A DNA stretch of 64,000 nucleotides from positions 124,001 through 188,000 of the forward strand of contig MKUP01000012.1 in assembly GCA_001898625.1 (NCBI GenBank), written 5' to 3'. Source of the stretch: Burkholderiales bacterium 67-32. GTDB taxonomy: Bacteria > Pseudomonadota > Gammaproteobacteria > Burkholderiales > Burkholderiaceae_B. The position numbers and the translations under genes were made by a program. The notes under the pieces were generated by a model. That model was not told the DNA's origin, searched no databases, and saw only the letters and a list, made by a program, of their open reading frames with translations. Of the stretch, positions 1 to 64,000 are shown in pieces. Within the stretch, counting starts at the first letter, position 1, and each line of letters opens with the position of its first letter.

Positions 1-183
1 GGTGTAGGGCTGCCCTTTCAGGGTCTGCTCCATACCCGCCTCGCGTACCGCGTTGACCCATGAACTGAACATTCCAGCCGTCTGGGCCGTGTCGATGATG
101 TTGCGCGCAAGGACCCCGGCGGGGCTCATCAGGCCCAGCGCCAATGTCGTGGCGATCAATCCGAGGGTGTATCTGACATGCAT
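1..183 (-). CDS. Fasciclin-domain exported protein (partial, C-terminus outside window)
   Basis: Only the first 61 codons lie in the window; the gene runs off the left edge. It begins MHVRYTLGLIATT and has a hydrophobic signal-peptide-like segment to about residue 27. A typical FAS1 opening follows (NIIDTAQTAGMFSSWVNAV, then EAGMEQTLKGQPYT), matching the usual family pattern of a dthAaxxaxFxxLxxAvxxAGL start before FTVFAPTD. FAS1 proteins are secreted or surface proteins, often linked to adhesion. A GGGAGAAG ribosome site precedes the chosen ATG by about 5 bases. An ATG four bases further in is out of frame. Confidence 0.7.
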   Translation of the reverse strand, partial: MHVRYTLGLIATTLALGLMSPAGVLARNIIDTAQTAGMFSSWVNAVREAGMEQTLKGQPYT

Positions 184-318
184 GCGCTTCTCCCGAGCGA
201 CAAGTTTCTCCTTGCAGCATGACCGGCTCGCGGCCCGTCTTTAATGGTCGCTCACCACGCTGTAACCAGGGCCATCGCTTCGCAAGGGAGCGCAACAGGG
301 CGCCCGCCCCGGCCGGGA

Positions 319-354
319 ATAAAAAAACCCCGACGCCCAGGGCGGGCATCGGGG
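319..354 (-). terminator. Rho-independent terminator downstream of pckG
   Basis: On the minus strand a GC stem (CCCCGATGCCC / GGGCGTCGGGG) is followed by a run of seven T and TATT. It lies about 55 bases beyond the pckG stop codon. The rest of the 184-408 gap shows nothing else recognisable. Confidence 0.85.
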
Positions 355-408
355 CCGTGCATCGCGAGTCGGAGCGGTATACCGTCCGGCTCGCGAGCGA
401 AGCCAGGC

Positions 409-2277
409 TCAGCCTTGCAGGCGCTTGGACAGGCGCTGCTTGACCTCCACCAGTTCGTTCGGCAGGCCCTGCTTGAGCAGGTCGAACAGCTCGTCGTGCA
501 GGCGCAGCTCTTCCTTCCAGGCTTGCGTGTCGATGGCGGTGATGCGATCGAACTGCTCGCGGGTGAAGTTCAGGCCTTCCCAGCTCAGGTCTTCATAGGA
601 AGGCGTGACGCCGAAGATGTGGTCCACGCCCTGGGCCTTGCCGTCGATGCGTTCGAGCATCCACTTCAGCACGCGCATGTTCTCGCCGAAGCCGGGCCAC
701 ACGAACTTGCCGTTCTCGTCCGTACGGAACCAGTTCACGCAGAAGATGGCGGGCAGGCGCACGCCGGCCGATTCGAGCTTGGCGCCCAGTTGCAGCCAGT
801 GGCTGAAATAGTCGCTCATGTTGTAGCCGCAGAACGGCAGCATGGCGAAGGGATCGCGGCGCACCACGCCTTGCTTGCCGGTGGCGGCGGCGGTGGTTTC
901 CGAACCCATGGTGGCGGCCATGTAGACGCCTTCGACCCAGTTGCGGGCCTCGGTCACCAGCGGCACCGTGGTGGAGCGGCGGCCGCCGAACACGAAGGCG
1001 TCGATGGTCACGCCCGCGGGGTTGTCCCACTCGGCGTCGATGGCCGGGTTCTGGTCGGCGGCCACGGTGAAGCGGGCATTCGGATGCGCCGCCTTGCGGC
1101 CCGTGGTCTTGCCGATTTCCGGCGTCCAGTCCTTCCCCTGCCAGTCGATGCAATGGGCGGGCGCCTCGCCCATGCCTTCCCACCAGATGTCGCCGTCGTC
1201 GGTCAGCGCGACGTTGGTGAAGATGACGTTCTCGCGCAGCGTCGCCATGCAGTTGAAGTTGGTCTTCTCGTTGGTGCCGGGCGCGACGCCGAAGTAGCCG
1301 GCTTCGGGGTTGATGGCGCGCAGCTTGCCGTCGGGACCGGGCTTGATCCAGGCGATGTCGTCGCCGATGGTGGTGACTTTCCAGCCCGGCAGCGACGGGA
1401 TCAGCATCGCGAAGTTGGTCTTGCCGCAGGCCGAGGGGAAGGCCGCGCCGACGTGCATCTTCTTGCCCTCGGGCGAGGTGACGCCCAGGATGAGCATGTG
1501 CTCGGCCAGCCAACCCTGGTCGCGGCCCATCTTGGAGGCGATGCGCAGCGCCAGGCACTTCTTGCCCAGCAGCGCGTTGCCGCCATAGCCCGAACCGAAG
1601 GACCAGATCTCGCGGGTCTCGGGATAGTGGACGATGTACTTGGTGTCGTTGCAGGGCCAGATGACGTCGGCCTCGCCCTGGGCGAGCGGCTTGCCCACGG
1701 TGTGGACGCAGGGAACGAACACGCCGTCGGCGCCCAGCACGTCATAGACCTTGCGGCCCATGCGGGTCATGATGCGCATGTTGGCCACGACGTAGGGCGA
1801 GTCGGACAGCTCGACGCCGATCTGCGCGATGGGCGAGCCCAGCGGCCCCATCGAGAACGGAATCACGTACATGGTGCGGCCGCGCATGGAACCGGCGAAC
1901 AGCCCGTTCAGCGTCGAGCGCATTTCCGCCGGGTCCACCCAGTTGTTCGTGGGGCCGGCGTCTTCCTTGCGTTCGGAGCAGATGAAGGTGCGATCTTCGA
2001 CGCGCGCGACGTCGGACGGATCGGACCAGGCGAGATAGGAATTGGGACGCTTGGCGGGATTCAGGCGGCGCAGCGTGCCGGCCTGGACCATCAGTTCGCA
2101 CAGGCGGTCGTATTCTTCCTGGGAGCCGTCGCACCATTCGATGCGATCGGGTTGCGCCAGCGCCGCGACTTCGGCCACCCAGGCCTTCAATCGTTCGTGA
2201 CGCACCCAGTCAGGAGCGTCCACCGCCGAAAGTTGTTTGGGAACCGGTGTTTTAGGCACGGCGTTCATTGGTGACAT
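409..2277 (-). CDS. pckG: Phosphoenolpyruvate carboxykinase (GTP)
   Basis: Converts oxaloacetate and GTP to phosphoenolpyruvate, CO2 and GDP in the cytosol; it is the gluconeogenic step when the cell grows on organic and amino acids. The length (622 aa) is normal for the GTP family. The diagnostic kinase loop [10 protein letters not shown] is at about residues 280-289 and the upstream block [10 protein letters not shown] at about 231-240; the ATP-type enzyme has a different loop. The annotated ATG at 2277 has GAGGAG only one base upstream. An in-frame ATG at 2268 has the same GAGGAG ten bases away, so translation may start three codons later. Single gene, followed by its own terminator. Confidence 0.97.
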
Positions 2278-2470
2278 TCTCCTCGACGCTCGGGCGCCTG
2301 ATCATGGTGTAAATAATGAGCCGGGCATCGATTGGCCCGGCCGGACTTTAACTTAATATACCCCACCCCCTTCCCGCAAAAGTTTCCAGGAAGAAAGGGT
2401 CCGTTACCGTTGGCAGCTACCACTTACAAGACCAATTGGACTACCATCGTCGCTGTTTGAAGGAAAGCCC

Positions 2471-3457
2471 ATGCGCATAACGATTCTGGACGACTATCAA
2501 GACGCGGTACGCAAGCTGGACTGCTTCAGCCTGCTCGATGGCCACGACGTCAAGGTCTACAACAACACGGTCAAGGGGCTGGGCCAATTGGCCGTCCGGC
2601 TGCGCGACACGGAAACGCTGGTACTGATCCGTGAGCGTACGCCCATCACCCGCGCCTTGCTGGACAAATTGCCTCAGTTGAAGCTGATTTCCCAGACGGG
2701 ACGCGTCGGGTCGCACATCGACGTGGAGGCCTGCACCGAGCGCGGGATCGCCGTCGCTCAGGGGGTCGGCTCGCCTGTCGCGCCGGCAGAACTGACGTGG
2801 GCGCTCATTATGAGCGCGATGAGGCGAATTCCTCAATATGCGGCAAACCTCAAGCATGGGGCTTGGCAACAATCCGGCATGAAAGCGTCGTCGATGCCAC
2901 CCAATTTCGGACTGGGCCGAACCTTGCATGGAGGCCAATTGGGCCTGTTCGGCTACGGCAAGATCGGCAAGATCGTCGCGGGCTACGGCAAGGCCTTCGG
3001 CATGAAGGTCACGGTCTGGGGCCGGGAATCGACCCTGGAACGGGCACGGGCCGACGGCCTGGAGACGGCGGCCAGCAAAGAGGCGCTGTTCGAGGGCAGC
3101 GACGTGCTGTGCATGCTGCTGAAGCTGAGCGAGGAAACCCGCGGCATCGTCACGCTGGCCGACCTGCAGCGCATGGGACCCGAGGCGCTGTTCGTGAACA
3201 CCTCGCGGGCGGAGCTGGTGGAGCCCGATGCCCTGGTCCTGGCGCTGAACCGGGGCCGGCCGGGGCTGGCGGCGATCGACGTCTTCGAAAGCGAACCCAT
3301 CCTGCAGGGCCACCCGCTGCTGCGGATGGAGAACGTCATCTGCACGCCGCACATCGGCTTCGTGGAGAACAACAGCTACAACCTTTATTTCAAGGTTGCG
3401 TTCGAGAATATCTTGGCTTGGGCAGCGGGGAAACCGGCTAATCTAGTTACCCCGTAG
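2471..3457 (+). CDS. D-2-hydroxyacid dehydrogenase family protein
   Basis: NAD(P)-dependent oxidoreductase of the D-isomer-specific 2-hydroxyacid dehydrogenase family (328 aa). Visible are the Rossmann motif LFGYGKIGKIVAGYGKAFGM near residues 158-177, the substrate-binding arginine in NTSRAELVE, the catalytic glutamate region DVFESEP and the catalytic histidine in TPHIGFVE near the end. The N-terminal part (MRITILDDYQDAVRKLD) resembles the large subgroup often annotated as phosphoglycerate or glyoxylate/hydroxypyruvate reductase-like, but substrate cannot be told. An AGGAAA ribosome site lies 4 bases before the ATG. It is divergent from pckG over a 193-base gap. A large inverted repeat follows it. 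Confidence 0.88.
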   Translation: MRITILDDYQDAVRKLDCFSLLDGHDVKVYNNTVKGLGQLAVRLRDTETLVLIRERTPITRALLDKLPQLKLISQTGRVGSHIDVEACTERGIAVAQGVGSPVAPAELTWALIMSAMRRIPQYAANLKHGAWQQSGMKASSMPPNFGLGRTLHGGQLGLFGYGKIGKIVAGYGKAFGMKVTVWGRESTLERARADGLETAASKEALFEGSDVLCMLLKLSEETRGIVTLADLQRMGPEALFVNTSRAELVEPDALVLALNRGRPGLAAIDVFESEPILQGHPLLRMENVICTPHIGFVENNSYNLYFKVAFENILAWAAGKPANLVTP

Positions 3458-3466
3458 GGAAGCCCA

Positions 3467-3547
3467 CCCCCTACCCGCTTACGCGGGCCCCCTCAAGGGG
3501 GCGATGCGGGTGGACCGGCGGAGCCGGATCCACCGCATCCTGGGTCT
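3467..3547. repeat. Dispersed intergenic palindromic repeat, copy A
   Basis: About 80 bases running from CCCCCTACCCGCTTACGCGG to CCGCATCCTGGGTCT. It is nearly identical to the copy at 15689-15778 and has an inverted, more diverged copy at 3634-3713. An internal dyad joins GTGGACCGGC and GCCGGATCCAC. Copies A and C face each other around an 86-base centre that itself holds a CTATCGCTGG / CCAGCGGTAG stem (3582-3604). The 347-base gap 3458-3804 is filled by these repeats and the cold-shock gene terminator; no gene was seen in it. Confidence 0.8.
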
Positions 3548-3633
3548 AGTACCCGTTTCCTTGGGTTATGGCACCGGTGCTATCGCTGGCTGCCAGCGGT
3601 AGCAACCCTGCTTCAGTCCAAGATAGTTTCCCT

Positions 3634-3713
3634 AGACCCAGGAAACCGCGGATCTGGCTCCGCCAGTCCGCCGGTTTCGCCCCCTGGGGGGCGCCCGAAG
3701 GGCGTAGGGGGGG
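3634..3713. repeat. Dispersed intergenic palindromic repeat, inverted copy C
   Basis: Reverse-complement relative of copy A: read on the minus strand it runs from CCCCCTACGCCCTTCGGGCG to GGTTTCCTGGGTCT. The ends are conserved and the middle is more diverged (GGCGGACTGGCGGAGCCAGA). With copy A it can form a hairpin with arms of about 80 bases, which may work as a bidirectional barrier between the dehydrogenase gene and the cold-shock gene. Confidence 0.75.
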
Positions 3714-3726
3714 TCAAATACTTTAG

Positions 3727-3763
3727 AAAAAAACAAGCCCACCCCGCTGGGGAGCGGGATGGG
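3727..3763 (-). terminator. Rho-independent terminator of the cold-shock gene
   Basis: On the minus strand an imperfect stem CCCATCCCGCT / AGCGGGGTGGG is followed by CTTG and seven T. It lies about 40 bases after the cold-shock stop codon. Confidence 0.8.
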
Positions 3764-3766
3764 GAA

Positions 3767-3790
3767 GCGGGGCGGCGGGCGCCGCCCCGC
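3767..3790. other. Perfect GC palindrome, probable RNA stem-loop after the cold-shock gene
   Basis: GCGGGGCGGCG joined to CGCCGCCCCGC through a two-base centre, just after the cold-shock stop codon and before the terminator. A stem this strong at an mRNA 3' end is likely to protect against 3' exonucleases. That role is inference. Confidence 0.5.
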
Positions 3791-3804
3791 GCATGTGCGG
3801 CTAT

Positions 3805-4011
3805 TTACAGCGGCTTGATGTCGGAAGCCTGGGGACCCTTGGGGCCGTCCTTGACTTCGTACTCGACTTCCTGCCCTTCGGCCAGGCTGCGGTAGCCGCG
3901 GCCGACGATGGCGGAAAAGTGAGCGAACACATCCGGACCACCGGCGTCCGGCGTGATGAAGCCGAATCCCTTGTCCGCGTTAAACCATTTGACCTTGCCC
4001 TTCTGTGCCAT
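3805..4011 (-). CDS. Cold-shock domain protein (CspA family)
   Basis: 68-residue single-stranded nucleic acid binding protein with one cold-shock domain filling its whole length. The RNA-binding motifs RNP1 (KGFGFI, residues 14-19) and RNP2 (VFAHF, near 29) are intact, as is the start [11 protein letters not shown]. Family members act as RNA chaperones, induced by cold or expressed in growth. A GAGGA site lies 8 bases before the ATG. The 242-base gap between this ATG and the next gene is AT-richer than its surroundings and should hold the promoter and 5' leader; no clear promoter hexamers were identified. Confidence 0.95.
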
Positions 4012-4253
4012 GTTCGGCGTCCTCTAATTACAATAAACAATGCAATGAACCAAGAACGCCGACACGAACTGAAATGCGGTAATGGCGGACATCCGCAAAT
4101 GGCAGACGGGACTTGCGTGCTGCTTGAATTCAACTGCGAATCGCAGCATACCCGCGTGTACTTTGCGAATCAATAACATTTAGCAGGCGTATCGGAAATG
4201 CAATGTACACGCCACGCAACAGGCCCGAATCACCCTGCGGCAGGCTCTAGAAA

Positions 4254-5291
4254 TCAGTCGCGCAACGCCGGAAAACGCATAAGCAAACCACGATAGAGCG
4301 GCGGTGTAATCAGCAGCACGAAGGCCAGCCGGAACACCTGGAACGCCGTCACCAGCGGTACGCCCAATTGCAGCACCTTGGCGGTAATACACATCTCGGC
4401 GATACCCCCGGGGGCCAGCCCGAGGATCAAGGTGGGCAGCGCGATGCCGCTGGGCGGGGCCAGGAGCAGGCTCAGGCCCACCGAGAGCATGATCACGACC
4501 AGGGTATAGGCCAGGATCAATCCCATGAAGCGCGGAGCCGTACGGAAGAAGTCGGGGGTGTAGCGGTCGCCCAGCGACCAGCCTATGAGCAGTTGGGCGG
4601 CGTTCAGCATGAAGGTGGGCATCGCCGACAAGGCCATGTCGTTGGACGTCAGCAGGATGGTGACGGCCATGGGCCCCAGCACCCAGGCATTGGGTATGCG
4701 CAGCCGCAGGGCCAGCAGCGCACCGCCGGCGCCCAGCGCGAACATCGCCGCCAGGCCGGCGGGATCCACCGCGGCCATGGCGGGCGCGAAGAGCCCGCTG
4801 CCGGTCACGCCCGACATCCGGAAAGCCAGTGGCACCAGCACGACAACGAGCAGGATGCGCAGGCTGTGGGCCGAGGCCACCAGCGCCACCTTGCCGCCGT
4901 AGCGGTCGGACAGGTTCGCCATTTCCGCCGCGCCGCCTATGGTGGACGAGAAATAGGCGGTGCTGAACTCCACGCCACCGGCGCGCTGGAGAAACCAGGC
5001 GCCGGCCAACCCCGCGACCACCGAGAATATGGCCCCCAGCAGCAACGGCAGCAGATTGCCCGCGATCTCGTCGACCACCATGGGCGTGAAATACAAGCCC
5101 AGGCCCACGCCTATCACCCACTGTCCCGCATAGCGCAGCTCGGTCCTGCTCCGGGACTGCACTCCGGCGATCTTGGTCGCCGCCGTGGCGATCAACGCGC
5201 CCAGCATCCAGGGCAGCGGGGTATGGAGCGCGACCGCGATCAGCGAGCCGCAAAGCGCGATGGCGAAACCTAGCAGTAGACGGACGAGCAT
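4254..5291 (-). CDS. AbrB-family integral membrane protein (putative transporter or regulator)
   Basis: 345 aa, almost entirely hydrophobic, with about ten predicted membrane segments. It has the internally repeated layout of the AbrB/YkuR-like family (often mislabelled ammonia monooxygenase): TPLPWMLGALIATA near residue 24 and again IPNAWVLGPMAVTIL near 199, with GGAAEMANLSDR and PGGIAEMCITAK in matching places of each half. The true function of the family is uncertain. The ATG is divergent from the aminotransferase gene with a gap of about 95 bases. Confidence 0.82.
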   Translation of the reverse strand: MLVRLLLGFAIALCGSLIAVALHTPLPWMLGALIATAATKIAGVQSRSRTELRYAGQWVIGVGLGLYFTPMVVDEIAGNLLPLLLGAIFSVVAGLAGAWFLQRAGGVEFSTAYFSSTIGGAAEMANLSDRYGGKVALVASAHSLRILLVVVLVPLAFRMSGVTGSGLFAPAMAAVDPAGLAAMFALGAGGALLALRLRIPNAWVLGPMAVTILLTSNDMALSAMPTFMLNAAQLLIGWSLGDRYTPDFFRTAPRFMGLILAYTLVVIMLSVGLSLLLAPPSGIALPTLILGLAPGGIAEMCITAKVLQLGVPLVTAFQVFRLAFVLLITPPLYRGLLMRFPALRD

Positions 5292-5386
5292 GGGGAAGGA
5301 AGCAGGCGGGCATGGCCGCCAGTGGACGCGTGGAGGTAGACTGATTCGATGAAGACGAATGGTACATCCAAGGCCTGAGCAAGCTG

Positions 5387-6553
5387 ATGATTAATTCCAA
5401 ACTGCCGGACGTCGGCGTCACCATCTTTACCGTCATGAGCCGGCTGGCGACGGAAACCCGCGCCATCAATCTGGGCCAGGGCTTCCCCGATTTCGATCCC
5501 GATGCCGGCCTGCTGGCGCAGGTCGACGCCGCCATGGCCGCGGGCCACAACCAGTACGCCCCCATGCCTGGAATCCCGGCGCTGCGCACCGCCATCGCGG
5601 CCAAGACGCGCGCGCTGTACGGCACGGCCTACGATCCCGAGACGGAAATCACCGTCACCAGCGGCGCCACCCAGGCCCTGATGACCGCCATCCTGGCGGT
5701 GGCCGGCGCGGGCGACGAGGTCATCGTGCTGGAGCCCAACTACGACTCCTACGTGCCGGCCATACGCCTGGCGGGCGCGGCGCCGGTGGCGGTGCAGTTG
5801 CTCGCGCCGACGCCCGAGGCGCCCGGCTACCGGCCCGACTGGGACGCGATCCGGCGCGCCATCACGCCGCGCACCCGGGCCCTGGTGATCAATTTCCCGC
5901 ACAACCCCACCGGCGCCGTGCTGGACGACGGCGACCTGGACGAACTGGAACGCATCCTGGCCGATACGGGCGTCGTACTGATCTCGGACGAGGTCTACGA
6001 GCACATCGTGTTCGACGGCCGCCGGCATGCATCCATCGCGCGCCGGCCGGCGCTGGCGGCCCGCAGCTTCCTGATCTCGTCGTTCGGCAAGACCTTCCAC
6101 GCCACCGGCTGGAAGATCGGCTATTGCTGCGCCCCCGCCGCCCTGTCCGTGGAATTCCGCAAGATCCACCAGTTCATGGTGTTCGCGGTCTCGACCCCCA
6201 TGCAGTACGCGCTGGCCGCGTTCCTGGAGGATCCCCGCCACTACCTGGAGCTGCCCGCCTTCTACCAGGCCAAGCGCGACCGCCTGGAAGCGGGGCTCAA
6301 GCAGACGCGCTTTCGCACTCTGCCCTGCCCGGGCACCTACTTCCTGCTAGCCGACTACAGCGCGATCTCGGATGCGCCCGAAAGCGAATTCGCGCGTTGG
6401 CTGACCACCGAGCACGGCGTGGCGGTCATCCCCATCGCGGCTTTCCATGCCGATCCGGACGCGCCGGCCTCTAACCGGCAACTGGTGCGCTTCTGCTTCG
6501 CCAAGAAGGACAGCACGCTGGACACGGCGCTGGAGCGGTTGATACAGGTCTGA
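5387..6553 (+). CDS. Pyridoxal-phosphate aminotransferase, methionine/aromatic type (YbdL-like)
   Basis: 388-residue fold-type I aminotransferase. The opening (INSKLPDVGVTIFTVMSRLA, then AINLGQGFPDF) is characteristic of the YbdL / kynurenine-oxoglutarate transaminase group, which uses methionine and aromatic amino acids. The PLP-binding lysine is K235 in SSFGKTFHATGWK; also seen are the NFPHNPTGA block and ISDEVYEH, where the aspartate pairs with the cofactor. It stands alone on the plus strand, convergent with tctA. The start is supported by family similarity more than by its weak ribosome site. Confidence 0.9.
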   Translation: MINSKLPDVGVTIFTVMSRLATETRAINLGQGFPDFDPDAGLLAQVDAAMAAGHNQYAPMPGIPALRTAIAAKTRALYGTAYDPETEITVTSGATQALMTAILAVAGAGDEVIVLEPNYDSYVPAIRLAGAAPVAVQLLAPTPEAPGYRPDWDAIRRAITPRTRALVINFPHNPTGAVLDDGDLDELERILADTGVVLISDEVYEHIVFDGRRHASIARRPALAARSFLISSFGKTFHATGWKIGYCCAPAALSVEFRKIHQFMVFAVSTPMQYALAAFLEDPRHYLELPAFYQAKRDRLEAGLKQTRFRTLPCPGTYFLLADYSAISDAPESEFARWLTTEHGVAVIPIAAFHADPDAPASNRQLVRFCFAKKDSTLDTALERLIQV

Positions 6554-6557
6554 ACGC

Positions 6558-6584
6558 GGCATGCGGGCCTTGCACCCGCATGCC
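6558..6584. terminator. Stem-loop between convergent genes
   Basis: Perfect 10-base inverted repeat GGCATGCGGG / CCCGCATGCC with a 7-base loop, four bases after the aminotransferase stop and just before the tctA stop. It has no T-run, so it may be a weak bidirectional terminator or an mRNA end-stabilising hairpin. Confidence 0.5.
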
Positions 6585-6601
6585 TGCCGCCCACGTTGCC
6601 G

Positions 6602-8137
6602 CTAGGCCGACGTGGCGGGTTCGGAAGCCCCCGCGCGGCGCCGCGCCAGCATGCGCATCGTGACCGGTACCACCAGCACGGCCGCCGCGCACAGCCACAA
6701 GCCGATGCTGACGGGGCTTTCCCACAGGATGGCCGTGTCGCCGTTGGTGATGGACAGCGCCCGGCGCAGGTTCTGCTCCATCATGTTGCCCAGCACCAGC
6801 CCCAGGATGAGTGGCGCCATGGGCACCGACATCTTGCGCAGCAGATAACCCACCACGCCCAGCGCCACCATCATCACGAGGTCGAAGGTGGTCGCGTGCA
6901 CCGAATACACGCCGATCGCGCTCACGGTCACGATGAACGGCACCAGCGCCCAGGTCGGCACCGACAGCATGCGCGCGAACACGCCCACCATGGGGATGTT
7001 CATCGCCAGCAGCATGACGTTGCCGATGAACAGCGATGCGATCAGGCCCCAGACGATCTCGGGGCGCTGCTCGAACAGCGCGGGTCCGGGCGTGATGTTG
7101 TAGAGCGCCAGCACGCCCATCATCACCGCCGTGGTGCCCGATCCGGGCACACCCAGCGTCAGCATGGGCACGAACGAACCCGTGGCCGACGCGTTGTTGG
7201 CCGCCTCGGGCGACGCCAGGCCGCGGATGTCGCCCTTGCCGAAATGCGCGCCTTCCGGATCGGACTGCTCGACCAGGCGCTTCTCGGTCGAATAGGCCAT
7301 GGCCGAAGCCACCGTGGCGCCCGCGCCCGGCAGCACGCCCACGACGAAGCCGATCAGCGACCCGCGCACCGTGCCCCACCAGGTCAACGCCACTTCGCGC
7401 CTGTTGAACAGGGTGCGCCCCGTCGGCTTGACCGCCACGTTGCCCGTGACCGACTGTTCCAGCAGCAGCAGCATCTCGCTGACGGAGAACAGGCCGATCA
7501 CCACCACCACGAACTGGATGCCGTCGCTCAGGTGCAGCGAATCGAAGGTATAGCGATAGATGCCGGAGTTCTCGTCTATGCCCACGGTGGACAAGGCCAA
7601 TCCCACGGCGGCGGCCAGCAGCGCCTTGACGGGCTGCTCGCCCATCAGTCCGGCCAGGCAGCAGAAAGCGAACACCATCAGCGCGAAGTACTCCGCCGGC
7701 CCGAAGGCCAGCGCCCAGCGAGCCAGCAGGGGCGCGGCGATGGCGATGCCGATGGTGGCCACGGCCGAGCCCACGAAGGAACTCCAGGCCGAGATCGACA
7801 GGGCCACGCCGGCCTTGCCCTGGCGGGCCATGGGATAGCCGTCCAGCGCCGTCATGATGGCCGAGGCCTCGCCCGGCACGTTGATCAGGATGGAGCTGAT
7901 GCGCCCGCCGTACTCGCAGCCGATGTAGACCGCGGCAAGCAGGATGAGCGAGCTTTCCGGCGGCAGTTGCATCGCGAAGGCCAGCGGCATCAGGATGGCC
8001 ACGCCGTTGATGGGCCCGAGGCCGGGCAGCACGCCCACGATGGTGCCGATGAAGGAGCCGATGGCCGCGATCAGCAGGTTCAGCGGCGTCAGCGCGACCG
8101 AGAAACCGGTGGCCAGATGGCCGAAGATGTCATTCAC
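6602..8137 (-). CDS. tctA: Tripartite tricarboxylate transporter, large membrane subunit TctA
   Basis: 511-residue permease with about 11-12 membrane segments. It is the large subunit of the TctABC secondary transporter, which imports tricarboxylates such as citrate using a periplasmic receptor. Family blocks seen are [15 protein letters not shown] near residue 35, [15 protein letters not shown] near 77, the second pseudo-symmetric [16 protein letters not shown], and [20 protein letters not shown] followed by [10 protein letters not shown]. Translation is best started at the GTG overlapping the tctB stop (GTGA), with GGGAGG 6 bases upstream. Last gene of the tctCBA operon. Confidence 0.95.
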
Positions 8138-8592
8138 AGCAGGCCTCCCAGCAGGCCGGTGGGCAGCACCACGTCCAGCACCTTGTCGAACAGCAGGAAT
8201 ACGGCCACGCCCAGGACCAGCCCGGTAATGCCCGTCTTGAGCCACGATCCGCCGAACGCGCGGCCCACCGGCAGGCTCATCAGCAAGGTGGCCAGGACGA
8301 TGCCCAGCCACTGGAACAGGAAGGCGTAGGCCGCCAGCGCCACCGACACGGCGACGACACGCCCCTTGACGCCCGCCGCCACGGATTCGACCGGATTGCC
8401 ACCCTTGGCGGCCAGCCACAGGCCGCACAGGCCGATGACCAGCGACAGCAGCATGGGAAAGGCGCGCGGGCCCACCGGCTCGTAGGCGAAAGGCGCCTCG
8501 AGCCCGTAGCCCTGCCACACCATCACGGCGGCGAAAACCAGCGCCGCCGTTCCCAGCAGCCGGTCGTTCAACACGACACGGCCGCCGCTCAT
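8134..8592 (-). CDS. tctB: Tripartite tricarboxylate transporter, small membrane subunit TctB
   Basis: 152 residues with four hydrophobic segments, typical of the poorly conserved TctB subunit. Family-like features are the GPRAFPMLLSLVIGLCGLWL segment near residue 42 and the C-terminal FLLFDKVLDVVLPTGLL. Its ATG overlaps the tctC stop by four bases and its own stop overlaps the tctA GTG, so the three subunits are translationally coupled. Confidence 0.92.
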   Translation of the reverse strand: MSGGRVVLNDRLLGTAALVFAAVMVWQGYGLEAPFAYEPVGPRAFPMLLSLVIGLCGLWLAAKGGNPVESVAAGVKGRVVAVSVALAAYAFLFQWLGIVLATLLMSLPVGRAFGGSWLKTGITGLVLGVAVFLLFDKVLDVVLPTGLLGGLL

Positions 8593-9584
8593 TTGCGCAC
8601 CAGTCCGAATTCGTCGGCCAGTTTGCGGTACTCGGCAACCTGCTGCTTGATGTAGCCGTCCAGGTCCTTGCCGGTCTTATTGAACGGGAACAGGCCGCGT
8701 TCTTCGCGCAACTTCGCGAATTCGGGCGTGGCCATCATCTTGTCGAAGGTACCCACCCACCACTGGTAATCGGCATCGGCGACCTTCGGCCCCACGTAGA
8801 AACCGCGGATGATGGGCCACTGGATGTCGAAGCCCTGCTCCTTGGCGGTGGGTACGTCGGCCAGCCGGCCCGGCAGGCGCTGATCGGCGAACACGGCCAG
8901 GATGCGGATGGGCACGCCGGCATCCAGCACGGACGCGACCTCGCCGGCGTCGCCCGAATACACCTGCACGTGGCCGCCCTGCAAGGCCGTCAGGGTCTCG
9001 CCACCGCCCTCGAAGGCGACGAAGCGCATGGTCTTGTAGTCGATGCCCGCGGCGCGCGCGGTCAGCGCCGCTTTCATCCAGTCCTGGCTGCCGATGGTGC
9101 CGCCGGCGCCGAACACCACCTTGGTGGGATCGGCCTTGATGGCGGCCATCAGGCTCTTGAGGTCCTTCCAGGGGGCGTCCTTGCGCACCACGACCGCGCC
9201 GTAGTCGGTGCCGATGCCCGACACCCAGCGCACGTCGGATTCGGTATAGCGGCCGAATTTGCCCTGGGCGATGTTCAGCAGCGAACCGCCCGAGAAGGCC
9301 ACGATGGTGCCGGCCTCGGCGGGACGCTGGGCGATGATGGTGTTGTAGGCCACCGCGCCGATGCCCCCCGGCATGTACACGGTGCGCATCGCGCCGTTCA
9401 GGTACTTGCCTTCCTGCAAGCCGCCTTGCGCGATCTTGCAGGTCAGGTCGAAACCGCCGCCGGGCTTGGCCGGAGCGATGCACTCGGGCCGTTCGGGCGC
9501 GGCGGCCGCCGGTTGCGCGGCCAGCCCCGCGAAGACCATGGCCACGGCGCACGCCGCCGCCCGCAGTCGGACTGTGGGTTTCAT
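8589..9584 (-). CDS. tctC: Tripartite tricarboxylate transporter receptor TctC (Bug family)
   Basis: Periplasmic substrate-binding receptor (331 aa) that delivers tricarboxylate to TctAB. It has a cleaved signal peptide (about residues 1-29, ending LAAQPAAAA). The binding region opens with ECIAPAKPGGGFDLTCKIAQ, where the PGGGxD loop is the ligand-contact signature of this branch; MPGGIGAVAYNTI follows. A very strong GGAGGTGACTG ribosome site precedes the ATG. The first gene of the operon is normally activated by TctD in response to substrate, and tctE-tctD lie immediately upstream. Confidence 0.95.
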   Translation of the reverse strand: MKPTVRLRAAACAVAMVFAGLAAQPAAAAPERPECIAPAKPGGGFDLTCKIAQGGLQEGKYLNGAMRTVYMPGGIGAVAYNTIIAQRPAEAGTIVAFSGGSLLNIAQGKFGRYTESDVRWVSGIGTDYGAVVVRKDAPWKDLKSLMAAIKADPTKVVFGAGGTIGSQDWMKAALTARAAGIDYKTMRFVAFEGGGETLTALQGGHVQVYSGDAGEVASVLDAGVPIRILAVFADQRLPGRLADVPTAKEQGFDIQWPIIRGFYVGPKVADADYQWWVGTFDKMMATPEFAKLREERGLFPFNKTGKDLDGYIKQQVAEYRKLADEFGLVRK

Positions 9585-9706
9585 CAGTCACCTCCTTGTC
9601 GTTGTTGTCGATGTCGCGGCTGTCAGGCCGCACCGAGGCGACTGTACGAACGCGGCGCTTTCAACCGGCTTTCAATTCCCCGTGTTTTCGTGCTGCGAAG
9701 CAGCAT

Positions 9707-11149
9707 TCAGGACCTGGGGAAAACCAGGGCCGCGCGCAGGCCGGGCCCCGGTTCCCGGTTTTCCAGCACCAGCCTGCCTTTATGCAGTCCCGCGATCCGC
9801 TGCGCGATGGCCAGTCCCAGGCCGGCGCCAGGCTTGCCCTTGCCGGACTCGCCACGACGGAAACGCACGCCGGCCCGCTCGATGTCGGATACCGGCATGC
9901 CCGGCCCACTGTCCTCCACCCGCAGCACGACCTGCCCGGGCTCGCGCAGCAGCGTCAGCGTCACCATGCCCCCCTCCGGGCTGTAGCGAATGGCATTGTC
10001 CAGGAGATTGAGCACCGCTTCGCGCAGCAACACGGGCAACCCTGGCATCCACAGCGCTTCATCGGGCACCTCGATGCCGTAGTCCAGCTGCTTGGCGCGG
10101 GCGGCCGGCAACAGGCTGCGCACGCATTCTCCAGCCAGGTCGGCCAAGTCGGTCTGCGCGAAAGGCAGGCCGCCCTCGGCCAGCGAGGCGTCATGGACCC
10201 GAGCCAGCGCCAGCATCTGGTTGGCCATCCGTATGGACCGGTCCACGCCCGCATGCATGGCTTGCAAGACCTGCCGGACCGCCTGCGGATCGTTCTCGCG
10301 CTGCGCGAAATCCACCTGGGTCTTGAGCACGGTCAGGGGCGTGCGCAGCTGATGGGAGGCATCGTCCAGGAATTGGCGCTGCGCGCGGGCCTGGGCATCG
10401 TGGCGCGCGATATGCCGATTGATCGCGGATACCAGCGGCTGGACCTCGGCCGGCACCTGGCTGTCGTCCACCGGCCGCAGGTCGTCCGGGTCACGCGCAT
10501 CGATTTCCTCGCTCAGGCGCACCAGCGGCCGCAATGCGATGATCACTCCGCCCGTCAGCAGGATCGCGCTCAACAGGATCTGCAGCGTATCGCGCTCGAT
10601 CGCGCGCATCAGCACGGCCCGGGTGAAACCCGCACGCGACTCGATGCTTTCCGCGACCTGGATGACCACCCGCTGGCGTTCCTGCGCACCATACAGGGGC
10701 GGATCGAGCCGGCGCGCCAGCACACCCACGCGCACGGGTTCGCCGAAATACTCGGCATTGAAGAATTCCGCTCGTCCGGACGCCAGCGCGTGCGCCGGCA
10801 TCGGAAGCGCGGGATTGCCGATCTCGGTCAGGTTGTCCTCGGTGGACACCCGGAAATACACGTTGCCGCTGGCCGTCAATTCGAAGAATTGCAGCAGCCT
10901 GTAGGGCAGTTCCACTGCCAACCCGCCGCTTTCCGTCGATATGTTGAGGTCTATCGCCCGCAGGGCACCGGCCAGCGAACGGTCGTAGGCGGCATTGGTC
11001 AGGTCGTCCAGCAGCCTGACCGACAGCCACAGGCCACCGCCGGCCACCACGGCCAGGACGGGAAGCAGCCACCACAGCAGGGTCGTCTTCAGGCTGCGGC
11101 GCCGTGGCCGGACCGGCAAGGGCGGGGTTCCGGGCGAGGAAGCCGTCAC
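9707..11149 (-). CDS. tctE: Sensor histidine kinase TctE
   Basis: 480-residue membrane kinase. A membrane segment at about 22-45 and another at about 188-206 bracket a periplasmic region of some 140 residues of the TctE sensor type. HAMP-like linker and HisKA domain follow, with phosphorylated H266 in FLDDASHQLRTPL. The ATPase domain has the N box (REAVLNLLDNAIRYS) and G boxes (VEDSGPGMP, GAGLGLAIAQRIAGLH). The start codon is GTG and it overlaps the tctD stop (GTGA). It is the partner of TctD and is predicted to sense external tricarboxylates. Confidence 0.93.
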   Translation of the reverse strand: MTASSPGTPPLPVRPRRRSLKTTLLWWLLPVLAVVAGGGLWLSVRLLDDLTNAAYDRSLAGALRAIDLNISTESGGLAVELPYRLLQFFELTASGNVYFRVSTEDNLTEIGNPALPMPAHALASGRAEFFNAEYFGEPVRVGVLARRLDPPLYGAQERQRVVIQVAESIESRAGFTRAVLMRAIERDTLQILLSAILLTGGVIIALRPLVRLSEEIDARDPDDLRPVDDSQVPAEVQPLVSAINRHIARHDAQARAQRQFLDDASHQLRTPLTVLKTQVDFAQRENDPQAVRQVLQAMHAGVDRSIRMANQMLALARVHDASLAEGGLPFAQTDLADLAGECVRSLLPAARAKQLDYGIEVPDEALWMPGLPVLLREAVLNLLDNAIRYSPEGGMVTLTLLREPGQVVLRVEDSGPGMPVSDIERAGVRFRRGESGKGKPGAGLGLAIAQRIAGLHKGRLVLENREPGPGLRAALVFPRS

Positions 11150-11814
11150 GCGGGCTCCAGGCTGTATCCCAGTCCGCGCAGGGTCACGATATGGACGCCG
11201 GTATCGCCCAGGCGCTTGCGCAGCCGGTGGACGATCACCTCGATGGCGTCCAGCCCGACGTCGCGGTCATCGTCGAATACCCGGTCCAGGATCTGTTGCT
11301 TGGTCATGGGTTCGCCGCTGCGTTGGATCAGGGCACGCAATACGGCGTGTTCCCGTGGCGATAAGGCCAGGGGTTGGTTATCCAGCAGGAATTTCTGAGC
11401 GGCCAGGTCGAAAACCAGCGGACCGCAGGCCAGGCGTGGATGTTCCCTGCCCCGGCTGCGCCGTATCAGCGCCAGCAGCCTGGCTTCCAGTTCGGCCACG
11501 TTGAAGGGCTTGGGCAGGAAATCGTCCGCGCCTTCGTGCAGGGTGGTCACGCGTTCCGTCAGTGAATCACGTGCGGTCAATATCAGGACGGGCGTGCGGT
11601 CGTCACGGGCGCGCAGCCTGGCCAGCAGCGTGCGGCCATCCAGTCCGGGCAGTCCCAGGTCCAGGACGACGGCATCGAATTCCTCGACCTGCAGGCGCTT
11701 TTCGGCGACTACCCCATCGTCGGCCCATTCCACGACGAAACCGGCGTGTCTGGCAAGTGTGCCTGACAGCCATCGAGCAAGTTCGGGTTCGTCCTCGACC
11801 AACAGGATGCGCAT
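11146..11814 (-). CDS. tctD: OmpR-family response regulator TctD
   Basis: 222 aa. The receiver domain carries the acidic pair E7/D8, the phosphorylation site D52 (VVLDLGLPG) and the conserved lysine in FLPKPFNVAELEARL. A C-terminal winged helix follows with LSPREHAVLRAL and VHRLRKRLGDTGVHIVTLRG. It is first in the tctD-tctE pair and predicted to activate tctCBA downstream. The 5' end faces the AT-rich gap that holds the DnaA boxes. Confidence 0.95.
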   Translation of the reverse strand: MRILLVEDEPELARWLSGTLARHAGFVVEWADDGVVAEKRLQVEEFDAVVLDLGLPGLDGRTLLARLRARDDRTPVLILTARDSLTERVTTLHEGADDFLPKPFNVAELEARLLALIRRSRGREHPRLACGPLVFDLAAQKFLLDNQPLALSPREHAVLRALIQRSGEPMTKQQILDRVFDDDRDVGLDAIEVIVHRLRKRLGDTGVHIVTLRGLGYSLEPA

Positions 11815-11940
11815 GGCGTATCGGGTGCTCCGTACTTACTTATAGGGATGGGACGCCTGGATGCTAGGTGTTCGACCCCGCGGGGTCAACCGGCGTCCGC
11901 GTAGCGGCGCCCCGGGCCGCTTGCGGCCCTCGTGGCAGTA

Positions 11941-12197
11941 GGAAAAAAAGATGTTTGAGCTTTATCCCAAAACTATCTATCCAATTCGTAGTAGGTAATA
12001 GGAGCCTGTGGATAACTTCGGCCGTTCAAAAAAACCTTTTCGATTCAATGAATTGCCTAACTTTTAAGCATGTGGATAACCTTGTCCACATGGTGTACCC
12101 GGAAATTGGACAAGTTTTTCGGCCGAAGACGAAAACGAAGTTATCCACAAAGGCTCAACATCGTGTGCACACCCCCGCTTCCTAGAGGTTATCCACA
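11941..12197. other. AT-rich intergenic region with four perfect DnaA boxes (origin-like or DnaA-titration candidate)
   Basis: Within 191 bases lie four exact TTATCCACA 9-mers: minus strand at 12007-12015 and 12071-12079, plus strand at 12141-12149 and 12189-12197. A one-mismatch box TTGTCCACA is at 12082-12090, making a TGTGGA...TCCACA dyad with the second box. AT-rich runs (11942-11949, 12027-12068) contrast sharply with the GC-rich surroundings. No dnaA, dnaN or parAB gene is in the window. The gap 11815-12247 also holds the palindrome GACCCCGCGGGGTC at 11873-11886; short reading frames across it lack family resemblance. Confidence 0.75.
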
Positions 12198-12247
12198 GGC
12201 CCAGGATGCGCGTATCGGGTATTCTGGTCGCCTGCCTGGAGCCGTTC

Positions 12248-13084
12248 ATGGATGTATTCGCCTCTTCCTCCGCCCTGGCCGCATTCGTGGGCCGGCACGA
12301 ACGCCTGTTCGTCCTGACCGGCGCCGGGTGCAGCACGGATTCGGGCATCCCGGACTATCGCGACGCCGATGGCCAATGGAAACGTACGCCGCCCATCGAC
12401 TTCCAGGTCTTTATGCGCGACGATACGGCCCGGGCACGCTACTGGGCGCGCAGCATGATCGGGTGGCGGCGCTTCGGGAAGGCCGGGCCCAACGACACCC
12501 ATCGCGCACTGGCGCGGCTGGAGGCCAGCGGGAGAATGCGGCTGTTGGTCACCCAGAACGTCGATGGCCTGCATCAGGCGGCGGGCAGCCGCGAGGTGGT
12601 GGACCTGCATGGCCGGCTGGACGAGGTTCGCTGCATGCATTGCGCGCATCGCGAACCGCGTGCCGTGTTCCAGCAGCGGCTGGAAGCCGTGAATCCGGCC
12701 TGGATCGCGCTGGACGCGGCCGATGCGCCGGATGGCGACGCCGACCTGGAAGCGGTGGATTTCTCCCTTTTTGCCGTGCCGCCCTGTCCGGCCTGCGGCG
12801 GGATCCTGAAGCCGGACGTCGTCTTCTTCGGTGAACAGGTGCCCGCGACGCGTGTGGCGACAGTGCTGCGCGGGCTGGACGAGGCCGATGCCATCCTGGT
12901 GGTGGGCTCGTCGCTGATGGTGCATTCCGGCTACCGCTACGTACGGGCGGGGGCGCAGGCCGGACTGCCAATCGCTGCGGTCAACCTGGGGCGCACGCGC
13001 GCCGACGACCTGCTGACCCTGAAGGTGGAGCAGTCTTGTGCCGAGGCGCTGGCCTTCATGCTGGCGGACCGCGCGGCGGCGTGA
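12248..13084 (+). CDS. NAD-dependent protein deacylase, Sir2 family (sirtuin)
   Basis: 278 aa. It removes acyl groups from protein lysines using NAD+. Motifs are complete: NAD-binding GAGCSTDSGIPDYR (residues 25-38), TQNVDGLHQAAGS, the catalytic histidine in VDLHGRLDEVRC, a zinc site formed by CMHC and CPAC pairs, the VGSSLMVHSG loop and VNLGRTRADD. The ATG at 12248 has GGAG seven bases upstream. An in-frame ATG at 12206 has no usable ribosome site and would place the start nearly on the last DnaA box. Class resembles bacterial/mitochondrial SIRT4-like proteins (inference). Confidence 0.93.
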   Translation: MDVFASSSALAAFVGRHERLFVLTGAGCSTDSGIPDYRDADGQWKRTPPIDFQVFMRDDTARARYWARSMIGWRRFGKAGPNDTHRALARLEASGRMRLLVTQNVDGLHQAAGSREVVDLHGRLDEVRCMHCAHREPRAVFQQRLEAVNPAWIALDAADAPDGDADLEAVDFSLFAVPPCPACGGILKPDVVFFGEQVPATRVATVLRGLDEADAILVVGSSLMVHSGYRYVRAGAQAGLPIAAVNLGRTRADDLLTLKVEQSCAEALAFMLADRAAA

Positions 13085-13122
13085 GACCGTGAAAAGTTGT
13101 GCCGTGGACCGCTGGCGCCTTG

Positions 13123-14055
13123 CTAGTCCGGCAAGGGGAAGCCCTGCGCCATCGAGTCGCGCAGGTATTCCACGAAGCACTGCACCGCGCGCGGCACACG
13201 CGGCGCCCAGGGGCGCAGCGCATACAACTGGTTGCCGAAGAAACCCTGCACGCGCCAGTCAGGCAATACCGGCCTGAGCCGGCGCATGGCGGGCGCCGCG
13301 CTGAAATCGGGCAGAAGGCCGATGCCCAGTCCATCCAGCACCGCGTCGCGCAGCACCTCGCTGTTGTTGGCCTTCAAGGGGCCCTGCACGGGTACCGACA
13401 GCGTCTCGGCCTGGGCATCGTCGGCGGGGACGAAGGTCCAGGTGTCGGCGCCCGGCCCCAGGTATAGCACGCAGTCGTGGTCCGCCAGGTCGCGCGGATG
13501 CCGGGGCGTGCCGCGCCGGCGCAGATAGGCGGGGCTGGCCACCAGCAGCGAGCGGGTCTCGCACAAGGGCCAGGCGACATAGCTTTCAGGCGCGGCCGCG
13601 GTGTGGCGGATGGCCAGGTCGTAGCCTTCCTGCGCCAGGTTGACGAAGCGGTCGGTCAGGTCGAGATGGATGCGCACCTCGGGATAGTTGCGGAAGAACG
13701 CCGCCAGCCGCGGCGAGACGTGCTGCCGGCCCAGCGCCACGGGAGCGGTGACGCGCACCGTGCCGCGCGGCGTGCCGGACAGGTCCTTGACCGCGGTGAA
13801 GCCGGCGTCGATGCGCTCGAACGCCGGCGCGGCGTCGGCCACCAGTTCCCGCCCGGCCTCGGTCAGCACCACCGAACGCGTCGTGCGCTGGACCAGCGGC
13901 ACGCCAGCCGCGCGCTCCAGCGCGCCTATGCGCATGCTGACCGAGGCCTTGGACAGGCCCAGGCGCCGCGCCGCCTGAGTGAAGCTGCGGGTCTCGGCCA
14001 GCACGGTCAGCAGGTGGATGTCGGCCACCCAGGGCCCGATGATGTCGGCAGCCAT
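13123..14055 (-). CDS. LysR-family transcriptional regulator
   Basis: 310 aa. The N-terminal helix-turn-helix covers about residues 11-70 ([20 protein letters not shown], then [14 protein letters not shown]); the rest is the periplasmic-binding-like effector domain of the CrgA-like branch. It is divergent from mmsA, with about 110 bases between the two genes containing TTGTTCAAGATATTGAACA (14069-14087), a TTCAAN5TTGAA inverted repeat (TTCAAGATATTGAA core) that is a good LysR operator candidate. Control of mmsA and of itself is predicted from this arrangement. Confidence 0.9.
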
Positions 14056-14071
14056 TTTTTTCCGCTCGGAT

Positions 14072-14085
14072 TGTTCAAGATATTG
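14072..14085. promoter_or_regulatory. Candidate LysR operator in the lysR-mmsA divergent region
   Basis: The sequence GTTCAAGATATTGAAC is a near-perfect palindrome (TTCAA / TTGAA arms around GATA) in an otherwise GC-rich intergenic gap. It lies between the divergent starts at 14055 and 14175, where LysR proteins usually bind. Confidence 0.55.
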
Positions 14086-14174
14086 AACACTTTAATCGGC
14101 TTCGGCCGGCTTATCCAATCGGCCGCGCGGGCCTAGACTGGGATCCTCGATTTCTTCTTCTCAGGATGACCGCC

Positions 14175-15683
<1,509 letters not shown>

Positions 15684-15688
15684 AGGAT

Positions 15689-15778
15689 CCCCCCTACGCG
15701 CTTCGCGCGCCCCCCAGGGGGCGATGCGGGTGGACCGGCAAAGCCGGATCCACCGCATCCTGGGTCTGCGTAGGGGGG
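15689..15778. repeat. Dispersed intergenic palindromic repeat, copy B
   Basis: Single copy filling the space between the convergent mmsA and lysR genes. The outer ends are mutually inverted (CCCCCCTACGC at 15689, GCGTAGGGGGG at 15768). Inside are GCGCTTCGCGCGC, CCCCCAGGGGG, and the arms GTGGACCGGC / GCCGGATCCAC. The central 60 bases match copy A almost exactly. No coding content. Confidence 0.8.
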
Positions 15779-16678
15779 TTACCTATTCATCAGGAAGTTG
15801 ACTAATGCGGCGGCGGGGGCCGAGAGGCCCTCGCGCTGCCGGAAGACCACGAAGAGTTCGCGCGCGGCCCAGGGTTCCTCGATGGGAACCAGCGCGAGGT
15901 CCAGCGTGCCCACGTAGAGTTCGCCGCTGTGTTGCGGCACCACCGCGACGCCCAGGCCGACGTGGACCATGCGGCACAGCGCATCCAGGCTGCTGACGCT
16001 GATCTTGACGTGCAGCGTGGCGCCCAGCCGTCCGGCTTCCTTGACCAGCAATTGCGTCAGCGACGTCCCCTGCCCCATGCCGACGATGTTCTCGTCCATG
16101 AAATCGCGCAGGCGCACCACGGGCGCCTTGGCCAGGCGATGGCGGCGCGGCACGGCCAGCACCAGGCGGTCGCTGCGGTAAGGCAGGTGCTCGAGCCGTT
16201 CGATGCCCGGGACCTTGTTGGAGAAGCCCAGGTCGAAGTCGCTTTCGGTCAGGCTGCGCAGCACTTCGCTGCTGGTCTGTTCGTCGATCTGGATGTCCAC
16301 GTCGGGGAACACGCGCTTGAAGGCGGCGATGTCCTCGGGCAGGAACTGCACGATGGACGACATGTTGCCGACGATGCGTATCGTGCCCTTGGCGCCGGTG
16401 GCGTACTGGGACAGCTCGGCTTCCATGCGTTCGATGTCGGCCAGGACTTCCCGCGCGTGGCGGTACACGGCCTCGCCTATGGGGGTGACCGAGATGCCGC
16501 GCGATTCGCGGTGGATGACCGGCTGCCCGATCACGCTTTCGATCTCGGCGATGCGGCGGCTGACGGCCGAGGGCGCGATGGCCTCGCGTTCGGCCGCGCG
16601 CGCGATGTTGCGTTCCTGGCAGACGGCGACGAACAGGCGCAGCGAGGTCAGGTCGAGTTTACGGACGAGGTTGCTCAT
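15779..16678 (-). CDS. LysR-family transcriptional regulator
   Basis: 299 aa. The helix-turn-helix is at about residues 9-66 (LRLFVAVCQERNIARAAERE, then SAVSRRIAEIESVIG), followed by a LysR substrate-binding domain. The ATG at 16678 has AGGAAGG about 8 bases upstream; the open frame extending further is the leuD coding region read in a different frame and was rejected. It lies directly downstream of leuD on the same strand with a 62-base gap, so it may be cotranscribed with leuC-leuD. Confidence 0.9.
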   Translation of the reverse strand: MSNLVRKLDLTSLRLFVAVCQERNIARAAEREAIAPSAVSRRIAEIESVIGQPVIHRESRGISVTPIGEAVYRHAREVLADIERMEAELSQYATGAKGTIRIVGNMSSIVQFLPEDIAAFKRVFPDVDIQIDEQTSSEVLRSLTESDFDLGFSNKVPGIERLEHLPYRSDRLVLAVPRRHRLAKAPVVRLRDFMDENIVGMGQGTSLTQLLVKEAGRLGATLHVKISVSSLDALCRMVHVGLGVAVVPQHSGELYVGTLDLALVPIEEPWAARELFVVFRQREGLSAPAAALVNFLMNR

Positions 16679-16740
16679 GGTCTTGCCTTCCTGTCGCTGC
16701 GCGGATTGTGGCACGGCGGGCGACAGGGGGCAACGCGCGT

Positions 16741-17397
16741 TCAGGCGCTCCGGCGCGCGGGCGACAGCCAGGGATACGCCCGCAGGTGCGCATCCTCGAA
16801 GTCGCGGATCTGGTCGGCCTTGCGCAGCGTCAGGCCGATGTCGTCCAGGCCGCTTAGCAGGCAGTCCTTGCGGAACGGCGCGATGTCGAAGCCGAAGGAC
16901 GGCGCGCCATCCGGACCGGACACGGTCTGCGCCTCGAGGTCGACCAGCAGCCGCACCGGCTTTTCCCGCGTCGCCAGCGCGAACAGCGCATCCACTTCGT
17001 CCTCGCGCAGCACCACCGGCAGGAGGCCGTTCTGCATCGCGTTGTTGTAGAAGATGTCGCCGAAGCTGGGTGCGATCACGGCGCGAAAGCCGTATTGCTG
17101 CAAGGCCCACGGCGCGTGCTCGCGCGACGAGCCGCAGCCGAAGTTGGCGCGGGCCAGCAGGATGGTCGCGCCCTGGTAGCGCGCCTCGTTCAGCACGAAG
17201 TCCGGGTTCAGCGGGCGGCCGCTGCAATCCTGGCCGGGCTCGCCCTGGTCCAGGTAGCGCCATTCGTCGAACAGGTTGGGGCCGAACCCCGTGCGGCGGA
17301 TGGATTTGAGGAACTGCTTGGGAATGATGGCGTCGGTGTCGACGTTGCCGCGGTCGAGCGGTGCGACCAGGCCTTGCAGGCGATCGAATTTTTCCAT
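16741..17397 (-). CDS. leuD: 3-isopropylmalate dehydratase small subunit-type protein (LeuD)
   Basis: 218 aa, the swivel-domain subunit of an aconitase-superfamily (de)hydratase. It opens [20 protein letters not shown] and carries [14 protein letters not shown] and the loop [21 protein letters not shown], hallmarks of LeuD. In leucine synthesis LeuCD isomerises 2- to 3-isopropylmalate. Here no leuA or leuB is nearby, and the neighbours are an AraC regulator, a LysR regulator and amino-acid transport and hydrolysis genes, so a catabolic hydratase with another substrate is possible. The start lies 11 bases after the leuC stop. Confidence 0.88.
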
Positions 17398-17408
17398 GAT
17401 GGACTTCC

Positions 17409-18809
17409 TTACAGGGCGCGCACGTCGACGAAGCGGCCGGCGATGGCCGCGGCGGCCGCCATCGCGGGGCTGACGAGGTGCGTGCGGCCGCCGGCGCCCT
17501 GCCGGCCTTCGAAATTGCGGTTGGAGGTCGAGGCGCAGCGTTCTCCCGGCGAGAGCCGGTCGGCGTTCATGGCCATGCACATGGAACAGCCGGATTCGCG
17601 CCATTCGAAACCGGCGTCGATGAAGACGCGGTCCAGGCCTTCCTGTTCCGCCTGTGCCTTCACCAGCCCGGAGCCGGGCACCACCATCGCGAGCCGGATG
17701 TTCGGCGCCTTGCTGCGGCCCTTGACCACGGCGGCGGCGGCGCGCAGGTCTTCGATGCGCGAGTTGGTGCACGAGCCGATGAACACTTTGTCCAGGGAAA
17801 TGTCGGCGATGGGCGTATTGGCGGCCAACCCCATGTAGGCCAGTGCCTTGCGCATGCCTTCGCGCCGGACCGGATCGGCTTCGGCGTCGGGATCCGGCAC
17901 CTTGCCGTCCACGGCCACGACCATCTCGGGCGAAGTGCCCCAGGTCACCTGCGGCAAGATGGAGGCGGCGTCGATCTCCACCACGGTGTCGAACGCCGCG
18001 CCCTCGTCCGAGCGCAGCGTGCGCCACCAGGTCACGGCCTGGTCCCACTGTTCGCCCTTGGGCGAGAACGGCCGGCCGCGCAGGTAGTCGATGGTGGTGT
18101 TGTCCACCGCGATCATGCCGGCCCGCGCGCCGGCCTCGATGGACATGTTGCAGATGGTCATGCGGCCTTCCATCGACAGCGCGCGTATGGTCGAGCCGGC
18201 GTATTCGATGGCGTGGCCGGTCGCGCCCGCGGCGCCTATCCGGCCGATCAGCGCCAGCACGATGTCCTTGGCCACCACGCCGGGCTGCAGCGTGCCTTCC
18301 ACGCGCACCAGCATGGATTTCATCTTGCGCGCGATCAGCGTCTGCGTGGCCAGCACGTGCTCGACTTCCGAGGTGCCGATGCCGTGCGCCAGACAGGCGA
18401 AGGCGCCGTGCGTGCTGGTGTGGGAATCCCCGCATACCACCGTCATGCCAGGCAGCGTAGCGCCTTGCTCGGGGCCGACCACGTGTTCGATGCCCTGGCG
18501 CCGGTCCTGCATGCCGAAGAAGGTCAGGCCGAAGGTGCGGGCGTTGTCCTCCAGCGCGCCCACCTGCGCGCGCGAGAACGGATCGTCGATGCCGTGGCTG
18601 CGGTCGGTGGTGGGGACGTTGTGGTCGGCGATCGCCAGACAGGAATCGGCCCGCCACGGGGCGCGGCCGGCCAGCCGCAGGCCTTCGAAGGCCTGCGGGC
18701 TCGACACTTCGTTGATCAGGTGCCGGTCGATGTACAAAAGGCTCGTGCCGTCGGGTTCGGCGGCGAAGGCGTGCGTGTCCCAGAGTTTGTCGTAGAGCGT
18801 GCGCGGCAT
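17409..18809 (-). CDS. leuC: 3-isopropylmalate dehydratase large subunit-type protein (LeuC)
   Basis: 466 aa, the iron-sulfur catalytic subunit paired with LeuD. It has [38 protein letters not shown] and the 4Fe-4S cysteines in [14 protein letters not shown] and [20 protein letters not shown]. Length and motifs are those of canonical LeuC. The ATG has no clear ribosome site. As with leuD, context suggests either a second leuCD copy or a hydratase for a related branched dicarboxylate; the chromosomal leucine genes cannot be checked from here. Confidence 0.9.
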
Positions 18810-18924
18810 GCGTGGTCATCCATCATCGCGGGCCGGCCCAGGGCCGGCGGGCTTTCATGATAGGAGCGCCGGATGCGGCGTGGGATGACGATTGGAGAGG
18901 GCTGCCGTCGCCGATGGCGGGGGG

Positions 18925-19944
18925 TCACTGCGTCATGCGTATGGCGTCGGTGCGCGCCATGCGCGGCGGATAGCCGTACCGGGCCCGGAACTGGCGGCTG
19001 AAATGCGGGATGTCGTTGAAACCCTGGCGCAGCGCGATCTCGGTGATGGAGATGTGGTCGAAGCGCGGGTCCACCAGCATCGCGCTGGCCCGCGTCAACC
19101 GTTCTTCCCGGACCCAGGTGCCGAAGGTGGTGTCGGCGGTCGAGAACAGCTTGTGCAGGTAGCGCTTGGAAATGTTCATGGCCTTGGCGACCGTGGCCGG
19201 ATCCATGTCGGGATCGTCCAGGTGGCAGCGCAGGTAGGCCTTGGCGCGCGACAGCAGGATGGCGCTGCTCTGGGGCGGCGCGCCGGCCTCGGGGTCGGGC
19301 GCGGTCTCGCCGCCCTGGAACGCCAGCCCCACCAGGTCCAGCGCCATGTCGATGGCCTGGATGCGCGTGTTGTTGTTCAGCAGTACGCCTTCCTGCGCCA
19401 GCAGGCCCAGGTGGTGGGCCGCCAGGCGGCCGATGCCGTTGCGGATGCTGGGCGTGACCGACAGGAAATTGCTGGGGTCGGGCAGCCGGCTTTCCAGCAG
19501 GCGGCGCGGAACGGACACCAGCATGCGCGCGGTGGTGTCGTGGTGCGTGGACCGGTAGGGAATGGCCTTGTCCAGCAGGAACAGGCTTTCGGCGTCCACC
19601 ACCGTCCGCTGGTGCGGATGGCTGACGACGGCGCTGCCCTCCAGATTGATCCCGACCAGGTATTCGTTCTGGTTGTCGCGCTCTATACACCGGGCCGTGC
19701 GGTGGATTTCGAGCGGATCGGAGCGGATGTAGATGAAGTTGAGCGGGCCGACGCTGGTGCGCGCGATCTGGTGCTGGAAGCGGTTGCGGCTGGAGGTGCC
19801 GATCTCGACCCGGGCGATCTGGCTGCTGACCAGTTTGGTGTACTGCTCGACGTTGTCCGAGCTGACGACGTCCTGGCTACCGAACGGCCCGCCCGGCATG
19901 GCGCCCCACACGTCCTGCGGCGGGTGTCCGATATACGTACCCAT
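18925..19944 (-). CDS. AraC-family transcriptional regulator
   Basis: 339 aa. The N-terminal about 210 residues match the AraC-binding-like domain (VGPLNFIYIRSDPLEIHRTA, then YLVGINLEGSAVVSHPHQR); the C-terminal about 100 form two helix-turn-helix motifs (DPATVAKAMNISKRYLHKLF; ISITEIALRQGFNDIPHFSR, then FRARYGYPPRMAR). It sits between livF and leuC on the same strand and is a plausible activator of the surrounding catabolic genes. The ATG at 19944 is preceded by GGAGG 11 bases away, slightly long. Confidence 0.9.
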   Translation of the reverse strand: MGTYIGHPPQDVWGAMPGGPFGSQDVVSSDNVEQYTKLVSSQIARVEIGTSSRNRFQHQIARTSVGPLNFIYIRSDPLEIHRTARCIERDNQNEYLVGINLEGSAVVSHPHQRTVVDAESLFLLDKAIPYRSTHHDTTARMLVSVPRRLLESRLPDPSNFLSVTPSIRNGIGRLAAHHLGLLAQEGVLLNNNTRIQAIDMALDLVGLAFQGGETAPDPEAGAPPQSSAILLSRAKAYLRCHLDDPDMDPATVAKAMNISKRYLHKLFSTADTTFGTWVREERLTRASAMLVDPRFDHISITEIALRQGFNDIPHFSRQFRARYGYPPRMARTDAIRMTQ

Positions 19945-20075
19945 TGAATGGCGTTCCTCCAGGTTCCCGCCCGGCTGCGGCGCGCGCATCGGACCATGCT
20001 CGTCCAACGTAACACAGACTGGACGCCGGTGGCCGCCGGGCGGGGCCTCGTATTCCCGGGTTGCCAAGCAGGGGA

Positions 20076-20804
20076 TCAGACGCCGAGGTAGCGGTCCCGG
20101 ACCTCCTCGGCGGCTTGCAGGGCCTCGGGTGTGGATTCGAACACGATGCGTCCCTTGTTCACCAGCAGCACGCGGTCCGCCAGCGCCATCGCGAACTTCA
20201 GGCGCTGCTCGATCAGCAGCAGCGTCGAGCCGCGCCGCTTGACCTCGACCAGCACGGCGTGGAGCTCCTTGACCAGCAGCGGCGACAGCCCTTCGGTCGG
20301 CTCGTCCAGCAGCACGACGCGCGGATAGCCGACCAGCGCGCGGCCGACCGCGAGCATCTGCTGCTCGCCGCCGGACAGGCCACCGGCCCGGTTGTGGCGG
20401 CGCTCGGCCAGGCGCGGAAAGGCCGCATAAACCTCGTCCTTTGTCCACGACAGGCCCTCCCGGTCGTAGCGCCGCAGGTTGGCGCCCAGTTCCAGGGTTT
20501 CGTGCACCGTCAGCGAACGGAAGATGCGCCGTCCCTGTGGGACCAGCGCGATCCCCTGCCGGCTGATACGCTCCGGGGCGCTGCCCGTGATATCGATCCC
20601 GCCGATGCTCACCTTCCCCTGCCGCGGCGGCACGAAACCCGCCAGCGTGCTGACCAGGGTGGTCTTGCCGACGCCGTTGCGCCCCAGGATGGCGACCACC
20701 TCGCCCCGGGCGGCGCCCAGGGTCACGCCCTGGAGGATGTAGCTCGGGCCGTAGTAGGTGTGGACGTCCGCGACGTCGAGCAAGGAGGGATGCGTCGTGG
20801 TCAT
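20076..20804 (-). CDS. livF: Branched-chain amino acid-type ABC transporter ATP-binding protein LivF
   Basis: 242-residue ATPase of the HAAT family, which energises import of branched-chain amino acids or related amides. Walker A is GRNGVGKTTL near residues 42-51, the signature is LSGGEQQMLAVGRALVG and Walker B is VVLLDEPTEGLSP. Its ATG overlaps the livG stop (ATGA). Last transport gene in the order livK, livH, livM, livG, livF. Confidence 0.94.
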   Translation of the reverse strand: MTTTHPSLLDVADVHTYYGPSYILQGVTLGAARGEVVAILGRNGVGKTTLVSTLAGFVPPRQGKVSIGGIDITGSAPERISRQGIALVPQGRRIFRSLTVHETLELGANLRRYDREGLSWTKDEVYAAFPRLAERRHNRAGGLSGGEQQMLAVGRALVGYPRVVLLDEPTEGLSPLLVKELHAVLVEVKRRGSTLLLIEQRLKFAMALADRVLLVNKGRIVFESTPEALQAAEEVRDRYLGV

Positions 20805-21550
20805 TCGCCTTCACCGAAATAGATGCGCCGGATCTCGGCGTTGTTGCGCACTTCCTCGGCCGTGCCGGTCAGGATCATTTGGCCGTTCTGCAGGATGGTG
20901 AAGCGGTCGGCCACCTCGAACGCCACGTCCATGTCGTGTTCGACCACGATCACGGTGACGTCGGACGGCAGTTCCTTGATCAGCGTCACGACGCTTTCGG
21001 TCTCCATCGCGGACAGGCCCGAGGTCGGCTCGTCCAGCAGCAGCACCCGGGGCTCGCCGGCCACGGCCATGGCCAGTTCGAGCTTGCGCTGGTCGCCGTA
21101 GGACAGGTCGCAGACGCGCGTGCGGCGATCGGAGGTGAAGCGCCAGTCATCCAGCAGCGCGCGTACGCGTTCCCAGACCGGGCCGGGCACCGCGGCGCCG
21201 CGCATCATCCCGTAGCGGGTGGACGACAGGGCTCGCACCGCCAGGTGGACGTTCTCTTCCACGCTGGCGTCCTGGAACAGCGAGGTGATCTGGAAGGTGC
21301 GCGCCAGGCCCTTGTGCGCGCGCCGGTGCGGCGCCAGCGCGGTCACGTCCTCGCCGAACAGCCGCACCTTGCCGTCGGTCGGCGTGAGTTGCCCGCCAAT
21401 CATGTTGAACAGGGTGGTCTTGCCCGCGCCGTTGGGTCCGAGCAGCACGCGGCGCTCGCCCACCGCGATGTCGATGGATACGTCGGACACGGCGCGCAGG
21501 CCGCCGAACGAAATGCCTATGCCTTCGAGCTGTACGGCCGCGGATCTCAT
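20801..21550 (-). CDS. livG: Branched-chain amino acid-type ABC transporter ATP-binding protein LivG
   Basis: 249 aa. Walker A GPNGAGKTTLFNMIGG at about 38-53, the LivG-specific HKGLARTFQITSLF Q-loop, signature LSYGDQRKLELAMAVAG and Walker B RVLLLDEPTSGLS. It pairs with LivF in the transporter. The start at 21550 overlaps the livM stop by four bases; longer readings of this frame run into livM and are not real. Confidence 0.94.
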   Translation of the reverse strand: MRSAAVQLEGIGISFGGLRAVSDVSIDIAVGERRVLLGPNGAGKTTLFNMIGGQLTPTDGKVRLFGEDVTALAPHRRAHKGLARTFQITSLFQDASVEENVHLAVRALSSTRYGMMRGAAVPGPVWERVRALLDDWRFTSDRRTRVCDLSYGDQRKLELAMAVAGEPRVLLLDEPTSGLSAMETESVVTLIKELPSDVTVIVVEHDMDVAFEVADRFTILQNGQMILTGTAEEVRNNAEIRRIYFGEGE

Positions 21551-22503
21551 GAAGCCCTCCGGGTGCGCACGAGGTCGTGGGCCAGGGCGACGATGCCGCG
21601 CGGCGCGAACAGCACGGCCGCCACGTACAGCAGGCCCAGCCAGGTGATCCAGCGGTCGGTGAAGCCGCTGACCAGGTGGCTGAGCAGCATCACGATGAAG
21701 GCGCCCAGCAGCGGCCCGGCCAGCGTGCCGGCGCCGCCTATGATGACCATGAGCGTGATCTCGGCCGAGATCACGATGCCGACCGATTCGGGGCTGACGA
21801 AACCCTTGTAGAAGGCGAACAGTACGCCCGCGAAGCCGGCGAAGCCCGCCGAGATGATGAAGGCCAGGTACTTGTACAGCCAGACGTTGTAGCCCAGGGC
21901 CGCCATGCGTTGACCGTTCTGCTGGATGCCCCGCAGCGCGTGGCCGAACGGCGATCGCGCCAGGATGGCCATCAGGCAGACCGCGGCGGCCGTGGCCAGG
22001 ACGACCAGCAGGTAGTAGCCGTCGGTGTCGGCGATGGACAGGCCGGGCAGGCCCAGGTCCGGCCGGCCGATGCCGCGCAGTCCGTCGTCGCCGCCGGTGA
22101 CCGAGCGCCACGAGAAGGCCGCGGCCCAGGTGATCTGGCCCAGCGCGAGCGTGATGATCAGGAAGTAGACGCCAGTGGTCCGCAGCGCCAGCAGTGCGTA
22201 CACCGCGGCCACGGCCATGCTGGCCACGATCGCGACGGCGGCCGCCAGCCAGAAATTGGTGGACACGTGCAGGTAGACGAGCCCGGCGGTATAGGCTCCC
22301 ACGCCGAAGTACGCGGCATGCCCCAGCGACGGCAGCCCCGCGTAACCCAGCAGCAGGTTCAGGCCGAGCGCCAGGATGGCGAACACCAGGCAGTCGATGA
22401 CCAGGCCGGCGCCGTACGACGACAGCCCCTGCCCGAGCACGACGAGCGCGGCCGTGCCCAGCGCCGTGGCGAGCCAGGGGGAAGAGAATCGGGATAGGGT
22501 CAT
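21547..22503 (-). CDS. livM: Branched-chain amino acid-type ABC transporter permease LivM
   Basis: 318-residue inner-membrane permease with about nine hydrophobic segments. It has the LivM blocks LALGLNLLLGYAGLPSLGHA and FGHALRGIQQNGQRMAALGY (the cytoplasmic loop contacting the ATPase). The ATG at 22503 has GAGGC six bases upstream. An in-frame ATG at 22515 overlaps the livH stop and would add four residues. Confidence 0.93.
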   Translation of the reverse strand: MTLSRFSSPWLATALGTAALVVLGQGLSSYGAGLVIDCLVFAILALGLNLLLGYAGLPSLGHAAYFGVGAYTAGLVYLHVSTNFWLAAAVAIVASMAVAAVYALLALRTTGVYFLIITLALGQITWAAAFSWRSVTGGDDGLRGIGRPDLGLPGLSIADTDGYYLLVVLATAAAVCLMAILARSPFGHALRGIQQNGQRMAALGYNVWLYKYLAFIISAGFAGFAGVLFAFYKGFVSPESVGIVISAEITLMVIIGGAGTLAGPLLGAFIVMLLSHLVSGFTDRWITWLGLLYVAAVLFAPRGIVALAHDLVRTRRAS

Positions 22504-22511
22504 GGCTTGCC

Positions 22512-23366
22512 TCATGCGCGGCCGAACAGGCCGTTGGGCCGGATGACCAGCATGGCCACCATGGGAACGAACATCGTGAACATGGCCAGCTCGGGTATGA
22601 AGGCCTTGCCCAGCGTGTCGGCGAAGCCGATCAGCAGGCTGCCATACAGTGCGCCCTTCAGGCTGCCCAGGCCGCCGATCACGACCACGGCGAAGGCCTG
22701 CAGCATGACCTCGAAATCGGCGCCGGGATAGATGCCAAGCATGGCGCCGCCCAGTACGCCCGCCACTCCCGCCAGGGCCGCGCCGGCGGCGAACACCAGC
22801 GTGAACACGAGGCGGATGTCGATGCCCTGGGCGCGCACCATGCCCGGGTCGTCCACGCCGGCGCGGATGATGGCGCCGATGCGGGTCTTCTCGATCAGCA
22901 GCCACAGGGCCAGCGCGACGGCGGCGCCGCAGGCGATGAGCGCCACGCGGTACTTGGGGAACACCATGCCGCCGTACCGCAGCGCGCCGTCCAGGAATTC
23001 CGGACGCTCCAGGGTCTGCGGCAGCCCGCCCCAGAACCACAGGGCGAAGTCCGAGATCACCAGCAGTACGCCGAAACTCATCAGCACCTGGCCCAGCTCG
23101 TTGTTCTGCACGCGTTGCAGCAACAGCCGCTGTAGCACGATGCCGACCAGGCCGACGACGGCGGCGGCGGCCAGCAGCGCCAGCCAGAAGCTGCCGGTGC
23201 GCGCCAGCACGCTCAGCCCGCAGTAGCCGCCCAGCAGGTAGAACGAGCCGTGGGCCAGGTTGATGATGCGCATCAGTCCGAAGATGATGGACAGGCCCGC
23301 GGCGATCAGGAACAGCAGCATCGCCAGCGACAGCGCGTTCAGTATCTGGATCGAGTAGAAAGACAT
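22512..23366 (-). CDS. livH: Branched-chain amino acid-type ABC transporter permease LivH
   Basis: 284-residue permease, partner of LivM. Its start, MSFYSIQILNALSLAMLLFL, and the block GLMRIINLAHGSFYLLGGYC are typical of LivH; the ATPase-contact loop GAIIRAGVDDPGMVRAQGID is near residue 190. It lies 15 bases after livK. Confidence 0.94.
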   Translation of the reverse strand: MSFYSIQILNALSLAMLLFLIAAGLSIIFGLMRIINLAHGSFYLLGGYCGLSVLARTGSFWLALLAAAAVVGLVGIVLQRLLLQRVQNNELGQVLMSFGVLLVISDFALWFWGGLPQTLERPEFLDGALRYGGMVFPKYRVALIACGAAVALALWLLIEKTRIGAIIRAGVDDPGMVRAQGIDIRLVFTLVFAAGAALAGVAGVLGGAMLGIYPGADFEVMLQAFAVVVIGGLGSLKGALYGSLLIGFADTLGKAFIPELAMFTMFVPMVAMLVIRPNGLFGRA

Positions 23367-23381
23367 GGAACGGCCCGCTCG

Positions 23382-24617
23382 CTACTTCGCCCACTCGTTG
23401 GCGATGTCCCGGTAGGGTTTCATCTCCATGAATTCCTTCGGCTGCCAGGTGTAGAACTGCGAGACGTCCGGCACCTTCGCCACGGGTTCGTTGACCAGCT
23501 TGCCATCGACCCGCTTGACCTCGAACACATAGATGTCATGCACGGGGCTGCGGTAGTCGTCGAAGCGGAACGCCCCGCGCGGCGCGGCGAACTTCACGCC
23601 GGCGAGCGTCTTGTTCACCTTGGTCTTGTCCGAGACGTCGCCGTTGAGGGCCTTGATGGCCTCGCCGATGGCGCGCGCGGCCACGTACGAGCCCTCCGAA
23701 TAGAAGGTGGGCGTGCGGCCGAAGCGCTTCTGGTAGGCCTTGACGAAGGCCTCGTTCTCCGGCGTCTTCACGCGGGCCGAGTAATGCGACGACGACAGGA
23801 TGCCCAGGGCCGACTTGCCTTGCGCCTCCAGGATCATGTCGTCGGTCAGCATGCTGGAGGCGACCAGGGGCAGCGTGCCCTTCAGGCCGTACTCGTCGTA
23901 CTGCTTGACGAACTTGATGGCTTCCGAGCCGGCGAACACCGCTGCCACGGCGTCGGCGTCCTTGACCTTGATGCTGGACAGGAAGGGCGCGAAGTCGGCG
24001 GTGCCCAGCGGCGGATACAGCGTCTGCACGATCTTGCCGCCGGCCTGGGTGAAGGTGCGGGCGATGCCGCCGGTCTGCTCGAAGCCCGCCGCGTAGCCGG
24101 TGGCGACCAGGACCAGGCGGCGATAGCCCTTGTCGTACAGCCACTTGCCGAAGGGATGGCTGGCCTGGCTGCCGGAGCTGTTGGTGCGGAAGATGTTGGG
24201 CGCGGCCAGTTGCTGCGTCAGTCCGTCGGCGCTGGACACCGAGACGACGTAGGGGATGTTCTTTTCCACCACGTAGTCGCGCAGGGCGTAGGCGACGCTG
24301 GACGAGACCACGCCGCCAAGGAAGGCGACCTTGTCGCTTTCCACCAGTTTCCTGGCCTTGGTCAGGCCCACGTCGGGCTTGGCCTGGGAGTCCTCGAAGA
24401 CCAGTTCGAGCCGGGCACCGCCGGCCTTGGCGCCTATTTCGTCGACGTAGAGCTGGAAGCCGTTGCGGACGTCCTCGCCGATGGCGGCGTAGGGGCCGGT
24501 GTTCGGGCTCAGCACGCCGATCCGGATGGTGGGTTCGGCCGCGCCGGCACCGGCGCCGGTCAGTGCCAGGCCAGCGGCGAGCGTGGCCAGGGCGATGCGG
24601 GAATGGATGCGTTTCAT
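23382..24617 (-). CDS. Periplasmic amino-acid/amide-binding protein of the Liv transporter
   Basis: 411 aa with a signal peptide (MKRIHSRIALATLAAGLALT, ending AGAA near residue 27) and the type-1 periplasmic-binding fold typical of LivJ/LivK relatives: IRIGVLSPNTGPYAAIGEDV, GGVVSSSVAYALRDYV, DADAVAAVFAGSEAIKFVKQ. First of the five liv genes. The ligand is unknown; divergence from LivK and the adjacent amidohydrolase make an amide, urea-like compound or aromatic acid as likely as leucine. A GGGGAA site lies four bases before the ATG. Confidence 0.9.
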   Translation of the reverse strand: MKRIHSRIALATLAAGLALTGAGAGAAEPTIRIGVLSPNTGPYAAIGEDVRNGFQLYVDEIGAKAGGARLELVFEDSQAKPDVGLTKARKLVESDKVAFLGGVVSSSVAYALRDYVVEKNIPYVVSVSSADGLTQQLAAPNIFRTNSSGSQASHPFGKWLYDKGYRRLVLVATGYAAGFEQTGGIARTFTQAGGKIVQTLYPPLGTADFAPFLSSIKVKDADAVAAVFAGSEAIKFVKQYDEYGLKGTLPLVASSMLTDDMILEAQGKSALGILSSSHYSARVKTPENEAFVKAYQKRFGRTPTFYSEGSYVAARAIGEAIKALNGDVSDKTKVNKTLAGVKFAAPRGAFRFDDYRSPVHDIYVFEVKRVDGKLVNEPVAKVPDVSQFYTWQPKEFMEMKPYRDIANEWAK

Positions 24618-24753
24618 GGGGTTCCCCAGGCGGGAGGTTGTCGGAACGTCTTGGTGTTGTGCAGGGGCATAGTGGAAGGGTTCGCGGGCAGGCGCTTGCG
24701 CGTCAGCGCATGACCGGTTGAGTCCTGGTGCACGTCCGCCTGGGGGTTGTTCC

Positions 24754-26298
24754 CTAGCCCCGTGAGGCAAGCTCCGCGAAACGGCGCATGCCCAGCTTCA
24801 CGCCCAGTGCCTGTTCCTGGGCCTGGCGCAGGTAGGGGTCGAGACGGGCCGCGCGCGCGGCGGCTTCGCGGGCATCGCGTTCCAGCGTGGGCAGAAGGCC
24901 GGCCAGCTCCCGCCGGACGGCTTCCAGGTCGATGGAAGCCAGGCGGCCGTTCTCAACCAGCATGCGGCCGTCCACCATGACGGCGGCCACGCCGCGCCCG
25001 CTTTCGCCGAAGACCACCTGGCGCGCCGCGTCGTTGAGCGGCAGGTAGACCGGATCGCGCAGGTCCAGGAAGGTGATGTCGGCCTTTCGGCCCTCGGCCA
25101 GCCGGCCGATGTCCCGTTCCAGGCCCAGGGCGTGCGCGCCGCCCACCGTGGCGGCGCGCAGCGCGTCGGCGGCATGGGGCGGGCCTTCGCTGTGGTCGGT
25201 GACGGCCGCCTGCAGCACGGCCAGCTTCATGGCCTGGAACATGTTCTGCGCGTCCGAGCACGAGCAGTTGTCGCAACCCAGCGCGACGCCCACGCCGTGG
25301 TCCAGGTAGCGGCGCAGCGGTGCGATGCCATTCTTGGTCTTCAGGTTGCTCATGGGGTTGAGCACCATGCGCGTGCCGGATTTCGCCAGCATGGCCATGT
25401 CGCGGCGGTCCAGCCAGACGCCGTGCGCCAGCGTCAGCTCGGGCCCCAGCAGGCCCAGCCGCGCCAGGTAGCGGATGGGCGAGCCGCCGTCCGCCTTGAA
25501 CAGTTCGCGGGCGGCCACCGCTTCCATGCGCGAGATGGCCACGTGCGAGAACATGCGCCGCCCATGCTCGCGGGCAAGATCGCGCAGGGCCGCCAGCAGC
25601 GCCGGGCCGCAGCGCTCGGGGCTGGACGGACAGACGGCCCAGCTCAGCCGGTCGTCCTCCTTGGCGGGATGGGTGGCCAGGATGTGTGCCATCTCGGCCA
25701 CGGCGTCGCGCATGCCGGCCGGCGGCGGCGGACCGGCGGCCAGCGCGGCGGCTTTGGCCGGCAGGACGTCGCGCAGGAACGGCATGGTGTCGAGCGCGCC
25801 CACGTCGGCGACCTGCATGCCCAGCACGACACGCAGGCCGGCATCCTCGTAGGCGCGCCGCACGACCTCGATCTGGCGCCGGTCGAGCGGCCACAGGCTC
25901 AGCATGTCCTGCACCGTCGTGATGCCGCCCAGCAGGCATTCGGCCGCGCCCACCAGCGTGCGCAGGCGCAGCTCGTCGTCCGAGCGCGGCGGGAAGTAGC
26001 GCGGCAGCGCGCGGAAGGTCCAGCGCTCCAGAGACATGACGTCGAAGCATCCCTTGAGCAGGACGTCGTGCGAATGGTAGTGCGCGTTGACCAGGCCCGG
26101 CACGGCCAGCCAGCGCGAGCCGTCGACGACGCGCGCCGCGGAAGGAAACGGCACCGTGCCGTGCGGGACGATGCTCGCGATGCGCTTGCCCGCGATGGAC
26201 AGGTCCGCCTGGAACGGCCGGCCGGCCGCTTCCGGATCGAGGATCGTCACCCCGCGTATCACGGTGGCCGCGGCGGCCAGGGGCATTTCCTCAGGCAT
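24754..26298 (-). CDS. Amidohydrolase family protein (chlorohydrolase/cytosine-deaminase type)
   Basis: 514 aa metal-dependent hydrolase of the TrzA/AtzA/SsnA-like subgroup. The N-terminal metal-binding HxH is seen in VNAHYHSHDVLLKG, with later metal ligands in FSHVAISRMEAVAARELF, LTLAHGVWLDRRD and GCDNCSCSDAQNMFQA (the aspartate). Members remove amino, chloro or alkylamino groups from rings or open amidines. The ATG at 26298 overlaps the esterase stop by eight bases and has GGGGAA upstream. It precedes livK by 136 bases, so the product of transport may be its substrate. Confidence 0.88.
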   Translation of the reverse strand: MPEEMPLAAAATVIRGVTILDPEAAGRPFQADLSIAGKRIASIVPHGTVPFPSAARVVDGSRWLAVPGLVNAHYHSHDVLLKGCFDVMSLERWTFRALPRYFPPRSDDELRLRTLVGAAECLLGGITTVQDMLSLWPLDRRQIEVVRRAYEDAGLRVVLGMQVADVGALDTMPFLRDVLPAKAAALAAGPPPPAGMRDAVAEMAHILATHPAKEDDRLSWAVCPSSPERCGPALLAALRDLAREHGRRMFSHVAISRMEAVAARELFKADGGSPIRYLARLGLLGPELTLAHGVWLDRRDMAMLAKSGTRMVLNPMSNLKTKNGIAPLRRYLDHGVGVALGCDNCSCSDAQNMFQAMKLAVLQAAVTDHSEGPPHAADALRAATVGGAHALGLERDIGRLAEGRKADITFLDLRDPVYLPLNDAARQVVFGESGRGVAAVMVDGRMLVENGRLASIDLEAVRRELAGLLPTLERDAREAAARAARLDPYLRQAQEQALGVKLGMRRFAELASRG

Positions 26299-27769
26299 GC
26301 GCGTTCCCCACGTACGGCGCATCGTCCAGGTGCATGGCCAGCCGGGTGTCCCGTGCATAACGCGGCCATGCGGGCAGCGATGGCGCCGCTGGCACGCCGT
26401 TGCGCGCGAAGGCCAGCCAGGCCGCGCGCATCGTCGCCGACAGGCGGTCTATCGCCTGTGGGGCGGCCGATCCCAGCATGGGCGAGCCGTTCCAGGCGCG
26501 CGCCGTGCCCATGAGGAAGGGCAGTTCCAGGCAATGGCAGCTGCCCAAGCCGGACGCGGGCGCCTGCCAGTCGAAGCGGTAGAAATGCACGCTGGCGCCC
26601 GCCGCCGAGGCGCGGTCCGCGTATCGCAGTGTCGGTGCATCGAAGACGAAATCCGAGATCCAGTCGCTGAACAGGTCGGCCGCGCGGATGTCGGGACGCG
26701 CTTCACGGCGGCGGGCGTAGTCGCCGGCCGCCGCGTCGCCGTATAGCGCCTGGAGGCGCGCCTGCGCACCGTCGTGGTCCAGGCTGGCCATGCGCGGGTC
26801 CCGCGCGAAGAAGGCCTGGCATTCGCGTGCCGTTACGCCCACCAGGATCTGCACGCCGGCCATGGCGTCGGCCGCCAGCGTGTCGAAGCGGAAGTCCGCC
26901 GGCAGGCCGGGCGGATCGGCCAGCAGATGGAAGGGCGGCGCCGTCTCGCCCAGTTGCGCGGTCTCGCGCGCGACGGCGCCCTGCGCGGCGAGGATGGTGG
27001 CCACGGAAAGATCCCGCGCGCGGCCCGGCGCATTCGCCAGGCCCAGGTGATGCAGGAAGCGTTCGCCCATTTCGGCCGCGCGGTCGGTGTCCAGCGCGCC
27101 GATGCCATAGGCGCCGCTTTGCAGGATGGCCCGGCGTATGCCCGGCCCGGCATGGCCGCCCGCGAACAGTGCGGCAATCGCGTTGGCGCCGGCCGACTGG
27201 CCCATCAGCGTGATGGCGTCCGGGTCGCCGCCGAAATCGCGCGCGTGGTCGCGCACGAAGCGGATGGCCTGGGCCTGGTCCAGCAGGCCCAGGTTGCCGG
27301 GCGAGAGTCCGTTCGCGTAAAGGTAGCCCAGCGCGCCCAGCCGGTAGTTCACGCCCACGACCACGGCGTCGCCTTCGCGCGCCAGCCGGCAGCCGTCGTA
27401 CCAGTCCAGCCCGCCGCCGCCGCTGGAGAATCCGCCGCCGTGCAGCCAGATGATCACGGGCCGGTGGCCGCCATCGAGGCCCGGCGTGGCGATCGTCAGT
27501 TGCAGGCAATCCTCGCTCTGCTCGCGCGAGAAGTCGCCCATCACCGCCGCCAGCCGCGAGGCCGCCTGCGGTGCGATGGACATGGCGCCGGTCGCGTCGC
27601 GCGTACCCGTCCACGGCCGCGGCGGCTCGGGCGGGGCGAAGCGCAAGGACGCCACGGGCGGCCGGGCATAGGGTACGCCCGAGAACCACAGCACGCCGTC
27701 CCGGCGCGCGCCGCGCAATCGCCCCTCTGCCAGGCCGACTTCCACGAACCCGCTTGCATCACCGCTCAT
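26291..27769 (-). CDS. Type-B carboxylesterase/lipase family protein
   Basis: 492 aa alpha/beta hydrolase. The nucleophile S192 sits in MGQSAGANAIAA, the oxyanion-hole block is IIWLHGGGFSSGGGG (residues 107-121), and the C-terminal histidine is in GSCHCLELPFLMG, at the family position. SEDCLQLTI is the conserved block before the fold core. No signal peptide, so cytoplasmic. First gene of the leftward catabolic set, divergent from the VOC gene over a long dyad. Confidence 0.9.
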   Translation of the reverse strand: MSGDASGFVEVGLAEGRLRGARRDGVLWFSGVPYARPPVASLRFAPPEPPRPWTGTRDATGAMSIAPQAASRLAAVMGDFSREQSEDCLQLTIATPGLDGGHRPVIIWLHGGGFSSGGGGLDWYDGCRLAREGDAVVVGVNYRLGALGYLYANGLSPGNLGLLDQAQAIRFVRDHARDFGGDPDAITLMGQSAGANAIAALFAGGHAGPGIRRAILQSGAYGIGALDTDRAAEMGERFLHHLGLANAPGRARDLSVATILAAQGAVARETAQLGETAPPFHLLADPPGLPADFRFDTLAADAMAGVQILVGVTARECQAFFARDPRMASLDHDGAQARLQALYGDAAAGDYARRREARPDIRAADLFSDWISDFVFDAPTLRYADRASAAGASVHFYRFDWQAPASGLGSCHCLELPFLMGTARAWNGSPMLGSAAPQAIDRLSATMRAAWLAFARNGVPAAPSLPAWPRYARDTRLAMHLDDAPYVGNAHA

Positions 27770-27810
27770 GTCGAACTCCGTTGCTTGCCCGGAGCGAGTA
27801 TGGCGCCCAC

Positions 27811-27921
27811 CGCCGCCGCGCTCTTGTCGTGGAGTGCAGTACCGCATGCGCAGGAATGTCCTGCGCCGCATTGCGCTGGGTGACAAGCGGCGTTGCACTC
27901 CGGAGCAAGACCGCGGCGGCG
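27811..27921. promoter_or_regulatory. 111-bp inverted-repeat divergent control region
   Basis: The 28-base arms 27811-27838 and 27894-27921 are inverted copies with about five mismatches, both ending in GGAGTGCA at the inner side and CGCCGCCGCG at the outer side. In the middle is a perfect operator-like palindrome GCGCAGGA-ATG-TCCTGCGC (27848-27866). The region lies between the divergent esterase (27769) and VOC (27965) starts, so it probably holds both promoters and a shared regulator site. Confidence 0.6.
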
Positions 27922-27964
27922 GCGCGGTGCCAGTATGGATGCCATCGAAACAGAGGAGGTTCCA

Positions 27965-28837
27965 ATGAGCGGAGACATCGATTCGGTCAATCACCTGGGC
28001 ATCGCCGTGCGCGACATGGACCAGGCTTGCGCCCTGTACGAGCGCCTGGGTTTCACCCTGAGCCCGCTGTCCGTGCATTCCGGCTCCAAGGCGCCGGGCG
28101 AGGCGCCCGTTCCCATGGCGACCGGCAACCGCTGCGCGATCTTCCCGAAGAACTACATCGAGGTGCTGGGCATCGTGAACCCCGGCGCGATGGACTGGGG
28201 ATGGGAGCGGTTCGTGGACAAGTTCCAGGGCGCCCACATCATCTGCTTCGGCTGCACCGATGCCGAGACCGTGCATCGGCGCCTGGAGGACAGCAAGGTC
28301 GGCAACTCGGGCGTGATCACCTTGCAGCGCGACATCGGTACCGAGGACGGCATGCGTACCGCGCGCTTCGATTGCGTGCATTTCGACAGCGCCGCCACCC
28401 CCGAGGGACTGATCCAGGCCGCTCGCCACCGCAATCCCGAATACGTCCACCAGCCCCGTTACCTGGGCCACGCCAACGGCGCGACGTCGCTGGCCGAGAT
28501 CCTGCTGGTATCCGAGAATCCCGAGCAGACCGCGGCGCGCTACGCGGTGCTGAGCGGCCAGCCCAGCGTCCGGCAGGACGACGGTTCGTTCCTGATCCGG
28601 CTGCCGGTGGTCACGGCCCTGCGCTTCATGGGGCCCGAGCAGGCCGGCGTCGAATTGCCCGGCACGCTGATGGCGCCGGCGCCGGCCATCGTGGCCGCGA
28701 CCTTCGGCGTGCGCGACCTGGCCGCGGCGCGGGCATGGGTGGCACAGGCGGGCTTCCCCGTCGTGGACGGCCCGGGCCGTTTCATGGTGCCGGCCGAGAA
28801 CGCCCTGGGCGTGGCCCACCTGTTCCGCCAGGAGTGA
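27965..28837 (+). CDS. VOC-superfamily (glyoxalase-like) protein
   Basis: 290 aa. It opens with SVNHLGIAVRDMDQACALYE, the beta-alpha-beta start of a vicinal-oxygen-chelate module, and has NYIEVLGIVNPGA later in that module; the C-terminal part looks like a second module (GVRDLAAARAWVAQAGFPVV). It resembles the Glyoxalase_3-like group, whose activities are mostly unknown. A GAGGAGG site lies five bases before the ATG at 27965; the frame continues upstream but without a ribosome site. Followed by the aconitase-like gene on the same strand. Confidence 0.85.
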   Translation: MSGDIDSVNHLGIAVRDMDQACALYERLGFTLSPLSVHSGSKAPGEAPVPMATGNRCAIFPKNYIEVLGIVNPGAMDWGWERFVDKFQGAHIICFGCTDAETVHRRLEDSKVGNSGVITLQRDIGTEDGMRTARFDCVHFDSAATPEGLIQAARHRNPEYVHQPRYLGHANGATSLAEILLVSENPEQTAARYAVLSGQPSVRQDDGSFLIRLPVVTALRFMGPEQAGVELPGTLMAPAPAIVAATFGVRDLAAARAWVAQAGFPVVDGPGRFMVPAENALGVAHLFRQE

Positions 28838-28839
28838 AG

Positions 28840-28870
28840 CCAGCCAGCGATCTCGGAGCGAGATGGCTGG
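28840..28870. other. Stem-loop between the VOC and aconitase-like genes
   Basis: Outer stem CCAGCC / GGCTGG and inner stem ATCTCG / CGAGAT with a GAG loop, starting two bases after the VOC stop. No T-run, so it may adjust expression between the two genes rather than end transcription. Confidence 0.4.
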
Positions 28871-28934
28871 GGTGCCGAAACGAGGCTTTATGCATGGACG
28901 GCCCCTCCCCTACAGTTCGGGAAAGGAGTCGTTC

Positions 28935-30863
28935 ATGCAAGACAGCATCCGTTTCGAGGGCCGCGTGCTTTACCTGTCGCGCGATCCGTCCTGTATCCGC
29001 CGCCAGCTGGCCGGGGAGTCCGTCTCGCTCGCCCAGGCCGGCCCGCTGCGCGACGACGTCTCGACCGACGAGATCACGCCGGTCACGACCATGCTGGTCT
29101 ACGACGAGCGCCTGGGCCGCTATCCCTACGTGGGGCTGAAGGCCGGCGACGAACTGCCCATAGGCGAGGACGCCGTGCGCCAGGGCGGCTTCGGCGTTAC
29201 GGTGGCGGGCAAGCGCTACGGCAAGGGCTCGTCGCGCGAACACAGCCCGCTGGCCGAGCTGTCGGCCGGCATACGGCTGATCGTGGCCGAGAGCTTCGAG
29301 CGCATCTACCAGCAGAACTGCGACAACATCGGCATCCTGACCACGACCGACTTCGACGTGCTGCGCCGGATCGAAGCCGGCGAAGCCATTCCCATCGACC
29401 TGTTCCTGAACGGCCGCGACGCACTGACCCAGGCGATCATCCGCAGCGGCGGGCTGATGGCCTACAGCCGGCAGGCGCTGCGCGCCGACACGGCGTCCAC
29501 GCCGCGCGCCGCGGGCAAGGGGCTGACGCTGGTCGAGAAGATCATCCATCGACACCTGCATCCCGACACCGTCGAGGCCGGACGCGGCAGTGGTGTGTTC
29601 ATCCGCGCCGACTGGCGCTTCAGCCACGACTACTTCACCGGCATGAGCGCGCACCTGATGCACCTGGCCTACGGCAAGCCGGCGCCGCTGCGCGATCCCG
29701 ACCGCATCGTGGCCTTCCACGATCATCTGGTCCTGGCGCCGCAAAGCGTGCCGCACGTCAAGGGAGGCCTCCTGCCGCGCGTGGCGACCCTGGTGCAGGG
29801 ACACCATGATTTCATCGACGACTATCCGGTGCGCCACTACGGCCAACTGCCCGACGGCAGCGGCTCCGAGGGCATCTGCCATGCGCTGATGGCCGAACGC
29901 CACGCGCTGCCGGGCGAGGTCGTGGCCGGCACCGACTCGCACACGCCGCATGCCGGTGCGCTGGGCTGCCTGGCGTTCGGCGTGGGCTCGACCGACATGG
30001 CCAACAGCTGGGCGACCGGCTACGTGCGTTGCAAGGTGCCGGAAACGCTGCGCGTGGAGATCTCGGGCACGCTGGCGCCCGGCGTCACCGCCAAGGACAT
30101 CGTGCTGGTGCTGCTGCGGTCCGAGGCCGTGCGCAACGGCGAAGCCATCGGCGCGGTGTTCGAATACGGCGGCGAGGCGGTGCGCGCCATGTCGGTGGAC
30201 GAGCGCGCCACACTGACCAACATGGTGGCCGAGCTGGGCGGATTCACCGGCATCGTCGAACCGGACGAACGCACCGTTGCCTTCCTGAAGGAACGCCGCG
30301 GCATCGACTTCGCGCTGGAAGGCTGGATGGCCAGCGATCCGGACGCCGCCTACCGCCGCGTGATCCACATCGACGGCGCGGCCGTGCAGCCCATGGCGGC
30401 CCGCCCGGGGGATCCGGGCAACGGCGTGGCCATCGCCGAACTGGATGGCGACGTGTCGGTCGACATCGCCTACGGCGGTTCCTGTACCGGCGGCAAGCGC
30501 GCCGATTTCGATGCCTACCACGAGGTCCTGAAGTGGGGCCTGGACCAGGGGCTGAGCATCGCGCCGCACACCCGCTTCTACCTGCAGTTCGGCACGATGG
30601 AGGTCAAGCGCTATTGCGAGCAGCGCGGCTACCTGGACGTTTTCGAGCGTGCCGGCGTGGAACTGGTGATGCCGGGCTGCGGTTCGTGCGCGAACTGCGG
30701 GCCAGGACAGTCGACCTCGGCCTCGCAGGTCACCATCAGCGCGATCAACCGCAATTTCCCGGGCCGCTCGGGACCCGGGAGCGTGTGGCTGGCCAGCCCG
30801 TACTCGGTGGCCGCCAGCGCGCTGGCGGGCCGGATCGTGGACTACGGGCAGCTGCGGGGATAG
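28935..30863 (+). CDS. Fused aconitase-family hydratase (LeuD-like swivel domain then LeuC-like domain)
   Basis: 642 aa. Residues about 1-200 form the swivel domain with YGKGSSREHSPLAEL; residues about 215-640 form the catalytic iron-sulfur part with GTDSHTPHAGALGCLAFGVG, the cysteine in YGGSCTGGKRAD and the pair in GCGSCANCGPGQST. The order small domain-large domain is that of AcnB without its HEAT-like domain and opposite to AcnA. GSCTGGK replaces the usual GSCTNGR or GSCTNSR. It is unlikely to be the housekeeping aconitase; the substrate is presumably another hydroxy-acid. AGGAG lies 8 bases before the ATG at 28935. Confidence 0.87.
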   Translation: MQDSIRFEGRVLYLSRDPSCIRRQLAGESVSLAQAGPLRDDVSTDEITPVTTMLVYDERLGRYPYVGLKAGDELPIGEDAVRQGGFGVTVAGKRYGKGSSREHSPLAELSAGIRLIVAESFERIYQQNCDNIGILTTTDFDVLRRIEAGEAIPIDLFLNGRDALTQAIIRSGGLMAYSRQALRADTASTPRAAGKGLTLVEKIIHRHLHPDTVEAGRGSGVFIRADWRFSHDYFTGMSAHLMHLAYGKPAPLRDPDRIVAFHDHLVLAPQSVPHVKGGLLPRVATLVQGHHDFIDDYPVRHYGQLPDGSGSEGICHALMAERHALPGEVVAGTDSHTPHAGALGCLAFGVGSTDMANSWATGYVRCKVPETLRVEISGTLAPGVTAKDIVLVLLRSEAVRNGEAIGAVFEYGGEAVRAMSVDERATLTNMVAELGGFTGIVEPDERTVAFLKERRGIDFALEGWMASDPDAAYRRVIHIDGAAVQPMAARPGDPGNGVAIAELDGDVSVDIAYGGSCTGGKRADFDAYHEVLKWGLDQGLSIAPHTRFYLQFGTMEVKRYCEQRGYLDVFERAGVELVMPGCGSCANCGPGQSTSASQVTISAINRNFPGRSGPGSVWLASPYSVAASALAGRIVDYGQLRG

Positions 30864-30873
30864 GCGCGGGACG

Positions 30874-31152
30874 CTATTTCTTCATGCCATCGCCCATGCC
30901 GTCCTTCGACATGGTGTCCTTGGACATGCCGTCCTTCTTCATGCCGTCGTGCTTCATCTTGTCGCCGGCCATGGCATCCTTTTTCATGCCGTCCTTCTTC
31001 ATCGCGTCCTTGGCGGGGGCGGCCTTGGACATGGAGTCCTTGCTCATGCCGTCCTTGGCCATGCTGTCCTTGCCCATGGTGTCGGCGGCGTGGGCCGTGA
31101 CGGCGCCCAAGGCCATGCCCAGGGAAAGAACGAGAGGGGTCAGTTTTTTCAT
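30874..31152 (-). CDS. Periplasmic methionine-rich MXKDX-repeat peptide (MrpX-like)
   Basis: 92 aa: a signal peptide (MKKLTPLVLSLGMALGAVTA, cut after AHA) and then about 70 residues made of degenerate five-residue units such as DSMAK, DGMSK and DAMKK. The mature part has 13 methionines and is otherwise Lys/Asp/Gly/Ser rich, so it is disordered and exported. It fits the pentapeptide MXKDX family. It lies downstream of a YedY-like enzyme and a cytochrome b, as MrpX does with YedY1/YedZ1 in the hypochlorite-scavenging system of Azospira suillum, where its methionines are oxidised and then repaired. Role by analogy. Confidence 0.82.
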   Translation of the reverse strand: MKKLTPLVLSLGMALGAVTAHAADTMGKDSMAKDGMSKDSMSKAAPAKDAMKKDGMKKDAMAGDKMKHDGMKKDGMSKDTMSKDGMGDGMKK

Positions 31153-31217
31153 GCGTCGCTCCTTGAAGCGTGGGTCGAAAGAGGGCGCGGGGAATCCGCA
31201 CCGTGTGGAACCTCGGT

Positions 31218-32003
31218 TCAACTGCCGCCGAACCAGTTGTATCCCTGGTCTTCCCAGTACCCGCCGGGGTAGGTGTTGGTGACGAAGATCGCCCGGACGT
31301 GCTTGGGATTCTTGTAGCCAAGCTTGGTCGGCATGCGCAGCTTCATGGGAAAACCGTATTCGCGCGGCAGCGTGTGTCCGTCGTAGCTCAGCGTCAGCAG
31401 CGTTTGTGGATGCAGCGCCGTCGGCATGTCGATGCTGGTGTAGTAGTCGTCCGCGCACTTGAAGCCCACGTATCGGGCGCGGGTGTCGGCACCGATGCGG
31501 GCCAGGAAGTCCGAAAAGCGCACGCCGCCCCAGCGCCCGATGGCGCTCCAGCCTTCCACGCAGATGTGCCGGGTGATCTGCTCGGCCTGGGTCAGGGCCC
31601 GCAGGTCGGCCAGGCGCCACGGCCGGCGGTCGGCCACCCGGCCGGCGATCTCGAGCCGGTAGTCCGCTTCGTCCACCTGGGGGGCGTCGTCCACGCCGTA
31701 GTAGGCGTTGAAGGGAAAGGGGCGCGTGATCATGGACGCGGGATAGGTCGGCGCCAAGGCGTTCGGATCGAAAAGCCATCCCTGGACCTGGTCGTTGAAG
31801 CGGGAGACGGCCGACAGCGCCTGTTCGACGCCGGCCTGGCTGGTGATTTCGCAGCCCGACAGCAGGGCCAGCCCGCCCAGGGACAGCGTGCGTGTCAGGA
31901 AGGCGCGCCGATCGGGTTGCGCGATCCGGGGCGCCAGCAGCCGACGGGCGTCGCGCAGCGCCAGTTGGGCATCCGAGGTGGATAGGCGGGAGCGTTTTTC
32001 CAT
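31218..32003 (-). CDS. YedY/MsrP-like molybdopterin-dependent oxidoreductase (Tat lipoprotein)
   Basis: 261 aa. A twin-arginine signal DRRAFLTRTLSLGGLAL runs into a lipobox LLSGC, suggesting Tat export and membrane anchoring. The sulfite-oxidase-type molybdopterin fold follows, with the molybdenum-ligand cysteine in RHICVEGWSAIGRW, then FPMKLRMPTKLGYKNPKHV and the C-terminal WEDQGYNWFGG typical of YedY. YedY/MsrP reduces methionine sulfoxide in periplasmic proteins. It lies 9 bases after the cytochrome b gene and 65 bases before the MXKDX gene. Confidence 0.9.
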   Translation of the reverse strand: MEKRSRLSTSDAQLALRDARRLLAPRIAQPDRRAFLTRTLSLGGLALLSGCEITSQAGVEQALSAVSRFNDQVQGWLFDPNALAPTYPASMITRPFPFNAYYGVDDAPQVDEADYRLEIAGRVADRRPWRLADLRALTQAEQITRHICVEGWSAIGRWGGVRFSDFLARIGADTRARYVGFKCADDYYTSIDMPTALHPQTLLTLSYDGHTLPREYGFPMKLRMPTKLGYKNPKHVRAIFVTNTYPGGYWEDQGYNWFGGS

Positions 32004-32012
32004 GGCGGCCTC

Positions 32013-32597
32013 CTAGCTACCCCGGATCATGGTGCGCAGGGTGCGGGGCACCAGCGCCACCATGACCAGGTGTACGGCCACGAATCCCACCAGCGCGGCC
32101 ATCGCGGCGAAATGCACGCGGCGCGCCGCCTCGTAGCCGCCCATCAGCTCGCGCAGCATGTCGAACTGCACGGATTTCCACAGCACCAGTCCCGATACGA
32201 CCAGCAGCGCGACGTCCAGCATGACGAACAGGTAGGCCAGGCGCTGAACCTGGTTGTACCGGCGGGGGTCGTCGTGGGCCAGCCGGCCGCGCAGCGCCGC
32301 CGCCATGTCGCGCAGCACGCCGCGCGGCGAAAGCGGCAGGAAGCGGCGGAACAGCCGTCCGGTCGCCAGGTTCAGCGCGAGATAGGCCAGGCCGTTGGCC
32401 GCCAGCAGCCACATGGCCGCGAAGTGCCATTGCAGCGCGCCGGCCAGCCATCCGCCCAGGGTGATCGCCTCCGGGAACGCGAAGCCGAACAGCGGCGAGG
32501 CGTTATAGATGCGCCATCCGCTTGCTACCATGACCAGCACTGCCACGGCGTTCAGGCCATGCGAAGCGCGCACCCAGGCGGGATGAATGGGGGACAT
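32013..32597 (-). CDS. Cytochrome b561-type membrane protein, probable electron donor to the YedY-like enzyme
   Basis: 194 aa with four main hydrophobic segments and histidines in or near the membrane (ASHGLNAVAVLVMVASGWRI, WHFAAMWLLAANGLAYLALN, RRVHFAAMAALVGFVAVHLV) of the b-type heme-binding pattern. It takes the YedZ1 place: passing electrons from the quinone pool or flavin to the periplasmic molybdoenzyme. It is the b561/formate-dehydrogenase gamma type rather than the usual six-helix MsrQ. The ATG at 32597 has GGAGAG upstream; the longer frame to 32657 lacks a ribosome site. Confidence 0.83.
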   Translation of the reverse strand: MSPIHPAWVRASHGLNAVAVLVMVASGWRIYNASPLFGFAFPEAITLGGWLAGALQWHFAAMWLLAANGLAYLALNLATGRLFRRFLPLSPRGVLRDMAAALRGRLAHDDPRRYNQVQRLAYLFVMLDVALLVVSGLVLWKSVQFDMLRELMGGYEAARRVHFAAMAALVGFVAVHLVMVALVPRTLRTMIRGS

Positions 32598-32736
32598 GCG
32601 GGCTCTCCGTTCAGGGTTTGCCGCATTGTTGGCCCCCCGCCATACCGGAGTCCTCACGCAAACTTAAAATAAATGTGATGAATTCCCGCCCCGGGATTGG
32701 CGAGAATGGCGTCTACGGTTTTTCACAGGCAGGCTC

Positions 32737-33465
32737 ATGGAACGGGTCAAGCGCGTCCTGATCGTCGAGGATGATGCCCATATCGCCGAATTGCTGCGCA
32801 TGCACCTGCGCGACGAGGGCTATGCCGTCGAGCACGCGGCCGACGGCGAGCAGGGCATGCGCATGCTGGAGGGCGGGGCCTGGGACGCCCTGGTCCTGGA
32901 CCTGATGCTGCCCGGCGTGGACGGACTGGAAATCTGCCGCCGGGCCCGGGCCATGGCGCGCTACACCCCCATCATCATCACCAGCGCGCGTTCCAGCGAA
33001 GTCCACCGCATCGTCGGGCTGGAGCTGGGCGCCGACGACTACCTCGCCAAGCCTTTCTCCATGCTGGAACTTGTGGCACGCGTCAAGGCGCTGCTGCGCC
33101 GCGTGGATGCCCTGGCGCGCCACGCGCGCATCGAGGCCGGGCTGTTGTCGCTGCACGGCGTGGACCTGGATCCCCTGGCCCGCACGGCCCTGCTGAACGG
33201 CAGGGCGATGGACCTGACGCCGCGCGAGTTCGACCTGCTGGCATTCTTCGTGCGGCATCCGGACAAGGTGTACTCGCGCATGGACTTGCTGAACGAGGTG
33301 TGGGGCTACCAGCACGACGGCTACGAGCATACGGTCAACACGCACATCAACCGCCTGCGCACCAAGATCGAGGACGACCCATCCGAGCCGCGGCGCATCC
33401 TGACGGTATGGGGCCGCGGCTACAAGTTCTCGTCGGGCGCGCAGGACGGGGCCGCCGCGCCATGA
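32737..33465 (+). CDS. OmpR-family response regulator
   Basis: 242 aa. The receiver has the acidic D12/D13, the phosphorylation site D55 in LVLDLMLPGVDGLEICR, and the conserved lysine in DYLAKPFSMLELV. The DNA-binding domain has LTPREFDLLAFFV and VNTHINRLRTKIEDDP. It is divergent from the cytochrome b/YedY/MXKDX genes across 139 bases and is the likely regulator of that operon. It is translationally coupled to the kinase (ATGA). Confidence 0.94.
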   Translation: MERVKRVLIVEDDAHIAELLRMHLRDEGYAVEHAADGEQGMRMLEGGAWDALVLDLMLPGVDGLEICRRARAMARYTPIIITSARSSEVHRIVGLELGADDYLAKPFSMLELVARVKALLRRVDALARHARIEAGLLSLHGVDLDPLARTALLNGRAMDLTPREFDLLAFFVRHPDKVYSRMDLLNEVWGYQHDGYEHTVNTHINRLRTKIEDDPSEPRRILTVWGRGYKFSSGAQDGAAAP

Positions 33466-34925
33466 AGCGCCTCTCGCTCACGCAGCGGCTTTCGCTGGTG
33501 TTCGCCGTGCTGCTGCTGGCCTGCAGCGGGATCTCGCTGCTGTTCCAGATCCGGGCCGAGGCACGCCACGAACAGGAGGTCGTGCAGCAGTTGTCGAGCG
33601 GGCTGGCCGCGCACATCGCCGGCACGGCGCAGTTGATGGACGCGAGCGGCTGGCGGCCGGATGCCGTGCGCGACCTGTTCGACAAGCTGATGGCGGTGAA
33701 TCCCGCCGTCGAACTGTATCTGCTCGATCCCGACGGGCGCATCGTCGGCCATGCGGCGCCGCCCGGCCGTCTCCGGCGCGATCGCGTCGATCTGGCGCCG
33801 GTGCGCCGCCTGATCGCGGGGGCCGGGCTGCCCATCCTCGGCGACGATCCCAGGGGAACGGACGTGCGCAAGGTCTTCAACGCCGCCCCGGTACGGGTCG
33901 ACGGAAAGGAAGCCGGCTACGTCTATGTCATCCTGCAAGGCGAGACGCACGATGCGCTGGCCGCCGGGCTCGCCCGCCATTCCGTGTGGCGCATGACGGG
34001 CCTGGCCATGGGCCTGGTCGCGCTGCTGGGGCTGATCATGGGCCTGGTCGCCTTTCGCCTCATCACCCGCCCTCTGCGCGCGCTGGCCGATACCGTGCGC
34101 GCCTTCGACGCTACCGGCGATGCGCCCGTGGCGCCGCTGGATCCGCCGCCCGACGACGGCCGGCGCGACGAGATCGCCACGCTGCGAGCCGCTTTCGCGC
34201 ACATGAGCCGGCGCATCGCCGAACAATGGCGGGAGCTGACGCGACAGGACCAGCAGCGCCGGGAACTGGTCGCCAATATCTCGCACGACCTGCGCACCCC
34301 TCTGACCTCGCTGCACGGCTACCTGGAAACCCTGCGCGTCAAGGACGGCCTGCTGACCCAGGCCGAGCGCCACCGCTACCTGGACATCGCGCTGGACCAG
34401 AGCCGCAAGGTCGGCGTGCTGGCGCAGGCGCTGTTCGAACTGGCCCGCCTGGAGTCCGGGCTGGTCCAGCCCGAGCGCGAGACATTCGCCCTGCCCGACC
34501 TGGTGCAGGACGTCGTGCAGAAGTTCGAACTGGCGGCCGAGGCGCGCGGCCAGCAACTGCACACCGAGATCCCGCCGGCACTGCCGCAGGTCCATGCCGA
34601 CATCGCCATGATCGAGCGCGTGCTGACCAACCTGCTGGACAACGCCATCCGCCACAACCCGCCCGGCACGCGGATCACGGTGGCCCTGGCGGCGGCCGGG
34701 AACGGCGTGCGGATCGACATTCGCGATACCGGCGCAGGCATCCCCGAGGTGCTGCGGCCCCGCCTGTTCAAGCGGATTCCCGCCTGGGGCCGCAAGGCGC
34801 AGGAGAGCGGCGGGCTGGGGCTCATCATCGTGCAGCGCATGCTCGCGCTGCACGGCAGCGATATCCGCCTGGTCGAGAATGATGGGCCCGGGACGGTGTT
34901 CCGGTTCAGGTTGGGGACCGATTGA
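33462..34925 (+). CDS. Sensor histidine kinase
   Basis: 487 aa. A membrane segment at about 10-28 and another at about 170-193 enclose a periplasmic sensor of roughly 140 residues; HAMP, HisKA (H in LVANISHDLRTPLTSLHGYL) and HATPase domains follow (TNLLDNAIRHNPPG; DTGAGIPE; SGGLGLIIVQRMLALHG). The ATG overlaps the stop of the response-regulator gene. If the neighbouring molybdoenzyme module is its target, the periplasmic domain could sense oxidants; that is inference. Confidence 0.93.
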   Translation: MKRLSLTQRLSLVFAVLLLACSGISLLFQIRAEARHEQEVVQQLSSGLAAHIAGTAQLMDASGWRPDAVRDLFDKLMAVNPAVELYLLDPDGRIVGHAAPPGRLRRDRVDLAPVRRLIAGAGLPILGDDPRGTDVRKVFNAAPVRVDGKEAGYVYVILQGETHDALAAGLARHSVWRMTGLAMGLVALLGLIMGLVAFRLITRPLRALADTVRAFDATGDAPVAPLDPPPDDGRRDEIATLRAAFAHMSRRIAEQWRELTRQDQQRRELVANISHDLRTPLTSLHGYLETLRVKDGLLTQAERHRYLDIALDQSRKVGVLAQALFELARLESGLVQPERETFALPDLVQDVVQKFELAAEARGQQLHTEIPPALPQVHADIAMIERVLTNLLDNAIRHNPPGTRITVALAAAGNGVRIDIRDTGAGIPEVLRPRLFKRIPAWGRKAQESGGLGLIIVQRMLALHGSDIRLVENDGPGTVFRFRLGTD

Positions 34926-34993
34926 ACGAGAGAGGCGGAGGCCACTCTATCCGCCTACAATCGGCGGCATCACCGATGCTTTCATCTCGTGCC

Positions 34994-35353
34994 ATGGATA
35001 CCTCCACCAAACCCCGGTTCCAGTTCCGGCTGCGGGTCTACCGCGAAAACGCCATCGCGATCGGGCCGGGCAAGATCGCGCTGCTGGAAGCCATCCTGGA
35101 GGCGGGCTCCATCACCGCCGCCGCCCAGAAGATGGGCATGTCGTACCGCCGCGCCTGGCTGCTGGTGGACGAGCTGAACCGGTCCCTGCGAGAGCCGGCG
35201 GTCGAAAGCGCCGTCGGCGGCGCGCGCGGCGGTGGCACCGTCGTGACCGAGGTGGGCCGTGAACTGATACGGCGCTACCGCTCCATCGAGGCCACCGCCC
35301 GGTCGGCCGCGGCCGAGGACATCGCCGCGATGGCGGACATGCTGGCCGACTGA
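34994..35353 (+). CDS. ModE-type winged-helix regulator lacking the molybdate-binding domain
   Basis: 119 aa, only the LysR-like helix-turn-helix of ModE: FRLRVYRENAIAIGPGKIAL, then AGSITAAAQKMGMSYRRAW and VDELNRSL. Full ModE is about 260 aa with two Mop domains that bind molybdate; these are absent. It lies 71 bases upstream of modB and probably regulates modBAC. Start uncertain: the ATG at 34994 begins the conserved part, while in-frame ATGs at 34976 and 34922 would extend it. Confidence 0.85.
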   Translation: MDTSTKPRFQFRLRVYRENAIAIGPGKIALLEAILEAGSITAAAQKMGMSYRRAWLLVDELNRSLREPAVESAVGGARGGGTVVTEVGRELIRRYRSIEATARSAAAEDIAAMADMLAD

Positions 35354-35424
35354 CCGGCCGCGGGCCGCGCCAGGCGGCCTTCTCGCGCTACCGTCCAGCC
35401 AGGATTCGCTGTATTCTTCGAGAT

Positions 35425-36102
35425 ATGACGAATGCGCTGCTGGATTCCTTCGACGCTTTTCCGCTGATCCTGTCCCTGAAGGTCGCGGCCCTGGCCACCG
35501 TATTGGCCCTGGTCGCGGGCGTGGGGCTGGGCTGGCTGTTCGCGCGCAAGCCGTTTCCGGGCAGCTCGATGGCCGAGGCCGTGTTCATGCTGCCGTTGGT
35601 GCTGCCGCCCACGGTCATCGGTTATGCGATCCTGCTGGCGGCCGGCCGGCGCAGCCCGCTGGGCCGCTGGATATACGAGCACTTCGACTACACCATCATC
35701 TTCAGCTGGCACGGCGCGGTCGTGGCTTCGGCCATCGTCGCCCTGCCGCTGGTCCTGAAGTCGGCCAGCGCCGCGTTCGCCGGCATCGACCGCACCCTGG
35801 AATCCGCCGCCAGCACGCTGGGCCAGTCGCGCTGGTCGGTATTCGTGCGCGTGACGCTGCCGCTGGCCTGGCCGGGCATCCTGGCCGGCACCCTGCTGGC
35901 CTTCGCGCGCGCCATGGGCGAATTCGGCGCCTCGCTGATGGTGGCGGGCTCGATCCCCCAACGCACGCAAACGCTTTCCATGGCCATCTACGACGCCACG
36001 CAGGCAGGGGAGGACGACCTCGCCCTGCTGCTGGTGGTCATCACCTCGGCCATTTCCATCGCCATCCTGGTGGCCTGCAACCGCTACCTGTCGCTACGCT
36101 GA
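35425..36102 (+). CDS. modB: Molybdate ABC transporter permease ModB
   Basis: 225 aa with about five membrane segments. It opens DSFDAFPLILSLKVAALAT and has the ModB blocks MLPLVLPPTVIGYAIL and the ATPase-contact loop ESAASTLGQSRWSVFVRVTL followed by LAWPGILAGTLLAFARAMGE. First of modB-modA-modC, an order different from the common modABC. Molybdate import here would supply molybdopterin enzymes such as the YedY-like protein 3.4 kb upstream. Confidence 0.94.
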   Translation: MTNALLDSFDAFPLILSLKVAALATVLALVAGVGLGWLFARKPFPGSSMAEAVFMLPLVLPPTVIGYAILLAAGRRSPLGRWIYEHFDYTIIFSWHGAVVASAIVALPLVLKSASAAFAGIDRTLESAASTLGQSRWSVFVRVTLPLAWPGILAGTLLAFARAMGEFGASLMVAGSIPQRTQTLSMAIYDATQAGEDDLALLLVVITSAISIAILVACNRYLSLR

Positions 36103-36111
36103 AGGAGTCCC

Positions 36112-36861
36112 ATGTCCCGCACCCGCTACGCCGCCCTGCTGCTCGCCCTCGCCCTGCCGTTCTCGGCCTCCGCCCAGGAGATCACCGTATCGGCCGCGGC
36201 CAGCCTGACCAATGCCTTCAAGGATTTGAGCAAGCAATTCGAACAACAGCATCCGGGCACCACGGTGCGGCTGAACTTCGCCGCCTCGGGCACGCTGCTC
36301 CAGCAGATGAGCCAGGGCGCGCCGGTGGACGTGTTCGCCAGCGCCGACCAGGCCACGATGGACAGGGCCGTGGCGCAGAAGCTGATCGACGTGCCGACAC
36401 GGCGCGATTTCGCCGCCAACAGCCTGGTGCTGGTCACGCCCGTGCAGGGCGGCCCGGCCATCGCCTCGCTGCAGGACCTGGCCGGCGCGCCGGTCAAGCG
36501 CATCGCCATCGGCAAGCTCGCCACCGTGCCGGTGGGCAACTACACCAAGCAGGCGCTGGACAGCGCCGGCTTGTGGACCTCGCTCGAACCCAAGTTCATC
36601 CAGGCCGACAGCGTGCGCCAGGTGCTGGACTACGTGAGCCGGGGCGAGGTGGATGCCGGCTTCGTCTACCGCACCGATGCGGCCATCATGCAGGACAAGG
36701 TCAAGATCACGCTGACCGCCGGCGGCCATACGCCGGTGACCTATCCCGTGGCCGTGCTGTCCGCCAGCAAGCATCAGGCGCAGGCCAAGGCCTTCGTCGA
36801 TTTCCTGCTGTCCGCCCCCGGCCAGCAGGTGCTGGACCGCTACGGATTCGGCAAGCCGTGA
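36112..36861 (+). CDS. modA: Periplasmic molybdate-binding protein ModA
   Basis: 249 aa with a signal peptide ending SASAQ near residue 22. The mature start EITVSAAASLTNAFKDLSKQ is the classic oxyanion-binding loop of ModA, and GTLLQQMSQGAPVDVFASAD follows. Near the end, DYVSRGEVDAGFVYRTDA is another family block. GAAGGAG lies four bases before the ATG; modB ends 9 bases upstream. Confidence 0.95.
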   Translation: MSRTRYAALLLALALPFSASAQEITVSAAASLTNAFKDLSKQFEQQHPGTTVRLNFAASGTLLQQMSQGAPVDVFASADQATMDRAVAQKLIDVPTRRDFAANSLVLVTPVQGGPAIASLQDLAGAPVKRIAIGKLATVPVGNYTKQALDSAGLWTSLEPKFIQADSVRQVLDYVSRGEVDAGFVYRTDAAIMQDKVKITLTAGGHTPVTYPVAVLSASKHQAQAKAFVDFLLSAPGQQVLDRYGFGKP

Positions 36862-37640
36862 TCGATGTCGACATCGCACTGACGGTGCGCGACGGCAACC
36901 GGCGCTTCGACCTGGCCGCGCGCTTCGCCACCGACGTGCCCTTCGTCGCGTTGTACGGGCCGTCGGGCTCGGGCAAGTCGCTCACTTTGCAGGCGGTGGC
37001 CGGGCTGCTGCGGCCCGGTACCGGCCACATCCGGCTGGACGGCCGGACCCTGTTCGATGCCGCGCGCGGCATCGATCTCGCGCCGCCCGCGCGCGGCATC
37101 GGCTACCTGTTCCAGCACTACGCGCTGTTCCCGCATCTGTCGGTGCGCCAGAACATCGCCTTCGGCCTGACCTCGTGGCGCCGGCGGCGCCTGTCGCCCG
37201 AGGATGGGCGGCGCGTGCAGGACCTGATCGACCGCTTCGGCCTGACCGCCATGGCCGACAGCCGGCCCGGCGTGCTGTCGGGCGGGCAGCAGCAGCGCGT
37301 GGCGCTGGCGCGGGCCCTGGCGTGCGAACCCCGCGCCCTGTTGCTGGACGAGCCCTTTGCCGCGCTCAATCCCATGCTGCGCGGCGAACTGCGCAAGGAG
37401 CTGGCCGAGGTGGCGCGGCAATGGGGCATCCCCGTGCTGATGATCACGCACGACATCGACGACGTGCTGGAGCTGGCCGACGTCGCCTTCCTCTACCAGG
37501 ACGGGCAGGTCGCGCGCGAAGTGGACTTGCGCAGCGGACAGAGCCGCGATTTCATCCGCCGCGCACTGGGGGACGACACGCCGGCCGAGACGCCCATGCG
37601 CCAGCGCCTGCGCACGTTGCTCAATCCGGGCACTTCCTGA
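36858..37640 (+). CDS. modC: Molybdate ABC transporter ATP-binding protein ModC, short form
   Basis: 260 aa. Walker A is GPSGSGKSLTLQ near residues 34-45, signature LSGGQQQRVALARALA and Walker B ALLLDEPFAAL. Typical ModC is about 350 aa with a C-terminal TOBE/Mop domain; this protein ends soon after the ATPase core (RQRLRTLLNPGTS), so that regulatory domain is missing. The GTG start overlaps the modA stop (GTGA), making modA-modC coupled. Confidence 0.92.
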   Translation: MIDVDIALTVRDGNRRFDLAARFATDVPFVALYGPSGSGKSLTLQAVAGLLRPGTGHIRLDGRTLFDAARGIDLAPPARGIGYLFQHYALFPHLSVRQNIAFGLTSWRRRRLSPEDGRRVQDLIDRFGLTAMADSRPGVLSGGQQQRVALARALACEPRALLLDEPFAALNPMLRGELRKELAEVARQWGIPVLMITHDIDDVLELADVAFLYQDGQVAREVDLRSGQSRDFIRRALGDDTPAETPMRQRLRTLLNPGTS

Positions 37641-37708
37641 ACGCGCGGCGTTAGAATCGTCGATCAGACGACTCTGCGGCGGCACGCTGCGCGTGGCTGC
37701 CCCTTCCC

Positions 37709-38656
37709 ATGCCATTCTTCGACCGTTCCGCCGCCGTGGGCTTCGGCCTCAATCCGCTCGACCGCATGTCCGAGGCGCGCGCCGACGCCGAGTTCGTCCG
37801 GGCGCGCCGGTACGATGCGGCGGCCCGGTTCATGGTGTTCGTCGGCGACGTGCCGCTGCTGGACGTGGGCGCGGCCGCGCCTTCCCCCTTGTTCGCCGCC
37901 GAGTCCTGGATAGGCCTGGGGCCCGCGCGGCAGGAGATCTTCCTGGGGCAGGACGAGCAGGGCCGGCCGCTGTTCGCGGTGGCGCTGGACGCCGGACTGG
38001 CCGAGGCGGCCGCCGCGCAGCCCGGGCTGGAACTGCTGGACCTGCGCAGCATCGCCATGCGCGGCCTGTTCCCGCCCGACCTGCTGGGTGAACTGGGCGG
38101 AGCCAAGGCCATCCTGAGCTGGCACGACCGGCACCGCTATTGCGCCAACTGCGGCGAACCCAGCCGCGTGTCCTGTGCCGGCTGGCGGCGCGACTGTCCG
38201 GCCTGCGGCGCCCAGCACTTCCCGCGCGTGGATCCGGTGGTGATCATGCTGGCGGTGGACGGCGACCGCTGCCTGCTGGGCCGGCAGCCGCGCTTCGCGG
38301 CGGGCATGTACTCGGCCCTGGCGGGCTTCCTCGAGCCCGGCGAGACCATCGAGGACGCCGTGCGGCGCGAGATCCGCGAGGAAGCGGGCATCGCCTGCGC
38401 CGAGGTGGCCTACTTCGCGTCGCAGCCCTGGCCGTTCCCGTCATCGCTGATGATAGGCTGCTTCGCCCGCGCGCAGGGCACCGACATCGTGATCGACCGC
38501 AACGAGCTGGAAGACGCGCGCTGGTTCACGCGCGAGGAAGTCCGCCAGATGCTGGACGGCACGCATCCCGAGGGCCTGTCCGCGCCCAGGCCCTACGCGA
38601 TTGCCCATCACCTGGTGCGGGCCTTCGTGGACGGAACCGGCCCCGCGCTGGATTGA
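37709..38656 (+). CDS. nudC: NADH pyrophosphatase (Nudix hydrolase)
   Basis: 315 aa. It hydrolyses NADH to NMNH and AMP and can remove NAD caps from RNA. The zinc ribbon uses CANC and CPAC (near residues 147-168), followed by FPRVDPVVIML. The Nudix box GFLEPGETIEDAVRREIREE continues into AGI, and the SQPWPFPSSLMIGCFA motif is specific to NudC. It stands alone, convergent with the lipoprotein gene. Confidence 0.95.
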   Translation: MPFFDRSAAVGFGLNPLDRMSEARADAEFVRARRYDAAARFMVFVGDVPLLDVGAAAPSPLFAAESWIGLGPARQEIFLGQDEQGRPLFAVALDAGLAEAAAAQPGLELLDLRSIAMRGLFPPDLLGELGGAKAILSWHDRHRYCANCGEPSRVSCAGWRRDCPACGAQHFPRVDPVVIMLAVDGDRCLLGRQPRFAAGMYSALAGFLEPGETIEDAVRREIREEAGIACAEVAYFASQPWPFPSSLMIGCFARAQGTDIVIDRNELEDARWFTREEVRQMLDGTHPEGLSAPRPYAIAHHLVRAFVDGTGPALD

Positions 38657-38671
38657 GCGCGGGCGGGGCGG

Positions 38672-40855
38672 TCAGGTGGTCAGCGTCTTGATCGCCCGGT
38701 CGTACACGGTCCAGGGCAGGAAGGCGTTCAATTGCTCCGGCGTCACGGTGGCCACGGGGAAGAAGTACAGCGGCGGCCCCACGTTCTTGTCCTTGCCCCG
38801 CTTGTCGATGACCTGCTTGCGCGCCGACAGGTTCTGGAACGCGAACACGTCGCCCTCGAAGTGCCGCACGTAGTAGCCGCGGGAGATCTTCACGCGTATG
38901 GATTTCAGGCCCGAGCTGAGCAAGGCCTCGGCCGGCGTGTCGGAGTCCGGCAGGAAGAAGCTGACCGCCCGCGACAACTGGAAGTCGTAGGCGAAGGTCT
39001 TCAGGTTGAACTTCTTGCCGTACTTGTCCTTGATGGGGTTGGCGAAGGAGTCTTCCAGGTTCTTCTTGGTGGGAAGCCGCCACGGGTAGGCGGCGATCAG
39101 GTCCGGTCCCAGGCTGGCATTGCCGGTCGGTACGCCCTTGGATTCGCAGGGGTCGACCTGCTCGTGGCGCATCATCTTCGCCAGGTCCAGGCGCCCGGGA
39201 TTCCATCCGGGCGTGGTCTTGACGTCCGCCGGGATGAGGTCGAGGAAGGACTCCGCCTTGTTGCAGCGGCCCACCCAGGTCAGCCGGTTGCCCACGTCCA
39301 GGAACTGCTTCTGGCTGTACAGGTACTTGGGCCGCAGCTTCTCGACGTTGGCCGTCTGGCGCTCCAGGCGTTCCTTCAACTGCTGGATGCGCGAGGTGTT
39401 GACGGCGCCGCCGGTCAGCTTGGCGTAGGCATCGTAGGCGTCGATCAGATAGCCGTAGGCCAGCGCGTTGCGGGCCTGGTACCAGTCCAGCAGGTCGATG
39501 TACTGCTGCTGGATGGCGGCCGTGTAGAATTTTTCCCCCCGCCCCACCGGCATCCAGCGATTCAATACGCCGGCGCTGGCGAACGAGCCCAGGCCGACGA
39601 ACTGGTTGTGGGCCTCGATCAACGCCGATTCGCGCAGGAACAGCGCCAGGCACTGCGTGGTCATCGTCAGCCGGTAGTTGTCGTCGATCGGCGTCGAGGT
39701 CTTGGTGTAGAACGCGTTGGTCTCGTCGATCAGCGTCTTGGTGCCGTCGAAGGTGTTGAACGCGGTCCGCACCGCGTCGAAGGTCCGGTTGAACTCGGCC
39801 TGGGCCTGGCGCCGCAGCAGTTCCTCGATCGAGCGGGCCAGGCCCTTGATCTGCGAATCCAGCGCGGCCACGGCGTCCATCACGGGATTGCTGGTGGGGA
39901 AAAGCGCGCCCAGGATCAGGTTGCCGACGTCGCCGATGATGGGAAAGCCCGATGCGCTGGCCGCTTTCTTGAGCGCGAAGGCGATCAGGGCCTTGGCGGG
40001 ATTGGACCAGTACTCGCGGATCAGTTCGGCCAGGTCCGAGGGGATGTTCTCGTCCACGCCGTCGTCGTACTCCGGGACGTCGTCGCACGAGGTTTCCTCG
40101 TCGTCGCCGGCGGCCAGGAATGATGTCTTGCGCACCGACAGGGACGCGGTGTCGCCGGCCGGCGGGAAGCCCTGGTCGATGGCCCGCACGATGGCCTCGA
40201 CCGTGGCATCCAGGTAGCCCTGCAGCCCCAGTCCGGAGGCCACCGCCTCCTGGCGCAGCCGGTCCTGGTCGATGGCCGGGCCGCGGGCTTCCAGGTCGGA
40301 CAGCAGCACCGAATAATCGACACCCAGGAATTCCTTGACGACGAAGTCGATGGCATTGGGGGACGACAGCTTCAGGCGCTCGGACAGCCGGAAGGCCAGC
40401 GTGGGCACGAGATTGACGTCGACCACGGGGTCGGTCTTGGTCTGGTGGTTGTATTCGAAGCCGTAGAGTTCGCCCTGCGAGGTCTGGGCGACGGCCATCA
40501 GGAAGCGCCGGCCGATCCGGTCGGACTGGAAGAAGCCCTGGGCGTCGGCGGTGCCTTCGTCGACCAGCGCGCCGCGCACGTCCAGGACCTGGACGCGTAC
40601 GCCGGCCTGGGGCAGGCCGCCCAGCATGACGCGCACGCCGAAGGTCTGCCCTTCGGTGGGCAGTGCCAGGGCGTCCAGGTCGAGGGGCAGCGAGGCGGGC
40701 AGCGTGTCGATGCCGGTGGCATGCCGGTAGTCCTCGGCGTCGCCGTCGGGCTGGCCGGACGGTTCGGTGCCGCCGGATCCGCCGCAGGCGGCCAGCAGGG
40801 CCAGCAGCGTGCCCGCCATGCCGCCGTTGAGGATCATGCGCCGGTGCGGATTCAT
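38672..40855 (-). CDS. Large unrecognised lipoprotein with a central helical region
   Basis: 727 aa, family not recognised. A lipobox signal peptide (GTLLALLAAC, lipidated C24) is followed by a low-complexity GGSGG linker, so it is membrane-anchored outside the cytoplasm. Residues about 75-180 look like a carboxypeptidase-regulatory or similar beta module (FGVRVMLGGLPQAGVRVQVL). Around residues 270-380 is a hydrophobic-helical stretch (FPIIGDVGNLILGALFP, then IKGLARSIEELLRRQAQAEF) faintly reminiscent of the pore-forming bundle of Cry-type toxins. The C-terminus (PWTVYDRAIKTLTT) looks ordered. No partner genes nearby. Confidence 0.75.
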   Translation of the reverse strand: MNPHRRMILNGGMAGTLLALLAACGGSGGTEPSGQPDGDAEDYRHATGIDTLPASLPLDLDALALPTEGQTFGVRVMLGGLPQAGVRVQVLDVRGALVDEGTADAQGFFQSDRIGRRFLMAVAQTSQGELYGFEYNHQTKTDPVVDVNLVPTLAFRLSERLKLSSPNAIDFVVKEFLGVDYSVLLSDLEARGPAIDQDRLRQEAVASGLGLQGYLDATVEAIVRAIDQGFPPAGDTASLSVRKTSFLAAGDDEETSCDDVPEYDDGVDENIPSDLAELIREYWSNPAKALIAFALKKAASASGFPIIGDVGNLILGALFPTSNPVMDAVAALDSQIKGLARSIEELLRRQAQAEFNRTFDAVRTAFNTFDGTKTLIDETNAFYTKTSTPIDDNYRLTMTTQCLALFLRESALIEAHNQFVGLGSFASAGVLNRWMPVGRGEKFYTAAIQQQYIDLLDWYQARNALAYGYLIDAYDAYAKLTGGAVNTSRIQQLKERLERQTANVEKLRPKYLYSQKQFLDVGNRLTWVGRCNKAESFLDLIPADVKTTPGWNPGRLDLAKMMRHEQVDPCESKGVPTGNASLGPDLIAAYPWRLPTKKNLEDSFANPIKDKYGKKFNLKTFAYDFQLSRAVSFFLPDSDTPAEALLSSGLKSIRVKISRGYYVRHFEGDVFAFQNLSARKQVIDKRGKDKNVGPPLYFFPVATVTPEQLNAFLPWTVYDRAIKTLTT

Positions 40856-40973
40856 TGCAGAGCTTCCTTCGTAATCACTGATCCGGCCTGGGCCGGTCAA
40901 CCTGGAAGCTTTGCATGGACGGGGGCGGGGGGCGATCCCTAGAACTGGGGGTTTTGAGGGCGGGATCGCCGGG

Positions 40974-41963
40974 TCAGGTCTCCGGCGCGATGTTCTCGCT
41001 GCGTATCACCTGGGTCCAGCGCTGGATGTCCTCGGCCACGAAGGACTGGGCCTGCGCGGCCGTCGTCGGCCAGGGCGCGGCCGCCTGCTTCTTCAGCGCC
41101 GCCAGCATCTCGGCATCCGACAGCGCCTGCGCCACCGTTTCATTCAATCGGCGCACGACCGCCGGCGGCAGGCCGCGCGGACCGGCCAGCGCGTACCACG
41201 CACTGACGTCGAAACCGGGCAGCACCGTCTCGGCCACCGTGGGCACCTCGGGCAGGCCGGGATAGCGGTCGATGGACGTGACGGCCAGCGCCCGGACCGC
41301 GCCGGACTGGATCTGGCTGACCGCGTTGCCGGCCAGGGACGTGAAGATGTAGGGCACCTCGCCGCCCATCAGCGCCATCATGGGCGCGTTGCCGCCCTTG
41401 TACGGCACGTGCGTCATCTGCACGCCCAGGCGCGACTGGAACAGCACCGAGGCCAGGTGCATGCCGGTGCCTATGCCGCCGGTGCCGAAGTCGACACCGC
41501 CTGGTTTGGCCCGGGCCTCGGCCACCAGGTCCCGCACGGTGGCGGACTTGGCGGCGGGGCCCGCCAGTATCACGAAGGGACTGCGGGTGACCATGGATGC
41601 CAGCGTGAAATCGCCGGCCGGATCGAAGGGCAGCGACTTGTACAGCCCCGGCGCCGCCGAATGGCCCGAGGCCATGAAGAACAGCGTGTAGCCGTCGGGC
41701 GGGGCCTTGGCCACGAAGTTCGCGCCCACCGTGCCGCCGGCGCCGGGCTTGCCTTCGACGTAGGCGGTCTGGCCCAGGCGTTCGGTCAGCTGCTGCGCCA
41801 GCAGGCGGGCCTGGATGTCGACCGCCCCGCCGGCGGTGAAGCCGTGGACCAGGCGGATGGGCTTGGCGGGCCAGGCATCCTGGGCCAGCGCGCGGGCGCC
41901 CGGAACGGTGGCGGCGGCGCCGGCCAGCGTGGCCAGCTCGCGGATGAATCGGCGGCGTGTCAT
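40974..41963 (-). CDS. Bug-family (TctC-like) periplasmic substrate-binding protein
   Basis: 329 aa. A twin-arginine-like start MTRRRFIRELATLAGAAATV ends at RALAQ. The Bug ligand loop is IRLVHGFTAGGAVDIQARLL, and YVEGKPGAGGTVGANFVAKA and PPDGYTLFF follow. No TctAB genes adjoin it. Its start overlaps the stop of the amidohydrolase by four bases, so binding protein and enzyme are made together; the ligand is probably the hydrolase substrate or a product. Confidence 0.92.
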   Translation of the reverse strand: MTRRRFIRELATLAGAAATVPGARALAQDAWPAKPIRLVHGFTAGGAVDIQARLLAQQLTERLGQTAYVEGKPGAGGTVGANFVAKAPPDGYTLFFMASGHSAAPGLYKSLPFDPAGDFTLASMVTRSPFVILAGPAAKSATVRDLVAEARAKPGGVDFGTGGIGTGMHLASVLFQSRLGVQMTHVPYKGGNAPMMALMGGEVPYIFTSLAGNAVSQIQSGAVRALAVTSIDRYPGLPEVPTVAETVLPGFDVSAWYALAGPRGLPPAVVRRLNETVAQALSDAEMLAALKKQAAAPWPTTAAQAQSFVAEDIQRWTQVIRSENIAPET

Positions 41964-43381
41964 ACCAGGAACCTCCCGGGTTGGGGTCCGCGCTCGACCG
42001 GCACGCTCTTGAACGAGCCGTCCTGGAAGAGGCGCAGGCGGGACGCCAGCAGTTCGTCCGTCAGGCGGGCGAGGCGGCCGGCGTCGAAGGCGAGGCGGCC
42101 GTCGCGCTTGACGAAGCGGCCGGCGACCATGACGTTCTCGATGTCCGAGGTTTCCGCGTACATGACGACGACGTGCGCGGGATCGCCGCCGGCGTTGGCG
42201 GGGAAGATATTCATGCCGCGCGTGTCGATCATGATCAGGTCGGCCTGCTTGCCCGGCGCCAGCGAGCCGGTCTTCCTGTCCAGGCCGAAGGCCTTGGCCC
42301 CGCCCAGTGTGGCCCAGTGGATGGCATCGCGCGTCTGGGTGGAGTGCTGGGTCTTGGCCGGCCAGTTGCCTTCGGCGAACAGGCTGCGGTTGTCCAGTTC
42401 GCGCTGGTGCAGGAAGGCATGGCGCATGACCCAGAGCATGGAGCTGTTGAAGTAGGGATCGCAGTCGGTTCCCAGCGAGGGCGTGGCGCCGTGCTTGACC
42501 AGCCGTCCCAGCATGGCGGGTTTCTCGTAGTTCAGCATCTCGGTCAGGTTGGTGGCCGTGATGGTACAGCCGGCGTCCAGCACGATCTTCAGCTCGTCGT
42601 CGTCGAAGCAGTTGCCGTGGCCGATGTTGTGGTCCGGGCCCAGCAGGCCCTCGCGGGCCAGGCGCGGATAGCCGTCCTCGACCACGCGCTTGCCCTTGCG
42701 GCCATAGGTGTGGGCGGAATTGAACAGGCCGTATTCGCGCGCCAGGCGGATGTCGTGGACGGCCACGTCGTATTCGCCCCAATCGGGGCCCAGGATGGCC
42801 ATGGCCAGCGTAACCAGCCCGTCGTCGGTGGCCAGCCGGCCGGTGCGCAGGCGGTGGATCTCGTCGCGCGGGAAAGGCTGCTTGTAGTAGGGGACGGCGC
42901 CTTCGCGCTCGGGCGGCTTGACCGTGCCGCGCGCGAACACGGCGCGTATGCCCGATTCCTCCAGCGCGTCGATGGCGGCGTCGGTCATCTCGGCGTCGCG
43001 CAGGATGTGGCACCAGTCGACGATGGTGGTGGTGCCGTTGCGCAACTGGTTCAGCGCGCCCAGCAGGTTGCCCAGGTAGACGTCGCGCGCGGTGTAGTAG
43101 GTAGCCAGCTTCTTGTGCAGGTTGGCATGGTAGTCGCGGCTGCCGACCCAGTCGGCGCCGATGCCGCGCAGCTGGAACTCCCAGGTATGGATGTGGGCGT
43201 TGACCATGCCCGGCATGACGATGCGGTGCGTGCCGTCCACTACCTCGTCGGCGGCCGCGTTCAGGCCGGGGCCGATGGCGGCGATCCTGTCGCCTTCAAT
43301 GAGGATGTCGGCCTGGGCGAGGTCGCCCACGGCGGGGTCCATGGAAAGAATGGAAGCGTTCCTGATCAGCGTGCGGCTCAT
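41960..43381 (-). CDS. Amidohydrolase family protein (AtzA/TrzA-like)
   Basis: 473 aa metal-dependent hydrolase. HxH metal ligands are in MPGMVNAHIHTWEFQLRGIG; further ligands are H in HNIGHGNCFDDDELK and D in SLGTDCDPYFNSSMLWVMRH. The C-terminal GLDRKTGSLAPGKQADLIMI is the usual beta-sandwich return. A distant paralogue of the enzyme at 24754-26298. It forms a two-gene operon with the following Bug gene and is divergent from a LysR gene, its likely regulator. Confidence 0.9.
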   Translation of the reverse strand: MSRTLIRNASILSMDPAVGDLAQADILIEGDRIAAIGPGLNAAADEVVDGTHRIVMPGMVNAHIHTWEFQLRGIGADWVGSRDYHANLHKKLATYYTARDVYLGNLLGALNQLRNGTTTIVDWCHILRDAEMTDAAIDALEESGIRAVFARGTVKPPEREGAVPYYKQPFPRDEIHRLRTGRLATDDGLVTLAMAILGPDWGEYDVAVHDIRLAREYGLFNSAHTYGRKGKRVVEDGYPRLAREGLLGPDHNIGHGNCFDDDELKIVLDAGCTITATNLTEMLNYEKPAMLGRLVKHGATPSLGTDCDPYFNSSMLWVMRHAFLHQRELDNRSLFAEGNWPAKTQHSTQTRDAIHWATLGGAKAFGLDRKTGSLAPGKQADLIMIDTRGMNIFPANAGGDPAHVVVMYAETSDIENVMVAGRFVKRDGRLAFDAGRLARLTDELLASRLRLFQDGSFKSVPVERGPQPGRFLV

Positions 43382-43488
43382 GTGTCCCCTCGGATGCGAT
43401 GGCGGAGATCCCCGGGGCCCGGGCCATCAGGCCGTGGGCCGCCGGGTGGGCGGAGGCAGGACGCGCGCGACTGCGTATGAAAGCCATG

Positions 43489-43516
43489 TTGACATTTTCC
43501 TCATCGGCGATAAACA
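43489..43516 (+). promoter_or_regulatory. Possible sigma-70 promoter for the lysR gene
   Basis: TTGACA (43489-43494) is followed after 16 bases by TAAACA (43511-43516), about 40 bases before the lysR ATG at 43556. A TTTCC / GGAAA dyad (43537-43551) lies immediately before that ATG and could be an autoregulatory site. Confidence 0.4.
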
Positions 43517-43555
43517 TCGTCAGATCAAAAAATTGCTTTCCAATCCGGAAAAAAT

Positions 43556-44476
43556 ATGGACCGGTTCGTGGCGATGTCGGTGTTCCGCAAGGTCGTCGAG
43601 CACGAAAGCTTCACGCTGGCCGCGCGCCAGCTGGGCATGTCGGTGGGATCGGTCAGCAAGTACCTGACGTGGCTGGAACTGCACCTGGGCACCTCGCTGG
43701 TGGCCCGCACCACGCGCCGCCTGAACGTGACCGAGGCGGGTCGCAGCTACTACGCGCAATGCGCGCGGCTGCTGGATGACCTGGAGGAGGTCGAGCGGTC
43801 GGCCGCGTCCATGCAGACCATGCCGCGCGGCGTGCTGAAAGTCCGCGCGCCGGTGTCGCTGGACTACGCGGGCTTCGGGGTCATGATGGGCGAGTTCCTG
43901 CGGCAGTTCCCCGCCGTCAAGGTCGAGATGACGCTGAACGACCGCTTCATCGACCTGGATGACGAAGGCTACGACGTCGCGCTGGCCCTGGGCAGCAATC
44001 AGAAATACGTCAACCATCCCACGCACGCCACCCGCGCCATCGCCCGCATGACGCGCACGGTGGCGGCATCGCCCGGCTATCTGTCGGGACGCGAGGCGCC
44101 CGCCGCGCCGCAGGACCTGAAGCGGCACGATTGTCTGGTCTACGATCGCGGTCCGGCCCCGGACGAATGGCATTTCTCCGATGGCCGGACCGAGCGCATG
44201 GTGCACGTGGGCGGCAGCCTGCGCAGCAATAACAGCCAGGTGCTCAAGGATGCGCTGCTGGGCGGCTCGGGCCTGGCCATGCTGCCGACCTTCATGATCG
44301 CCCAGGCCCTGGACGAAGGGCGGCTGGCGCCGGTGCTGCCCGGCTGGACGCCGGCGTCGCGCACGCTGTACGTGATCCACCCGCGGCCGCGCCATTCGTC
44401 GCTGAAGATACGCGAGTTCGTCGACTTCGTGTCGGCGTGCTTCGAGGGGGATCCGCGCTGGCGCCTGGAGCCCTAG
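43556..44476 (+). CDS. LysR-family transcriptional regulator
   Basis: 306 aa of the CrgA-like branch: SVFRKVVEHESFTLAARQLG and the recognition region SVGSVSKYLTWLELHLG, then TRRLNVTEAGRSYYAQC and an effector domain. Divergent from the amidohydrolase-Bug operon, which it probably regulates. No clear Shine-Dalgarno site precedes the ATG. Confidence 0.92.
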   Translation: MDRFVAMSVFRKVVEHESFTLAARQLGMSVGSVSKYLTWLELHLGTSLVARTTRRLNVTEAGRSYYAQCARLLDDLEEVERSAASMQTMPRGVLKVRAPVSLDYAGFGVMMGEFLRQFPAVKVEMTLNDRFIDLDDEGYDVALALGSNQKYVNHPTHATRAIARMTRTVAASPGYLSGREAPAAPQDLKRHDCLVYDRGPAPDEWHFSDGRTERMVHVGGSLRSNNSQVLKDALLGGSGLAMLPTFMIAQALDEGRLAPVLPGWTPASRTLYVIHPRPRHSSLKIREFVDFVSACFEGDPRWRLEP

Positions 44477-45096
44477 CGCCCCAGTCCGATGACCGCGATG
44501 ATGCGTCCGAAGGCCACGGACCGGTCGATGGCCAGCATGCCCCCGTGCTGTTCGCAGATGCGCCCGACCAGCCTCAGCCCGAAGCCGGCATCGGCCGGCA
44601 GCTCGAGCTCCGGCGGGAAGCCCACGCCTTCGTCCTCGACGGTCACGGTGACCAGGCCCGGACCGTATTCCACGTCGAGGTGGACGTTGCCGGCGCTGTA
44701 CTTGACGGCATTGGTCGCCAGCTCGATCAGGACCGAGCCGAGCGACATCGCCGCGTCGCTGTCCAGCGGCAGCTCGTCGTTGGACGTGATCGTCACGAGG
44801 CGGTTCGAGCGAGGGTCGATCAGCGCCGATTGCAGATGCTGCGCAAGGTTGGCCAGATACGCGGACGCGTCGGGCACGACGCCGGGTTCCTGCCGATACG
44901 CATGATCGTGCAGCCGCACCAGGCTTTCGATACGGCTGACCGCGACGCCGAGTTCCCGGCGCACGTCCTCGTTGCCGGAGCGCCGCGCCTGGACCTGCAA
45001 GGCGCTGGAGAGCAGATGCAGGCCGTTGCGCATGCGATGGTGCAGTTCGCGTAGCCGAAGTTCGTGGAGGGTGCTGGAGTCGTCAGGTGGGGACAT
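44473..45096 (-). CDS. Soluble sensor histidine kinase, HisKA_2 type
   Basis: 207 aa. Phospho-acceptor motif of the HisKA_2/HWE-like group in LRELHHRMRNGLHLLSSALQ, then a HATPase domain with IELATNAVKYSAGNVHLDVE, VEDEGVGFPPELELPADAGF and GLRLVGRICEQHGG. There is no sensor domain or membrane segment, so it must receive its signal through another protein. It ends convergently with the lysR gene (4-base overlap). A CsbD stress gene lies about 70 bases beyond its start on the far side, on the same strand. Confidence 0.88.
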   Translation of the reverse strand: MSPPDDSSTLHELRLRELHHRMRNGLHLLSSALQVQARRSGNEDVRRELGVAVSRIESLVRLHDHAYRQEPGVVPDASAYLANLAQHLQSALIDPRSNRLVTITSNDELPLDSDAAMSLGSVLIELATNAVKYSAGNVHLDVEYGPGLVTVTVEDEGVGFPPELELPADAGFGLRLVGRICEQHGGMLAIDRSVAFGRIIAVIGLGR

Positions 45097-45168
45097 GGAT
45101 GCTGCTGGTGTACCGGGGTGCGGGGATCCCGGCCGGGATGGGACGGCGGCCCGCGGGCCGCCGCTGCG

Positions 45169-45354
45169 TTACTTCTCGTTCAGCTCGTCACGCAGCTTGT
45201 CCTTGGCTTCGCCGATACGGCGCTGCACGGTTCCCACGGTCTTCTCCACCTTGCCCTTGGCTTCGGTTGACCGGTCGCCCGTCAGCTTGCCCGCGGTTTC
45301 CTTGACGGTGCCCTTGATTTCCTTGGCTGCGCCCTTGATGCGATCCTTGTCCAT
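45169..45354 (-). CDS. CsbD-family stress-response protein
   Basis: 61 aa, hydrophilic and lysine-rich. DRIKGAAKEIKGTVKETAGK and LTGDRSTEAKGKVEKTVG are the CsbD signature (in Bacillus a sigma-B regulated general-stress protein of unknown function). Upstream, at 45382-45399, is a CGGTCCG / CGGACCG dyad. Confidence 0.92.
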   Translation of the reverse strand: MDKDRIKGAAKEIKGTVKETAGKLTGDRSTEAKGKVEKTVGTVQRRIGEAKDKLRDELNEK

Positions 45355-45489
45355 GCGAACTCCTCATCAATGGTAAGGGTGCGGTCCGTTGCCGGACCGG
45401 GGGTGGAACAGACTGTAGCGTCGAGCCGGGGTCGCGGCTAGATGAGCCCGTACCAGGGGCGGTAGTCTTTCTATCCCGCGGGCAGCCTT

Positions 45490-47001
45490 CTAGCGCCCAC
45501 GTGTGCGTCCGGCGCCCTTGGCCGGCACCTGGTATCCGGTCACGCCGCGCTGGCGCGCCCAGACGATGGCGTCGCTGCGGCGGTGCACGCCAATCTTGCT
45601 GTACAGCATCGCGATGTGGTTGCGCACCGTGTTGGGCGACACCCGCATCGCCGCGGCGATCTGCTCGTTGTTCTCGCCCTGGCACATCCGTCCCAGCACC
45701 TCGTGTTCGCGCGGCGTCAGTTCCGACAGCGCCGGGGTGCCGGCAAGGGTGTCCTGCGGACGCCGGATCTGGGCCAGCTTCTCGATGACGGTGCGGCTGA
45801 ACCAGGACGCGTCCTGCATGACGGTGTCGATGGCCGCGACCAGTTCCTCTTCGCCGCGCTTGCGGTCGGTGATGTCCTGGATCGTCACGAGTACGCAGGC
45901 CTGGCCGTTGATGGTGGCGGTCTCGGCCGACAGCAGGCAGTCCAGTATGTCTCCCCCGCGGGTGCGCAACGCGACCTCGGCATTGCGCACGGCGCCCGAG
46001 GCATCCAGGTCGTCCTTCAGCTTGCGATGGACGGCGGCGTCGGCCCACAGGTGCAGGTCGGCCGGCGTCTTGGCCAGGATGTCCGGCGCCTCGTGGCCCG
46101 TGGCGGCGATGAAGGCTTCATTCACGGCCATCAGCGCGAAGTCGCCGCGGTCGCATACGGCCATCGGCACGGGCGCCAGCATGAAGGCCTTCGAGAAGCG
46201 TTCCTCGGTCTGGCGCAGCGCGTCCTCCGCGCGGCGGCGTGGCTCCAGGTCCATGAAGGTGAAGAGCATGCAGGCGTCTTCGCCCACGTCCAGGGGCTGG
46301 CCGGCGACGATCACGAGTTTGGTGCCGCCGTCCTTCAGGCGCAGCGCGGCTTCCATCTGCGGAATCGTGCGGCCTTCCCCGAGCAGGCGGATCGCGTCGT
46401 CGCGGCGCGCGGCCTCGTTGAGGACGTCGAGTTCATAGGTGGAGCGGCCCAGCACTTCGTCCCGGACGTAGCCCGTCATGTCCAGGAAGCCCTGGTTGAC
46501 CTTGATGTAGCGCAGGTCGGCCAGGCTGCAGATGATGGCCGGAGCGGGGTTGGTATTGAAGGTGCGTTCGAACCGTTCTTCGGCGCTGAAGCGCTCGGTC
46601 ACGTCCTGGATCACGAGCACCAGCGACTCGGGTTCCTCCGATGCGCCGGTCAGCACGAGGCCGCGCACCTGGAGCATGCGCCGGAAGGATTCGTCGGCGG
46701 GCCGGGTCGCCTCGACCACCACGTCGCTGAAGCGCTCGCCGGCCAGCACCCGCATGACCGGATACTGGGCGGGTGCCAGGGTGTGGTTGTTGCGGTACTT
46801 CAGCGTATAGGCGGCGGCATAGTCCTGGGCCGTGCGGCCCAGGGCGGCCAGGTTCTTCGCGTCGTGGATGGCCAGCGCCGTGTCGTTCGCCCAGACGATG
46901 GTGCCGTCCGGGTCGAGCAGGAGGATGCCTTCGGCCAGCCCGGAGATGATCTGCTGGAGCTGGCGCCGGTCGGCGTGCGGCTTGTCGGTGCTCTTGCTCA
47001 T
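45490..47001 (-). CDS. Multi-PAS-domain LuxR-type transcriptional regulator
   Basis: 503 aa. Three PAS modules are visible (about residues 15-130 with GILLLDPDGTIVWANDTALA; 140-260 with DLRYIKVNQGFLDMTGYVRD; 275-395 with DFALMAVNEAFIAATGHEAP), followed by a LuxR/FixJ-type helix-turn-helix: LSELTPREHEVLGRMCQGEN and VSPNTVRNHIAMLYSKIGVH. No receiver domain, so ligand or redox sensing through PAS is likely. The ATG overlaps the stop of the upstream lysR gene (ATGA) and has AAGGAG nearby. Confidence 0.9.
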   Translation of the reverse strand: MSKSTDKPHADRRQLQQIISGLAEGILLLDPDGTIVWANDTALAIHDAKNLAALGRTAQDYAAAYTLKYRNNHTLAPAQYPVMRVLAGERFSDVVVEATRPADESFRRMLQVRGLVLTGASEEPESLVLVIQDVTERFSAEERFERTFNTNPAPAIICSLADLRYIKVNQGFLDMTGYVRDEVLGRSTYELDVLNEAARRDDAIRLLGEGRTIPQMEAALRLKDGGTKLVIVAGQPLDVGEDACMLFTFMDLEPRRRAEDALRQTEERFSKAFMLAPVPMAVCDRGDFALMAVNEAFIAATGHEAPDILAKTPADLHLWADAAVHRKLKDDLDASGAVRNAEVALRTRGGDILDCLLSAETATINGQACVLVTIQDITDRKRGEEELVAAIDTVMQDASWFSRTVIEKLAQIRRPQDTLAGTPALSELTPREHEVLGRMCQGENNEQIAAAMRVSPNTVRNHIAMLYSKIGVHRRSDAIVWARQRGVTGYQVPAKGAGRTRGR

Positions 47002-47945
47002 GCGGACTCCTTGGGGGGGCTGAGATCGCCGCCCCATTGTTCGACGATGTCTTGCAACATGGTTGAAACGGCCTGGCAGGCCGGCGTCATCACGCCCGAT
47101 TTCGGCAGGGCCAGGGTGACGTAGCGGCGCAGGTCCGGGTTGACGAGCCGGGTGGCCTGCAATGATCCCTGGCGCAGTTCGTGCATGATCGAATACGGTC
47201 CCAGGACGGCGTACACCGGTTGGGTGGCGGCCAGTTCCTTCTGCGCGGTCAGCGAGTCGGCCTCGATCACCGCCTGCAGCGCGAAGCCCTTGCTGCGGGC
47301 GGTCTCGTCCAGGATCGCGCGCCAGTGCGCGGGCCGCCGGGGCAGTACCAGGGGCAGGTCCTGCAGGCGGGCGAAGTCGACCGAAGGCGCCTGCGTGAGC
47401 GCGTCGCCGGGACGCGCCACGAGATAGGTGTGGCCGGTGGCCAGCAGCCGTTCCTCGGCGCTGGCCGGCTTGTGGAAGCGGAACAGGATGGCCATGTCGA
47501 CCAGGCCCGCGTCCAACAGCGCGTCGAGTTCCCCGCCCTGCCCCTCGCGCACGTTCAGGCGGATCAGGGGGTACTGCTCGCGCACGCGGCCGAACAGCGT
47601 GGTCAGGAGCGGATGGGCGGCCGACGGCAGGATGCCCAGGCGGACTTCGCCCATGGGCACCGGGGACGTCGAGCGGATCTCGCGGAACAGCTGGTCGGTG
47701 TCGGCCAGCCAGGTCCGCACGCGGGCGATGATGTGCTCGCCCAGTTCGGTCAGGACCACGCCGCGCCCCGTGCGGCGGAACAGCCTGCCGCCGCACTCGC
47801 GTTCCAGGTTGCCGATCTGGCGGCTGATGTGCGACTGCACGGTCATGCGCGCGGCCGCAACCTTGGTGAAGCTGCCGTTTTCGGCCACTTCGACGAACAG
47901 TTTCAGGTCGGCCTGGTTCATGGGATGGCAGGTGGATGACGACAT
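46998..47945 (-). CDS. LysR-family transcriptional regulator
   Basis: 315 aa. LKLFVEVAENGSFTKVAAAR and VQSHISRQIGNLERECGGRL give the helix-turn-helix, then RGVVLTELGEHIIARVR and an effector domain of the CynR/nitrogen-assimilation-like branch. The start could be 47945 or the in-frame ATG at 47921 (MNQADLKLF). Divergent from the hyuA gene, of which it is the likely regulator, and translationally coupled to the PAS-LuxR gene. Confidence 0.9.
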   Translation of the reverse strand: MSSSTCHPMNQADLKLFVEVAENGSFTKVAAARMTVQSHISRQIGNLERECGGRLFRRTGRGVVLTELGEHIIARVRTWLADTDQLFREIRSTSPVPMGEVRLGILPSAAHPLLTTLFGRVREQYPLIRLNVREGQGGELDALLDAGLVDMAILFRFHKPASAEERLLATGHTYLVARPGDALTQAPSVDFARLQDLPLVLPRRPAHWRAILDETARSKGFALQAVIEADSLTAQKELAATQPVYAVLGPYSIMHELRQGSLQATRLVNPDLRRYVTLALPKSGVMTPACQAVSTMLQDIVEQWGGDLSPPKESA

Positions 47946-48053
47946 CTCTATTTTGGCATGTCTGAAATCTCTGATCCAAGTCTAGGAAGATATCTGTCGG
48001 CTTCCTACACTGCGAGCCGTCACGACATCGCGCACACCGCACCCAATACCATC

Positions 48054-50147
48054 ATGACAGCATCCAATCCGGCGCCCGCATCGGCGCCTCTGCGCATCGC
48101 CGTGGATATCGGCGGCACATTCACCGACATGGCCGCGTTCGACGAAAGTACCGGCACGCTGCATTTCGGCAAGGCCCTGTCCACGCACGGCCGGCTGGTC
48201 GAAGGCATCCAGCACACGCTGGACGGCGCCGGCATCGACCTGCGCAACGGCTACCTTTTCCTGCATGGCTCGACCATCGCGATCAACACGCTGCTCGAAC
48301 GCAACGGCGCGAAGACAGCGCTGCTGATCACCGAGGGGTTCCGCGACATCTACGAGATCGGCCGCGTCAACCGTCCCGATGCCTACAACCTCTTCTTCTC
48401 CAAGCACACGCCGCTGGTCAAGCGTTCGCTGCGCTATGAGGTCCAGGAGCGGCTGCGCGCGGACGGCAGCGTCCACAAGCCACTGGACGAGGCGCGGGTG
48501 CGCGAGGTGGCGCGGGAATTGAAGGCGCAGGGCGTGGAGGCGGCCGCGGTGCTGCTGCTGCATTCCTATCGCAAGCCCGACCACGAGAAACGCGTGAAGG
48601 AGATCCTGCTCGAGGAACTACCGCACGCCTTCGTCACCGCCTCGCATGAGCTGTCGCAGGAATACCGCGAGTTCGAGCGCGTGTCGACCGCCGTCGCCAA
48701 TGCCTACGTGGGGCCGCGCGTGTCGGCCTACCTGGGCCAGCTCGAGACGCACCTGGGCGAGCGCGGTTTCGGCGGCGACTTCTATGCGGTGCAGTCCACC
48801 GGCGGCCTGTTTCCGCTGGAGCATGCGCGCCGCGAATGCGTCCGCATGCTGGAGTCGGGTCCCGCCGCCGGCGTCATCGGCGCCCAGGCGATCTGCGCGC
48901 AGCTCGGCCTGCCCGACGCCATCGCCTTCGACATGGGCGGCACCACGGCCAAGGCCGGCGTGATCAGCGAAGGCCGCCCGCTCACCACCGGCAGCGCGCT
49001 GATCGGCGGCTACGAGCAGGCCTTGCCCATCCAGATTCCCATGATGGACATCTTCGAGGTCGGCACCGGCGGCGGCAGCATCGCGCGCGTCGAACTGGGC
49101 AATGCGCTGCGGGTGGGCCCGCGCAGCGCCGGGTCCATGCCCGGCCCCGTCTGCTATGCCCGCGGCGGCACCGAGCCCACCGTGACCGACGCCAACCTGG
49201 TCCTGGGCCGCCTGGACGCCGGGCACTTCCTGGGCGGCGAGATGCCGCTGGATCTGGAGGGTGCGCGCGCCGCCATGCACGAGCGCATCGCCGCGCCGCT
49301 GGGGCTGGAAACGGTCGAGGCCGCGGACGGCATCCTGCGCATCGCGGTGACCGCGATGTCGCACGCGGTCAAGGCCGTTACCACCGAGCGCGGCCTGGAC
49401 GCCGGCAGCTTCACCATGGTGGTCTACGGCGGCGCGGGGCCGCTGCATGCCTCGGCCATCGCGCGCGAACTCGGCATCCGCCGCGTGCTCATTCCCTATG
49501 CGCCGGGCTATTTCTCGGCCTACGGCATGCTGTTCAGCGACCTGCGCTACGACTACGTGCGCTCGGTGTTCCGCCACCTGGACGACCTGTCGTTCGACGA
49601 GATCGAGTCGCTGTACGCGTCGATGGAAGCGGAGGGGCGCGCGGCGGTCGCGGCCTCGGCGGTGCGGCCGGACGAGATCGTCATCGAGCGTTCGGCCGAC
49701 ATGCGCTATGTCGGCCAGGAGCACGCGGTGACGGTGGACCTGCCCCGCGTGTATTTCGAGCGCCAGGACCGCGACGCGATCAAGCGCCATTTCGACGACG
49801 TCCATGCCATCCGCTACGGCACCAGCGCGCCGGCCGAGCCTGCCGACATCGTCAGCCTGCGCGTGACGGTGCTGGGCGCGATGCGCAAGCCGCCGCGCCA
49901 TGCGGTGCGGGCCGGCGGCCAGACGCCGCCCGAGGAGGCGCTGCGCGCCACCAAGCCGGTGTACTTCCGTTCGCACGGCCAGGTGCCGACGCCGGTGTAC
50001 CGCCGCGACGCCCTGCTGGCCGGCAACCGCATCCCGGGGCCGGCCCTGATCGAAGAACACGCCTCCACGACCGTCGTCCAGCCGGGCGACGAACTGACCG
50101 TGGACGACTGCGGCAACCTGCACGTGGCCATCGGGAGCGAACGTTGA
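48054..50147 (+). CDS. Hydantoinase/oxoprolinase family protein, subunit A
   Basis: About 697 aa. It has the A-subunit nucleotide-binding signature LRIAVDIGGTFTDMAAFDES, then GSTIAINTLLERNGAKTALL, FDMGGTTAKAGVI and VVYGGAGPLHASAIARELGI. These ATP-dependent enzymes open hydantoins or 5-oxoproline, or carboxylate ketones, together with subunit B. The frame is open from 47958; the ATG at 48054, 12 codons before the conserved start, is preferred, although neither has a good ribosome site. First gene of a coupled operon with the following genes. Confidence 0.9.
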   Translation: MTASNPAPASAPLRIAVDIGGTFTDMAAFDESTGTLHFGKALSTHGRLVEGIQHTLDGAGIDLRNGYLFLHGSTIAINTLLERNGAKTALLITEGFRDIYEIGRVNRPDAYNLFFSKHTPLVKRSLRYEVQERLRADGSVHKPLDEARVREVARELKAQGVEAAAVLLLHSYRKPDHEKRVKEILLEELPHAFVTASHELSQEYREFERVSTAVANAYVGPRVSAYLGQLETHLGERGFGGDFYAVQSTGGLFPLEHARRECVRMLESGPAAGVIGAQAICAQLGLPDAIAFDMGGTTAKAGVISEGRPLTTGSALIGGYEQALPIQIPMMDIFEVGTGGGSIARVELGNALRVGPRSAGSMPGPVCYARGGTEPTVTDANLVLGRLDAGHFLGGEMPLDLEGARAAMHERIAAPLGLETVEAADGILRIAVTAMSHAVKAVTTERGLDAGSFTMVVYGGAGPLHASAIARELGIRRVLIPYAPGYFSAYGMLFSDLRYDYVRSVFRHLDDLSFDEIESLYASMEAEGRAAVAASAVRPDEIVIERSADMRYVGQEHAVTVDLPRVYFERQDRDAIKRHFDDVHAIRYGTSAPAEPADIVSLRVTVLGAMRKPPRHAVRAGGQTPPEEALRATKPVYFRSHGQVPTPVYRRDALLAGNRIPGPALIEEHASTTVVQPGDELTVDDCGNLHVAIGSER

Positions 50148-51898
50148 TGAACGCGCGAGAAACGAACCAGCACACCGTCGATCCGGTCACGGTGGAGATC
50201 ATCCGCAACGGCCTCCTGGCCGTCACGGAGGAAATGAAGACCAACCTGACGAGGACCGCCTACAACCTCATCATCTACGAGGCGCTGGACTTCACGGTGG
50301 GCCTGTTCACGCCCGAGGGCGACACGGTGTCGATCGGCCTGGGCCTGCCCATGTTCATCCGCGGGATGTCCGAAACCGTCAAGGCCAAGATCCGCCACTT
50401 CGGATTGGAGAACATCCATCCCGGCGACATCCTGGTCACCAACGACGCCTACATCACCGGCAGCCACCTGAACCACTTCACCTTCACCATGCCGGTGTTC
50501 CACGAGGGCCGCATCGTCGCCTTCACCTGCTGCATGGCGCATTGGCTGGACGTGGGCGGCACGCTGGGCCAGGTCACGACCGACATCTTCTCGGAAGGGA
50601 TACAGATCCCCATCGTCAAGTACCGCCGCGCTGGCGTGGTCAGCCAGGACCTGGTCGACATCATCGCGATGAACGTGCGCCTGCCCGAGCGCGCGCTGGG
50701 CGACCTGCGTGCGCAGATCACCGCCATCACCACCGGCGAGCGGCGCTTCCTGGAGCTGGTCCAACGCTACGGCGCCGATGCCGTGCACGGCTCGATCGCG
50801 CAGATCATGGATCAGTCGGAAGCGGTGGCGCGGCAGAACACGCTCAGCATTCCCGACGGCGTCTACGAGGCCGAGTCCTACATGGACGACGACGGCGTGG
50901 ACGTGGGGCGGCGCATTCCCATCCGGGTCAAGGTGATCAAGCAGGGCGACGAGATGACCATCGACCTGTCGGACGTGAGTCGGCAGGTGCGCGGCTTCTA
51001 CAACTCCGGCTTCACCACCGGCATCGCGTGCGCGCAGGTGGCCTTCAAGTGCCTGACCACGCCCACCGACTATCCGGTCAACGACGGCAGCTTCCGGCCG
51101 TTGAAGGTCGTCATGCCCATGGGTACCGTCATCAGCGCCGAGCGCCCGTTCCCGATGCGGGTCTGGATGACCTTCCCCATGACCGTCATCGACACCATCT
51201 TCAAGGCGCTGGCGCCGGCCATACCCGACCGCGCCATTGCCGGCCACCATGCCGACCTGGTGTTCCCCAACATCCACGGCATCTCGCCCGAGGACGGCCG
51301 CCTGTTCATCGTCGGCATCGGCCCGTTGGGCGGCGGCTGGGGCGCGAAATCGCGCGAGGACGGGGTCTCGGTCACGGTGTGCATCAACGACGGCGACACC
51401 CACAACAGTCCCACCGAGCAGCTCGAGGCCAAGTATCCGGTCCTGGTCGAGCGCTATGCCATCCGCGCCGACAGCGGCGGCGCCGGCACCTATCGAGGCG
51501 GGCTGGGCGCCGAGATGGTGGTGCAGGCGCTGTCCCCTTTCGCCGTGACCACGCGCATCGACCGCATGCACTGCAAGCCCTGGGGGCTGGAGGGCGGCCA
51601 CGAGGCCGCGGGCAACGGCATCGCCATCCGCCGCAAGGGCGAATGGGACGACGGCATGCCCAACGCCAAGATCTTCAACGTGCGGCTGGAGCGCGGCGAT
51701 GCCTACAAGATGCTGTCGGGCGGCGGCGGCGGTTTCGGCGACCCGCGCGGGCGCGATCCCGAGGCGGTGGCCGAGGACGTGCGCGAGGGCTATGTCAGCG
51801 CCCAGGTGGCGCGCGACGTCTATGGCGTGGCGATGACCGCCGAAGGCGCGGTGGACCACGCCGCCACCCAGGCGCTGCGGGGCCGCCGTGCCGCCTGA
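50147..51898 (+). CDS. Hydantoinase/oxoprolinase family protein, subunit B
   Basis: 583 aa. VDPVTVEIIRNGLLAVTEEM, SIGLGLPMFIRGMSETVKAK, HPGDILVTNDAYITGSHLNH and the glycine-rich end MLSGGGGGFGDPRGRD are HyuB hallmarks. The histidines of SHLNHFTF are part of the metal site in related enzymes. It starts within the stop of subunit A (TGATG) and overlaps the next small gene by 11 bases. Confidence 0.93.
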   Translation: MNARETNQHTVDPVTVEIIRNGLLAVTEEMKTNLTRTAYNLIIYEALDFTVGLFTPEGDTVSIGLGLPMFIRGMSETVKAKIRHFGLENIHPGDILVTNDAYITGSHLNHFTFTMPVFHEGRIVAFTCCMAHWLDVGGTLGQVTTDIFSEGIQIPIVKYRRAGVVSQDLVDIIAMNVRLPERALGDLRAQITAITTGERRFLELVQRYGADAVHGSIAQIMDQSEAVARQNTLSIPDGVYEAESYMDDDGVDVGRRIPIRVKVIKQGDEMTIDLSDVSRQVRGFYNSGFTTGIACAQVAFKCLTTPTDYPVNDGSFRPLKVVMPMGTVISAERPFPMRVWMTFPMTVIDTIFKALAPAIPDRAIAGHHADLVFPNIHGISPEDGRLFIVGIGPLGGGWGAKSREDGVSVTVCINDGDTHNSPTEQLEAKYPVLVERYAIRADSGGAGTYRGGLGAEMVVQALSPFAVTTRIDRMHCKPWGLEGGHEAAGNGIAIRRKGEWDDGMPNAKIFNVRLERGDAYKMLSGGGGGFGDPRGRDPEAVAEDVREGYVSAQVARDVYGVAMTAEGAVDHAATQALRGRRAA

Positions 51899-52268
51899 TG
51901 CCACCGCCCGCGCCGCCGCGCTGCTGCGCTTGTGGAACGACGTGGCGTTGCAGCACGTCTCCATGGGCGGCGCCTGCGCGTGCGGCATGGGCGGCGTGAC
52001 GCTGCGGCTGCAGGATTTCGAGCGCGACATCCTGGACTACCTGCGCGACGAGGCCGGACGCCTGGGCGAGGCCGAGGCCCACGCGCTGCTGCAATGCCAT
52101 GCCCCCGCCGGACAGGAAGGAGGCATGGCGGCCGTGCTGGCGGCGCTGGCCGATCCCGACAGCGTGGTTCCGGCGGCCGGCGCGGCGTGGCTGCTGGGCC
52201 GGCTGGATCGCACCCTGAGTTCTTTCGCGCGGCTGCACGGCGGCGCGCGCTCCGGAGCCTTGCCATGA
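51888..52268 (+). CDS. Small cysteine-containing protein of the hydantoinase operon, function unknown
   Basis: 126 aa, family not recognised. The start is GTG at 51888, inside the 3' end of subunit B; its stop overlaps the CobW ATG. A conserved-looking [20 protein letters not shown] block has two closely spaced cysteines, and a third cysteine follows (LLQCHAP). The helical C-terminus holds alanine-rich segments. The two-sided coupling between HyuB and a metallochaperone suggests a role in enzyme assembly or metal transfer, or as a third subunit; this is inference. Confidence 0.75.
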
Positions 52269-53305
52269 TAGAGACGGACGACCGCATACCGGTCACGGTA
52301 TTGACCGGCTTCCTGGGAAGCGGGAAGACAACGCTGCTGAACCGCCTGCTGGCAAGGCCCGCCCTGCGCGACACAGCGGTCATCATCAACGAGTTCGGCG
52401 AGGTTGGGCTGGACCATCATCTGTTGGAGCAGAGCGCCGAGGACATGGTGCTGCTGGCCAACGGCTGCATCTGCTGCACCATCCGCGGCGACCTGGTCGA
52501 GGCCTTCGACCGGCTGGACCAGCGGCTGGCGGGCCAGGCCGCGCCGTTGCGGCGCGTGGTGATCGAGACCACGGGCCTGGCCGACCCCGCTCCCATCCTG
52601 CACACGCTGATGAGCGAGCCGGCGGTGGCCCGCCGCTACCGGCTGGACCACGTGGCCACGACCGTCGATGCCTGCAACAGCATCGATACGCTGGACCGGC
52701 AGGAAGAGGCGGTGAAGCAGGCGGCGGTGGCTGACCTGCTGGTGCTGACCAAGACCGACCTCGCGTCCGCCGGCCAGTCCGATGCCCTGCTGCGCCGGCT
52801 GAGGGAGATCAATCCGGGGGCCGATGCGGTGCGCGCCGGCCGTGACGACGGCGACTGGCTGGCGGCGCCGGACGGCCGCCCGCGCGACGTGCGGCGCTGG
52901 CTGCAAGCCGAGGCGCATGAGTCGCATGGCGATACGCAGGGGCATTCCGCCCACGGCCACGGACATCATCACGACCACGACCGCACCCGCCACGGCGACC
53001 GTATCCGGTCGTACGTGGTGACCCGCGACGAACCCGTGTCATGGGCCGGCGTGCAGCGCTGGCTGGCCATGCTGTCCACGCTGCGCGGCCCGGACCTGCT
53101 GCGGGTCAAGGGCATCGTCAACGTGATCGAGCACCCCGGCAGGCCGGTGGTCATACACGGGGTCCAGCACGTGTTCCATCCCCATTCCTTCCTGCCCGCC
53201 TGGCCCGACGACGACCACCGCACCCGCATCGTCTTCATCACCCGCGACGTCGAACGCGATCTGGTCGACGACACGCTCAGGATCTTCGAGCGCCGACAAC
53301 CCTAG
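52265..53305 (+). CDS. CobW/COG0523-type GTPase, putative metallochaperone
   Basis: 346 aa. Walker A is [12 protein letters not shown] (residues 14-25), the zinc-binding CxCC motif is CICC at 68-71, guanine recognition is TKTD, and the C-terminal CobW domain ends at RIFERRQ. A histidine-rich loop ([13 protein letters not shown]) near residue 222 would bind metal. Family members load zinc or other metals into client enzymes using GTP. Here the client is probably the hydantoinase-type enzyme made from the same operon. Confidence 0.93.
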
Positions 53306-53338
53306 ACCCCGCCTCATCACAACGACAAGGAGACCGAC

Positions 53339-54304
53339 ATGAAGTTTTTCATCCGATATCTCGCGGGCCTGCTGGCCTGCGCCGCCACGGTGGCCGCCAG
53401 CGCGCAGGCCTATCCCCAGCGGCCCGTCCGCGTCATCGTGCCCTATCCGCCGGGCGGCACGGTGGATGCGGTGGCGCGCGTATTCGCCGACAGCCTGGGC
53501 CATCAACTGGGCCAGACCTTCGTGGTCGAGAACCGCGCCGGCGCCAGCGGATCCATAGGCAGCGAGGCCGTGGCGCGCGCGCCGGCCGACGGCTACACCC
53601 TGCTGGTCAATGCCTCCACCTTCGCGGCCGGCCCGTGGCTGCTGAAGTCCCTGCCCTACGACATCCACAAGGACTTCACGCCCATCACCAACCTGGGCGA
53701 GGTGCCGCTGCTGGTCACCGCCAACCCCGGCGTGCCGGCAAAAGACCTCAAGGCGTTCATCGCGCTGGCGCACCAGGCGCCCGGCAAATACTTCTTCGGC
53801 GCCTCCGCCGCCGGTTCGGCCAGCCACCTGGCCGAAGCCGCCATCAGCTACGAGGCCAAGGCCGACATCCCCGTCGTGCTGTACAAGGGCACCGGGCCGG
53901 CGCTGACCGACCTCATGGGCGGCCACATCAGCGCCGTCATCGATGCCGTGCCGTCGTCGTTGCCGCCGGTCAAGGCCGGCCGCACCAAGGCGCTGGCCGT
54001 CACCAGCGCTCAGCGCCTGCCTTCGCTGCCCGACGTGCCGACGGTGGCCGAGTCGGGATTGCAAGGATTCGAAATGGTGTCCTGGTACGGCCTGTGGGGA
54101 CCGGCGGGGCTGCCCGCCGACGTGGTGGCCAAGCTGCACGACGCCGTGCGCAAGGCCATCGACTCGCCGCGGGTCAAGCAGACGCTGAGCGAACAGGCGT
54201 TCGTCGGCAAGGGGTCGTCGCCCCAGGCGTTCGCGGACTATGTCCGTGCCGAGAGCGCCAAGTACGGGAAGCTGGTCAAGGCGGCGAACATCACGGTCGA
54301 GTAA
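53339..54304 (+). CDS. Bug-family (TctC-like) periplasmic substrate-binding protein
   Basis: 321 aa with a signal peptide (about residues 1-22, ending SAQA). Bug signature VIVPYPPGGTVDAVARVFAD, then VENRAGASGSIGSEAVARAP and PADGYTLLV. Following the CobW gene by 33 bases, it probably completes the operon as a receptor for the hydantoinase substrate; no TctAB gene adjoins it. AAGGAG lies eight bases before the ATG. Confidence 0.93.
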   Translation: MKFFIRYLAGLLACAATVAASAQAYPQRPVRVIVPYPPGGTVDAVARVFADSLGHQLGQTFVVENRAGASGSIGSEAVARAPADGYTLLVNASTFAAGPWLLKSLPYDIHKDFTPITNLGEVPLLVTANPGVPAKDLKAFIALAHQAPGKYFFGASAAGSASHLAEAAISYEAKADIPVVLYKGTGPALTDLMGGHISAVIDAVPSSLPPVKAGRTKALAVTSAQRLPSLPDVPTVAESGLQGFEMVSWYGLWGPAGLPADVVAKLHDAVRKAIDSPRVKQTLSEQAFVGKGSSPQAFADYVRAESAKYGKLVKAANITVE

Positions 54305-54316
54305 GACGTTTAGTGA

Positions 54317-54403
54317 TCATTTGACTTAATACAAACCCTTATAACGGTAGTTATCAGCTTGACCGCCTAGATTTCCCTCGTCATTATTTGTCAAATGACA
54401 AAT
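54317..54403. promoter_or_regulatory. AT-rich control region with palindromes before the Rid-protein operon
   Basis: The palindrome ATTTGTCA-AA-TGACAAAT is at 54386-54403; a TCATTTGA half-site at 54317-54324 mirrors its TCAAATGA (54391-54398). A perfect ATAAC-GGTA-GTTAT dyad is at 54341-54354 and contains a TATAAC -10-like hexamer. The region is AT-rich against the genome and lies between the Bug gene stop and the ATG at 54422. The TetR protein at 55732 is one candidate binder. Confidence 0.55.
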
Positions 54404-54421
54404 TAAGGCGAAGGGAATCCT

Positions 54422-54823
54422 ATGTCGCGTCATGCATTCAACCCATCCGGCAGCGCCCCGCCGTCGCCCAGGTATTCCTTCGGGGCGGCCGCGGACGGCT
54501 GGGTGGTGACGTCGGGCATCGTCGCCATCGACGAACGAGGCGAGACACAGCACCCGGGCGATGCCGCGGGCCAGACCCGGCATGTGCTCGACCAGGTCGG
54601 CCGCATCCTGCGCGCCGGAGGCTGCGGGTTCGAAGACGTCCTGTTCGTCCACGTCTATCTGAAGACGATGGCGGATTACGCGGATATGAACCGCGTGTAT
54701 GCCGAGTATTTCGGGGATCGTCCTCCCGCCCGCTTCTGCGTGGCAGCCGGCCTGGTGAAGGATGACTGGCTGGTCGAGATCACGGCCACGGCCAAGGCGG
54801 CGAAGGCGGGTGCAGCGTCATGA
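54422..54823 (+). CDS. Rid-family protein (RidA/RutC-like)
   Basis: 133 aa. It carries R104 in PPARFCVAAGLV and E119 in VEITATAKA, the residues that in RidA bind the carboxylate and activate water; HPGDAAGQTRHVLDQVGRIL matches the mid-block. RidA proteins hydrolyse enamines/imines; RutC acts on 3-aminoacrylate in pyrimidine degradation. First of a new rightward operon, overlapping the hydrolase gene by four bases, so it could clear an unstable enamine intermediate of the same pathway. Confidence 0.9.
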   Translation: MSRHAFNPSGSAPPSPRYSFGAAADGWVVTSGIVAIDERGETQHPGDAAGQTRHVLDQVGRILRAGGCGFEDVLFVHVYLKTMADYADMNRVYAEYFGDRPPARFCVAAGLVKDDWLVEITATAKAAKAGAAS

Positions 54824-55656
54824 ACCTGACCGACTATCCCGGCCAGGAGCCCTTGTCCGAATTCGGACAGCGCCATCACCAGGGCATGGCGAGGCGCAAC
54901 CCGCAACTGCTGTCGACCGAACATGCGTACGCGCAGGACTGTGCGCAGCGCCGGTTGCTGTTCTTTCCCGCGGCAGTGCCCGACGCACCTCTGCTGGTCT
55001 TCTTCCATGGCGGAGGATGGACCAACGGGTTCAAGGAATATGCGGCGTTCATGGGGCCGCTGTTCGCGCAGGCGGGCATTGCGTTCGCCACGGCCGGCTA
55101 TCGGCTGGCGCCCGCGCATGTCTTTCCCACGGGATGGCTGGATTGCGCCGACGCGGTGCGCTGGTGCTGGGACGCGCGGGACCGGCTGGGCGTTGCGGGC
55201 GGACGCTTCTTCGTGGGGGGCTTTTCGGCGGGTGCCCACTACGCGAGCCTGTTGGCGACGAGAACGGATTGGATGGCTCCGCGCGGCCTTCGGCCGGAGC
55301 TGCTCAGGGGATGCCTCGCGGTGTCCGGCAGCTATCGCTTCGATGCCCAGGCAGGCTTCGCGGCCAGGCCGCGCTTTCTTGGTGCGCCGGAGTCGGGCAA
55401 CGACATCGCGGCGGCTCCCCTGGCGCATGTGCGGGCGGGCGTGGCGCCTTTCCACGTGTCGTGGGGCGAGCACGATTTTCCTCATCTGGTGCGGCAGGCG
55501 CGCGAGTTCGCCGATGGCCTGGCCCGTGCGCAAGGCGATGTGACGTGCCTGGAGATACCCGGCCGCGATCACCTGGGCGCGGGATACGCCGCGGGTGAAT
55601 ACGACGGTCCGTGGTTCGCCGCGGCCGCATCCTGGATCAAGGCGCACGCACGATGA
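54820..55656 (+). CDS. Alpha/beta hydrolase
   Basis: 278 aa of the arylformamidase/esterase-like group. HGGGWTNG (63-70) forms the oxyanion hole, S136 is the nucleophile in VGGFSAGAHYASLL, and the C-terminal histidine is in GRDHLGAGY. No signal peptide, so cytoplasmic. Its place after a Rid gene and before a NicX-like enzyme recalls RutC/RutD or NicX/NicD pairs, where a hydrolase cleaves an amide or formyl amide. Substrate unknown. Confidence 0.88.
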   Translation: MNLTDYPGQEPLSEFGQRHHQGMARRNPQLLSTEHAYAQDCAQRRLLFFPAAVPDAPLLVFFHGGGWTNGFKEYAAFMGPLFAQAGIAFATAGYRLAPAHVFPTGWLDCADAVRWCWDARDRLGVAGGRFFVGGFSAGAHYASLLATRTDWMAPRGLRPELLRGCLAVSGSYRFDAQAGFAARPRFLGAPESGNDIAAAPLAHVRAGVAPFHVSWGEHDFPHLVRQAREFADGLARAQGDVTCLEIPGRDHLGAGYAAGEYDGPWFAAAASWIKAHAR

Positions 55657-55731
55657 GACCCGCAACACAGCCCGGCGGCGAGGCGCTCGCGGGCCGCCAG
55701 TCACGCCATTCTTCTATGCTACGCTTCGCGC

Positions 55732-56436
55732 ATGAATGCCCTTCACGAGTCGCTACCGGCATCGCCCGGGCCGCGCAAACGCATGTCTCCGGAAGACCGG
55801 CGGGCATGGATCATCCGGGAGTCGATCGGCTACTTCGCCACCCACGGCTTCAGTATCGATACCCGGTCGCTGGCACGGCATCTTCATATCACGCAGGCGC
55901 TTCTCTACAAGTACTTCCCGTCCAAGCAGATGCTGATCGAGGCCGTGTTCGAGACGGTCTTCGAGCGGCAGAGTGCCGGACGGTGGTCCACCGTGCTGCG
56001 CGATCGCGCCACCGACCTGAAGGCACGGCTGCGGCGCTTCTTCGTCGGCTATGCGCAGGCGACCTACGACTACGACTGGATTCGTGTCTATACGCAGGCG
56101 GCGTTCGCGGGCGGCGACCTGAACCGCAAGTACATCGCCCAGGTGACGCGGCCCCTGCTGCAATCCATCGCCGAGGAAGTCCGGCTTGCCGCGGGCCTGC
56201 CGCTCGAGAAAGCGGCCGAGGTGTCCGAGCTCGAGATCGAGATCCTCTGGCTGTTCCATTTCGGCCTTTACTACCATCCCTATCGCACGCACGTCTACGG
56301 CATGCCGCCTCCGGTGCCGCTGGAGGCGATCGTGGACGCCAGTCTCGACGGGCTGCTCGGCAACCTGCACCGGTGCCTGGCCGCGCAGTACCCCGGCGAG
56401 GTACAGCCCTTGCTGGACGCGACGACCGCTACGTAG
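55732..56436 (+). CDS. TetR-family transcriptional regulator
   Basis: 234 aa. The helix-turn-helix is at about residues 24-70: ESIGYFATHGFSIDTRSLAR, then HITQALLYKYFPSKQMLIEA. The C-terminal ligand domain is unremarkable. It sits between the Rid/hydrolase genes and the ABC transporter on the same strand; the gap to the preceding stop is 75 bases. It may control this operon. Confidence 0.9.
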   Translation: MNALHESLPASPGPRKRMSPEDRRAWIIRESIGYFATHGFSIDTRSLARHLHITQALLYKYFPSKQMLIEAVFETVFERQSAGRWSTVLRDRATDLKARLRRFFVGYAQATYDYDWIRVYTQAAFAGGDLNRKYIAQVTRPLLQSIAEEVRLAAGLPLEKAAEVSELEIEILWLFHFGLYYHPYRTHVYGMPPPVPLEAIVDASLDGLLGNLHRCLAAQYPGEVQPLLDATTAT

Positions 56437-56473
56437 CCCGCACGGGCGGTAACCCCGCCACGGGGGGGCCGGC

Positions 56474-57898
56474 ATGAGCACCCCCGTTCTGGAAGTGCGC
56501 CAACTGGACAAGCGCTTCGGGGCCACGCATGCCCTGCGCAGCGCCAGCCTGTCGCTGGCGCGCGGCGAGATCGTCGCCCTGCTGGGGGAGAACGGCGCCG
56601 GCAAGTCCACGCTCACCAAGATCATTTCCGGGGAAGTCGCGCCGGACACCGGCCAGATCCTGGTCGATGGCCAGGCCGCGCATTTCGGTGCCACGGCCGA
56701 TGCCATTGCCGCCGGCATATCGCGGGTTCCCCAGGAATTGCAGGTGTTCCCGTCGCTGACCGTGCACGAGAACCTGTACGCGGGCAGCATGCCCGAGCGC
56801 CGGCTGCTGCCCGGCGTGGCGAGCGTGCGCCGTGAGATGTCGCGGCGGAACGCGCAGCGCCTGCTCGAGACGTTCGGCATCGTCCTGCCCCTGGACAGGC
56901 TGTGCGGCAGCCTCACGTTCGCCCAGAAGCAACTGGTCATGCTGCTGCGCGCGCTCACGCACGACGTCAAGGTGCTGATCCTGGACGAACCGACGGCGGC
57001 GCTGGAGTACAAGGAGGTCCAGTTGCTGTTCCGGGTCGTGCGGGAACTGGCCCGCCGCGGCGTCGCGGTGCTCTACATCACGCACCGGCTGTCGGAGCTC
57101 CGGGAGATTTCCTCGCGCGCCATCCTGATGCGCGACGGGACCGTCGTCAGGGAAGTGGCCAGCGAACAGTACGGCGATGCGTGCCTGAGCCACGACCTGG
57201 GCGGACACGCGCCGCCGCCGGTGGGCCGGCGCGGCGCCGTGCCAGGCGCAGGACAGGAGACGGTGTCCATTCCCTTGTTCGGCCAGGCAACGCGCGTACG
57301 CCGCGGCGAGGTGACGGGGTTCAGCGGTCTTCTGGGCAGCGGGGTGGAGAACCTGCTCATCGATGCGTTCAAGGCGCTCGATGGCGGCGCCCGGCGCCGC
57401 GTGGGCTACATCAGCGGCGAGCGGGGCACGCAAGTGTTCTACGACGCGTCGATCCTGCGCAACCTTTGCGCGCCGCACCTGAAGATGTTCTCGGTCGCCG
57501 GCCATTTCAACGAAGCCGCCGCGCGCCGCGCCGCGGCCGGTCTGATCCGAGCGTTCGACATCCGGCCCGGCGATCCCGACCGCCCGATGCGCGAACTGTC
57601 CGGGGGCAACCAGCAGAAGGTGCTGCTCGCGCGCTGGTTCCTGGCGCGGATGGACGTGCTGCTACTGGCCGAGCCCACGGCGGGCGTGGACGTCGGGGCC
57701 AAGCTCCTGATCCAGAAGATCATCGACGACTACCGCCGGGAAGGCGGCGCGGTGCTGCTGTCCAGCACCGACTACGACGAGCTGGCCACGCTTTGCGACC
57801 GGATCGTGCCCATCGTCAAGGGCGTCCCGGGAGCCCCCATAGACCGGGGGAACGGATTCAACGCGGACGAGATCCGCCATGCGCTTGGAGTTCTATGA
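56474..57898 (+). CDS. CUT2-type (RbsA-like) ABC transporter ATP-binding protein
   Basis: 474 aa with two nucleotide-binding halves. The first has an intact Walker A GENGAGKSTLTK (38-49) and Walker B LILDEPTAALE, with LTFAQKQLVMLLRAL in the signature position. The second has the usual degenerate site (GLLGSGVENLL) but a good signature LSGGNQQKVLLARW and AEPTAGVDVGAKLL. RbsA proteins are nearer 500 aa. It is translationally coupled to the permease. The substrate (sugar, nucleoside or heterocycle) cannot be told. Confidence 0.9.
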   Translation: MSTPVLEVRQLDKRFGATHALRSASLSLARGEIVALLGENGAGKSTLTKIISGEVAPDTGQILVDGQAAHFGATADAIAAGISRVPQELQVFPSLTVHENLYAGSMPERRLLPGVASVRREMSRRNAQRLLETFGIVLPLDRLCGSLTFAQKQLVMLLRALTHDVKVLILDEPTAALEYKEVQLLFRVVRELARRGVAVLYITHRLSELREISSRAILMRDGTVVREVASEQYGDACLSHDLGGHAPPPVGRRGAVPGAGQETVSIPLFGQATRVRRGEVTGFSGLLGSGVENLLIDAFKALDGGARRRVGYISGERGTQVFYDASILRNLCAPHLKMFSVAGHFNEAAARRAAAGLIRAFDIRPGDPDRPMRELSGGNQQKVLLARWFLARMDVLLLAEPTAGVDVGAKLLIQKIIDDYRREGGAVLLSSTDYDELATLCDRIVPIVKGVPGAPIDRGNGFNADEIRHALGVL

Positions 57899-58881
57899 TG
57901 TCGACCCTGCTCAATGCCGACGCCCGCCCCGAGACCTCCCCGCGGATGGCCAGGCGGATCGCGATCGGCGATCACATTCCCCTGCTGGTGCTGGCGGTCC
58001 TGTGCGTGGCCGCCACGCTGATCTCCGACCGTTTCCTGACGGCGGTCAACCTGTCCAACGTCCTGTTGCAGGCGTCGATCCTGGCGGTGCTGGCGATAGG
58101 CATGACCTTCGTCGTCATCAATGGCGGCTTCGACCTGTCGGTCGGCTCGACGGCGGCGCTGGCCGGATGCCTGGGCGCCCTGGTCACGTTCGAGTCCGGC
58201 GCTGCCGCGGGCATTGCCGTGGCCGTTGCCACCGGATGCCTGGTGGGTCTGGTCAACGGCATCATCGTCGCGAAGCTTCGCGTCTCGCCGTTGATCGCCA
58301 CCCTGGGCACGATGGTGCTGGTCCGCGGTGTCGTGCTCCTGGTCACCGACGGCGCCCCGGTACAGGCGATGGACGACATCGACCGCGTGTTCGTGATGAT
58401 GGGCACGGGGCGCTTCCTGGGGATTCCCATCCTGCCCTGCATCGTCGTCGTCGTGTTCGCAGTGGGCTACTGGGGACTGCATCACTCGGCGCTCGGTTTC
58501 CGGGTCTTCGCGGTGGGCAGCAACGAACAGGCCGCCTCCATCTGCGGTATCCGGGTGCATCGCGTCAAGATCGCCGCCTTCACGATTTGCGGCGCACTGG
58601 CCGGCCTGGCCGGGTTTCTGCTGGCGGCGCGGCTGCAATCGGGCCAGCCCACCGCTGGCGAGTTCTACGAGTTGACCGCGATCGCCGCCGTCGTGCTGGG
58701 CGGTGCCGCCCTCAAGGGGGGCGAAGGCAAGTTGTTCAACAGCGTCGTGGGCGTCTTCATCATGGTGCTGCTGGGCAACGTGCTGAACCTGGCCGGCGTC
58801 GGCACCTACTGGCAGCGCGTCGCGGTCGGCCTGGTCATCGTCGCCGCCGCCGCGGCGGACCAGTTGCGCCACCGCCGGTAG
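57895..58881 (+). CDS. CUT2-type (RbsC-like) ABC transporter permease
   Basis: 328 aa with about nine or ten membrane segments. It holds the RbsC blocks LAIGMTFVVINGGFDLSVGS, IVAKLRVSPLIATLGTMVLV and LGFRVFAVGSNEQAASICGI (ATPase-contact loop). It starts in the stop of the ATPase gene (ATGA, with a second ATG three bases later). Partner of the neighbouring binding protein and ATPase. Confidence 0.93.
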   Translation: MMSTLLNADARPETSPRMARRIAIGDHIPLLVLAVLCVAATLISDRFLTAVNLSNVLLQASILAVLAIGMTFVVINGGFDLSVGSTAALAGCLGALVTFESGAAAGIAVAVATGCLVGLVNGIIVAKLRVSPLIATLGTMVLVRGVVLLVTDGAPVQAMDDIDRVFVMMGTGRFLGIPILPCIVVVVFAVGYWGLHHSALGFRVFAVGSNEQAASICGIRVHRVKIAAFTICGALAGLAGFLLAARLQSGQPTAGEFYELTAIAAVVLGGAALKGGEGKLFNSVVGVFIMVLLGNVLNLAGVGTYWQRVAVGLVIVAAAAADQLRHRR

Positions 58882-58923
58882 TCCCGTTCCTGCCAGGCAG
58901 GGTTTCTTGAAAAAGGAAGAAAG

Positions 58924-59850
58924 ATGAGAAAGCTCGCAGCCGTTTCGCTCGCGTTCGCCCTTGCGGCCGCGTCGTCCAACCTGGCCGCGCAGGCCAGGCC
59001 GGTCACCCTGGGCGTCGCGCTCGCCTCGGACACCAACCCGTTCTACATCCAGGTCAAGCGCGGCATCGATGCCCGTGCCAAGGAGCTGGGCTGGAACGTG
59101 AGCTACGTGTCGGCCAACGAGGTGGTGGCGACGCAGAACGATGGCATCGGCGACCTGATCGCCAAGCGCGTGGATGCCATCATCGTCTCTCCCATCGATT
59201 CGGTGGCGGTGTCGTCTTCGTACGAAGCCGCGGCCCGGGCAAAGATCCCGGTCGTCTCCGTGGTGCGTACGGTGCATTCGCCCAGCCAGCGCGTGGCGGT
59301 TACCGGCAACTTCCAGAAGATCGGACTCGACACCGCGCGATGGATGGCCAAGGCGATCCAGGGGTCGGGCAAGGTCGCCATGATCGAGGGCCCGGCCGGC
59401 GCGGACCTGTTCCGCGATTTCGCGCAGGGGTTCCAGGCGGGGGTGAAGGAACACAAGGACATGTCCATCGTGTTCCGGAAAGAAGGACCGCTGACTCGGG
59501 AGTTCGGCCTGCGCATGGCCGAGGACATCCTCGTCGCCCACCCCGACGTCAAGGGCATCTATTGCGGCAACGACGAACAGGCGCTGGGCGCGGCGCAGGC
59601 GGTGGCGGCCGTCGGCAAGCAGGGCGAGATCGTCGTCACCGGCAGCAACGCCGTTCCCGCCGCGCTGCGCGCGGTCAAGGCAGGCACCCTGGGCATGACG
59701 GTGGACCTGCAGCCGTTCGCCTGGGGGCGGCTGGGCGCGTCCACCGTGGCCAGGGTGCTGGGCGGCGAGCCGGTACCGCCGGTCGTGGACATCGACTACG
59801 CCTTGATCGACAGGACCAATGTCGAGAAGTCGCTGCAAGGACTGAAGTAA
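58924..59850 (+). CDS. CUT2-type (RbsB-like) periplasmic binding protein
   Basis: 308 aa with a signal peptide ending LAAQA at about residue 24. The RbsB fold begins VTLGVALASDTNPFYIQVKR; SPIDSVAVSSSYEAAARAKI and YCGNDEQALGAAQAV follow. GGAAGAAAG precedes the ATG. Unlike most bacterial layouts the binding-protein gene comes last of the three. A strong palindrome follows the stop. Confidence 0.92.
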   Translation: MRKLAAVSLAFALAAASSNLAAQARPVTLGVALASDTNPFYIQVKRGIDARAKELGWNVSYVSANEVVATQNDGIGDLIAKRVDAIIVSPIDSVAVSSSYEAAARAKIPVVSVVRTVHSPSQRVAVTGNFQKIGLDTARWMAKAIQGSGKVAMIEGPAGADLFRDFAQGFQAGVKEHKDMSIVFRKEGPLTREFGLRMAEDILVAHPDVKGIYCGNDEQALGAAQAVAAVGKQGEIVVTGSNAVPAALRAVKAGTLGMTVDLQPFAWGRLGASTVARVLGGEPVPPVVDIDYALIDRTNVEKSLQGLK

Positions 59851-59852
59851 GG

Positions 59853-59872
59853 CCGGCAGGGCGCCCTGCCGG
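59853..59872. other. Perfect 20-base palindrome between the binding-protein and NicX-like genes
   Basis: CCGGCAGGGC joined directly to GCCCTGCCGG, two bases after the binding-protein stop. In RNA it makes a very stable hairpin, which commonly protects the upstream mRNA and reduces read-through. No T-run follows. Confidence 0.5.
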
Positions 59873-59900
59873 GATTTCCACCCGCAACGAGTCAGACATC

Positions 59901-60995
59901 ATGAATGCACAGGATCTCAATCCCTTCAAACTCACCATGCTGTTCACGCAGGAGCTCCAGATGTGCCGGGTCGAGCCCGGCACCCGGATCCTGCTCATCA
60001 CGGACCTCAAGACCAGCCAGGACTACGTGCACGCCGCGTTCGCGGCGGCCGAGCAACTGGGCGCCACCATCTACGAGATCAAGATCGCCCGGCCCTTCAA
60101 CAGCAACATGATCGCCAGCCAGGGCGGCGGCGACACGATGGCCGGCCTGCCCGAGGTGACCGCGGCGGTCGAGGCCGCGGACCTGGTGCTCGTGTTCCAC
60201 GTCGCGCTGGGTTCGGACTGGCTGCAGAACGGCAGGAAGCATGGCACCCGGTTCCTGCTCATCATCGACGGGCCCGACGAGCTCGAACGGCTGATGTCGC
60301 CTCCGGGCCTGAAGGAAGCGGTGACCTATGCCGGCGACCTGGCCAAGCGCTCGCGCGAGATGGTGGTGACGAGTCCCGCCGGCACCGATTTCCGTGCGCG
60401 GCTCGGCAAGCTGGGCACGGTGATCCAGTACGGCTACGCCGACGAGCCGGGGGTGGTCGACACCTGGGGCGGTGCGCATTTCTCGACCTGGCCCGATCCG
60501 GGCGAGTCGGAAGGAACAATCGTCTTGCAGCCTGGCGACTACTGGATCTTGCCCTACGTGCGTGTCTTCGAGGACGAGGTCAGGCTGACGATCGAGAAGG
60601 GCGTGATACGCAGGATCGAAGGGCGCGGCGCCGACCGCCGGATCATGGAGCGCTTCCTGCAGGAGCACCAGAGCGGGCCGGACGATACCGATCCCTACTG
60701 CGTCTCCCATCTGGGCTGGGGCCTGAATCCGAATTCGATCATCGACCAGGTGACCCTGGTGGGCAACCAGATCCACCGCATCGCCAGCCACACGCGGGCG
60801 TGGCCGGGTGTTTTCCTGTTCTCCACCGGTCCGAACGACCAGGGCGGGGGCGACAACCGGAATCCCGCGCATCTGGATCTGCCGATGTTCGGCTGCTCCG
60901 TGGCGCTGGATGGCCGTACCGTCATCGAGAACGGCCAGATCGTCGACCCCGGCATGATCGTGCGCCAGACGTCCGCGCTGCGGGTGGCCGGGTAG
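59901..60995 (+). CDS. NicX-like (2,5-dihydroxypyridine 5,6-dioxygenase family) protein
   Basis: 364 aa. It matches the NicX/M29-like family along its length: GTRFLLIIDGPDELERLM, YGYADEPGVVDTWGG, the run SEGTIVLQPGDYWILPYV, SHLGWGLNPNS, FSTGPNDQGGG and HLDLP. H270, S308, H324 and D326 fall where the non-heme iron ligands of NicX are reported, with near-identical spacing. NicX cleaves a pyridine ring to N-formylmaleamate. Substrate here is unknown, but the neighbouring CUT2 transporter, Rid protein and hydrolase suggest a nitrogen heterocycle. Weak ribosome site. Confidence 0.85.
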   Translation: MNAQDLNPFKLTMLFTQELQMCRVEPGTRILLITDLKTSQDYVHAAFAAAEQLGATIYEIKIARPFNSNMIASQGGGDTMAGLPEVTAAVEAADLVLVFHVALGSDWLQNGRKHGTRFLLIIDGPDELERLMSPPGLKEAVTYAGDLAKRSREMVVTSPAGTDFRARLGKLGTVIQYGYADEPGVVDTWGGAHFSTWPDPGESEGTIVLQPGDYWILPYVRVFEDEVRLTIEKGVIRRIEGRGADRRIMERFLQEHQSGPDDTDPYCVSHLGWGLNPNSIIDQVTLVGNQIHRIASHTRAWPGVFLFSTGPNDQGGGDNRNPAHLDLPMFGCSVALDGRTVIENGQIVDPGMIVRQTSALRVAG

Positions 60996-61064
60996 GCGCG
61001 TCGGCGGGTCGCATGGCCCGCCGCGCGTGGGGCACAATAGCGGGTCACCGACTTGGACCCGCCG

Positions 61065-61727
61065 ATGGACGACTCGACCACGCCCGCCTCCAGGACCCGC
61101 GCCACGCGCGAATCCATCCTGCGCGCCGCGACGCGGGTGTTCGCGCGGTACGGCTACGACGGCGGCAGCCTGGACAAGATCTCGCGCGCCGCGAAGTCCG
61201 TCGACCGCATGATCTACTACTACTTCGGCAGCAAGGAAGGTCTTTTCATTGCCGTGCTGGAGGACATGTACCGGCGCATGGGCGAAGCCGAAATGCGGCT
61301 GGAGCTGGATCCGCGCGATCCGGTGGCGTCGCTGGAAACCGTGATCCGGTTCGTGTTTCGCTATTACCGGCGGCATCCCGAGTTCATCGTGCTGCTCAAC
61401 ACCGAGAACATGCACCGAGGGCGGCACCTGCCCAAGTCGCCGCGCGCGCGGGCGCCCGGCGAACACTTTCCCTCGCCCACCATGGGCGCCGTCGCGCGCC
61501 TGCTCGAGACCGGCCGCGAGCAGGGCCTGTTCCGGCGGGGGCCGGCGGCGCGCGATGTCTATCTGATGATATTGGCCACCGGCTATTTCTACGTGTCCAA
61601 CCGCTATACGCTTTCCCGTTTCCTGGGCGAGGACATGGACACCGAAGAAGCCCAGGGCGAATGGGAGGATTTCGTGGTCGAGACGGTGCTGCGCACCGTC
61701 TCGACCACGAAGCGGCTGGAGCACTGA
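61065..61727 (+). CDS. TetR-family transcriptional regulator
   Basis: 220 aa. Helix-turn-helix at about residues 10-60: RESILRAATRVFARYGYDGG, SLDKISRAAKS and MIYYYFGSKEGLFIAVLEDM. It resembles the TetR group that controls aromatic-compound genes. The frame is open from 61053 with TTG; the ATG at 61065 is preferred. It is upstream of the oxygenase gene, whose promoter region contains two identical palindromes, its likely targets. Confidence 0.9.
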   Translation: MDDSTTPASRTRATRESILRAATRVFARYGYDGGSLDKISRAAKSVDRMIYYYFGSKEGLFIAVLEDMYRRMGEAEMRLELDPRDPVASLETVIRFVFRYYRRHPEFIVLLNTENMHRGRHLPKSPRARAPGEHFPSPTMGAVARLLETGREQGLFRRGPAARDVYLMILATGYFYVSNRYTLSRFLGEDMDTEEAQGEWEDFVVETVLRTVSTTKRLEH

Positions 61728-61783
61728 TCCCGCCGATCTGCTTGCAAGTCCATGCCAGTGCTGGATTTGCACCATATAAATGT

Positions 61784-61865
61784 ATGTAGCGTTCCCTACA
61801 TTTTAATGTTTGCAAGTTGCGCAAACAGGTCTATGATGACTTCGAAAATGTAGGGAGTGCTACAT
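61784..61865. promoter_or_regulatory. Two identical operators flanking a promoter upstream of the oxygenase gene
   Basis: Perfect 18-base palindromes ATGTAG-N6-CTACAT occur at 61784-61801 and 61848-61865, centres 64 bases apart; the flanking bases extend them to 25-base inverted repeats of one another. Between them is a TGTTTGC / GCAAACA dyad (61807-61827). A sigma-70-like promoter, TTGCAA (61810-61815), 16-base spacer, TATGAT (61832-61837), lies between the two, with the second palindrome at the expected transcription start. TATAAA at 61775-61780 may be a second -10. The 61728-61924 gap contains no gene. Confidence 0.7.
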
Positions 61866-61924
61866 ACAATTCCGGCGCGGAAACCGTTGCCGCGCCGCCG
61901 TGTGCCGCCATTCAGGAGAGAGCT

Positions 61925-62923
61925 ATGACCGAGCTGAAGGTAGAGGCCATTCCCGTGGTCGACATCGCCCCGTTCTTCCGCGGCTCCGCTGCCGGGAAAG
62001 AGGGTGTGGCACAGGCGGTGCGGGAAGCCTGCGAGGGCCTGGGTTTCCTGGTGATCGCCGGGCATGGCGTCGCGGAAGCGACGATCGATGCTCTGTACCG
62101 GCAGGCGCTGGCCTTTTTCGACCTGCCACTGGAAGAGAAGAACCGGATCCGCAAGCCGGTGGGCACGGCCTACAAGGGATATGGCGCCATGGGGGTCAAG
62201 ACCATAGGCAAGCACATCGATCCGTCGCTCAAGCCGTCGTTGCACGAGAGCTTCGCCATCGGTCCGCTCGACTTCACGGACGATCCCTATTTCACCTGCG
62301 AGGCGGCGGGCAACAATTTCTCTCCCAATCTCTGGCCGGAACGGCCCGCCGGGCTGCGGCCGGCCATGATCGCGTACTACCGCGAAATGGAAAGGCTGGC
62401 CCGCGACATGCTCGGCATCTTCGCCCATATCCTGGACGTACCGCCGTCATATTTCGCCTCGCGGACCGACCGGCACAACAGCATCCTGCGCACCATCCAC
62501 TATCCGGGGCTCGATCGGCCGCCCGCGTCGGGCGAGCAGCGGTCGGGCGCCCATTCGGACACGACCGCGATCACCATCCTGAGGGTGGACGATGCCCCGG
62601 GCGGCCTCCAGGTACAACTGCCGGAAGGCGGCTGGCTGGATGTGCCGAAGATTCCGGGAGCCTTCGTCGTCAACATCGGCGACATCCTGATGCGCTGGAC
62701 CAATGACCGCTTCGTGTCGACCATGCATCGGGTGGTGAATCCTCCCGACGGGCTGGGTGCGACCGCGCGCCGGCTGTCCATCCCGTTCTTCTTCATGCCG
62801 AACTACGACGCGGTGATCGAGTGCATCCCCAGTTGCGCGGGCAGTGGCGCGAAGTACCCGCCCATCGAATCGGGAAAGCTGCTGTCGGCGCGATACGCCG
62901 CCACCTACGCCATCGACAAATAG
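61925..62923 (+). CDS. Isopenicillin-N-synthase-like 2-oxoglutarate/Fe(II) oxygenase
   Basis: 332 aa of the double-stranded beta-helix fold. The iron triad is H210 and D212 in GAHSDTTAITIL and H268 in STMHRVVNPP; R283 and S285 form the RxS motif that binds 2-oxoglutarate or substrate. The N-terminal IPVVDIAPFF is the usual non-heme dioxygenase start. Such enzymes hydroxylate, desaturate or open small molecules. GGAGAGAG lies 4 bases before the ATG. Its promoter region holds the palindromes described above, and a Bug receptor gene follows 36 bases later. Confidence 0.9.
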   Translation: MTELKVEAIPVVDIAPFFRGSAAGKEGVAQAVREACEGLGFLVIAGHGVAEATIDALYRQALAFFDLPLEEKNRIRKPVGTAYKGYGAMGVKTIGKHIDPSLKPSLHESFAIGPLDFTDDPYFTCEAAGNNFSPNLWPERPAGLRPAMIAYYREMERLARDMLGIFAHILDVPPSYFASRTDRHNSILRTIHYPGLDRPPASGEQRSGAHSDTTAITILRVDDAPGGLQVQLPEGGWLDVPKIPGAFVVNIGDILMRWTNDRFVSTMHRVVNPPDGLGATARRLSIPFFFMPNYDAVIECIPSCAGSGAKYPPIESGKLLSARYAATYAIDK

Positions 62924-62959
62924 GCGCGATCCCGCGCTTGCCATCGACAGGAGTGCACC

Positions 62960-63955
62960 ATGATCCCTGCGTGCATCGATTCCAGATTGGTCCGGGCCCT
63001 GGTCCTGAGCGGGATGGCCGCCGCCGCGTTCGCCGCCTGTGCGCCGGCCAGCGCCGACTGGATGCCCAGCCAGCCCATCCGGATCGTGGTTCCCTACCCG
63101 GCCGGCGGCGGCGCCGACATCGTGGTGCGCCGCGTGGCCGAGCGCGCCAAGGACCGGCTCGGCCAGCCCATCATCGTCGAGAACCGGCCCGGCGCCGGCA
63201 CGGCCATTGGCGCGATGGCCGTGCAGAATGCCGCGCCCGACGGGCATACGCTGCTGCTCGCCACATCGACGACCCTGTCGGTCAATCCGAATCTCCAGCG
63301 CCGTCTGACCTATGCGCCGGAGAAGTTCGTGCCGGTGGCCGGCCTGCAATCGTTGCCCTTCATGCTGAACGTCGGCAAGTCCTCGCCGGTGAAGTCGCTG
63401 GATGATCTGCGTGCCTATGCGCTGGCGCATCCGGGCCAGGTCAACTACGGAACCCTGGGCCTGGGCAGCTCGAACCACGTGCTGGGCGGGCTGCTTGGCC
63501 AGCGCGCCGCGCCGGGCGTGGTGCCCGTGCATTACCAAAGCGCGGGCCAGGCCATCCTGGCGCTGATGCGCGGGGACATCCATGTTTATTTCGACGGCAT
63601 CTCGACGTCCATCCCGCGGATCGCCGCCGGCGACCTGCGCGGCCTGGCGGTGACGAGCAAGCAGCGGGTCGCAGCCGCGCCGGGCATTCCTACGGTGGCC
63701 GAGGCCGGCTACCCCGAACTGGGCCTGACGATCTGGTATGGATTGGTGGCGCCGGCGGGGACGCCCGAGCAGGCGGTGCGCAAGCTGAACGCCGTCTTCA
63801 ACAGTGTCCTCAAGCAGCCGGACATCGCCGAGACCATGGCGGCGGACGGCACGCAGCCCCTGGTGCTGAGTCCGGAGCAATTCGCCGAGCTGATACGCGG
63901 CGACACTGCCGTCTGGGGAGACGCCATCCGGCGCCTGGACATCAAGCTCGATTAG
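62960..63955 (+). CDS. Bug-family (TctC-like) periplasmic substrate-binding protein
   Basis: 331 aa with a signal peptide ending PASAD near residue 33. Bug signature IRIVVPYPAGGGADIVVRRV, then VENRPGAGTAIGAMAVQNAA and PDGHTLLL. AGGAG lies seven bases before the ATG. It follows the oxygenase gene and probably binds the pathway substrate or an intermediate; the nearby CUT2 transporter has its own binding protein, so this one lacks a visible permease. The last 45 bases of the window (63956-64000) show nothing recognisable. Confidence 0.93.
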   Translation: MIPACIDSRLVRALVLSGMAAAAFAACAPASADWMPSQPIRIVVPYPAGGGADIVVRRVAERAKDRLGQPIIVENRPGAGTAIGAMAVQNAAPDGHTLLLATSTTLSVNPNLQRRLTYAPEKFVPVAGLQSLPFMLNVGKSSPVKSLDDLRAYALAHPGQVNYGTLGLGSSNHVLGGLLGQRAAPGVVPVHYQSAGQAILALMRGDIHVYFDGISTSIPRIAAGDLRGLAVTSKQRVAAAPGIPTVAEAGYPELGLTIWYGLVAPAGTPEQAVRKLNAVFNSVLKQPDIAETMAADGTQPLVLSPEQFAELIRGDTAVWGDAIRRLDIKLD

Positions 63956-64000
63956 CCGCCGGCGCCACGCCCGCCATGGTCGGCATGGCGGCGCGCATCA

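Follow-up and report, generated by a model that had tools for sequence, protein, structure and literature searches.

The window analysed here is a stretch of 64 kb (C12:124001-188000) on contig C12 (443 kb), which belongs to a 6.66 Mb draft genome of 34 contigs. Between a gene for a response regulator and a gene for a protein deacetylase, it harbors an AT-rich gap with several DnaA boxes. The features of this locus are listed below in window coordinates; the boxes were scored against the 9-mer TTATCCACA.

11050 (C12:135050), no strand: lowest point of the cumulative GC skew (calculated for C12:1-440000), some 1 kb away from the boxes
11146..11814, minus strand: left neighbour, gene for a TctD-like response regulator (NCBIfam TctD model, E=2.6e-74, below the curated cut-off; PF00072, PF00486)
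11941..12006, no strand: AT-rich flank on the mnmG side, by its composition the presumed DNA unwinding element
11955..12206, plus strand: predicted oriC core (family model R1, C12:135955-136206, E=5.1e-48, the core's own sequence being among the model rows)
11989..12001, plus strand: putative DnaA-trio-like repeat TAG-TAG-g-TAA-TAG, as read from the sequence
12007-12015, minus strand: DnaA box 1, outer left, exact match
12071-12079, minus strand: DnaA box 2, inner, exact match
12082-12090, plus strand: DnaA box 3, one mismatch, TTGTCCACA
12106..12119, plus strand: conserved inner element TTGGACAAGTTTTT with six invariant or nearly invariant alignment columns, possibly weak DnaA sites
12141-12149, plus strand: DnaA box 4, inner, exact match
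12164..12171, plus strand: conserved element TGTGCACA with invariant or nearly invariant columns in the family alignment, presumably functional
12189-12197, plus strand: DnaA box 5, outer right, exact match, 182 bp from box 1
12206..13084, plus strand: right neighbour, gene for a Sir2-family NAD-dependent protein deacetylase (NF003738 above the cut-off, E=3.9e-141; PF02146)

The region directly to the left of the predicted origin (8589-11814) comprises a gene for a TctC-type receptor and the genes for the TctD-like response regulator and its sensor kinase.

The initial annotation had described four exact boxes and a one-mismatch box at 12082 within 191 bases of an AT-rich gap in high-GC DNA. 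A pattern search returned all five at the positions claimed, and the box segment had a GC content of 42%, while the surrounding 2-kb windows had 65-68%. The four exact sites and the single copy of TTGTCCACA all fell inside 191 bp, and no further exact TTATCCACA was present in the 64-kb window. Only the orientation had been misread: read 5'->3' as TTATCCACA, the left pair and the right pair of boxes do not point inward but apart.

In 100 shuffled versions of the window, the mean number of exact sites was 0.11 and the maximum was 1. Since the AT-rich gap could by itself favour the 9-mer, the same 257 bp were also simulated with their own composition and dinucleotide statistics (Markov-1, n=200,000). 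Two sites occurred in one of these sequences and three or more in none, in line with the earlier judgement that chance clustering was very unlikely. A genome-wide check for equally dense clusters of exact boxes likewise found none. The 6.66 Mb contained 15 exact TTATCCACA sites, four of them at this locus, as compared with 28 occurrences of the reversed pattern used as a control. Elsewhere no two exact sites were less than 9 kb apart, leaving 12007-12197 as the sole cluster. The box cluster thus exceeds chance and is unique in the chromosome. Box 5 ends 8 bases before the start of the Sir2 open reading frame, and one could suppose that the boxes regulate only the flanking genes. However, the core was kept in the three family genomes G001, G006, and G010, in which the Sir2 gene is megabases away. 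The position of the cluster in the GC skew, described below, also argues against both chance clustering and a role restricted to the flanking genes, and we consider these two readings together to be extremely unlikely.

We located the switch in GC skew by a change-point fit with two means in 1-kb blocks. For contig C12, the one contig of the draft genome on which skew was mapped, the change point was at 135 kb (interval 133-140 kb, window 9000-16000), and the boxes are located at 136.0 kb. The log likelihood (lnL) dropped from the best point by 0.47 at the boxes, 6.1 at mnmG, and 15.56 at dnaA (249 kb), differences that may be too sharp because the 1-kb blocks were treated as independent. The single-contig chromosome of a genome of the same genus (G007) has an orthologous stretch with 94% identity over 1,270 bases. 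Its change point was at 5,885 kb (5,867-5,890 kb) with the first box at 5,886,295; the drop was 1.9 lnL at mnmG, from which the boxes are hardly separated, and 15.8 lnL at dnaA. Sampled 20-kb windows of this chromosome showed positive skew in ten of ten cases between 0 and 2.72 Mb and negative skew in ten of ten cases between 3.0 and 5.72 Mb, and the opposite skew switch therefore lies across the circle. In a genome of another genus (G018), dnaA is 156 kb away from the boxes. The cumulative minimum was at 151,553, and the change point was at 152 kb (151-156 kb); the drop was 1.1 lnL at the boxes (156,038) and 39.2 lnL at dnaA. The skew check suggested by the initial annotation thus found a minimum at the boxes on contig C12 and agreeing change points in the two other genomes, so that cluster and skew switch coincide in three chromosomes from two genera. 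An origin at dnaA was disfavoured by the fit in all three (15.6, 15.8, and 39.2 lnL worse).

Another stretch of the contig, C12:51305-51676 (L037), contains one exact and three one-mismatch boxes within 380 bp. As an origin it was 32.9 lnL worse, and the core profiles did not match it (best E=1.8). It adjoins an open reading frame that resembles hemE by eye. A plasmid origin was rejected as well: no similar DNA was found in 72,556 plasmid records, a set that may lack the records closest to the window's genome, and the locus shares its 443-kb contig with mnmG and dnaA.

The absence of dnaA from the 64 kb, as noted earlier, agrees with its location at C12:249350-250849, 113 kb from the core. The mnmG (gidA) gene is located at C12:120450-122318; it ends 1.7 kb before the start of the window and is 13.6 kb away from the core. 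Beside mnmG there are parS-like sites, one exact and one with one mismatch, at C12:122704 and 122496, assigned by the parS consensus. Genes that indicate an origin are dnaA, dnaN, hemE, gidA, and hemB, as listed in the relevant part of the Ori-Finder report (PMC2275245), which also names gidA among the origin-adjacent genes. Near the predicted core, mnmG is such an indicator gene, while dnaA is not near. The same part of that report counts only 342 of 568 chromosomes with an origin that is adjacent to dnaA and also near the skew switch.

Dense DnaA boxes are not confined to origins. The datA, DARS1, and DARS2 loci of E. coli are non-coding DnaA-box clusters but not origins, and dense boxes occur in such loci. 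The initial annotation had therefore considered a DnaA-titrating or -reactivating site as an alternative, in which case the true origin would be elsewhere, for example at dnaA. A second copy of the core and an exact upstream box at dnaA would fit this reading. The present locus resembles datA and DARS in being a non-coding box cluster and differs from them in that it coincides with the skew switch in three chromosomes, and for this reason the alternative is not favoured. The presence of mnmG and parS-like sites nearby and the conservation of the AT-rich flank also speak against it, and we regard it as very improbable.

We compared the gap in related species, as the initial annotation had proposed, with a set of 61 genomes: 37 of the family (G000-G036, 11 of them of the same genus) and 24 others. 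The outer inverted box pair with a spacing of about 181 bp was present in 25 of the 61 genomes, all within the 37 family genomes. The 29 cores from these 25 genomes shared common box positions, and the left 80 bp had a GC content of 16-47% in all of them. Alignment rows were oriented by the side of mnmG, except for G027 and G009, for which dnaA or homology was used. From the alignment, a sequence-only core model with 28 rows (R1) was built, with G024 left out though it is in the 29-core alignment. At E<=0.001, R1 matched 42 of the 61 genomes. Within the family it hit 35 of 37, and outside the family 7 of 24; G017 and G031 were the two family genomes with no match at this threshold. A profile built without the genus of the window's genome also found its core (C12:135951-136205, E=6.8e-31).

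In 32 of the 33 family genomes with both features on one contig, the best core was located at most 20 kb from mnmG, with a median of 6.7 kb. The exception, counted among the 33, was G033 (481 kb), with a weak and probably spurious match (E=1.5e-4); the 32 include G022, in which the best core is a copy in the gap behind dnaA, 10 kb from mnmG. The distance from the core to dnaA had a median of 25 kb in 30 scorable genomes; the value of 249 kb for G005 is unreliable because dnaA is split over two contigs, and distances in G024 are off by about 0.2 kb. These distances indicate that dnaA and oriC commonly lie apart in the family. Judged from the predicted cores, their separation is usual in the family genomes examined and no peculiarity of this one. 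The core is conserved family-wide near mnmG, at the same place in the relatives.

Two separate neighbouring cores, 0.35 to 4.7 kb apart and away from dnaA, were seen in 14 of the 37 family genomes, nine of them with the loci L106, L105, L113, L114, L096, L098, L144, L149, and L155; one of the paired-core genomes (G027) has mnmG on a different contig. In the window's genome there is a single core near mnmG and not a pair.

In the core, the outer inverted boxes enclose the inner boxes and the conserved elements, and the AT-rich flank is on the left. Box 1 was invariant in the 28-row family alignment, the rows of which were chosen for box 1. Exact matches at the position of box 2 were seen in 8 of the 25 core loci, each belonging to a same-genus genome. 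Within the TTaTC of box 4, the bases T, T, T, and C were invariant or nearly so. The 80 bp to the left of box 1 have a GC content of 41%, and the AT fraction is 0.68 at 11951-12000, so that by composition an AT-rich region lies beside the boxes. On this side the repeat TAG-TAG-g-TAA-TAG is followed by GAGCC and then by box 1. An exact search with the 20-base sequence TTATCCACAGGCTCCTATTA returned 7 contigs, all from Alcaligenaceae, namely six from Pigmentiphaga and one from 'Alcaligenaceae bacterium SAGV5'.

According to the rule given in the relevant section of PMC8287927, a basal unwinding system has a DnaA box with a minimum of three NAN trios no more than 16 bp away. At the present locus, box 1 has TAA-TAG-GAG at a distance of 2 bp, which agrees with the rule but is weak evidence alone. 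A match of three trios near a box is not rare, as the rule is loose and such a match could arise by chance; for this reason, we put more weight on conservation. The trio run of Pigmentiphaga is broken by one base, while uninterrupted runs occur in some other genera, e.g., TAA-TAA-TAA-TAG in G030. With the basal unwinding system of Bacillus subtilis, as outlined in the same section (PMC8287927), the locus shares an arrangement in which a box is followed by a short GC-rich spacer and then by TAG/TAA repeats. It differs in that the box is single and not part of a tandem pair and, in Pigmentiphaga, in trios with a one-base slip. No second box adjoining box 1 was found with a gap of <=3 bp and <=4 mismatches, the best neighbour having 6 mismatches; by its description there, the published basal-unwinding program accepts a sole box too (PMC8287927).

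We concluded that window positions 11941-12206 are, with high confidence, the predicted oriC of the main chromosome of this Pigmentiphaga (Alcaligenaceae). This assignment is based on skew, site uniqueness, family-wide conservation, and architecture. An origin in a genome with displaced dnaA had been one suggestion of the initial annotation, and the skew change point at the boxes, the unique exact cluster, and the family-wide core near mnmG bear it out. By analogy to established oriC biology, DnaA binding, melting, and helicase loading would all take place at this locus. DnaA would bind the five boxes, with its gene acting in trans from 113 kb. A filament of ATP-DnaA may grow from box 1 (12007-12015) onto the DnaA-trio-like repeat and melt the AT-rich flank at 11941-12001. 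DnaB would be loaded at the melted flank, and two forks would depart in opposite directions.

A profile from the cores of other genera (18 rows) gave two significant places in C12:1-440000, the oriC locus and the gap behind dnaA (C12:250895-251073, minus strand, E=5.2e-16). The whole-genome search with R1 returned the same two places only, with the gap copy at C12:250893-251090 (L211). The gap copy shared 55% identity with the oriC core of its own genome, 50% with the copy of G038, and 41% with the copy of G044. The open reading frame next after it resembles dnaN by eye. Just upstream of dnaA, there is a lone exact DnaA box (C12:249226-249234); boxes are found at a comparable position at many of the dnaA loci compared from relatives and possibly serve dnaA autoregulation.

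Both cores could be functional on one chromosome, with the core on the mnmG side being dominant and the copy in the dnaA gap firing or assisting. The gap copy retains the box TTGTCCACA followed by CCTATTAACTAC, and 8 of the 11 genomes of the genus carry such a copy. However, the change-point fit showed no skew change at dnaA, and the gap copy covers only profile positions 91-275, with no AT-rich flank and no exact DnaA box within it. Two working cores are therefore unlikely in our view, and a single working origin at 11941-12206 is preferred.

R1 matched just behind dnaA in 17 of the 61 genomes. Besides the eight of the same genus, these were two further same-genus genomes, each with a short and partial match, one other genome of the family (G022), and six genomes from outside the family (G038, G044, G048, G049, G052, and G059). 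No gap copy was found by R1 in the same-genus genome G010, and none of ten dnaA loci from genomes without an R1 match there had a copy at E<=0.001. The out-of-family matches and that of the family genome G022 were re-tested with separate nhmmer profiles. The copy of G038 was clearly confirmed (E=3e-20; 1.5e-14 when the Pigmentiphaga rows were omitted), and that of G022 gave a moderate match (E=3.6e-6). Matches were weak for G044 and G052 and hardly detectable for G049 (E 0.0046 to 1.1); without Pigmentiphaga rows, these three reached 8.4-9.7 bits, and 500 shuffles of each gave no more than 6.4 bits. The copies of G048 and G059 were not confirmed. In a tree with 59 rows, in which two loci were entered twice, the eight same-genus gap copies formed one clade with a support of 0.994; the branches above had values of 0.06 to 0.78, with which the gap copy may be either an ancestral relic or a later arrival.

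A tentative explanation, which we consider possible but not probable, is that the origin moved by duplication. An ancestral core behind dnaA would have been copied to the mnmG side, where it became the working origin in Alcaligenaceae, often paired there. In Pigmentiphaga, the old copy at dnaA would have survived in trimmed form as a relic, possibly because it binds DnaA close to the dnaA gene. The clear copy behind dnaA in G038, a genome from outside the family, bears on this reading.

The oriC of E. coli (gidA-mioC) is next to mnmG/gidA and tens of kb from dnaA, and it combines an AT-rich flank with several DnaA boxes. By this description, the predicted origin resembles it in its location on the mnmG side, the distant dnaA, the several boxes, and the AT-rich flank, while the box layout is different. 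In the same family, gidA is the first gene after the origin of Bordetella pertussis, as stated in a passage of PMC6321869. The present origin at mnmG is likened to it by this published description and differs by the 13.6 kb between mnmG and the core. Inversions in B. pertussis are consistently offset from dnaA, according to a passage of PMC9584773, a paper that also remarks that origins do not always lie next to dnaA. For Kerstersia gyiorum SWMUKG01, also of the Alcaligenaceae, the relevant part of PMC6461280 gives the coordinates of an oriC predicted by Ori-Finder, a further predicted origin in a member of the family.

An origin away from dnaA and near gidA is thus ordinary in kind, the B. 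pertussis origin having already been placed at gidA in the passage cited (PMC6321869). Less ordinary is the diverged second core behind dnaA, possibly the relic of a moved origin. Our literature search found no published description of an oriC for Pigmentiphaga, although a prediction in a DoriC-type database may exist. In a paper that names both Pigmentiphaga and a replication origin, the origin is that of Kerstersia (PMC6461280). The predicted core would fix the replication origin for the genus Pigmentiphaga. Taking dnaA as the start of the chromosome would misplace the origin by 113 kb here and by 156 kb in G018, and paired cores at the origin and behind dnaA may help in studying the relocation of bacterial origins. 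In some relatives, exact DnaA boxes are numerous around mnmG and dnaA and scattered across stretches of several to tens of kb, among the matches listed at locus L155 and on contigs G013:C23 and G025:C40, in contrast to the window's genome.
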